Assembly: GCA_017620655.1 (NCBI GenBank)
Contig: JAGAUT010000053.1
Span: forward strand, 1-34,658
Length of the DNA stretch: 34,658 nt
Reading direction: 5' to 3'
Source: Clostridia bacterium
Lineage (GTDB): Bacteria > Bacillota > Clostridia > Oscillospirales > CAG-382
Of this stretch, positions 1 through 34,658 are shown in pieces (the first letter of the stretch is position 1; the number at the start of each line of letters is the position of its first letter). The notes under the pieces are model-generated. The model searched no databases and had not been told where the DNA came from. It saw nothing but the letters and a program-made list of their open reading frames with translations. Both the position numbers and the translations under genes were made by a program.

Positions 1-2
1 AG

Positions 3-740
3 GTATTTGCTCTCGGCGGTAAGATTCACAACACAGGTCTTGTTGAAGTTCACATGGGTACAACTTTACGCGAAATCATCGAGGAAATCGGCGGCGGTAT
101 TCCTAACGGCAAGAAGTTCAAGGCTGCTCAGACAGGTGGTCCTTCCGGCGGATGTATTCCTGCTCACCTTATCGACACACCTATCGACTATGACAACCTT
201 CTCGCAATCGGTTCCATGATGGGTTCCGGCGGTCTTATCGTTATGGACGAAGACAACTGTATGGTTGATATTGCTAAGTTCTTCCTCGAATTTACAGTTG
301 ATGAATCCTGCGGTAAGTGTACTCCTTGTAGAGTTGGTACAACGAGACTCTACGAAATCCTTGACAGAATCACAAAGGGTCAGGGCAAGCTCGAAGACAT
401 CGACAAGCTTGAAGAACTCTGCCACTACATCAAGTCAAGTGCTCTCTGCGGTCTCGGTCAGACAGCTCCTAACCCCGTACTCTCCACACTTATGTACTTC
501 AAGGACGAATACATTGAACACATCGTTGACAAGAAGTGTAGAGCAGGCGTATGTAAGGAACTTCTCTCCTTCAAGATTATTGAAGATAAGTGTAAGGGCT
601 GTACTAAGTGTGCACGTAACTGTCCCGTTGGTGCTATTGAAGGTGCTGTTAAGCAGCCTCATATCATCAATCAGGACAAGTGTATTAAGTGCGGTGCTTG
701 TATTGACAACTGTGCCTTCAAGGCAATTATCAAGGAATAA
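3..740 (+). CDS. hydB: NADH-binding flavoprotein subunit of bifurcating [FeFe] hydrogenase (HydB/NuoF-like), 5' partial
   Basis: The reading frame is open from position 3, so the gene starts upstream and only about 245 C-terminal residues are seen; the ATG at 54 is internal. In HydABC enzymes this subunit carries FMN and iron-sulfur clusters and oxidises or reduces NAD(H) while passing electrons to HydA. Visible here are a NuoF-type [4Fe-4S] site ([12 protein letters not shown], with a further Cys in SSALCGLG) and a C-terminal two-cluster ferredoxin domain ([15 protein letters not shown] and [11 protein letters not shown]). That appended ferredoxin domain separates HydB-type proteins from plain NuoF. 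The stop is 14 bases before hydA, which has its own GGAGG at 741-745, so the two are one operon; hydC is expected upstream, outside the window. The family is certain. The assignment as a bifurcating HydB rests on the neighbouring hydA and the ferredoxin tail. Confidence 0.93.
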
Positions 741-754
741 GGAGGCAGCATAAA

Positions 755-2506
755 ATGGAAATGATTAATGTAATTATCGACGGTCATTCTTACAGCGTAA
801 AGAAGGGTGCTACAATCCTCGAGGCTTGTAAGAGCGTTGGCATAGAAATCCCCACTCTCTGCTACTTAAAGGAAATTAACGAAATCGGTGCTTGCCGTCT
901 TTGCGTTGTTGAAGTTAAGGGTGCAAGAAGCCTTGTTGCTGCTTGTGTATACCCCATTGACAGAGAAGGTACTGAAATTCTCACACATTCTCCCGCAGTT
1001 CAGGCTTCAAGAAAAGCTACTCTCGAGCTTCTCCTTTCTCAGCATGACAAGAAGTGTCTTTCCTGCGTAAAGAGCGGCGACTGCGAATTCCAGAAGCTCT
1101 GCCGTGACTACGGTGTAGAAGACGAACACAAGTATGACGGTGAAACACCCGTTTACGACATCGACACATCAATGCCTCACCTTATCCGTGACAACAACAA
1201 GTGTGTTCTTTGCCGCAGATGCGTTGCTGCTTGCGACAAGAACCAGGAAGTTGCAGTTATCGGTGCAAACGAAAGAGGTTTCAAGACTCACATCGGTCAG
1301 GCATTTGAACTCAACCTTAACAATGTTGCTTGTATCGGCTGCGGTCAGTGTATCACAGTTTGTCCTACAGGCGCACTCATGGAAAGAGACGACACTGAAA
1401 AGGTTTGGGCAGCTCTTGCTGATCCTACAAAGCACGTAGTTGTTCATGCAGCTCCCTCAATAAGAGTAACTCTCGGTGAATGCTTCGACATGCCTATCGG
1501 TTCTGTTGTAACAGGCAAGATGGTTGCAGCACTCAGAAGACTCGGTTTCGCCAAGGTATTTGATACAAACTTTACTGCTGACCTTACAATCATGGAAGAA
1601 GCACACGAGCTTATCGAAAGAGTAAAGAACGGCGGCAAGCTTCCCATGATCACATCATGTTCACCCGGTTGGGTTAAGTTCTGCGAACACTACTTCCCCG
1701 ATATGATCGACAACATGTCTTCCTGCAAGTCTCCTCAGCAGATGATGGGTGCAGTTATCAAGACATACTACGCTGAAAAGATGGGTCTTGACCCCAAGGA
1801 CATCTTTGTAGTAAGCGTAATGCCTTGTACAGCTAAGAAGTTTGAAATCGGCAGAGACGATCAGGCAGCGGCAGGTGTTCCCGACACAGATGTAGCTATC
1901 ACAACAAGAGAACTTGCAAGAATGATCAAGCGTGCAGGTATTAACTTCACAGCTCTTCCCGACGAAGAATTTGATTCACCCATGGGCCTCGGCTCCGGTG
2001 CAGGTACAATCTTCGGCGCAACAGGCGGCGTTATGGAAGCTGCTCTCAGAACAGCAGTTTACTGGCTCACAGGTTCTAACCCCGAAAAGGTTGAATTTGA
2101 AGAAGTCAGAGGTACTGCCGGCATCAAGGAAGCTACATACAATGTTGCAGGCGTTGAAGTTAAGGTTGCTGTTTGCTCCGGTACTGCAAACGCAAAGAAG
2201 CTTCTCAACATGGTAAGGAGCGGTGAAAAGGATTACACCTTCATCGAAATTATGGGTTGTCCCGGCGGTTGCGTAAACGGCGGCGGTCAGCCTACTCAGC
2301 CTGCTTCTGTTAGAAACTTTGTTGACCTCAAGGCTCTCAGAGCAGCAGCTCTTTACGAAGACGACAAGAATCTTCCTGTCAGACTTTCTCACGAAAACGA
2401 AGACATCAAGACTATCTACAAGGAATACTTTGGCGAACCCGGCAGCCACAAGGCTCACGAGTATCTCCATACTTCCTATGTTGCAAGACCTAAGGTTCAG
2501 TACTAA
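755..2506 (+). CDS. hydA: [FeFe] hydrogenase catalytic subunit HydA
   Basis: This 583-residue protein reduces protons to H2 (or the reverse) at the H-cluster, fed by ferredoxin and NADH through HydB. Domains in order: a [2Fe-2S] plant-type ferredoxin domain (about 1-80, CYLKEINEIGACRLC), a His-Cys3 cluster motif (HDKKCLSCVKSGDCEFQKLC, about 105-125), two [4Fe-4S] clusters (CVLCRRCVAAC and CIGCGQCITVCPTGA), then the H domain. H-domain motif L2 is MPCTAKKFE with C358, and L3 is EIMGCPGGCVNGGGQP with C502 and C506. L1 reads TSCSPGW (C302, S303) instead of the textbook TSCCPGW, so one of two adjacent cysteines is serine; see findings. The C-terminus resembles the small-subunit tail of monomeric enzymes. 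RBS GGAGG lies 9 bases before the ATG, and a strong terminator follows. Cytoplasmic; no signal peptide. Confidence 0.96.
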   Translation: MEMINVIIDGHSYSVKKGATILEACKSVGIEIPTLCYLKEINEIGACRLCVVEVKGARSLVAACVYPIDREGTEILTHSPAVQASRKATLELLLSQHDKKCLSCVKSGDCEFQKLCRDYGVEDEHKYDGETPVYDIDTSMPHLIRDNNKCVLCRRCVAACDKNQEVAVIGANERGFKTHIGQAFELNLNNVACIGCGQCITVCPTGALMERDDTEKVWAALADPTKHVVVHAAPSIRVTLGECFDMPIGSVVTGKMVAALRRLGFAKVFDTNFTADLTIMEEAHELIERVKNGGKLPMITSCSPGWVKFCEHYFPDMIDNMSSCKSPQQMMGAVIKTYYAEKMGLDPKDIFVVSVMPCTAKKFEIGRDDQAAAGVPDTDVAITTRELARMIKRAGINFTALPDEEFDSPMGLGSGAGTIFGATGGVMEAALRTAVYWLTGSNPEKVEFEEVRGTAGIKEATYNVAGVEVKVAVCSGTANAKKLLNMVRSGEKDYTFIEIMGCPGGCVNGGGQPTQPASVRNFVDLKALRAAALYEDDKNLPVRLSHENEDIKTIYKEYFGEPGSHKAHEYLHTSYVARPKVQY

Positions 2507-2521
2507 TTAAATACTAACACT

Positions 2522-2550
2522 AATCCCCGAGGAAATCCTCGGGGATTTAT
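2522..2550 (+). terminator. Intrinsic terminator of the hyd operon
   Basis: An 11-bp perfect stem (AATCCCCGAGG / CCTCGGGGATT) with loop AAAT is followed by a short T-rich tail (TATTCATT). It begins 16 bases after the hydA stop. Confidence 0.88.
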
Positions 2551-2553
2551 TCA

Positions 2554-2582
2554 TTGACAAACATAATTAATTGTGATACAAT
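2554..2582 (+). promoter_or_regulatory. Sigma-A-type promoter of the TPR gene
   Basis: TTGACA at 2554-2559, a 17-bp spacer and TACAAT at 2577-2582, with TG one base before the -10 (extended -10). The RBS-like GGGTGA at 2601-2606 precedes the ATG at 2615. The -35 starts just after the hyd terminator. Confidence 0.8.
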
Positions 2583-2614
2583 TGATGTAATTAAAAGTGT
2601 GGGTGAAATAAACT

Positions 2615-3454
2615 ATGTCAAATAAATTAAAAATCATAATTCTCGTTGTGCTTGCAACCATTGTAATAGGAATTCTTATCTTTAGCATGATTTCATCAGG
2701 AGCAATTATTACAAGTACTTTATTAAAAGCACTTATTGTTTTGGCCGGTTTGGCCGCGTCAATTATAAAGATTTCCGCTCGTATTAATCCATCAAAGGCA
2801 CTTTACCAATATGAGAATATATATAGTGATATATTAGACGATGCATTTAATAATAACAAAACATCTCGAAAACGTTTACTTGAAGTAGCAAAGTGCTATG
2901 CTGAAGACGACTTGCAAAATGGTCTCGCAAAAGTAAATGAACTGTGGAATAGTTGTAAAACAATCAGCGAAATGAAAGCGGTCGGAACATTCAAGGCGCT
3001 TATTTTATCTGATTTGGGTAATGAAATGGGAGCTAAAGAGATTTACGAACATCTTATCAATGACCTTGAAATAAAGAATGATACTATTTATTCTAACCTT
3101 GGTTTGATATATTCTAACTCTGGTGATTTAGAAAATGCCATCAAGTACTATACTTTAGCAAATGAAACAAATCCAAATAATGCGTATGCTTGGAATAACG
3201 CAGCTTTTGTACTCATCAGACTTTTTGAAATCGACAAAGCAATAGAGTGCGCTGAAAACGCTATAAAAATCGATTTCAAAATGCACCAACCATATGAAAT
3301 TCTTGCAGCCGCCTATACATACAAAGGAAACAAGGCACTCGCAAAAAAATACTACCATACAGCAATTGTAAACGGTGCTAACAAAGTTGCTCTGAAAGAT
3401 TTTATGGCAAGATTTGAACCTGACACTGATTTTGAAGATGAAGATAATGAATAA
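2615..3454 (+). CDS. Membrane-anchored tetratricopeptide-repeat protein
   Basis: 279 residues, function unknown. The N-terminus has two hydrophobic segments (about residues 5-27 and 33-52), which probably form a membrane hairpin or anchor. The cytoplasmic-type remainder carries TPR-like helices in about residues 125-265; the clearest units are YSNLGLIYSNSGDLENAIKYY followed by YAWNNAAFVLIRLFEIDKAIECAENAI. The tail is acidic (FEDEDNE). The gene has its own promoter and terminator, so it is monocistronic between the hyd operon and a convergent rubrerythrin. It is more A/T-rich, with less biased codons, than hydA, suggesting low expression. TPR proteins are scaffolds for protein contacts; no partner can be inferred here. 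Confidence 0.85.
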   Translation: MSNKLKIIILVVLATIVIGILIFSMISSGAIITSTLLKALIVLAGLAASIIKISARINPSKALYQYENIYSDILDDAFNNNKTSRKRLLEVAKCYAEDDLQNGLAKVNELWNSCKTISEMKAVGTFKALILSDLGNEMGAKEIYEHLINDLEIKNDTIYSNLGLIYSNSGDLENAIKYYTLANETNPNNAYAWNNAAFVLIRLFEIDKAIECAENAIKIDFKMHQPYEILAAAYTYKGNKALAKKYYHTAIVNGANKVALKDFMARFEPDTDFEDEDNE

Positions 3455-3471
3455 AAAAGAAGTATGTAGTA

Positions 3472-3503
3472 AAAGCTCATCCAAGTAGGATGAGCTTTCT
3501 TTG
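3472..3503. terminator. Bidirectional terminator between TPR gene and rubrerythrin 1
   Basis: An 11-bp stem (AAAGCTCATCC / GGATGAGCTTT) with loop AAGTA sits between two convergent genes. A T-rich run follows on the plus strand (CTTTGAT). The hairpin is symmetrical with A/T flanks, so it could also stop minus-strand transcripts. Confidence 0.75.
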
Positions 3504-3508
3504 ATAAA

Positions 3509-4045
3509 TCAATAATTCTTTTTTTCAACTTCAAAATATCCCTGGTCGTGAAAACACACAGGGCAGTGATCCGGTGCTGACTTGCCTATTTCAATATGAC
3601 CGCACACACGGCAAATCCACATTGTTTCCTCGCATTTTGAGAACACCTGATTTGTCTCAATGTTCTTTAAAAGAGCCAGAAATCGTTCCTCGTGGCTTCT
3701 TTCAACGCTTGCGACACGTCTGAACTTTTCGGCAAGATGCGGAAATCCTTCTTCCTCGGCATCCCTTGCAAAACTTTCATACATCTCTGCCCATTCCCAG
3801 TGCTCGCCCTCGGCGGCGGCTTTAAGGTTATTTGTCGTGCCGCCGATTTTACCGAGCTCTGCCGCCCAAAGCTTTGCGTGCATCTTTTCGTTTTCTGCCG
3901 TAACTCTGAAAATCTCAGCTATCTGATGATAGCCTTCACTTTCGGCAACCTCAGCGAAATATGTGTACTTGTTTCTTGCCTGCGATTCACCGCCAAATGC
4001 CTTTTCAAGATTCTCTCTTGTTTTAGTATTACTGTAATCCATCAT
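3509..4045 (-). CDS. rbr: Rubrerythrin 1
   Basis: 178 residues, the usual rubrerythrin length. Rubrerythrins are cytoplasmic diiron proteins of anaerobes that reduce hydrogen peroxide with electrons from rubredoxin or NADH carriers. The ferritin-like four-helix part (1-135) shows the diiron ligand motifs: E20 in [10 protein letters not shown]53 and H56 in ENEKMH, E115 and H118 in VERSHEER. The C-terminal rubredoxin-like domain has C145, C148, C161 and C164 in two CxxC motifs for one FeS4 centre. The RBS AGGAGG at 4053-4058 is ideal. A second copy of identical length lies at 27656-28192, with the same cysteine positions but a clearly diverged sequence. Confidence 0.95.
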
Positions 4046-4102
4046 TATTGTATCCTCCTTTTATATTTGATATAATTATGCCCAAAACAAGAAATTTTAA
4101 AC

Positions 4103-4132
4103 AAAAATTGGGCGGCCACATTGACCACCCAA
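4103..4132 (-). terminator. Intrinsic terminator of murA
   Basis: Read on the minus strand, arms TTGGGTGGTC and GGCCGCCCAA form 10 pairs including two G-U, with loop AATGT, followed by TTTTT at 4107-4103. On the plus strand the same arms would carry A-C mismatches, so the element is directional. Confidence 0.8.
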
Positions 4133-4139
4133 ATTTATA

Positions 4140-5411
4140 CTATTCAGAAACAAGTTCAATTTCCGCACCGACTCTACGAAGTTTTCCGCAGATATCTTCA
4201 TAGCCTCGCTGTATATGTCTAATGTTATCTATTTCCGTAACACCTTCAGCCGCAAGACCTGCAATAATAAATGCTGCGCCGGCACGCAAATCACAAGCAG
4301 TAATCTGAGCACCCTTCAAAGAGGCACCACCAAGGAATTCAGCCATTTTTCCATCAGATACCTTGATCGCCGCACCCATTTTATAAAGCTCGTCGCAGTA
4401 TTTAAAACGGTTATCCCAAACGCCTTCACGCATTGTACTCTTACCGTTTGCAATACACATTAACACGCCCATCTGAGGGTTCATGTCAGTGGGAAAACCG
4501 GGATAAGGAAGTGTCTTTACATTGATACCGCTTATTTCGCCGATGTACTTAACACGAACAGCATCGTCATATTCCTCAACCTCTACACCCATGTCCTGAA
4601 GTTTTGCTGTGATAGACTCAAGGTGCTTAGGAATTACATTAGTTACCTTTAACTCTCCTTTGGTTGCAGCTGCTGCAATCATAAACGTTCCTGCTTCAAT
4701 CATATCGGGAACAATTTCATATGTAACACCGTGAAGTTCAGAAACGCCGCGTACTTTAACAGTATCAGTACCCGCACCCGAGACATCAGCACCTGCAGCA
4801 TTCAGAAAGTTTGCTAGGTCAACCACGTGAGGCTCTCTGGCAGCATTATCAATAATTGTTGTTCCGGGAACTCTGACGGCTGCAAGAATTGCGTTGATCG
4901 TAGCACCTACAGAAACAATATCCATAAACACCGAATCACCGCGCAATCCATCTTTGCCAGACGAAATGACTACTGATTTTGTATCATCGTCGCAAACAAC
5001 ATTTGCACCCAATGCTTCGAAAGCCTTAATGTGCTGGTCAATGGGGCGAGCCCCGATTTCACATCCACCGGGATATGCTGCTTTTGCATGACCAAAACGG
5101 CCAAGCTCAGCACCTAATATGTAATATGATGCGCGCATCTTTCTTACCAGTTCAAATGGTGCGCTTCCGGGAACTATATTGACTGTGTCAATTTCAAAGG
5201 TAGTCTTATCAATTCGATTAACAGAAGCACCCATACTTCTTAAAATATCAAAAGAAGCAGTAACATCGCTAATCATTGGGATATTATGAAGTACGCACTT
5301 ACCCTCAGTAAGAATAGTACCAAAAATTATCGCAACAGCAGAATTTTTCATTCCGCTTACTTCAATTTCACCGTGCAATGGCTTGTTGCCTTTTATGACA
5401 ATCTTATCCAT
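4140..5411 (-). CDS. murA: UDP-N-acetylglucosamine 1-carboxyvinyltransferase MurA
   Basis: 423 residues, the normal family length. It transfers enolpyruvate from PEP to UDP-GlcNAc, the first committed step of peptidoglycan synthesis in the cytoplasm. The N-terminus has the substrate-binding K22 and N23 (SGMKNSA, usually SGAKNA). The catalytic-loop cysteine is present as C117 in PGGCEIGARP, the residue alkylated by fosfomycin. FPTDMNPQ near residue 306 matches the conserved FPTDMQ-type active-site segment. RBS GGAGG at 5422-5426. It lies directly downstream of the YycH/YycI-like pair on the same strand, with about 100 bases between that hold a candidate promoter. Firmicutes often have two MurA paralogues and I cannot tell which this is. 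Confidence 0.96.
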   Translation of the reverse strand: MDKIVIKGNKPLHGEIEVSGMKNSAVAIIFGTILTEGKCVLHNIPMISDVTASFDILRSMGASVNRIDKTTFEIDTVNIVPGSAPFELVRKMRASYYILGAELGRFGHAKAAYPGGCEIGARPIDQHIKAFEALGANVVCDDDTKSVVISSGKDGLRGDSVFMDIVSVGATINAILAAVRVPGTTIIDNAAREPHVVDLANFLNAAGADVSGAGTDTVKVRGVSELHGVTYEIVPDMIEAGTFMIAAAATKGELKVTNVIPKHLESITAKLQDMGVEVEEYDDAVRVKYIGEISGINVKTLPYPGFPTDMNPQMGVLMCIANGKSTMREGVWDNRFKYCDELYKMGAAIKVSDGKMAEFLGGASLKGAQITACDLRAGAAFIIAGLAAEGVTEIDNIRHIQRGYEDICGKLRRVGAEIELVSE

Positions 5412-5460
5412 TAACGCTTTTCCTCCAATAGAAGTTATTTGAAACTCAAACTATGATATC

Positions 5461-5489
5461 AGTATACCATATACGATATTATAATTGAA
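5461..5489 (-). promoter_or_regulatory. Candidate murA promoter
   Basis: On the minus strand TTCAAT (5489-5484), a 17-bp spacer and TATACT (5466-5461), preceded by TGG as an extended -10. The -35 is poor, so the call depends on the -10 and on its position 50 bases before murA. Confidence 0.45.
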
Positions 5490-5513
5490 CAGTTATTTGT
5501 AAATTTATACATA

Positions 5514-6413
5514 TTATAACGCATCAAAAAATGAAGTTTTAATATTATCATTTTTATCTGTATACTCAATTCTCCAGCAAGGCAGAATAAAGCATTTTCC
5601 GTTTTCTGATATTCTCAACGAATAAACAACCTCTTCGCTTAAAATTGATTTTACTTGCTCAAGATTCAATTTATACAGAACATTTACACCATCAAGTAAT
5701 GTGTTATGATACTTTGCTTTTGGATTGCCCATAATCCACTTTCCACGCATAATTACTAAATTATCATTACTATAAACAAAGTTTATAAACGAATCATTAA
5801 TATCGTATCCGTCAATTGTCTGCATAGCAGTAACAATAATAAAATCATCGCTAGAGGAGCTGCCTGAAATTCTATATCCCAGTTCAGAATCATCAGCCAT
5901 CCCCGAGATAATCCTATCAATATCCGAAAGCAACACTTCATCAATAGAATCAGTTTGCATGTTAATAATCGGTTCATCACCATATTGCATATTGACTCCG
6001 TTTTTTGAAAAGGCAAATGATGAATCGTTTTCATAAAACAAAATTCTTCCAAGCTCTCTTTTTGAATCATCCCCATTCAGAATTCCTATTGCAGAACCCT
6101 CAGGTGTATCAAACTCTGTAGTCAATATGTCTTTTCCGAAAACGCCGAAGCTTATTGATTCGGCAATTTTCATATTATATTCCTTAAGACTTTCGATTTC
6201 AAAATAATATATATCTTTTTCTGGCATATTTGCATCAATTATTGAGCTGTTGATTTCAATACCGCTTTTACTAAGATTTTCAACAACACCGTAAATCAAT
6301 TCATCAGGTATTTTTGTTCTGTTTTCAATCTCTGCAAGATACAACGAATAAAACAATAAAGATAACACTAAAAAAACAAGGATTAAAAACCTGCAGGTCT
6401 TTTTAATTTCCAT
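5514..6413 (-). CDS. Membrane-anchored extracytoplasmic protein, YycI-like (tentative)
   Basis: 299 residues. The N-terminus is KKTCRFLILVFLVLSLLFYSLYL, one transmembrane helix at about 7-27 with a short basic cytoplasmic end; the remaining roughly 270 residues should be extracytoplasmic. The C-terminal part (about 245-295, NLEQVKSILSEEVVYSLRIS then PCWRIEYTDKND) resembles the PepSY-like repeats of YycI. The ATG overlaps the end of the preceding gene by 11 bases, so the two are translationally coupled. In Firmicutes YycH and YycI are such a pair of single-pass proteins that modulate the WalK cell-wall sensor kinase. The call rests on the size pair, topology, coupling and closeness to murA, not on a clear signature, and walR/walK are not in the window. 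It could be another envelope protein. Confidence 0.45.
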   Translation of the reverse strand: MEIKKTCRFLILVFLVLSLLFYSLYLAEIENRTKIPDELIYGVVENLSKSGIEINSSIIDANMPEKDIYYFEIESLKEYNMKIAESISFGVFGKDILTTEFDTPEGSAIGILNGDDSKRELGRILFYENDSSFAFSKNGVNMQYGDEPIINMQTDSIDEVLLSDIDRIISGMADDSELGYRISGSSSSDDFIIVTAMQTIDGYDINDSFINFVYSNDNLVIMRGKWIMGNPKAKYHNTLLDGVNVLYKLNLEQVKSILSEEVVYSLRISENGKCFILPCWRIEYTDKNDNIKTSFFDAL

Positions 6414-7791
6414 TATTTTTCACCTCCGAAGTCTCCTCTGAAGAGCATCCCCAGACAGCTGAAAAATTATCTGCATCGGAATTATAATCATAAAACAAAT
6501 TCACTTCAGATGAAGCCGCAACTGATGCATACTTCTGAGGAGAAACAACGACATAAGTATCAAGAGAAGTAAGCTTCATCATTTTGAAGTTAGCATTAAT
6601 AATATAATCATTCTTTATTTCAAATGCAGCATCAAAAGCAGAAGGATAAAGGAACACACCGTTATGCAAATATTTAAAATAGACTTTCGTTGCTCCATCC
6701 GTTTCATTGATATTAATACCAACTATCGAACATGATAATTCATCTTCCTGTATTGTACGGTTAATAATTTTCTTTAAAGCAAACAGCTTATCCGAAAGAG
6801 AAAGTTTCGTACCGGTATCTGAAATATAACCAAGAAACTCATTTAGAGAAATACCGTAGTTTTCAGAAGCTTTATATGAAACCGTTCCGTCATTTCTTAT
6901 AACAAGCTCGCCTGATTCTTCAACGTGATTAACAACCGAACCATTACCTGATACAAAGCTTCTCACAAGATTTTCATTAATCGAAAATATTTCGAACAAC
7001 TCATTTATCCATTTCTGATCAGAATCAACGCCAAAACTTTCAGCAAAAGAGGCAACAGAGCAATTCTCGATGACGAGTGATGATGTAAATACAGGATATA
7101 ACGCTTTAAGCTCAGAATAGTCAAATTTAGTCCAGCCATCACTAACATCATATGAATCATTTACAATTTTGTCAAATCGAATTTCCTGACTAGGAAACAA
7201 TTCTGTAACCTCTCCGCTTTCCGCAATTGCACTGGCATACAAATTGCCTTTCTTATCTGGCAGAAGAAAAATATACTTGAAAAGAAATACCTCATGAAGG
7301 CTTTCATCTCTGTAATTATCCACAACGCACGGCAATACAACTGATGAGGGTAAATCATTATAAAATCCAAGCAACATATAATCGCTACTATACTTTTTCT
7401 TTTCGATATAGTTGCTCAAATCATGCTCGGAATCAAAAGAGACCGTTTTATATGTCCCTTCAAACAAAACACTCAGCGCTTCAGAAATTCGATTTTCAAC
7501 GGATTTTCTTACTTCATACTGAGGCATAACAGCAGTCATTTTATCCCCTGATTTTATGCCAACAAACAGCGGTTCAAGCAGAGTACCGCTATAGTCGTCA
7601 TCGCTGACTCCTGAAGACCTTAGAATCATTCTTGTGTCATTTTCGGATAACGGCGGAAGATTTGAAACTTTTCCGTTCAGTTTTATGTTAATATACATTC
7701 CACAGGAAATAAGCATGACGAAAAACATAATGCCTGCAAGTATTACTTCAACGCCAGACATTATAGATTGCACTTTTTCAGAAAATCTCAT
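6403..7791 (-). CDS. Membrane-anchored extracytoplasmic protein, YycH-like (tentative)
   Basis: 462 residues from the ATG at 7791, chosen because AGGAGG (7799-7804) sits 7 bases upstream; a longer frame to 7824 would include that RBS. The N-terminus MRFSEKVQSIMSGVEVILAGIMFFVMLISCGMYI gives one transmembrane helix at about 16-36. The rest is an acidic extracytoplasmic domain without recognised motifs; its last third (PSAFDAAFEIKNDYIINANFKM) looks like the beta-rich end of YycH-type proteins. It overlaps the YycI-like gene by 11 bases. No clear promoter lies between it and rbfA, so it may be transcribed partly from the rimP operon or from a promoter inside rbfA. Length and order fit YycH followed by YycI; the identity is inference. 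Confidence 0.45.
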   Translation of the reverse strand: MRFSEKVQSIMSGVEVILAGIMFFVMLISCGMYINIKLNGKVSNLPPLSENDTRMILRSSGVSDDDYSGTLLEPLFVGIKSGDKMTAVMPQYEVRKSVENRISEALSVLFEGTYKTVSFDSEHDLSNYIEKKKYSSDYMLLGFYNDLPSSVVLPCVVDNYRDESLHEVFLFKYIFLLPDKKGNLYASAIAESGEVTELFPSQEIRFDKIVNDSYDVSDGWTKFDYSELKALYPVFTSSLVIENCSVASFAESFGVDSDQKWINELFEIFSINENLVRSFVSGNGSVVNHVEESGELVIRNDGTVSYKASENYGISLNEFLGYISDTGTKLSLSDKLFALKKIINRTIQEDELSCSIVGININETDGATKVYFKYLHNGVFLYPSAFDAAFEIKNDYIINANFKMMKLTSLDTYVVVSPQKYASVAASSEVNLFYDYNSDADNFSAVWGCSSEETSEVKNNGN

Positions 7792-7810
7792 GCCTATACC
7801 TCCTTTTATA

Positions 7811-7841
7811 CAAAGCGGTGTCAAATATCGGCACCGCTTTG
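7811..7841 (-). terminator. Hairpin after rbfA, possible weak terminator or RBS-proximal structure
   Basis: A 10-bp perfect stem (CAAAGCGGTG / CACCGCTTTG) with an 11-base loop starts 3 bases after the rbfA stop. On the minus strand the tail is TATAAAAGG, not a T-run, so termination would be weak. The hairpin ends 6 bases before the AGGAGG of the next gene and could also influence its translation. On the plus strand a CTTTT tail follows, but there is no plus-strand gene to end. Confidence 0.45.
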
Positions 7842-7844
7842 CTT

Positions 7845-8198
7845 TTAAATGTTCTTTAAGATTTCTGCAATCTTTGCACCGTGCTCCATACCTTCGTCAT
7901 AAACAAAGTTAAGCTCGGGCGTATTTCTGAGATTAAGTCTTGATGAAAGCTCGTGTCTTATAAATCCTTGAGCAGACTTTATTCCAGCCTTTACTTCCTT
8001 AGGATCGCCGTTCATTACGCTGTAATGAATCTTGCAGTACTTCTGGTCGGCGGTTGTTTCTGTTCTTGTAATGCTTATAAAACACTTTGATACTCTCGGA
8101 TCTTTAACGTCCTTGAGAATATACATAAGCTCTCTTGCAATTTCTTCGTTCACCCTGTCCGTATGGTGAACAATTTTCTTTTTAACAGGCATAATCAA
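7845..8198 (-). CDS. rbfA: Ribosome-binding factor A
   Basis: 117 residues, the usual size. RbfA is a small KH-like protein that binds the 30S subunit during late 16S rRNA maturation. Family-typical segments are [22 protein letters not shown] near the N-terminus, the ISITRTE strand, and [35 protein letters not shown] at the C-terminus. It overlaps infB by 4 bases (ATGA), so it is translationally coupled. It is the last gene of the rimP-nusA-rnpM-ylxQ-infB-rbfA operon; the usual followers nrnA, truB and ribF are absent. Confidence 0.96.
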
Positions 8199-11149
8199 CC
8201 TCTTTTAATTTCTTCCATGATAAAGGCTTCAAGGATATCATTTTCTTTAATATCGTTAAAGCGTTCAAGACCGATACCGCATTCATAGCCTGTAGCAACT
8301 TCCTTAACGTCATCCTTGAAACGTCTGAGAGATGCAATCTTGTCTTCAAATATTACAACACCGTCTCTAACTACTCTTATCTGGCAAGCTCTTGTAATCT
8401 TACCGTCCTGAACGTAAGAACCTGCGATAAAGCCGACACCGGGAACCTTAATGGTCTGACGTACCTGTGCTCTACCCATTACAACTTCCTTATATTCGGG
8501 AGCAAGCATACCGTTGATTGCGGCGTTGATTTCTTCGATACATTCATAGATAACTCTGTAAGTTCTTATATCAACTTCTTGGTCTTCAGCAGAATCTACA
8601 GCCGCCTTGTCGGGTCTTACGTTAAAGCCGACAACTATTGCATTTGAAGCAGAAGCAAGCATTACGTCGTTTTCTGTAATACCGCCTGCAGCCGAGTGAA
8701 TAACCTTAACTCGTACTTCTTCATTAGACAGCTTTTCAAGACTTGATTTAACGGCTTCGGCAGAACCCTGAACGTCAGCCTTGACGATGATTGCAAGTTC
8801 CTTTGTACCTTCCTTAAGCTGGTCAAAGAGAGTGTCGAGAGAAACCTTGGCATTAGCCTTGAAGATTTCTTCCTTAGCCTTCATCTTTCTTTCGTCAACG
8901 AGTGCCTTTGCCATTCTTTCATCGGCAACAACTCTGAATTCGTCACCGCCTTCGGGTGCTTCCGAAAGACCTGTGATTTCAACGGGAACCGAAGGGCCTG
9001 CTTCCTTTACTGTCATGCCCTTATAGTCTGTCATTGCTCGAACGTGTCCTATTGCAGTACCTGCAATTACAACATCGCCTCTGTGAAGTACACCGTGCTG
9101 TACAAGAACAGTAGCAACGGGACCTCTGCCCTTATCAAGCTTTGCTTCAATAACAATACCCTTTGCATCGCACTTGGGATTAGCCTTAAGTTCCTTCATG
9201 TCAGCAACAAGAAGTACCATTTCAAGAAGCTCGTCTATACCCTTATGCTGGATAGCAGAAACGGGAACACAGATAGTATCTCCGCCCCATTCTTCGGGAA
9301 TAAGTTCGTAGTTTGCAAGAGCCTGCTTAACATTATCAATGTTAGCCGAGGGCTTATCTATCTTATTAATTGCAACAATGATGGAAACGCCTGCAGCCTT
9401 TGCGTGGTTGATAGCTTCAACTGTCTGAGGCATGATACCGTCATCGGCAGCAACAACAAGGATTGCAATATCTGTTGCCTGCGCACCTCTGGCTCTCATT
9501 GCGGTAAACGCTTCATGACCGGGGGTGTCGAGGAATGTGATATCTCTATCGTTGATTCGAACACGGTATGCACCGATGTGCTGAGTAATACCGCCGGCTT
9601 CCCCTGCAGTAACATTTGCGTTTCTGATAGCGTCAAGAAGCGAAGTCTTGCCATGGTCAACGTGACCCATTACGCAGACAACAGGGCTTCTTTCAACAAG
9701 GTCAGACTCATTTTCAGCAGCCTGTTCTTCCTCTGTACCAAAGAGCTTTTCTTCGATGGAAAGAACAACTTCTCTTTCGCAGACAATACCCATTTCGTCT
9801 GCAAGAAGGTATGCTGTATCAAAGTCAACAATCTTATTTGCACCAACCGCATCCATAGGAAGTCCCATCATAAGAAGTTTTTTGATTACTTCACCGGTTG
9901 TAATCATAAGTTTAGATGCAAGGTCAGAAATCATAATGTCTTCGCCTACGGTAATGGGACCTGTGAACTTAACGGTAGGAGTAGGTGCCGACTGCTGGCC
10001 TTTATTTTTGCCCTTCTTACCCTTACCGTTAAAGGCAGGCATAAAGTCGCGTGCGGCAGCTTCATTTCTGATATTCTTGCCGCCAACACCTTTCTGGGGT
10101 CCCTGTGCCTTCTTCTGGTTGCCGCCCTTGGGACCTCTTTCGTTGTCAAGAGCATCGGGAACGAGATTGTCAAGTCTTTCATCATACTTAGAAAGGTCAA
10201 CCTCGCTTGTTCTGATGTCAACTACTACCTTTCCTTCTGCGTCTACCTCATGCTCTGCACCTTCAATTCTTGTGCCTGTATAACGACTTCTGATTCTGCC
10301 GTCAGCATCGTATACGGGTTTGAGGCTGGGCTGACGTACCGACTGGTTTTCGTCATCCTTATCTCTGTTCTGATTGAAGGAATTCTTCTGGAACTTAGGC
10401 TTCTGAGGAGCCTGCTTTGGTGTATCGACATTTACAAAGCCATCCTTTGTAAACTTTACGTTAGCATATTTGTCAAAGCGTTCGTTCTTATCAAACTTGG
10501 GGTAATTTTCAACGGGTCTGCCCTCCTGCTTTGCAAGAGCTGCACCCTCTTTTGCTATCTTACCGATCTGCTTTTCAATCTGGCGTTCATTGTAAGACAT
10601 ACCGCCCTGCTGTCCCTGAGCTCTGTCGCCGTAAGGCTTCTTCTCAAAGGGCTTCTTATTGGGATCAAACGGCTTTCTTTCACCAAACTGAGGCTTCTTG
10701 TTGGGATCAAAAGCTTTTCTTTCGCCCTGCTGTCCCTGAGGTCTTTCAACGTAAGGCTTCTTTTCAAAGGGTTTCTTTTCATCCACTTTATTATCAACAG
10801 CCTTAACCTCAGCTTTGACAACGGGCTTCTTTTCAGCCGCGGGAGTTTCTTTTACAGGCTCCTCCGTCTTTGCTGCGGGCTCCTCAGCCTTAGCTTCTAC
10901 TTTAGCTTCAGCCTTTGGCTCTTCCTTCTTGGGTTCCTCCTTCTTAGGAGTGAGATAAGAAGCAATATCGTCAACTGTGCTCTGCATAGTATAGTGCTGA
11001 AGTATAATGCTTGTTTCTTCATATTCAAGTGTCGAAGATGCGGATTTGCCGTCGAAGCCCTTATCCTTCAAAAGCTCAACCAAATCCTTGCTCTTGACAC
11101 CCATATCTTTTGCGAAATTACTGAGTTTTAGTTTTGTATTTATTGGCAT
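8195..11149 (-). CDS. infB: Translation initiation factor IF-2
   Basis: 984 residues, longer than Bacillus IF-2 because of the N-terminal linker. IF-2 is the GTPase that places fMet-tRNA on the 30S subunit and promotes 50S joining. Domains: a first IF2-N helical domain at 1-55; a lysine/glutamate/proline/glutamine-rich linker at about 65-390 with repeated [18 protein letters not shown] and FDPNKKP blocks; a second IF2-N-like domain at about 400-460; then the G domain with G1 GHVDHGKT at about 496, G3 DTPGHE and G4 NKID; then domains II, III and the C-terminal tRNA-binding domain ([20 protein letters not shown]). It starts 1 base after ylxQ ends. Long frames on the opposite strand here are shadows of the biased codons. 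Confidence 0.98.
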
Positions 11150-11150
11150 A

Positions 11151-11531
11151 TTACTGCTGCACCTCCGTATTTACCTTGTGTACTTCATTATAAATTTTAC
11201 GACAAATGTTAACAAAACCCTCATCAAGAATCGCTGCACTTGATGTACCGTTTTTCTTTCCGAGTTTCTGCCCCAAAGTCATCTTGTCTGCATTAACGAA
11301 TATTAGCTCAACTTTGTGAAAACTACAGGAATCAGACAATCGCTTCACTGTGTTTGCCGACAAATCTGATGCAGCAATTACCAGCTTTGCTTTTCTGTTG
11401 CGTATATTTTCAACACACATTTCGGTTCCCATAACACATTTACCTGCACGTTTTGCAAGACCAAAAGCATTAATAATTCTATCTCCGCATATATCAATTT
11501 CATCCGATGTGAATAAAAATTCATTATTCAT
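11151..11531 (-). CDS. ylxQ: L7Ae/L30e-family RNA-binding protein YlxQ
   Basis: 126 residues. This L7Ae-like protein is encoded between rnpM and infB in most Firmicutes; relatives bind kink-turn RNA, but its exact role is unsettled. The fold is recognisable from [47 protein letters not shown], the L7Ae core with the Gly-Lys segment, and then [31 protein letters not shown]. The spacing is tight: 2 bases from rnpM and 1 base from infB. The call relies on domain and operon position together. Confidence 0.93.
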
Positions 11532-11533
11532 TT

Positions 11534-11809
11534 CTATTCCTCCTCAGAGAGACTTGACTTAACTTGCTCAAACACAGAATCAGGAATTTCAACCTCAAGC
11601 GTTCTTTCAAGCCGCTTTGATTTCAATGCCTTTTCAAAACATGAAACTTTAGGACAAATATATGCACCACGACCGGATTTCTTTCCGGTTAAATCGAGCA
11701 AAACATCACCCTCAGGGGTTCGTACCACCCTTATTAGTTCTTTCTTGGGTCTTTTTTCATTACATCCCATGCATTTACGCTCGGGTATTCTCTTAATAGC
11801 GTTAGACAT
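11534..11809 (-). CDS. rnpM: RNase P modulator RnpM (YlxR, DUF448)
   Basis: 91 residues. YlxR proteins are small RNA-binding factors; the Bacillus protein was named RnpM for its effect on RNase P. The diagnostic start RKCMGCNEKRPKKELIRVVR is present, followed by the GRGAYICPKVSCFEKALKSKRLERTL core. AAAAGGTG before the ATG serves as RBS. A 61-base gap separates it from nusA, and I saw no promoter in that gap. It lies at its conserved place between nusA and ylxQ. Confidence 0.94.
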   Translation of the reverse strand: MSNAIKRIPERKCMGCNEKRPKKELIRVVRTPEGDVLLDLTGKKSGRGAYICPKVSCFEKALKSKRLERTLEVEIPDSVFEQVKSSLSEEE

Positions 11810-11870
11810 TTTTCACAGCACCTTTTGGGTGAGTCCTTTCATAACAAAATACACAAAGACTTATGTCAAA

Positions 11871-13214
11871 TTATTCTTCGTCGTTCTTAACAAGCTTAAG
11901 AGCTTCGGCAAGCTTTCCGCCGAAAGATCCTGATGCTTCTTTCTTGCCTTCCATGATATCGTTAAATGCTGCAGCTCTAGCAGCAGATACACTCTTGATA
12001 TCAATCTTATTAAAGCCTGTAAGACGTGCTGCAAGTCTTGCGTTCTGACCTTCCTTGCCGATAGCAAGTGAAAGCTGATCGTCTTCAACAAGAACATAGC
12101 AGCTTCTTTCACCTGTTTCTTTTACAGAAACAACCTGTGCAGGAGAAAGTGATGCTCTGATAAACTCTTCAGCGTTTTCGCTGTATTTGATAATATCAAT
12201 CTTTTCACCTTTGATTTCGGCTGTAATATTGTTCTTTCTGATGCCCTTGGGACCGATACAAGAACCAATAGGATCGACATTATTGTCTCTCGAGTAGACA
12301 GCGATCTTTGTTCTGGAACCTGCTTCTCTCGAAATGGACTTGATAATTACTGTACCATCCTGAATTTCCGGAACTTCAAGTTCAAAGAGACGCTTCACAA
12401 GACCGGGATGCTTTCTTGAAAGAACAATGGAGGGACCCTTTGTTTCCTTCTTGACAACGGTAACATAAACTTTAATCTTATCTCCCTCAACAAGTCTTTC
12501 ACCGGGTATCTGTTCATTCTTGAAAAGAGTAACTTCATTTTTACCAAGCTGAAGAACAGCGTTCCCTGTAACAGGATCAACACGGGAAACGATTGCAGTT
12601 ACTATTTCATCTTTCTTGCCTTCATATTCCTTAACCATGATATCGCGTTCAGCTTCTCTTATACCCTGAATAATAACCTGCTTTGCAGTCTGAGCAGAAA
12701 TTCTTCCGAAGTTCTTTGTCTTTACTTCGATTTCAACAATATCACCGAGGTTATAACCTTTCTTGATTTCACGAGCCTGTTCAAGTGTGATTTCTGTTTT
12801 TTCGTTGAAAACGTGCTTTCTCAATTTCTTAACAACGTTTCCTTCTTCATCATATTCGTACTTAATATTTTCATCGTCTTCTTCATCATAATCATCTTCG
12901 AGATCAAGATCAACGTCTTCGGGTTCCTCATCAAGAACTTCTTCAGGATATTCTTCCATTGATTCAAGTTCTTCGTCTGTAAGTTCTGATCTTTCAGGGA
13001 TTTCATCCCATCCTTCCGGGTCAACAACAGTAAGCTGCTTGTAAACCTTAACATCCTGTTTTACGGGATCAAGAACAATTCTTACATTAGAGCAACCGTT
13101 GTCTTTTTTGAACGCACTAAAAAGTGCAGCTTCAACCTTTGAAAGCATGTATTCCTTAGGAATATTCTTCTGCTTTTCAAGAAGGTCGAGTGCCTTAAAA
13201 AATTCCTTATTCAT
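11871..13214 (-). CDS. nusA: Transcription termination/antitermination factor NusA
   Basis: 447 residues against about 370 in Bacillus. NusA binds RNA polymerase and nascent RNA and aids pausing and intrinsic termination. The N-terminal polymerase-binding domain (MNKEFFKALDLLEKQKNIPKEYMLSKVEAALFSAFKK) is interrupted at about residues 70-137 by a strongly acidic stretch (DVDLDLEDDYDEEDDE is typical) before it resumes at TEITLEQAREI. It continues with NFGRISAQTAKQVI, an S1 domain at about 185-250, and two KH domains to about 420, with IGSCIGPKGIR and LAIGKEGQNARLAARLTG as the GXXG signatures. No C-terminal acidic repeats of the proteobacterial kind are seen. It is co-transcribed with rimP, 43 bases upstream. 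Confidence 0.97.
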   Translation of the reverse strand: MNKEFFKALDLLEKQKNIPKEYMLSKVEAALFSAFKKDNGCSNVRIVLDPVKQDVKVYKQLTVVDPEGWDEIPERSELTDEELESMEEYPEEVLDEEPEDVDLDLEDDYDEEDDENIKYEYDEEGNVVKKLRKHVFNEKTEITLEQAREIKKGYNLGDIVEIEVKTKNFGRISAQTAKQVIIQGIREAERDIMVKEYEGKKDEIVTAIVSRVDPVTGNAVLQLGKNEVTLFKNEQIPGERLVEGDKIKVYVTVVKKETKGPSIVLSRKHPGLVKRLFELEVPEIQDGTVIIKSISREAGSRTKIAVYSRDNNVDPIGSCIGPKGIRKNNITAEIKGEKIDIIKYSENAEEFIRASLSPAQVVSVKETGERSCYVLVEDDQLSLAIGKEGQNARLAARLTGFNKIDIKSVSAARAAAFNDIMEGKKEASGSFGGKLAEALKLVKNDEE

Positions 13215-13257
13215 CTTTTTTTAATTCCTCCAATATTTATGTTAATTTTAATATTTA

Positions 13258-13734
13258 CTAAAATTCGCAGACAGTCTTAATGCTTGAGTATTCCTTGGGA
13301 CCGAGCTCAACGCTTGTTCCTGCAACATCAAGAGTTACAACGCCGCTTTCCTCATCGTATGAGGAAATGTTACCGTCAAAGGATTTTTTACCATCCTTTG
13401 CGGTATAGAGCTTTACAAGCACTCTTTCACCGATGAAAGCCTTAATATGCTCAGCTGTTTTGAGTTCTCTTTCAAGACCGGGAGACGAAATTTCGAGATA
13501 ATAGCTTCCTTCAATTGGGTCTGCTTCGTCGATAATGGGTTCAACCGCATCGTTTACCATTTCGCAGTCGTCAAGGCTGATGCCCTCAGGCTTGTCGATG
13601 TAGATAATGAGATTGTGGTCTGGACCTTCCTTTACAAATTCAACGTCCCAGAGCATACATCCGCATTCTTCAACCGTTTCCCTGACAAGTTCCGCGACTC
13701 TGCTTGCAATGTTACCTTTCTTCTTTTCCTGCAA
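13258..13734 (-). CDS. rimP: Ribosome maturation factor RimP
   Basis: 158 residues from a TTG start at 13734. I chose this start because GAGGTGA (13740-13746) lies 5 bases upstream and the product then has normal RimP length; an upstream ATG frame at 13833 would run through the leader hairpin. RimP is needed for 30S subunit maturation. Family segments are RVAELVRETVEECGCMLWDVEFVKEGPDHNLIIYIDKPEGISLDDCEMV and YYLEISSPGLERELKTAEHIKAFIGERV, followed by an SH3-like C-terminal domain. It is the first gene of the nusA-infB operon, with a good promoter and a hairpin in the leader. Confidence 0.93.
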   Translation of the reverse strand: MQEKKKGNIASRVAELVRETVEECGCMLWDVEFVKEGPDHNLIIYIDKPEGISLDDCEMVNDAVEPIIDEADPIEGSYYLEISSPGLERELKTAEHIKAFIGERVLVKLYTAKDGKKSFDGNISSYDEESGVVTLDVAGTSVELGPKEYSSIKTVCEF

Positions 13735-13769
13735 AACAATCACCTCACATAATTTGTCGTAAACAAACA

Positions 13770-13800
13770 TTAAAGAGCGATCCGTGTGACCGCTCTTTAA
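13770..13800 (-). promoter_or_regulatory. Leader hairpin of the rimP-nusA operon, candidate NusA-dependent attenuator
   Basis: On the minus strand a 13-bp stem (TTAAAGAGCGGTC / GATCGCTCTTTAA, one G-U) with loop ACACG is followed by the interrupted T-run TGTTTGTTT. It lies about 17 bases after the predicted transcription start and 24 bases before the rimP RBS. The same operon in Bacillus subtilis is reported to be controlled by NusA through a leader terminator, so the position and the weak U-tract fit. The function here is inferred. Confidence 0.6.
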
Positions 13801-13823
13801 CCTTTCTATAAACTTACAATAGT

Positions 13824-13852
13824 AATATAACACAAGATATAAAAAAAATCAA
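13824..13852 (-). promoter_or_regulatory. Promoter of the rimP-nusA-infB operon
   Basis: On the minus strand TTGATT (13852-13847), a 17-bp spacer and TATATT (13829-13824), with TGT directly before the -10 (extended). Transcription would start near 13817, giving a leader of about 80 bases with the hairpin. Confidence 0.7.
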
Positions 13853-13909
13853 GTGTTTTTTGAAATTTTCTTCATTATATATTTTTTTTGTTAAAACTTC
13901 CCATATCGG

Positions 13910-13939
13910 TTGACAAATCCATCTGTTTAATGGTATCAT
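13910..13939 (+). promoter_or_regulatory. Promoter of the GH127-luxS operon
   Basis: TTGACA at 13910-13915, an 18-bp spacer and TATCAT at 13934-13939, with TGG before the -10. It is back to back with the rimP promoter, 58 bases apart. The ATG is at 13974, preceded by GAAAGGCG. Confidence 0.7.
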
Positions 13940-13973
13940 TTATAGGTAAAATCAACATTGAAAGGCGAATAAT

Positions 13974-16274
13974 ATGAACAACAACATTTTATCGGTATGT
14001 CCCGAAAACAGTGCATACAAATACAGACCCGAAACCGACGTCCTTTTCAAGATGCCCGACGGCTCTTTCAAGTATTCGGGAATTATTGATTCAACAATCA
14101 GATACATTGAAAATATACAGCTCAAACGCACAGACTTCTGGCGAGCTTTTGTCGAGCAGTTCAGAACATATCCCGACTCAGAAATGAAGGCTTGGCGCGG
14201 TGAATACTGGGGCAAAATGATGAGAGGCGCATGCTTTACATATCAGTACACGCAGGATGAAGAATTGTACTCTATCCTTACCGATACCGTACGCAACCTT
14301 ATGACAACTCAGGATGAACTCGGAAGAATCAGCACATACACAGTCGAAGGCGAATTCAACGGATGGGACATGTGGTGCAGAAAGTATGTACTTTTAGGCT
14401 TCCAATACTTCCTTGACATCTGCAAGGACGATACTCTCAGTGCTGAAATAGTAGAAGTCATGAAAAAGCACGCCGACTATATAATGCAGCACGTCGGTTC
14501 ACCGTCAGAGGGCAAGAAGGAAATCACTTCAACCTCAACTTACTGGTTAGGTCTCAATTCATCCTCAATCCTTGAGCCTTATGTTCGTCTTTACAATCTT
14601 ACAGGCGAGAGAAAGTATCTTGACTTTGCCGGCTACATCGTAAATTGCGGCGGTATTTCCGAGGGCAACATCTTTGAGCTTGCATATGAAAACAAGCTCT
14701 GTCCCTTTGAATACCCCACAACAAAAGCATACGAAATGATGAGTTGCTTTGAAGGACTTTTAGAATACTACAGAGTTACAAAGATCGAAAAGTACAAGAC
14801 AGCGGTTGTAAACTTTGCAAACAAGGTGCTTGAATCAGATATAACAATCATCGGTTGCAGCGGCTGTATTCACGAGCTTTTCGACAACTCTCTGAAAACT
14901 CAGACCGCATCTGACCATCTTGACGTTATGCAGGAAACCTGCGTTTCTGTTACTTGGATGAAGTTCTGCCACCAGATTCTCTCTGTAACAGGCGACTCAC
15001 ACTTTGCAGATGCCATAGAAACCTCAACCTACAACGCACTTTTAGGCTCGGTAAATTCATACGGCTCCACCAACCTCAACGGCTTTGCCTTTGACTCCTA
15101 TGCTCCTTTATATCTTGACATAAGAGCAGTAAGAAGCGGCGGTTATCAGCCAATGGACGGCGACGTTACCGGCTACGGCTGTTGTGCATGTATCGCTTCG
15201 GCAGGCACGGCTCTCATGGGTCTTTCAAGCGTTATGCAGGCTAAGAACGGTCTTTATATGAACCTCTACATTCCCGGCACTGTCAGCGCAAAGACACCGG
15301 ATGGAACTGACATAAATCTCAAGATCGACACAGAATATCCCGTAAAGAACACAGTAAACATCTTTATTCAAAAGGCTACAGGCGAAGAAGAATTTACAAT
15401 CGGTTTCAGAATTCCCTCATGGTGTAAAAACGCCCAAATGACCGTCTGCGGTGAAAAGATTGAAGTCAAGAGCGGTACATATGCAGAAATCTCACGCAAG
15501 TGGAAATGCTGTGACAAGGTTACACTCGTGTTTGATATGCCCATGCTTGCAGTTTTACCTCCTCTCGGCGGATACGACGAAAACTCAAAGTACCTTATCG
15601 CACTTCAGAAGGGTCCGCTTGTTTTTGCAAGGGATGCACGCTTTGGCGAAAAGGTTTACAGTCTTGTTGACATAAAGTACGACGAAAACATGGTTGTAGA
15701 TGCAGTAGAAACACAAATCGGTTTTGACAACCTCTGCGCGTACAAGATACCAAACAAAGACGGCACATACTTCACCGTCTGCGACTTTTCGAGTGCAGGC
15801 AAAACATGGGACGACAAGTCTGTAATGACTGTATGGATGCCCATGAAGAATTACTGGACACCCGACTTTACAAAACCCGTAACCCTCAACAACGGCACAA
15901 ACTTCTTCTCAGTTTTAGAGGATTACCTCACCCCCGTAAGAGGCGACAGAGTAAAAGAAGTATTCACATTAGAGGAAACAGACGGCGGATACTACATCAA
16001 AGCTTCCGACGGAAGATACATTACGGCAGTAAAGCACGAAGCTACCGGCAGATACTACCTTGTTCTTCGTGAAAAAGGCGAAGAAAATCAGGTTTGGAAC
16101 TTTGAACACTTTATTCAGCACAGATACAGAATGGTCTCCGCTACACTTCCCGGTGCTGTTACCCACGCATATGTAAACCACGACATATTTATCTTGGTTG
16201 ACAAGGACAAGAGCGATGTTATGCTTGGAGTAAGCTACACAAACAACGCATTTATAACAATCCGCAACGTATAG
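13974..16274 (+). CDS. GH127-like beta-L-arabinofuranosidase (DUF1680 family)
   Basis: 766 residues, no signal peptide, so probably cytoplasmic. GH127 enzymes release beta-L-arabinofuranose using a zinc-bound cysteine nucleophile. The zinc/catalytic set is visible: E321 and C323 in QETCVSVTW, and the pair C403-C404 in GYGCCACIA, matching the Glu and three Cys of the Bifidobacterium enzyme HypBA1. The N-terminal alpha/alpha barrel shows WDMWCRKYVLLGFQYFLDIC and LEPYVRLYNLTGERKYLDFA. Beta-sandwich parts follow, with IPSWCKNAQMTVCG near 485. The last 110 residues (GGYYIKASDGRYITAV, NQVWNFEHF, YRMVSA) look like a ricin-type beta-trefoil, possibly a sugar-binding module; that is inference. luxS follows 8 bases after the stop. 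Substrate could differ, as related families share this fold. Confidence 0.87.
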   Translation: MNNNILSVCPENSAYKYRPETDVLFKMPDGSFKYSGIIDSTIRYIENIQLKRTDFWRAFVEQFRTYPDSEMKAWRGEYWGKMMRGACFTYQYTQDEELYSILTDTVRNLMTTQDELGRISTYTVEGEFNGWDMWCRKYVLLGFQYFLDICKDDTLSAEIVEVMKKHADYIMQHVGSPSEGKKEITSTSTYWLGLNSSSILEPYVRLYNLTGERKYLDFAGYIVNCGGISEGNIFELAYENKLCPFEYPTTKAYEMMSCFEGLLEYYRVTKIEKYKTAVVNFANKVLESDITIIGCSGCIHELFDNSLKTQTASDHLDVMQETCVSVTWMKFCHQILSVTGDSHFADAIETSTYNALLGSVNSYGSTNLNGFAFDSYAPLYLDIRAVRSGGYQPMDGDVTGYGCCACIASAGTALMGLSSVMQAKNGLYMNLYIPGTVSAKTPDGTDINLKIDTEYPVKNTVNIFIQKATGEEEFTIGFRIPSWCKNAQMTVCGEKIEVKSGTYAEISRKWKCCDKVTLVFDMPMLAVLPPLGGYDENSKYLIALQKGPLVFARDARFGEKVYSLVDIKYDENMVVDAVETQIGFDNLCAYKIPNKDGTYFTVCDFSSAGKTWDDKSVMTVWMPMKNYWTPDFTKPVTLNNGTNFFSVLEDYLTPVRGDRVKEVFTLEETDGGYYIKASDGRYITAVKHEATGRYYLVLREKGEENQVWNFEHFIQHRYRMVSATLPGAVTHAYVNHDIFILVDKDKSDVMLGVSYTNNAFITIRNV

Positions 16275-16282
16275 GTGATTAT

Positions 16283-16735
16283 ATGAAAAAAATAGCTTCA
16301 TTTACGGTTGACCACACGGTACTTGAAACAGGCATATACGTTTCAAGAATTGACGGTGACATTACGACCTACGACCTACGCACAAGAAAGCCCAACGGCA
16401 CGGATTTCATGGACCATTCCACGATGCACACCTTTGAGCATATGTTTGCGACTTATGTCAGAAATTCATCCATTGCAGATGATGTAATCTACTTCGGTCC
16501 CATGGGTTGTCAGACAGGCTTTTATCTCCTTGTGAGAAATGCCGACAACGGCAAGGTGCTTGAAGTAACAAAGAAGGTACTGTCAGACATAATTTCTCAC
16601 GACGGCGACGTTTTCGGAAACTCCGAAATTGAGTGTGGAAACTACAGGACACTTGATTTACAGAAAGCAAAGAGTGAAGCAAAACTTTATCTTGACATTT
16701 TAAATACAAGGGTTCAGACGTTCAAGTACAATTGA
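16283..16735 (+). CDS. luxS: S-ribosylhomocysteine lyase LuxS
   Basis: 150 residues, typical length. LuxS splits S-ribosylhomocysteine into homocysteine and DPD, the precursor of autoinducer 2, in the activated methyl cycle. Metal ligands H49 and H53 (MHTFEHMFA) and C118 (IECGNY) are present, as are the general base E52 and the catalytic cysteine C75 (GPMGCQTGFY). It follows the GH127 gene at 8 bases with TAGGTGATT as RBS and no promoter between, so it is transcribed with a glycosidase. That is an odd partner: pfs/mtnN or methionine genes are usual. Confidence 0.97.
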   Translation: MKKIASFTVDHTVLETGIYVSRIDGDITTYDLRTRKPNGTDFMDHSTMHTFEHMFATYVRNSSIADDVIYFGPMGCQTGFYLLVRNADNGKVLEVTKKVLSDIISHDGDVFGNSEIECGNYRTLDLQKAKSEAKLYLDILNTRVQTFKYN

Positions 16736-16743
16736 ACAAAAAC

Positions 16744-16777
16744 AAACGCATAGCAGACCGCTATGCGTTTTCTGTTT
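16744..16777. terminator. Bidirectional terminator between luxS and esterase genes
   Basis: An 11-bp perfect stem (AAACGCATAGC / GCTATGCGTTT) with loop AGACC. T-rich tails occur both ways: TCTGTTT on the plus strand and TTGTTTTTG on the minus strand. The minus-strand gene ends 3 bases further on. Confidence 0.88.
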
Positions 16778-16779
16778 CA

Positions 16780-17409
16780 TTAAAACTCCGTCAGCCATTC
16801 AAGAACACGGCTGTCAAGATACGCCTCATCCCACGAATTGTGGTATACGTTATGGAAAAGCGTAAGTCTTGCGTTTTTGCCGCAGCTAAGAGCAGCATCT
16901 ACCATTTCCAAAGAACAGCTTGTGGGAACGGTTGTGTCGCAGTCTCCGTGGAATGCCCATATGTCTGCCTCGATGAGATTTGCTCTCCAGGGTGTACCGC
17001 CGCCGCAGACGGGGGCAATCTTCTTAAAATACTGCGGCGCAAACATTGCCATTTCCCATGTGCCGTAGCCGCCCATGCTGACACCGGTCATTGAGATTCT
17101 GCTTCTGTCGATTTTATATTCCTTAATCACATATTCGAGGAAATCGACAAGCATATATGTAAGGTTTACCCATGTCACACCTTCCGGACACTGGGGGCAA
17201 ACGGTAATTGCATTAACTTTTATTTTTCCTTCGTGAAGAAATCTCGGTACGGCAATTCTGCGAAGCACCTCATAGTCATGTCCCCTCTCGCCCGCTCCGT
17301 TAAGAAATAAAAGAAGAGGTGACTTTTCTTCACCCTTGAACTGTTCGGGAATGTCTATACTGTAATAAAACTCGCCGAAATAGGGATGGTTATATACTTT
17401 ATTTATCAT
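16780..17409 (-). CDS. Alpha/beta-hydrolase esterase (dienelactone hydrolase/carboxylesterase-like)
   Basis: 209 residues, no signal peptide. The nucleophile motif is GVSMGGYG with S111. Before it lie the oxyanion-type segment LLLFLNGAGERG and the strand NAITVCPQCPEG. The acid is probably D158 in FHGDCDTTVP and the base H190 in VYHNSWDEAY, completing a triad in the order of small polysaccharide-associated esterases. The GTPWRANLIEADIWAFHG stretch is common in such enzymes. The ATG overlaps the stop of the upstream GH123-like gene (ATGA), so it is translationally coupled. Context suggests removal of acyl groups, such as acetyl or feruloyl, from imported oligosaccharides. The substrate is inferred only from context. 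Confidence 0.85.
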   Translation of the reverse strand: MINKVYNHPYFGEFYYSIDIPEQFKGEEKSPLLLFLNGAGERGHDYEVLRRIAVPRFLHEGKIKVNAITVCPQCPEGVTWVNLTYMLVDFLEYVIKEYKIDRSRISMTGVSMGGYGTWEMAMFAPQYFKKIAPVCGGGTPWRANLIEADIWAFHGDCDTTVPTSCSLEMVDAALSCGKNARLTLFHNVYHNSWDEAYLDSRVLEWLTEF

Positions 17410-19037
17410 TTTGAAAGCTCCTTGATCATTTGTCTCATTTTGTCGGCAAGGCTTTGTAAGAACTCTGCATTTCTCGGGTATTCCTTAAATGTCAGGTTCA
17501 TGCCTGCTTCTTCATCGATAAGCTTTACAACGGCTTCTTTACCGATATATTTTTCAAGTGTTCTGCAAATCTGAATATCCTCTATAGCTTCCTTGAAAAC
17601 AAGTGCCCTTATTGAAGGATAAGCACCGTTCTTTGACGGATAAACACTCGCCGCATCACCCGACGGGAACATATAACTTGACGACTGCGAAACATAGGGG
17701 TTTATATCAAACATTGAGCCTGAAACATAGGTAAAATTATATCCCCAATGCAAAAATCCGTCAAAACCGTATTTATACATCTGAAGACCGATAATTCTGT
17801 TACGGTACGAGGGCATAAACAGAAGCCTGTTGCTGACCTTATCCCAGTCACCGCAACAGTAGTAGCACCACTTCTCTTCGAAATCCTTATTGATAAAGTC
17901 TTCAATGTGAGCAATTTCCGCAACGGCAACGTCCATAAGTCCCTTTTCAACAAAGTCAACCTCGGAAAGTGCATCCATTAGAGGTCTGCCTTCAAACAGA
18001 GGCTTTATCTGCTTGTTTGCGTATTCATAGATGTCGATATTATTCTTGTTGGGCTCATCGGAAATATGGAAGTAGCACTTATCAAATACACCCTTATCCT
18101 TAAGGAAAGAAGTAAGTGCAGGAACAAAGGCTTTGAGAAAATCTACATATTCCTCGGTATCAGCACGCATTGACGAATCGAATATATACTTTCTTTCGCC
18201 GTCAACTTCAGCTTCAATATTTATGCACCATTCTGCTCCGCCTGCATGATAAAGGTGGGATATTTCAAAATACTGCATACCGCATTTGAGCGCAAGGTCG
18301 ATATATTTGCCGAGTCTGTCAAATCCGAAAGAATAAGTGCCGTTTGTTACGGTAATGTCCGTAAGCGAACAGTCGGGGCGTTTTACATTAAAGCCGCGGT
18401 CTGTATCGAGATTTAAAGGAAGCACGGGAGTCAGCACCATATTGATGCCCGTTTCCTTAGCAAGAAGCATATAATTTTCAATAAGCTTCCAATGTTCCTC
18501 AGAATACATGGCAACATTATGACAGGACGCAATACAGTCGGGATGGAACCACTGGGTATATTTAAGGGTATTTTCCTCAACAACTTCGTCAACAATCTCA
18601 ATTTTTAAAGATGCGGAATCCTCTCCGAAGTATACGGTAAAATCATATTCGCCTGCTTTAAAATCTTCAGGCACCTTTACATTTACCCACATACATGAGC
18701 CGTATTTTGATGCCGAATAAAATCCGTTCTGATCGCAAAGCGGAATAAGAATATCGGGCACAATTCCGGGTTTATCTGTGATAACATCCTCATCATTAAA
18801 CCAGATAAAATCAATAATCGTATCCTTAACTTGATAGAGCGTGGAAAAATCAGAAAGAGCACTTTCGACTCTTACAGGCAGAGTTGCTCTGAGATCCACC
18901 TTTACATAAACCTGAAAATTGATGCTTTCGCCTTTGAGGGCAGTAAGCTTTGTTACTCCGAGATTTGAAACATCGTCGCCAAGACGCACTTTGTCAAGGC
19001 TTGATACTATTTTCATTTGTGCGAGGTTTGTATCCAT
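17406..19037 (-). CDS. GH123-like glycosidase (DUF4091), paralogue A
   Basis: 543 residues from ATG 19037, which has AAGGAG (19044-19049) 6 bases upstream; a longer frame to 19082 has none. The N-terminal 170 residues are a beta-sandwich-like region (LTALKGESINFQVYV, WVNVKVPEDFKAGEYDFTVYF), followed by a TIM-barrel-like domain. The barrel contains FHISDEP with adjacent D327-E328; GH123 beta-N-acetylgalactosaminidases use such an Asp-Glu pair for substrate-assisted catalysis. The C-terminal DUF4091 part has GFLHWGYN, PSGDAASVYP and SIRALVFKEAIEDIQICRTLE. There is no export signal, so imported substrates are likely. It is the third of three tandem paralogues. The true sugar is unknown; amino-sugar specificity is inferred from family resemblance. 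Confidence 0.82.
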   Translation of the reverse strand: MDTNLAQMKIVSSLDKVRLGDDVSNLGVTKLTALKGESINFQVYVKVDLRATLPVRVESALSDFSTLYQVKDTIIDFIWFNDEDVITDKPGIVPDILIPLCDQNGFYSASKYGSCMWVNVKVPEDFKAGEYDFTVYFGEDSASLKIEIVDEVVEENTLKYTQWFHPDCIASCHNVAMYSEEHWKLIENYMLLAKETGINMVLTPVLPLNLDTDRGFNVKRPDCSLTDITVTNGTYSFGFDRLGKYIDLALKCGMQYFEISHLYHAGGAEWCINIEAEVDGERKYIFDSSMRADTEEYVDFLKAFVPALTSFLKDKGVFDKCYFHISDEPNKNNIDIYEYANKQIKPLFEGRPLMDALSEVDFVEKGLMDVAVAEIAHIEDFINKDFEEKWCYYCCGDWDKVSNRLLFMPSYRNRIIGLQMYKYGFDGFLHWGYNFTYVSGSMFDINPYVSQSSSYMFPSGDAASVYPSKNGAYPSIRALVFKEAIEDIQICRTLEKYIGKEAVVKLIDEEAGMNLTFKEYPRNAEFLQSLADKMRQMIKELSK

Positions 19038-19053
19038 AATTTTCTCCTTAAAA

Positions 19054-19073
19054 GCAAGGCGGCACAAGCCGCC
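19054..19073 (-). terminator. GC-rich hairpin between GH123-like paralogues B and A
   Basis: On the minus strand GGCGGC-TTGT-GCCGCC is followed by TTGCTTTTA, immediately before the AAGGAG of paralogue A. The short stem and T-rich tail fit a weak intergenic terminator or an RNA processing/stabilising hairpin within the operon. Confidence 0.45.
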
Positions 19074-19082
19074 CATACTCAT

Positions 19083-20729
19083 TTACTTTGCTGAATATTT
19101 TGCAATCATTTCCTTCATCTTTGTGATAAGATTCGGGATAAATTCTGCGTTTCGCGGATATTCAAAAAAGGTTAAATTCATTCCTGCTTCGTCATCAATA
19201 AGCTTTATAACTGCTTCTTTACCGACAAATTCTTCAAGCTTTTGACAGATTTGTATATCTTCAAGCGCATCCTTGAAAACAAGTGCACGTATAGACGGCA
19301 GGGCTCCGTTATCACCCGGATATACCGAGAATGGGTCGCCCGACGGATAACAAAAGTTACCGGAGGTTGATACAAAAGGGTTATACTTATAGTAAGAACA
19401 GCCGCAATAGTAAAAATTAAAGCCCCAATGCAAAAAGCCGTTAAAGCCGTATTTATACATCTGAAGTCCGAGGATTCTGTCGCGGTAAAGGGGCATATTT
19501 AAAAATCTGTTAGTGCAGTCAAGGTAGTTTCCGCAGCAATAGTAACACCATTTTTACGAAAGTTCAATGCCCTCAAACTCTTTAAAGCAGGCTCTGTCAA
19601 TATCCTGAACGGGAGCATCCACAAGTCCTCGTAAGTAATAAGAGGAGTTGGAGATGGCATCAATGGTCTTTCCGCCTTCAAGAAGAGGTCTTATATAGCT
19701 GTTAGCATATTCATAGTAGTGAATAATCTCTTCAACAGGCTCATCCGAAATATGAAAGTAGCACTTTTCAAATATTCCCTTATTCTTTAAATATCTGACA
19801 ACGGCAGGTACAAAGTTCTTTAAAAACTCGACGTATTCGGGAATATCTCCCTTTTTAGTCATATTGAAGACAATCTTTCTTTCGCCGTCAACAACCATTT
19901 CAACCTGATTACACAACTCAGCGCCTCTCGGATGGAAAAGATGTGATATTTCAAAATACTCCATACCGTTTTTGAGCGCCATATCAACAAACCTGTCAAG
20001 TCTTGAAAAGCCGAAGCTGTATACACCGTTATCCAGGTTAATATCAACAAGCTGGCAGACAGGGCGGAAAGAGTTTTCTCCCCAAGTATCAAGGTCATAG
20101 GACAGAATAGGTGTAAGAATCATATTTATGCCGAGTCTTCTTGCCATAACCATAAAACTATCAATCAATTCCCAATGCCTTTCGCTGTACATGGGAAGAT
20201 TATAATAATCGGCAATGCTGTCAACATGAAACCACTGGGTAAACTTTACTGTCTGCTTTGGAAGAAGTGCATCAATGACACTCAACTTCAGCGTCACGCT
20301 GTTATCCCAGTAAGAAATTTTGATATCATACTCCCCTGCTTCTATGTCATCGGGAAGTCTGACATTTACCCACATAGTATTTCCGAAGCGAGTTGCGCTG
20401 AAGTATCCGTCAATATCACTAATAGGAATAAGAAGGTCGGGCATAATGCCGGGCTTATCGGTGATAATATCATTATCCGTCTGCCATATATAATCCATGT
20501 TGACACTGCGTACCTCATACAAAGTAATATACTCCGAAAGGTCACTTTCAAGCACCGGCTTCATCGTCTGCTTGTCGGGCATCTCAAAGTAAATCTGAAA
20601 GTTGACATTTTCGCCCTTGAGTGCCGTAAGAGATGAAATTTCATAATCCCTCAAATCGTCTTTATCACGAATTTTATCAAGACTTGAAATAATCCGCATC
20701 TTTGCTTTTTTATCTGAAATATTATCCAT
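19083..20729 (-). pseudogene. GH123-like glycosidase (DUF4091), paralogue B, interrupted by an in-frame TAA
   Basis: The reading frame matches paralogues A and C from end to end (548 sense codons), but codon 392 is TAA (19554-19556). The upstream part gives 391 residues with LTALKGENVNFQIYF, a TIM-barrel-like region and FHISDEP (D329-E330). Downstream, in the same frame, come KWCYYCCGNYLDCTNRFLNMPLYRDRILG and the normal DUF4091 end. Paralogue A has DFEEKWCYYCC at the break, so one base change of a Glu or Lys codon explains the stop; there is no frameshift. The 391-residue product would lack GFLHWG and the C-terminal 156 residues. Reinitiation at ATG 19496 could yield a separate 137-residue fragment. 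The start has only a weak RBS, 23 bases after paralogue C. A recent pseudogene, a sequencing error or a recoded stop are possible. Confidence 0.8.
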
Positions 20730-20752
20730 TACAATACCATCTGCTATTCAAA

Positions 20753-22429
20753 TTATTTTGAAGCGTATTGCGCAATCATTTCCTTCATCTTGTTCATAAG
20801 ACTTGGAATATAGTCGCTGTTTCTTGGATAGTCAAAGAAAGTAACATTCATTCCTGCTTCTTCATCTATCATCTTGATAACGGCTTCTTTACCGATATAC
20901 TTTTCAAGTGTCTTACATACGTCAACATCCTGAAGTGCCTCTTTGAAAATAATAGCTCTCATAGAAGGAACGGGTCCTTTTTCCATTGGATATACTCTGA
21001 AAGCGTCACCCGAGGGAAAAGCCTTATCGGCAGAGGATGTCATATAAGGATTGATAAGATAACGGGACACCTGGCTGTTATAATAGTTAAAGCCCCAGTT
21101 AAGGAAACCGACAAGATTGAACTTATATATCTGAAGACCGATAATTCTGTTTCTGTATCCGGGCATAGCAAGGAAGTTGTTGCTTACCTTATCCCATTGA
21201 CTGCAGCAGTAGTAGCCCCATCTGTTTTCAATGTCTCGGCTGAGAAAATCGGGCATATGATTGATGGAAACAACGGGAAGCTTTGTAAGACCTCTGTCAT
21301 AATACTCAACCCTGCTCATGGCATCCATCATTCGTTCTTCTCCTACAATGGGTGCAAGAATGTCTCTTCCGAACTGATATGCCTCGAGGTGGCCGTCGTA
21401 AGGCTCGTCGGAGATGTGGAAGAAGCAGTTATCGAACACTTCTTTAGACTTTAGGAACTTAACGAGTGCAGGAAGCATCTGGCGGAGGAAATTGCCGTAT
21501 TCGGGGTCGGTTGACTTTACACGGGTATCGAACATATAGTCCTCAACACCGTTTTCCTTTATCTTGATGTTGGCTGTGTACTGAAGTCCCCACTGGGAGA
21601 AGAGATGTGCCATTTCAAAGTATTCAATGCCGCAACGCTTGCACATGTCAATCCATCTGTCAAGAAGTGAGAAGTCAAAGTAATACTTGTCGCCGCACTT
21701 TTCTATTTTAAGAAGCTGAACGCATACTCTCTTAAGTCCTGTTTCAGTATCAAGAGGAGGTGTGATAATGGGAGTAAGAATCATGTTAATGCCCACTTCT
21801 CTTGCAAGCTTTACATACTTTTCAATGAGTTCCCAATGCTCTTCGGAATAAACTTCAACATTGTGTGCCGTTGCAATACAGTCGGCATACAACCACTGGG
21901 TAAAGATTGTGGACTGGGAAGGAAGTTTTGCAGGAAGAACCTCGATTTCAAAGTTCTTTTCAATCACATCGCTTCTGTCAAGGTTACTTTCCATTCTGAT
22001 TGTAATGGGATATGTGCCTGCTTTCATATATGAGGGCACTTTTACTTCAATCCAGAGAGAAGTTACTGTATTTGAAATTGCCATTCTGCCGTTCTGCATA
22101 TCAAGGGGTACAAGAATATCGGGAACAATACCCGGCCCTGTCATAATAACGTCGTCATCGTGAGGAACAACACAGTCGGCAACTGCATCCTTTATGCAGT
22201 AAGCATTGATATAGTCCTTTAAGGGTGAATCGACAAACACATATGTATCAGCCTTATAAGGAGTATAAGGATTATTTGGGTCGGGTTTTTGTGTAAAGAT
22301 ACCGCACACCTGATACGAATAGTTTTCGCCTGCAAGCACCTTTGCAGAGTTTACTTCATTAAGTGCCATAAGTTCAGGCACGCTTCTGACCTTTTCAAGG
22401 CTTGAAATATTTTTAAGAAGAATATCCAT
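20753..22429 (-). CDS. GH123-like glycosidase (DUF4091), paralogue C
   Basis: 558 residues from ATG 22429, with GGAGG (22438-22442) 8 bases upstream; the longer frame to 22447 would start inside that RBS. It has the same layout as paralogue A: an N-terminal beta-sandwich-like region (LAGENYSYQVCG, WIEVKVPSYMKAGTYPITI), a barrel with FHISDEP (D341-E342), then GYYCCSQWDKVSN, GFLNWGFNYYNS, PSGDAFRVYP and SMRAIIFKEALQDVDVCKTLEKYIGKEAVIKMIDEEAGM. No signal peptide. It is the first gene of the four-gene operon C-B-A-esterase and the most diverged at its N-terminus, carrying an extra insert (TQKPDPNNPYTPYKADTY). The family is clear; the substrate is not. Confidence 0.82.
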   Translation of the reverse strand: MDILLKNISSLEKVRSVPELMALNEVNSAKVLAGENYSYQVCGIFTQKPDPNNPYTPYKADTYVFVDSPLKDYINAYCIKDAVADCVVPHDDDVIMTGPGIVPDILVPLDMQNGRMAISNTVTSLWIEVKVPSYMKAGTYPITIRMESNLDRSDVIEKNFEIEVLPAKLPSQSTIFTQWLYADCIATAHNVEVYSEEHWELIEKYVKLAREVGINMILTPIITPPLDTETGLKRVCVQLLKIEKCGDKYYFDFSLLDRWIDMCKRCGIEYFEMAHLFSQWGLQYTANIKIKENGVEDYMFDTRVKSTDPEYGNFLRQMLPALVKFLKSKEVFDNCFFHISDEPYDGHLEAYQFGRDILAPIVGEERMMDAMSRVEYYDRGLTKLPVVSINHMPDFLSRDIENRWGYYCCSQWDKVSNNFLAMPGYRNRIIGLQIYKFNLVGFLNWGFNYYNSQVSRYLINPYMTSSADKAFPSGDAFRVYPMEKGPVPSMRAIIFKEALQDVDVCKTLEKYIGKEAVIKMIDEEAGMNVTFFDYPRNSDYIPSLMNKMKEMIAQYASK

Positions 22430-22466
22430 GTTTCTTTCCTCCGACAATATAAAAATAGTTTATTAT

Positions 22467-22495
22467 ATTTTACCATATAGGTGTATTTTTTGCAA
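22467..22495 (-). promoter_or_regulatory. Promoter of the GH123-like operon
   Basis: On the minus strand TTGCAA (22495-22490), a 17-bp spacer and TAAAAT (22472-22467) with TGG before it. It is 38 bases upstream of the paralogue C ATG. An alternative -10, TATAAT, five bases further downstream has no -35 at the right distance. Confidence 0.6.
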
Positions 22496-22545
22496 TACAA
22501 AAAGACAACTTTTAGTCAAAAACAATTATCACGTATGTTAAGACA

Positions 22546-22574
22546 TTGACACAGACATATTTTCGTTATATAAT
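22546..22574 (+). promoter_or_regulatory. Perfect consensus promoter of the kinase-like/peptidase-like operon
   Basis: TTGACA at 22546-22551, exactly 17 bases, and TATAAT at 22569-22574. The start would be near 22581 and the RBS GAGGT at 22594-22598, so the leader is only about 20 bases and cannot hold a separate small precursor gene. Confidence 0.88.
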
Positions 22575-22603
22575 TATTATAACAACCAAACACGAGGTAC
22601 ATT

Positions 22604-23314
22604 ATGGCTCTTTACAGAATTGCTGACCTTAACATAAAAATCAATCATAAGCACGATTATCTTACAAAGCTGTGCAGAAACTACCTCCACGAGAATCAGG
22701 ATGCAGAAATAGATTTTGAAGTATCTGCCAGCCCCGACGACTACGACAAGGACAAGGAATGTCTCGAAGGCTATTCCGACGGGTATCTTGAATCAATTTC
22801 GGTTTACAGGCAGATAGCGAAGAAGCTTCTGGAATACGACGGAATCATTCTTCATGCGGCAGTTATTTCGGTTGACGGCAAGGCTTATGCCTTCTCCGCA
22901 CCCAGCGGCACGGGAAAATCAACCCATATCCGTCTTTGGAAAGAGGCATTCGGCGACAAAGTGAAGATTGTCAATGGTGACAAACCGCTTATCCGATACA
23001 TTGACGGAAAGCTTTATGCATACGGCACTCCCTGGTGCGGTAAAGAAGGCTATAATGCCAATACCAAGGCTGAGCTTTATTCAATCTGCTTTATTTCAAG
23101 AGCAAAGGAAAACAGCATTGAAAGAATTGACCCGAACACGGCCCTTCCCAGAATTTTCACCCAGCTTCTTTTGCCCGATAGCGAAGCGCAGACAGACAAA
23201 TTCTTCAGTATGCTGAATGTAATTTTTGACAGGGTCAAATTCTACAGTCTCGGCTGTAATATGGATATACAGGCGGCACACGTTGCCTATGAGGGTATGA
23301 AAAGCAATGATTAA
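22604..23314 (+). CDS. HPr kinase/PEP carboxykinase-like P-loop protein
   Basis: 236 residues. The P-loop is SAPSGTGKSTHIRLW with K105 and S106, and the following acidic site is IVNGDKPLIRY (D126; relatives usually have NDDKP). GTPWCGKEGYNAN near 140-152 and the IERIDPNTAL segment are also typical. This matches the HPr-kinase C-terminal-like family often found beside PqqD-like proteins and S24/S26 peptidases in Firmicutes. Some relatives phosphorylate lasso peptides, so the target may be a peptide rather than HPr. True HprK is larger, with an N-terminal domain that is missing here. The next gene overlaps it by 8 bases. No PqqD or precursor gene is seen in the window. The family is fairly sure; the substrate is unknown. 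Confidence 0.8.
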   Translation: MALYRIADLNIKINHKHDYLTKLCRNYLHENQDAEIDFEVSASPDDYDKDKECLEGYSDGYLESISVYRQIAKKLLEYDGIILHAAVISVDGKAYAFSAPSGTGKSTHIRLWKEAFGDKVKIVNGDKPLIRYIDGKLYAYGTPWCGKEGYNANTKAELYSICFISRAKENSIERIDPNTALPRIFTQLLLPDSEAQTDKFFSMLNVIFDRVKFYSLGCNMDIQAAHVAYEGMKSND

Positions 23315-23768
23315 TTTATCAAACAGACCTAAAATGGAAGAAGTCTATCCGTTTATTGAAGCATCAATAAAGGAAGGTGGTCAGTTTGTCCTTTATCCCA
23401 GAGGCACAAGCATGAATCCCACCATATATGAAGGTAAAGACTGCGTTGTTCTGACAGAACTGAAAGAACCAAAACAGTACGATATTGTTTTATACAAACG
23501 GTTAAGCGGTCAGTTTGTTCTGCACCGTATAATGAAGGTCAAAAACGGAAACTATACTATGTGCGGAGACAATCAGTACATTTTCGAAAAAGGCATAAAG
23601 CGTGACCAGATTCTTGCAGTTGTAGAAGAAATCAGAAAAGATGACGGCAGAATTTTTGACAAGAACAAAATTTACGCTGACGGAAAATGTTTCCACAGTA
23701 GTTTCAAGAAGAAACTTCAGAGAATCAGGCATTACCTGAGAAGAATAATTAAAGGTGAAAAGAATTGA
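23307..23768 (+). CDS. S24/S26-family signal-peptidase-like protein
   Basis: 153 residues. The serine box is LYPRGTSMNPTI with S35. A second box, YDIVLYKRLSGQFVLHRIMKV, has H73 where bacterial leader peptidases have lysine; the third is MCGDNQ with D88. A Ser-His-Asp set is the SipW/ER type rather than the Ser-Lys LepB type. Unlike membrane signal peptidases, no transmembrane helix is visible at either end; the C-terminus is very basic (KKKLQRIRHYLRRIIKGEKN). It overlaps the kinase-like gene by 8 bases and the next gene by 4 (TTGA). The arrangement suggests processing of a cytosolic or membrane-surface peptide, possibly together with the kinase-like protein; the target is unknown. Confidence 0.78.
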   Translation: MINLSNRPKMEEVYPFIEASIKEGGQFVLYPRGTSMNPTIYEGKDCVVLTELKEPKQYDIVLYKRLSGQFVLHRIMKVKNGNYTMCGDNQYIFEKGIKRDQILAVVEEIRKDDGRIFDKNKIYADGKCFHSSFKKKLQRIRHYLRRIIKGEKN

Positions 23769-24958
23769 TTGAAAAAACTAACTTAATTCTCAAACAAATA
23801 CAAGAAAGGCTGATTTTACACAGAAGGTATCTTCACCAAAATGCGGAAACCGGCTTTAACACAATTAAAACTTCAAAATATATTTACAACACACTCTGCT
23901 CCGTTGGCGTAGAGTGTCGTTTTTTAGGGGAAAATGCCGTCGTCGGAGATATAAAAGGCGAAAAAAACGGCAAAACCGTTCTTTTAAGAGCCGACATTGA
24001 CGCTCTGCCGATTACCGAGCAAACAGGACTTCCTTATGCCTGCAAGCATGGAAATATGCATGCCTGCGGTCACGACATGCACACGGCTATGCTTCTTGGT
24101 GCAGCTGAAATACTGCAATCAATGGGTAATGAACTATACGGAAATATACGAATGTTATTTCAGCCTGCAGAGGAAATTCTGTCGGGTGCAAAGGCGGCAA
24201 TCGAAAACGGTGTTCTTAACGGCGTTGATTATGCAATGACACTGCACGTTATGACAGCGAGCGACATTCCGACAGGAAGTGTACTTCTCTCCTACGACTC
24301 CCCTTCTGCTCCGTCCGCTGACTTCTTTGAAATGAAGATATTCGGCAAGGGCTGTCACGGCTCATCGCCGAGCATTGGCATTGATCCTATTAGCTGTGCA
24401 TGCAGAATAGTAACAGATTTACAGCACATCAAAGCGTATGAACTCGGAATACACGACAAGGCTGTTCTCACATTCGGTCAGATTTCAGGCGGCAACAGTG
24501 CAAATGCCATCCCCGACGAGGTTACTCTAAGAGGAACCCTCAGGTGCTTTGATGAAAGCGCAAGAACATTTTACAAACAGCGGTTTGAGGAAATCTCGGA
24601 GTGCATTGCCAAAGCCTTCAGGTGCAAATGCAAAATCAATTACACCTCCTGCTGTCCCTGTCTTGTTAACGATGCGGGACTGCTGGAAAAGACATCAAAA
24701 TTTATGACAGAGCTTCTGGGAGAAGACAATGTAATTAAAATCAAAGATACAAAATCAAAAATTCAAGGCTCGGAGGATTTTGCGTATATCAGTCAGGCTA
24801 TGCCGTCGGTGAGCGTTGCAATAGCGGCGGGAAGCATAAAAGACGGCTTCACACTTCCCCTTCACAACCCAAAGGTTACCTTTGATGAGAGGGCACTTGA
24901 AGTCGGGTGCAAGGTGTTTGCTTACAATGCGATAAAATTACTGACAACGGAGGAATAG
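23765..24958 (+). CDS. M20D-family amidohydrolase (N-acyl-amino-acid/hippurate hydrolase type)
   Basis: 397 residues from a TTG at 23765 that overlaps the upstream stop (TTGA), with AAAGGTG 7 bases before it. M20D enzymes hydrolyse N-acyl amino acids or small amides with a metal pair. Motifs: LLRADIDALPITEQTG (D77 and D79), HACGHDMHTAML (C101 and H103 as metal ligands), FQPAEEILSGAK (E136-E137) and TLHV (H161). The dimerisation domain begins near GKGCHGSSPSIGIDP. The tail has QGSEDFAYISQAMPSV and the terminal metal-binding histidine in PLHNPKVTFDERAL. No signal peptide. It could deacylate an amino acid or peptide produced by this operon or act in general salvage; the context does not decide. 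Confidence 0.92.
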   Translation: MIEKTNLILKQIQERLILHRRYLHQNAETGFNTIKTSKYIYNTLCSVGVECRFLGENAVVGDIKGEKNGKTVLLRADIDALPITEQTGLPYACKHGNMHACGHDMHTAMLLGAAEILQSMGNELYGNIRMLFQPAEEILSGAKAAIENGVLNGVDYAMTLHVMTASDIPTGSVLLSYDSPSAPSADFFEMKIFGKGCHGSSPSIGIDPISCACRIVTDLQHIKAYELGIHDKAVLTFGQISGGNSANAIPDEVTLRGTLRCFDESARTFYKQRFEEISECIAKAFRCKCKINYTSCCPCLVNDAGLLEKTSKFMTELLGEDNVIKIKDTKSKIQGSEDFAYISQAMPSVSVAIAAGSIKDGFTLPLHNPKVTFDERALEVGCKVFAYNAIKLLTTEE

Positions 24959-24960
24959 AC

Positions 24961-25359
24961 ATGGACAAGATATGGAATAAAATGTACGAGGCGGCAAAAG
25001 AAGTTTTTAACGCAAGAAGAATCTCCGACTACGTCACCTGCGGCGAAGTATCGGCGGCGGTGCTTTCAAAGTCGGGCAGAATTTACACAGGAGTGTGCAT
25101 TGACACCTGTTCAACCCTTGGCATATGTGCCGAGAGAAATGCAATTTTCAACATGATAACAAATGGCGAGCAGGAAATAGACAAGGTAATTTGCATAATG
25201 CCCGACGGCAAGGTCGGCGGTGCTCCCTGCGGTGCCTGCCGCGAGCTTATGGTTCAGCTTATGCCTAAGACATACGGCAAAATCGAAATTATGATGGACT
25301 TTGATTCGGGAAGAATTATGAAAATGAAAGATTTATGCCCGGAATGGTGGATTGGGTAA
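24961..25359 (+). CDS. Cytidine deaminase-like zinc enzyme
   Basis: 132 residues from ATG 24961, chosen because GGAGG at 949-953 of the 24 kb block lies 7 bases upstream; an ATG at 24907 is inside the previous gene. The zinc-dependent deaminase motif is GICAERNAI (C56, E58) with PCGACREL (C90, C93). Size and the CAE form (Cys rather than His) match homotetrameric cytidine deaminases and blasticidin-S-deaminase-like proteins. The usual cytidine deaminase substrate segment NAS is not seen; the equivalent region reads CIDTCSTLG, so the substrate may not be cytidine. It sits 2 bases after the M20D stop as the last gene of the operon. Confidence 0.85.
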   Translation: MDKIWNKMYEAAKEVFNARRISDYVTCGEVSAAVLSKSGRIYTGVCIDTCSTLGICAERNAIFNMITNGEQEIDKVICIMPDGKVGGAPCGACRELMVQLMPKTYGKIEIMMDFDSGRIMKMKDLCPEWWIG

Positions 25360-25383
25360 TATCGGTAGTCGGGCATATATTTT
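25334..25383 (+). terminator. Weak candidate terminator after the deaminase gene
   Basis: TATGCCCG (25334-25341) and CGGGCATA (25370-25377) can pair over 8 bp, followed by TATTTTA. The first arm lies in the end of the gene and the 28-base loop is long, so this is tentative. Confidence 0.3.
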
Positions 25384-25393
25384 ACTAAAACGC

Positions 25394-25422
25394 TTGACAT
25401 CATTTCTTAAATATGGTAGAAT
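25394..25422 (+). promoter_or_regulatory. Promoter of tyrS
   Basis: TTGACA at 25394-25399, a 17-bp spacer and TAGAAT at 25417-25422 with TGG before the -10. The leader to the ATG at 25475 is under 50 bases, too short for a T-box riboswitch. Confidence 0.8.
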
Positions 25423-25474
25423 ATGATGAGTATTTATGAATGACACATCACTCATTCAATTGGAGGCAATATTA

Positions 25475-26698
25475 ATGCAGATTTATGAAGAATTGGTTGC
25501 CAGAGGCTTAATTGCACAGGTAACAGACGAAAAAGAAATCAAAGAACTTATCAACAACGGCAAGGCTGTTTTCTACATAGGCTTTGACCCTACTGCTGAC
25601 TCGCTTCACGTAGGTCACTTCATGGCTCTCTGTCTTATGAAGAGACTTCAGATGGCAGGCAACCGTCCCATTGCTCTTATAGGCGGCGGTACAGGTCACA
25701 TCGGCGACCCTTCGGGAAGAACCGACATGAGAAGCATGATGACTGCTGAACAGATTCAGCACAATTGCGACTGCTTTAAAGAACAGATGTCAAGATTTAT
25801 CGAATTCGGAGAAGACAAGGCTATGATGGTTAACAATGCAGAGTGGCTCTTAAACCTCAATTACGTTGAGCTTCTTCGCGAAGTAGGTGCTTGCTTCTCT
25901 GTAAACAATATGCTCAGAGCCGAATGCTACAAGCAGAGAATGGAAAAAGGCCTTTCCTTCCTTGAATTCAACTACATGATTATGCAGTCTTACGACTTCT
26001 ATCACCTCTATCAGCACTACGGCTGTAACATGCAGTTCGGCGGTGACGACCAGTGGTCGAATATGCTCGGCGGTACAGAGCTTATCAGAAAGAAGCTCGG
26101 CAAGGATGCATTTGCAATGACAATCACACTTCTTCTCAACTCAGAAGGCAAGAAGATGGGTAAGACTGCAAACGGCGCAGTATGGCTTGACAGAAACAAG
26201 ACAACACCCTACGAATTCTTCCAGTACTGGAGAAATGTATCTGATGCTGACGTTATCAAGTGCATGAAGATGCTCACATTTCTCAGCTTAGAAGAAATCG
26301 CAGAATACGAAAAGCTTGAAGGAAGCGAACTCAACAAGGCTAAGGAAAAGCTCGCATACGAGCTTACAGCACTCGTTCACGGCGAAGAAGATGCACAGGC
26401 ATCTCTCGAATCCGCACGTGCACTCTTCGGTGCAGGCGGCAACATGGACAACATGCCCACAACAACCCTTTCCGACGAAGATTTCATTGACGGCAAGATT
26501 ACCCTTTCTGCTCTTCTTGTTAAGACAGAGCTTTGCCCCTCCAACAGCGAAGCAAAGAGACTTATCAAGCAGGGTGGCGTTTCAGTTAACGATGCAAAGG
26601 TAACTGACTTTGCAGCAGCTTATGACAAGGACTTCTTCAAGGATGAGGTTATCATCAAGAAGGGTAAGAAGGATTACCACAAGGTAACCTTAGGTTAA
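25475..26698 (+). CDS. tyrS: Tyrosyl-tRNA synthetase
   Basis: 407 residues from ATG 25475, which has GGAGG at 25462-25466; an upstream in-frame ATG at 25436 has no RBS. It charges tRNA-Tyr in the cytoplasm. The class I signatures are HVGH at 45-48 (PTADSLHVGHFM) and KMGKT at 227-231 in place of KMSKS, as usual for TyrRS. Tyrosine and ATP site segments GGGTGHIGDPSG, QSYDFYHLY and MQFGGDDQWSN are present. The C-terminal S4-like RNA-binding domain runs from about 345 (CPSNSEAKRLIKQGGVSVND). Many Firmicutes tyrS genes carry a T-box leader; this one does not. Confidence 0.98.
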   Translation: MQIYEELVARGLIAQVTDEKEIKELINNGKAVFYIGFDPTADSLHVGHFMALCLMKRLQMAGNRPIALIGGGTGHIGDPSGRTDMRSMMTAEQIQHNCDCFKEQMSRFIEFGEDKAMMVNNAEWLLNLNYVELLREVGACFSVNNMLRAECYKQRMEKGLSFLEFNYMIMQSYDFYHLYQHYGCNMQFGGDDQWSNMLGGTELIRKKLGKDAFAMTITLLLNSEGKKMGKTANGAVWLDRNKTTPYEFFQYWRNVSDADVIKCMKMLTFLSLEEIAEYEKLEGSELNKAKEKLAYELTALVHGEEDAQASLESARALFGAGGNMDNMPTTTLSDEDFIDGKITLSALLVKTELCPSNSEAKRLIKQGGVSVNDAKVTDFAAAYDKDFFKDEVIIKKGKKDYHKVTLG

Positions 26699-26713
26699 TT
26701 GACTTTATAACAC

Positions 26714-26748
26714 AAAATCTCCCATGGAAATTCCACGGGAGATTTTTT
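26714..26748. terminator. Terminator after tyrS, probably bidirectional
   Basis: Arms AAAATCTCCCATGG and CCACGGGAGATTTT pair over 14 positions with one mismatch, loop AAATT, and TTTTTT on the plus strand. The minus-strand gene ends at 26747, so its stop codon lies at the edge of the element. Confidence 0.88.
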
Positions 26749-27427
26749 ATCTCTTCAATGTTTTAAGGAAAGCTTTTTGCGATTCAGGTATTCGGTAACT
26801 TTCAACCGCCTTTTGAATGGTTTTATTATGTGTCCATTTATCAAGCTTATTCAAAGTAAGATATTCTATAGCAGAATCATACTGTTTGGTAAGAGCTGTT
26901 GTAAAATACCACGCTTTCATCATATTGACATAGTATTCATCTGAGCGAATCTGTGAAACAATATTTAAATAACTTTTGTAAAACTCATCATCAAGATAGT
27001 AACTTAACAGCATGCCGATCCCGAAACGCTTTATATATGTTCTGTCATCCAGAATCCATTTAATAACATAGTCAATAAGACAATCTGTGTTCTTCTTAAA
27101 GCACTTGGGTCTTAGACAATCACATGTTGCCCAATTATCAATATAAGGCAAAAATCTTTCAAGGTTACTTATGCACGTTTTGAAATCCTTAATATCCTCA
27201 ATAATAAAAGCATGAAGGTTGTTTTCTTCGTAATACTTGTGAGGCAGAGCTGATAAAAATTCTTCGACGCTTCCTTCTTTTGCAAGTTGTTTTGCAAACT
27301 TTCTCAACAAAGGGGTTCTGACACCGATAATTGTATTTTTATCCAAAGTAGGAACAAGCCTACTGTGAAAATCACGGTAGGCTAAATCCTGCATATTAAA
27401 CAATTCTTTATTTATTCTGCTTATCAT
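26747..27427 (-). CDS. AlkD-like DNA alkylation repair glycosylase
   Basis: 226 residues from ATG 27427, which gives the family-typical N-terminus ISRINKELFNMQDLAYRDFHSRL; longer frames run further into pspC. AlkD enzymes are all-helical HEAT-repeat glycosylases that excise positively charged alkylated bases such as N3-methyladenine. The AlkD residues appear conserved: W99 and D103 (DNWATCD, with W-D spacing as in W109-D113 of the Bacillus cereus enzyme), R134 (YIKRFG) and W173 (MMKAWYF). GVRTPLLRKFAK is a family hallmark. The start overlaps the end of the PspC gene by 20 bases, so it is co-translated. The exact start is uncertain because no good RBS is seen. Confidence 0.85.
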   Translation of the reverse strand: MISRINKELFNMQDLAYRDFHSRLVPTLDKNTIIGVRTPLLRKFAKQLAKEGSVEEFLSALPHKYYEENNLHAFIIEDIKDFKTCISNLERFLPYIDNWATCDCLRPKCFKKNTDCLIDYVIKWILDDRTYIKRFGIGMLLSYYLDDEFYKSYLNIVSQIRSDEYYVNMMKAWYFTTALTKQYDSAIEYLTLNKLDKWTHNKTIQKAVESYRIPESQKAFLKTLKR

Positions 27428-27647
27428 CTGCATCGACAAACTCGGCCTCAATACGGTCTGTTCCCTCTTCAGCAATGATGAAGGATGCGATAAAATACAC
27501 GATTATGCCTGTGCCTACACTACCAACGCTCAAAAAAATCACAATGAGCCGTATGATACCGGAATTTATACCGAAATATTCTGCAACACCGCCGCAAAGT
27601 CCCGTGAGCATTTTATCCTTCTTTGAACGGAACAGTTTCTTTTTCAT
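27408..27647 (-). CDS. PspC-domain small membrane protein
   Basis: 79 residues. The PspC domain covers almost all of it: KLFRSKKDKMLTGLCGGVAEYFGINSGIIRLIVIFLSVGSVGTGIIVYFIASFII, with one transmembrane helix at about 33-57, then an acidic tail. PspC proteins take part in envelope-stress responses in some bacteria; for stand-alone clostridial versions the role is unknown. The start is 8 bases after the rubrerythrin 2 stop and has no recognisable Shine-Dalgarno, so translation may depend on ribosomes finishing rubrerythrin. The 3' end overlaps the AlkD-like gene. Confidence 0.88.
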   Translation of the reverse strand: MKKKLFRSKKDKMLTGLCGGVAEYFGINSGIIRLIVIFLSVGSVGTGIIVYFIASFIIAEEGTDRIEAEFVDADDKQNK

Positions 27648-27655
27648 ATAAATAA

Positions 27656-28192
27656 TTAATAGTTTTCAGCGTGAACTTCAAAGTATGACTTGGGATGAGC
27701 GCATGTGGGGCAAATTTCAGGAGCTTTGGTACCAACAACGATATGTCCGCAGTTGCGGCATTCCCATACCTTTATTTCACTCTTTTCAAATACAGCCGCA
27801 GTTTCTACGTTTTTAAGAAGAGCTCTGTATCTTTCTTCATGCTGCTTTTCAATTGCAGCAACAAGTCTGAACTTTGCAGCAAGCTCCTTGAAGCCTTCCT
27901 TTTCCGCAGTTTCAGCAAAGCCGGCATACATGTCAGTCCATTCATAGTTTTCACCGGCAGCAGCTTCAGCGAGGTTGTGAGCTGTATCGCCAATACCTTC
28001 AAGTTCCTTGAACCAAAGCTTTGCGTGTTCCTTTTCGTTATCGGCTGTCTTTAAAAAGAGTGCCGAAATCTGTTCGTAGCCTTCCTTCTTTGCAACAGAA
28101 GCAAAATATGTGTACTTATTTCTTGCCTGGGATTCACCGGCAAATGCAGCTTCAAGATTCTTTTCTGTCTGTGTACCAGAATATTTACTCAT
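27656..28192 (-). CDS. rbr: Rubrerythrin 2
   Basis: 178 residues, the same length and domain order as rubrerythrin 1 at 3509-4045. Diiron ligands: E20 ([10 protein letters not shown]), E53 and H56 (DNEKEH), E115 and H118 (IEKQHEER). FeS4 cysteines: C145, C148, C161 and C164. Its codon use is more biased than that of copy 1 and it has a perfect consensus promoter and AAGGAGG (28201-28207), so it is probably the major, highly expressed peroxidase-type rubrerythrin. pspC and the alkD-like gene follow closely, which would link oxidative and DNA-damage protection in one transcript. Confidence 0.96.
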
Positions 28193-28230
28193 AAAATTAT
28201 CCTCCTTAGATAAAAATAGTTTATATAGTT

Positions 28231-28259
28231 ATTATAGATGAGATATTCATCAATGTCAA
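28231..28259 (-). promoter_or_regulatory. Perfect consensus promoter of rubrerythrin 2 operon
   Basis: On the minus strand TTGACA (28259-28254), exactly 17 bases, and TATAAT (28236-28231). It lies 39 bases upstream of the ATG. I saw no convincing PerR box overlapping it. Confidence 0.88.
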
Positions 28260-28288
28260 TATAATGATAATAAATTTTTTTATATCTA

Positions 28289-28317
28289 TTGAAAACGTAA
28301 AATGCTTGTGATATAAT
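28289..28317 (+). promoter_or_regulatory. Promoter of ppa
   Basis: TTGAAA at 28289-28294, a 17-bp spacer and TATAAT at 28312-28317 with TG one base before the -10. It is divergent from the rubrerythrin 2 promoter, with 29 bases between the two -35 boxes. Confidence 0.8.
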
Positions 28318-28347
28318 TAACATATTCCTAATGAAAGGTTGATAACA

Positions 28348-28881
28348 ATGTCCAACATCTGGCACGACATTTCTCCCAAGAGAATTAATACTGAAGATTT
28401 TATCTGCGTGATTGAGATTTCAAAAAACAGTAAAAAGAAATATGAACTCGACAAAGAAACCGGCTACATTATGCTTGACAGAATTCTTTATACATCCACC
28501 CACTATCCTGCCAATTACGGTTTTATCCCTCGCACTTACGGCGATGACAATGACCCTCTTGATGTACTCCTTCTTTGTGCAGAACCTCTAGAGCCCATGT
28601 CTCTTGTCCGTGCTTATCCAATCGGTGTAATTTCAATGATAGATAACGGCAGAAACGACGAAAAAATAATTGCTATTCCATTCAATGACCCCAACTACAA
28701 CATGTATACAGACATTGATCAGCTCCCTCCCCATGTGTTTGATGAAATGAGACACTTTTTCACGGTTTATAAAAACCTCGAACACAAAGAGACCGCTGTT
28801 AATGAAGTCAGCGGAAGAAGTGCTGCAATTCAAGTCATTAAGCAAGCCATTGAAAACTATATAGAAAATTTCTGCAAGTAA
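28348..28881 (+). CDS. ppa: Family I inorganic pyrophosphatase
   Basis: 177 residues from ATG 28348 (GAAAGG upstream); a TTG three codons earlier is less likely. It hydrolyses pyrophosphate to two phosphates and so drives biosynthetic reactions. Family I signatures are present: KYELDKETGYIMLDR, the YPANYGFIPRTYGDDNDPLDVLLL metal-binding region (usually DGDPLD, here DNDPLD, with the acidic ligands kept), and MIDNGRNDEKIIAIP with the two further aspartates. Most clostridia have family II enzymes or membrane pyrophosphatases, so a family I enzyme is a small lineage marker. It is monocistronic, with its own promoter and terminator. Confidence 0.96.
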   Translation: MSNIWHDISPKRINTEDFICVIEISKNSKKKYELDKETGYIMLDRILYTSTHYPANYGFIPRTYGDDNDPLDVLLLCAEPLEPMSLVRAYPIGVISMIDNGRNDEKIIAIPFNDPNYNMYTDIDQLPPHVFDEMRHFFTVYKNLEHKETAVNEVSGRSAAIQVIKQAIENYIENFCK

Positions 28882-28885
28882 TATC

Positions 28886-28916
28886 AAAAGGACTGCCTCC
28901 GGCAGTCCTTTTCATT
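28886..28916. terminator. Terminator after ppa, probably bidirectional
   Basis: A 12-bp perfect stem (AAAAGGACTGCC / GGCAGTCCTTTT) with a 3-base loop. A-runs and T-runs flank both sides, and the convergent minus-strand gene ends at 28915. Confidence 0.9.
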
Positions 28917-29490
28917 ATTTATCACAGTAAATATCATCTTTATCACACATTCTGTCATACATAGATATTTTAAAAATAAAGCCAAGAGATTGAACAAAAA
29001 AGATTATTGCAATAACATGATTATGCCCTATCGCATGATCAATCGGTTCAATTAACGAAATAACACCTGAAATCATTTCGAAGATGCCAAGAATAGTAAA
29101 CAAATACCACCCGCTTATTTTTTCATCATATAGTTCAACTGATTCTATAAACTTCATAACACCGAGAGTTAATTCCCATATTCCAAAAAAAACCGGAATT
29201 ACCTGAGGAAGAACGGCATCATGTATTATCGGAAATATCGAAATCAGAACGGTTATCATACCGTCTGCCAAAAGCCACCTTGCGCCATGAAGTCGGTGCT
29301 TATTTTTTATGTAAATAAAAATATTTACCAAACCTGAAATCAGCATACAAAGCCCAAGTTCCCAAGAAATGTTATACAGCACACTGTCGGGCTTATTGAT
29401 CACAAAAATGCCGGCAAACAATAACACAAAACATGAAAAAAGCCATAGAATCTGAACCGTATTCATCTTAAGCTTATGAAAAATCTTCAT
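28915..29490 (-). CDS. DUF308/HdeD-like integral membrane protein
   Basis: 191 residues with about six hydrophobic segments: ILWLFSCFVLLFAGIFVI, ISWELGLCMLISGLVNIFIYI, ARWLLADGMITVLISIFPII, VIPVFFGIWELTLGVMKFI, WYLFTILGIFEMISGVISLI and VIAIIFFVQSLGFIF. The repeated pattern of a small-residue helix followed by G...L..G...L is that of DUF308 (HdeD-like) proteins, whose role in Gram-positives is unknown. It follows the AraC-type regulator at 11 bases with AAAGGAG as RBS, so it is co-transcribed with the regulator and not with xylAB. Confidence 0.8.
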   Translation of the reverse strand: MKIFHKLKMNTVQILWLFSCFVLLFAGIFVINKPDSVLYNISWELGLCMLISGLVNIFIYIKNKHRLHGARWLLADGMITVLISIFPIIHDAVLPQVIPVFFGIWELTLGVMKFIESVELYDEKISGWYLFTILGIFEMISGVISLIEPIDHAIGHNHVIAIIFFVQSLGFIFKISMYDRMCDKDDIYCDK

Positions 29491-29501
29491 ATAATCTCCT
29501 T

Positions 29502-30266
29502 TCAGAATGACATCTGATATGCGCTGGGAGTAACACCCATAATGTTTTTAAAATTACGGTTAAAACTGCGAAGAGAATCAAAGCCGCAATCATAAGCTGT
29601 CTGCAGAATAGTCTGAGATGTATTCTGTAAAATATAGCAGGCTTCGCTTATTCGGTATCTGTTAACATAGTCGGTAAAAGAGCTTCCCGTACAGCGTTTA
29701 AAGTACTTTGAAAGGTAAACATAGTGATAGGATGTATTTTTTGAAAGCGCTTCAAGTGAGCAGTCGGAATTGAAGTTTTCTTCGACAAACTTGAATATTT
29801 TTGAAATCAATCCGTCAACAGCAGCACTTCTGTCAGAATATTGGGAAACCTCATCAAACTGCGCACACAACGAATACAAGCATCCCTTGATTTTAATAAT
29901 ACTGTCATTTTTTGTAAGAGATGCAAGTTTTTCAACATATGAAAAATCAGGGCGAAATCTGTTGTTAACAGGCACCTTAGACATAAACATCTTACTGTAT
30001 GCCTGAACGAGATTTGGAGAGAATATACATAAAAAATGACAACTGTGTTTTTCTGTTTTGAGCTGGTGCAGCTGATTGGGAAAAATAAGCATTGCATCTT
30101 CCTGCTCAAGAACATATTCATTCCCGTCAACGATAACGTTCATTACGCCTTCTGTAACAACAATAAACTCAAAGCTTGAGTGAAGATGCATGGGAAAGCT
30201 GAAATCAATTCCGTTTTCAAGCTTCAATCCTTCGGTAGCAAGCGATGAATGGTTTTGATAAAACAT
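29502..30266 (-). CDS. AraC-family transcriptional regulator, probable xylose regulator
   Basis: 254 residues from ATG 30266, with AGAGG (30273-30277) 6 bases upstream; a longer frame to 30335 would cover the promoter. The N-terminal cupin ligand domain (about 1-100) has FPMHLHSSFEFIVVTEGVMNVIVDGNEYVLEQEDAMLIFPNQLHQL, with histidines where sugar-sensing AraC proteins bind ligand. The C-terminal double helix-turn-helix (about 155-253) has SLEALSKNTSYHYVYLSKYFKRCTGSSFTDYVNRYRI and TAYDCGFDSLRSFNRNFKNIMGVTPSAYQ. It is divergent from xylA and the two promoters share their -35 region, so control of xylAB by xylose is the likely job; that is inference from position. Confidence 0.92.
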   Translation of the reverse strand: MFYQNHSSLATEGLKLENGIDFSFPMHLHSSFEFIVVTEGVMNVIVDGNEYVLEQEDAMLIFPNQLHQLKTEKHSCHFLCIFSPNLVQAYSKMFMSKVPVNNRFRPDFSYVEKLASLTKNDSIIKIKGCLYSLCAQFDEVSQYSDRSAAVDGLISKIFKFVEENFNSDCSLEALSKNTSYHYVYLSKYFKRCTGSSFTDYVNRYRISEACYILQNTSQTILQTAYDCGFDSLRSFNRNFKNIMGVTPSAYQMSF

Positions 30267-30306
30267 AAAAAACCTCTGTAATCTCAATGTTAAATTTTGT
30301 CCATTT

Positions 30307-30335
30307 ATTATACTACATTTGGCGGGAATTGTCAA
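30307..30335 (-). promoter_or_regulatory. Perfect consensus promoter of the araC-type regulator
   Basis: On the minus strand TTGACA (30335-30330), exactly 17 bases, and TATAAT (30312-30307). The -35 overlaps that of the opposing xylA promoter. Confidence 0.85.
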
Positions 30336-30358
30336 TTGTAATATTATAGAATTATATT
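30329..30358 (+). promoter_or_regulatory. Candidate xylA promoter with AATTGT direct repeat
   Basis: TTGTCA at 30329-30334, an 18-bp spacer and TATATT at 30353-30358. Around the -35, AATTGT occurs twice in direct orientation 7 bases apart (30327-30332 and 30334-30339). Direct repeats are usual for AraC-type sites, though normally about two turns apart. Confidence 0.5.
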
Positions 30359-30391
30359 AAATACAAATACAACCAAAAAAGGAGAATAGCA

Positions 30392-31705
30392 ATGAAGTTT
30401 TATGAAGGCATAGAAAAAATCAAATACGAAGGTTCAAAAAGCACAAATCCCCTGTCATTTAAGTTTTACAACCCCGATGAAATTATTGCGGGAAAAACAA
30501 TGAGAGAACAGCTTCGCTTCGCTATGAGCTACTGGCACACAATGTGCGCTGAGGGAACCGATATGTTCGGTGCAGGTACAATAAACAAAAACTATGGCTC
30601 AAGCGATCCCATGGACAGCGCCAAGAGAAAGGCTTATGCTGCTATCGAGCTTATGGATAAGCTTGATATTGACTATTTCTGTTTCCACGACAGAGACATT
30701 GCTCCTGAAGCTGATACTTTAAGAGAGACAAACCAGAGACTTGATGTCATCACCGATTTACTTGAAGAACTCATGAAAGAACACGGCAAAAAGGTACTCT
30801 GGGGTACAGCAAACTGCTTCGGTAACAAGAGATACATGCACGGTGCAGGTACTGCTCCAAATGCTGACGTATTTGCTTTTGCTGCAGCTCAAATTAAAAA
30901 GGCGATTGAGATTACAGTTAGACTCGGCGGTGAAGGTTACGTGTTCTGGGGCGGCAGAGAGGGTTACGAAACTCTCCTCAATACCAATATGAGTCTTGAG
31001 CTTGACAACATGGCACGCCTTATGACTATGGCAAGAGACTATGCACGCTCAATTGGCTTTAAGGGTGATTTCTACATTGAACCCAAACCCAAAGAACCCA
31101 CAAAGCACCAGTATGACTTTGATGCTTCAACAGTTCTCGGATTCCTCAGAAAGTACGGACTTGAAAAGGATTTCAAGCTCAACATTGAAGCGAACCATGC
31201 AACACTTGCAGCTCATACATTCCAGCACGAAGTTAGAGTTGCAACCGATAACAACGCTTTCGGTTCAATCGACGCAAACCAGGGCGACATGCTTCTCGGC
31301 TGGGATACAGACCAGTTCCCCACCAATGTTTACGACACTACAATGTGTATGTATGAAATTCTCAAGGCAGGCGGATTTACAAAGGGCGGTCTCAACTTTG
31401 ACGCTAAGACAAGAAGAGGCTCAAATACATTCGAGGACATCTCCCATTCTTACATTGCAGGTATGGATGCTTTTGCACTCGGTCTCAGAATGGCAGACAA
31501 GATTATTAAAGACGGCACGATTGACAAGTTTGTGGCTGACAGATATGCAAGCTACAACAGCGGCATAGGCAAAAAGATAATTGACGGAACTGCAACCATT
31601 GCTGAGCTTGAAGAATATGCTCTTAATATGGGTGATGTATCTACCAACATCAGCGGTAAGCAGGAATATCTCGAAAATGTTCTCAATTCCATTATGTTTT
31701 CCTAA
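30392..31705 (+). CDS. xylA: Xylose isomerase
   Basis: 437 residues, the length of group II enzymes. It converts D-xylose to D-xylulose with two divalent metal ions in the cytoplasm. The catalytic His region is [11 protein letters not shown] (H99, D102), the hallmark [15 protein letters not shown] starts at 184, and the metal/lysine motif is [16 protein letters not shown] (E230, K232). Further metal ligands lie in [15 protein letters not shown] and FDAKTRR. The RBS AAAGGAG is 8 bases before the ATG. xylB follows 10 bases after the stop. Gut clostridia and Bacteroides share closely related group II forms. Confidence 0.98.
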
Positions 31706-31715
31706 GGTGATATAA

Positions 31716-33209
31716 ATGAGTAAAAAGTATTTAATCGGCATTGATGTCGGTACTTCGGGTACAAAATGCGTACTTTTTGATTTAGAAGGCAATGCAATAA
31801 CATCCTGTACCGAAGAATATCCAATGTATCAGCCGCAAAACTGTTGGGCTGAACAGAATCCCGACGATTGGTGGAATGCCGCAAAGGCAGCATTAGCCAA
31901 AGTAACCGAACAGGCTACTGACGGTGAAATTGCAGGTATTGGTCTTTCGGGACAGATGCACTCACTGGTGCTTCTTGATAAGAACAACGAAGTAATACGC
32001 CCCGCAATCCTTTGGTGCGACCAGAGAACAGCAAAGGATTGCGAGGAAATTGAGAGCATTATAGGACGCGATAGACTTATTGAAATAACAGCAAACCCTG
32101 CACTTCCCGGTTTTACAGCCTCAAAAATCATGTGGGTAAAGAACAACGAGCCTGAGAACTTTGAAAAAATTGAACACATTCTTTTAGCAAAAGACTTTAT
32201 AAGATTCAAACTCACAGGCGAATTTGCAACCGAGGTTTCTGATGCTTCCGGTATGCAGTTACTTGACATTGCAGGCAGATGTTGGTCCAAAGAAGTTTGC
32301 GAAAAGCTTGGAGTCAAAATGAACTGGCTTGCAAATGTCTATGAATCCTGCGAAGTAACGGGTAGAGTAACAGCAGAGATTGCAAAAGTAACGGGTCTGA
32401 CTGAAGGTACACCCGTTGCAGGTGGCGGCGGTGACAATGCGTGTGCGGCAATCGGAACAGGTGTCTGCAAAAACGGCAAGGCATTTACAACAATCGGCAC
32501 AAGCGGAGTTGTATTCGCTCACACAAGCTCACCTAAGATAGACCCGAAAGGCAGGATTCACACATTTTGTGCAGCAGTTCCCGGTGAATGGCACGTCATG
32601 GGTGTTACTCAGGCGGCAGGTCTTTCACTTAACTGGTTCAGAAACAACTTAGCAAGTGATGTTTCCTATGCCGAAATCGACAAGGAGTGTGAAAAACTTC
32701 CGATAGGCTGTGAAAAGCTTATATATCTGCCCTATCTTATGGGTGAAAGAACACCCATTCTTGACTCGGATGCAAGAGGTGTATTCTTTGGACTTTCAGC
32801 TATGCACACAAAGTACCACATGGCAAGAAGCGTAATTGAAGGCGTTTCATATTCTCTCTACAGTTGTCTTGAAGTTCTCGACGAGGTAGGAGTAGAAACA
32901 AACGACATGGCTCTTTGCGGTGGCGGTGGCAAGAGCAGATTCTGGCACGAAATGATTGCAGACGTTTATGGCAAGAACGTAAAGACCATGCTTTCAAACG
33001 AGGGGGCTTCTCTTGGTGCTGCAATCTTAGGCGGCGTTGCGGCAGGTGTATACTCATCGGTTGCAGATGGTTGTGAAAAGGCAGTCAAAGAAAGCTCGTC
33101 CATTTCAGCAAATATGAAAAAGCACAGTGAGTACATGAAGTACTACGGTGTATATAAGAATATTTTTCCCGCTGTTAAGGAATGCTTTAAAGATTTAAAG
33201 GTTATATAA
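31716..33209 (+). CDS. xylB: Xylulokinase
   Basis: 497 residues, FGGY kinase family. It phosphorylates D-xylulose to xylulose 5-phosphate for the pentose phosphate pathway. The N-terminal ATPase fold has LIGIDVGTSGTKCVLFD, and the substrate-contact segment is LSGQMHSLVLLD with the MHS of xylulokinases at 81-83. The catalytic aspartate is D240 in VAGGGGDNACAAIGTG, and the C-terminal adenosine site is MALCGGGGKSRFWHEMIADVYG. It is co-transcribed with xylA (10-base gap, AAGGTGAT as RBS). No xylose transporter gene follows; a terminator comes directly after. Confidence 0.97.
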   Translation: MSKKYLIGIDVGTSGTKCVLFDLEGNAITSCTEEYPMYQPQNCWAEQNPDDWWNAAKAALAKVTEQATDGEIAGIGLSGQMHSLVLLDKNNEVIRPAILWCDQRTAKDCEEIESIIGRDRLIEITANPALPGFTASKIMWVKNNEPENFEKIEHILLAKDFIRFKLTGEFATEVSDASGMQLLDIAGRCWSKEVCEKLGVKMNWLANVYESCEVTGRVTAEIAKVTGLTEGTPVAGGGGDNACAAIGTGVCKNGKAFTTIGTSGVVFAHTSSPKIDPKGRIHTFCAAVPGEWHVMGVTQAAGLSLNWFRNNLASDVSYAEIDKECEKLPIGCEKLIYLPYLMGERTPILDSDARGVFFGLSAMHTKYHMARSVIEGVSYSLYSCLEVLDEVGVETNDMALCGGGGKSRFWHEMIADVYGKNVKTMLSNEGASLGAAILGGVAAGVYSSVADGCEKAVKESSSISANMKKHSEYMKYYGVYKNIFPAVKECFKDLKVI

Positions 33210-33215
33210 ATAGTG

Positions 33216-33244
33216 AGAGCAGTGCACATGCACTGCTCTTTAAA
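33216..33244. terminator. Terminator after xylB, probably bidirectional
   Basis: A 10-bp perfect stem (AGAGCAGTGC / GCACTGCTCT) with loop ACAT and TTTAAATT on the plus strand. The convergent minus-strand gene ends at 33245. Confidence 0.82.
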
Positions 33245-34396
33245 TTATTCAATTTCAGTTGTCCAATCCTCGTCCCAAGGATATACCATTCTGAGAACCT
33301 TACCGCCGCGTTTTGCGGATTCTTCGGCATAAAGTCCGGGAAGTGTCATTGCAAGACCTGCACGAAGTGAAATGGGTGGTTCTTCACCGTTAAGAAGTGC
33401 CTTAAAGAAATAGTCGAGCATGGCATAGTCCATACCGTCATGTCCCTGTGCTTTGGGGTTATCCTCGTATGCTTCGGGCATAAATCTTCCTTCAACTTCC
33501 TGGAAAGAAGTATCTTCAAGCTTAAAGGAGTTATAGCGGATAACAGGCTTATCAAATCTGTCGATTCTTTCCATATAGCCTTCAGTACCGAATACTCTAT
33601 AGTTATGGTGACCGATTTTAGCTCTGCATCTGCCGTTTCTCTGAAGTCTTATTACTACACCCGACTCAGTTCTGTACTGAGCGCACATCATGTCATCCTT
33701 TTTGAAGGAATTTGCACTTTCACCAAATGCACCGTCTTCGCCGTGAGAACCTGTACCAAAGCAGCTTACATAACGAAGCTCTTCGTCAATAACAGCAAGA
33801 AGCGGGCCGAGTGAATGAGTGCAGTAACGAATCGGAATCAGGAGCTTTCTCCAGTCGCCGTTTTCATTGAGATGAACATGTTCTTCACTATTTGGAAGCG
33901 ACCAATGAATATATTCAGCCTCCATGCAGTAGGGCTTACCGAGAAGTCCTCTATCGCAGAAATCCTTGAGCATAAAAGCGAATCTCTGATAGTTGGGGTT
34001 TGCACCTGTGGAAATCATAGCAGACGACTTTTGTGCCGCCTTCCAGAGCATTTCAGCTTCTTCAAGGGATGCTACATTTGGAATATCCGAAAGTACATTT
34101 ATATTCTTTTCAAGTGCCTTTGCACAAAATTCTGCGTGAATATCAGCACCCGTTTCAACGATAACAACGTCAAGATTTGCCTTCTCAAGCATTTCATCAT
34201 AGCTTTCATAGAACTCTGTATCGGGGAAAATATTGCTGAGTGCATCGGGCATAAGCCACTGCTTTTCATACCAGTTATGGGGAAGTATATCACAGGCTGC
34301 GGCAGGAACTACAAAGTCAAAACCGTCAGCAGCCAGTTTGAACATGATTCTGCCTCTGTGACCGAGACCTACAACACCAACTCGAATTTTATCCAT
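33245..34396 (-). CDS. Gfo/Idh/MocA-family oxidoreductase
   Basis: 383 residues from ATG 34396; AAAGG lies 9 bases upstream, while an in-frame ATG at 34405 is almost on top of it. The N-terminal Rossmann fold shows IRVGVVGLGHRGR (GxGxxG-type) for NAD(P), then ACD and VETGADIHAEFCAKALEKNINVLSDIP, where the family usually has EKP. The C-terminal half is the beta-sheet substrate domain, with GDWRKLLIPIRYCTHSLGPLLAV containing the probable catalytic histidine. Family members oxidise or reduce sugars and inositols, and some are retaining glycosidases using NAD. The neighbouring xylose genes suggest a sugar substrate, but it is transcribed separately. A palindrome in the promoter suggests dedicated control. 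Confidence 0.9.
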   Translation of the reverse strand: MDKIRVGVVGLGHRGRIMFKLAADGFDFVVPAAACDILPHNWYEKQWLMPDALSNIFPDTEFYESYDEMLEKANLDVVIVETGADIHAEFCAKALEKNINVLSDIPNVASLEEAEMLWKAAQKSSAMISTGANPNYQRFAFMLKDFCDRGLLGKPYCMEAEYIHWSLPNSEEHVHLNENGDWRKLLIPIRYCTHSLGPLLAVIDEELRYVSCFGTGSHGEDGAFGESANSFKKDDMMCAQYRTESGVVIRLQRNGRCRAKIGHHNYRVFGTEGYMERIDRFDKPVIRYNSFKLEDTSFQEVEGRFMPEAYEDNPKAQGHDGMDYAMLDYFFKALLNGEEPPISLRAGLAMTLPGLYAEESAKRGGKVLRMVYPWDEDWTTEIE

Positions 34397-34426
34397 ATTC
34401 ATCATCCTTTACTATATGCTAGATTT

Positions 34427-34455
34427 ATTATATAACCTTAAGGTTGTTTTTTCAA
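34427..34455 (-). promoter_or_regulatory. Promoter of the Gfo/Idh/MocA gene with palindromic operator
   Basis: On the minus strand TTGAAA (34455-34450), a 17-bp spacer and TATAAT (34432-34427). The spacer contains the perfect 12-bp palindrome AACCTTAAGGTT at 34434-34445, well placed to block polymerase if bound by a dimeric repressor. Confidence 0.75.
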
Positions 34456-34514
34456 GAGATTATCGATTTTTTCATGATATTTTACATATATCATACTTTT
34501 TTGCATGACAAATA

Positions 34515-34528
34515 AGGTTCAAGTCCTG
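34515..34528 (+). repeat. Isolated tRNA T-arm-like fragment, inverted relative to tRNA-Leu
   Basis: AGGTTCAAGTCCTG at 34515-34528 is identical to the T-arm of the adjacent tRNA-Leu (reverse complement at 589-602 of the 34 kb block) but on the opposite strand. No cloverleaf can be built around it, so it is a fragment and not a gene. Confidence 0.65.
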
Positions 34529-34540
34529 TCAAATTATCAG

Positions 34541-34575
34541 AAAAAAAAGACCATCCTGATGGATAGTCTTTTTTC
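34541..34575 (-). terminator. Terminator of the tRNA-Leu transcript
   Basis: On the minus strand AAAAAAGACTATCC and GGATGGTCTTTTTT pair with one G-U around the loop ATCA and run into a T-tract. It starts 2 bases after the tRNA CCA end. Confidence 0.85.
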
Positions 34576-34576
34576 A

Positions 34577-34658
34577 TGGTGCAGGTAGCAGGACTTGAAC
34601 CTGTACGAGTTGCCCCACTAGAACCTGAATCTAGCGCGTCTGCCAATTCCGCCATACC
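34577..34658 (-). tRNA. tRNA-Leu (anticodon CAG), first 3 nt outside the window
   Basis: Read on the minus strand, the sequence has a long variable arm (GTGGGGCAACTCGT) as in type II tRNAs. The anticodon stem CTAGA/TCTAG encloses the loop TTCAGGT with anticodon CAG, and the T-loop is TTCAAGT. The 3' acceptor strand TACCTGC plus ACCA is present, with CCA encoded. Its partner GCAGGTA is cut by the window edge: only GGTA remains. The outermost T-stem pair appears to be an A-C mismatch. It reads CUG leucine codons. Confidence 0.93.

Follow-up and report, generated by a model that had tools for sequence, protein, structure and literature searches.

The closest described relatives of the proteins studied here are glycoside hydrolases of family GH123, whose Pfam domain PF13320, formerly DUF4091, is now named GH123_cat. 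Members of four new groups were assayed and their structures solved by Sumida et al. (2024; PMC11087588), CAZy enlarged GH123, and the new groups now constitute GH123 subfamilies. In these enzymes, DUF4091 acts as a structural pillar, an Asp-Glu pair leads to substrate-assisted catalysis, and nine residues are conserved across all groups (D95, W115, D327, E328, Y392, G427, W431, Y466, and R478 in NgaLy numbering). Group 4 members free single GalNAc residues and have a closed pocket: in NgaP2, GalNAc is hydrogen-bonded by Trp298 and its neighbour, and in monosaccharide-releasing enzymes the -2 subsite is closed by contacts on the Trp298 side and by two loops, the cleft of the Group 3 enzyme NgaDssm being open to the -2 site (PMC11087588). 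The original prediction for the locus described below took DUF4091 proteins to be poorly characterised, a view overtaken by the structures, mutants, and activities published in 2024, so that the family itself is already characterised.

Results

The window, i.e., the whole stretch of 34,658 nucleotides that was analysed, comes from a gut bacterium of the Oscillospiraceae. Its minus strand carries three tandem GH123 paralogues in the order C, B, A, followed by an esterase gene.

22467 to 22495, minus strand: putative promoter preceding C (TTGCAA-17-TAAAAT), weakly supported, as such matches are about as frequent here as expected by chance
20753 to 22429, minus strand: gene C, GH123 Group 4 protein of 558 aa, pocket motif FSQWG with the canonical Gln-Trp; PF13320, 337 bits
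19083 to 20729, minus strand: gene B, decayed GH123 paralogue with FHPRG as pocket motif and a single in-frame TAA
19554 to 19556, minus strand: the in-frame TAA, codon 392, that interrupts B
19057 to 19074, minus strand: hairpin in the B-A gap, matched in the congeneric genome by one between C and A
17406 to 19037, minus strand: gene A, GH123 Group 4 protein of 543 aa with an altered glycone pocket; PF13320, 299 bits
17406 to 17409, minus strand: ATGA overlap of the stop of A and the start of the esterase gene, indicating translational coupling
16780 to 17409, minus strand: esterase, alpha/beta-hydrolase of 209 aa with Ser111-Asp158-His190
16744 to 16770, minus strand: terminator-like hairpin that closes the unit and can also be read from the side of luxS
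13974 to 16274, plus strand: GH127-like gene, outside the unit

A was taken to start at 19037, preceded by AGGAG; the start of the longer open reading frame at 19082 is mechanical. C starts at an ATG with GGAGG upstream. Shine-Dalgarno matches precede C, A, and the esterase gene, and none was found upstream of B. As predicted for cytoplasmic proteins without an export signal, a hydrophobic N-terminus is absent from A, B, and C, and also from the esterase; no transporter gene was identified within the window. The whole genome (2.2 Mb) was searched family by family, and A, B, and C are its only GH123_cat genes.

For comparison, a congeneric genome provided a contig matching record SVRI01000004.1 (Oscillospiraceae isolate SIG639, on which no paper was found). 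Its locus reads C-A-esterase, without B, at 97%, 89%, and 96% identity to the window for C, A, and the esterase, respectively. A tandem GH123 pair in another genome of the genus was rejected as an orthologous array, its copies forming a separate clade.

The GH123 assignment made from the sequence alone was confirmed. In addition to the matches of A and C listed above, PF13320 matched B in two pieces of 166 and 81 bits (cut-off, 23.1 bits), and FHISDEP is present in all three proteins. NgaP2 is, with NgaLy, the closest solved protein (E=1e-103 for A and E=3.5e-117 for C against NgaP2), a similarity far above chance. Superposed on NgaP2 (8k2m), the AlphaFold model of A, whose pLDDT averages 87.7, gives a TM score of 0.93 and places the Asp-Glu pair in a GH123-type barrel as had been supposed. 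By alignment, both A and C have equivalents of the nine universal residues, those of A being D95, W117, D327, E328, Y392/393, G427, W431, Y466, and R477. In a quick tree, A, B, and C fall in the clade of NgaP2 and NgaLy (SH-aLRT of 98), apart from NgaDssm and NaNga; A and B are sisters (SH-aLRT of 99), and C lies in a neighbouring clade. The Group 4 glycone pocket comprises W196, D244, Q297, W298, and F489 in NgaP2 numbering (chain number minus 3, an exact fit for W196, D244, W298, and F489; the chain has Gln at position 297, where PMC11087588 prints D297). All five are present in C, whereas A carries Q297A and W298G and B carries Q297P and W298R. From its sequence, A is assigned to Group 4 by descent, not by pocket.

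The following positions define the active site of A and its changes.

18381 to 18407, minus strand: DTDRGFNVK, the beta2 loop, longer by two residues
18366 to 18368, minus strand: Ser224, replacing the otherwise invariant Gln255
18240 to 18245, minus strand: Ala265-Gly266, replacing the near-invariant Gln297-Trp298
18054 to 18059, minus strand: Asp327-Glu328, the catalytic pair by alignment

Within the model, pLDDT falls below 50 in a single internal segment, residues 212 to 215 of the beta2 loop. When 133 Group 4 proteins, the majority of them clostridial, were aligned, Glu360 was conserved in all 133, the motif Asp in 132, Q255 in 131, Q297 in 130, and W298 in 129; A and its congeneric orthologue have Q255, Q297, and W298 all replaced. 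Of 46 columns that are nearly invariant, 8 are broken in A, whereas the remaining proteins average 0.28; the orthologue of A shows the identical 8 replacements. Three near-invariant columns are also broken in C (P304, G319, and W320), which is intact at 255, 297, and 298; part of the divergence thus predates A, and C is perhaps not entirely ordinary. W298 is missing from four proteins, namely A and its orthologue (YHAGG in both), B (FHPRG), and the third copy (FSQGG, with D244N and W298G) of an unrelated tandem triplet from another family of the order. Since B groups with A and its orthologue in a single clade, these losses amount to two events, perhaps three, and every one of them sits in a tandem array.

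Between the two species, A evolves with a dN/dS of 0.12 to 0.14, and amino acid change is 0 to 5% over the barrel (codons 180 to 480) and 18 to 42% in the first 180 codons. These values argue that the altered pocket is not decay and that A is under purifying selection. They also bear on two other readings of A. The first is plain dosage, in which A and C would both be ordinary exo-beta-N-acetylgalactosaminidases and the pocket changes would reflect near-neutral drift after duplication. The retention in A of the catalytic pair, Trp196, Asp244, and all nine universal residues speaks for it, as does the recurrence of tandem GH123 copies in the order; nevertheless, the fixation of the same 8 near-invariant replacements in both species and the contrast between a conserved barrel and a variable N-terminal part make drift an unlikely explanation. 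In the second, A would be a paralogue with little or no catalytic activity, retained for sugar binding or regulation. Although A lacks two residues through which NgaP2 hydrogen-bonds the sugar, its Asp-Glu pair and other conserved active-site residues are intact in a barrel under purifying selection, and we regard such a role as quite improbable.

The tandem triplication proposed originally holds as far as three paralogues in a row are concerned, but the in-frame TAA in B, together with its missing Shine-Dalgarno match, leaves only two intact genes. The TAA, which rests on a metagenome assembly, precedes the YYCC, GFLHWG, and VYP elements, and the remainder of the frame is open; a frameshift was ruled out, the frame being continuous with this single stop. 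On this evidence, B is read as a decayed copy, i.e., a pseudogene. It is not a recent duplicate of A, since the two share 54% identity with saturated synonymous change and their split is older than that of the two species. Its surroundings carry an exact 20-nt direct repeat, AAGATGAAGGAAATGATTGC.

20772 to 20791, minus strand: copy of the repeat in the 3' end of C
19102 to 19121, minus strand: copy of the repeat in the 3' end of B

These two copies flank the stretch missing from the congeneric genome, in which the sequence after C resembles that found after B in the window. Such a junction is consistent with recombination between the repeats having deleted B. Given its place in the tree as the sister of A, B is old and was probably lost in the congeneric genome, horizontal gain of B being a conceivable alternative.

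The esterase was correctly expected to be a Ser-Asp-His enzyme translationally coupled to A: the 4-nt ATGA overlap recurs in the congeneric genome, and Ser111, Asp158, and His190 are invariant in 11 homologues. Its model (pLDDT of 95.6) has 3doh and LC-Est1 (3wyd) as nearest structures, and our search found no paper on LC-Est1 activity. Among the loci compared, the esterase adjoins GH123 only in this genus, which rules it out as a general GH123 partner. Other hydrolases were seen near GH123 genes elsewhere: a GDSL protein and a beta-galactosidase in another member of the clade (locus L077), and a beta-lactamase-fold hydrolase in a relative of C (locus L076). Moreover, locus L076 contains GH3, Gfo/Idh, NagB-like, NagA-like, and GH123 genes in one run, which supports an amino-sugar role. 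The genome of the window has two nagA genes, one adjoining a NagB-like gene, both on other contigs. No match to GH112 phosphorylase was obtained in either genome, and the control genomes gave no match either, so these negatives do not establish its absence.

The GH127-like gene lies convergent to the unit on the opposite strand, as described originally, and matches the GH127 models PF07944 (catalytic, E=8.3e-31) and PF20736 (middle, E=1.3e-20). Partly on account of this proximity, GH123, the esterase, and GH127 had been proposed to degrade jointly an imported, ester-decorated oligosaccharide containing amino sugar and arabinofuranose. However, the conserved partner of the GH127-like gene is luxS: in the congeneric genome, GH127 (89% identical) and luxS are near nusA on one contig (C22) and the GH123 unit is on another (C31). 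This synteny rules out GH127 as a member of the unit and leaves the arabinofuranose pathway unsupported; as a terminator-like hairpin also separates GH127 from the GH123 unit in the window, we consider the joint pathway highly improbable.

Discussion

We propose, with reasonable though not high confidence, that this locus encodes a pair of cytoplasmic GH123 enzymes and a co-translated esterase and retains a decayed third GH123 gene, C being an ordinary exo-enzyme and A having a re-shaped pocket. In this model, C would be an exo-acting beta-N-acetylgalactosaminidase using substrate-assisted catalysis via its Asp-Glu pair and would trim terminal beta-GalNAc. In A, the replacement of Gln-Trp by Ala-Gly and the longer beta2 loop would open or re-shape the -2 side with the catalytic pair in place. 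Hence, A would most likely accept beta-HexNAc substituted on its non-reducing side, either glycosylated or acylated, or release an oligosaccharide instead of GalNAc. The released HexNAc would then be passed to the NagA/NagB-type pathway, whose genes lie elsewhere in the genome. Nevertheless, the loss of Gln-Trp could lower or abolish the activity of A rather than shift it.

Probably, the esterase acts on the same imported oligosaccharide, from which it would remove an acyl group. The ester decoration is read from one co-translated gene and, because the adjacency is confined to this genus, a substrate common to GH123 and the esterase is weakly suggested.

The original prediction that the set may define a new specificity thus narrows to A, for which the altered pocket makes it probable, and does not extend to C, which retains the pocket residues, or to the decayed B. 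More specifically, and more tentatively, A could be an opened-pocket Group 4 GH123 with a new specificity, releasing an oligosaccharide or an O-acylated or otherwise substituted beta-HexNAc in sequence with the co-translated deacylase, and tandem GH123 arrays could repeatedly yield such copies.

Whether GH123 enzymes release monosaccharides or oligosaccharides has so far been attributed to the loops and residues of the -2 side of the pocket. A represents a natural variant in which -2-side residues are replaced on a Group 4 framework, while a paralogue in the same operon retains them. With this contrast, the structural rule becomes open to direct test, and an enzyme for decorated beta-GalNAc glycans may result.

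Compared with known systems, the coupled esterase shares its alpha/beta-hydrolase core and Ser-Asp-His triad with 3doh, an EstA-type thermostable esterase (TM score of 0.87), and with the C-terminal domain of LC-Est1 (TM score of about 0.77 by query length), but it is a stand-alone protein of 209 aa without an export signal, at about 30% identity. The closest parallel to the GH123 pair is NgaP2 (8k2l/8k2m), the Group 4 monosaccharide-releasing beta-N-acetylgalactosaminidase of Paenibacillus sp. TS12. A has the same fold, length, and domain order and shares the Asp-Glu pair, Trp196, and Asp244 with NgaP2, but it lacks Gln297-Trp298 and Gln255 and has the two-residue loop insertion, with 35% identity in the structural alignment; the Gln-Trp pair is common to NgaP2 and C. 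The same pocket differences separate A from NgaLy (8k2n), the Group 4 enzyme of Lacticaseibacillus yichunensis, which has the same fold and conserved structural and catalytic residues at 29% identity. Like A, NgaDssm (8k2j), an oligosaccharide- and monosaccharide-releasing enzyme, has no Gln-Trp pair at the aligned place, but the tree puts A in the Group 4 clade and not with NgaDssm.

Hairpin upstream of A and the GH127-like/luxS pair

Two features were found both in the window and in the congeneric genome G002, at its GH123-esterase locus (L033) and its GH127/luxS locus (L145):

Hairpin preceding A: window 19057-19074; L033 about 8706-8726
GH127-like gene immediately upstream of luxS: window 13974-16735; L145 8602-11588

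Between the two species the stem of the hairpin is kept through paired changes, GGCGGC/GCCGCC versus GGCGGTA/TACCGCC. This element may determine how strongly A and the esterase are expressed compared with C. The GH127-like gene and luxS lie near nusA in both species, and this association of a sugar hydrolase with an S-ribosylhomocysteine lyase is a conserved pairing.

Other tandem GH123 arrays

A second tandem GH123 triplet, phylogenetically separate from the window array, occurs in G241, a genome from another family of the order (L127/L147, G241:C58, about 54200-59250). Its copy 3 has lost Trp298 and carries Asn in place of Asp244 (NgaP2 numbering), and is a parallel instance of a pocket-altered copy within an array. 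Elsewhere, copy 1 of a tandem GH123 pair (L082 6670-10090) is seemingly frameshifted; decay of one copy is not confined to the window.

Other genes of the window and of G002

In G002 the GH123-esterase unit adjoins a serpin gene (L033 11139-12923), whose product carries S-layer homology domains and begins with a hydrophobic N-terminus. The S24-type peptidase gene (window 23307-23768) shares 43% identity with its positional counterpart in G002, compared with 87-99% for neighbouring genes, a possible allele replacement. Two alike proteins (window 3509-4045 and 27656-28192), both containing the same 15-residue stretch (not shown), appear rubrerythrin-like as judged by eye.

Natural substrate and comparison with NgaP2

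A promising spot for seeking the natural substrate is a gene run in a roe deer rectum MAG:

L076 2501-12222: GH3, Gfo/Idh, NagB-like, NagA-like, GH123, beta-lactamase-fold hydrolase, choloylglycine-hydrolase family

Regarding the solved Group 4 enzyme NgaP2, the published text gives D297 as a substrate-binding residue (PMC11087588), whereas the 8k2l chain has Gln at position 297 under numbering that matches the other named residues of NgaP2.
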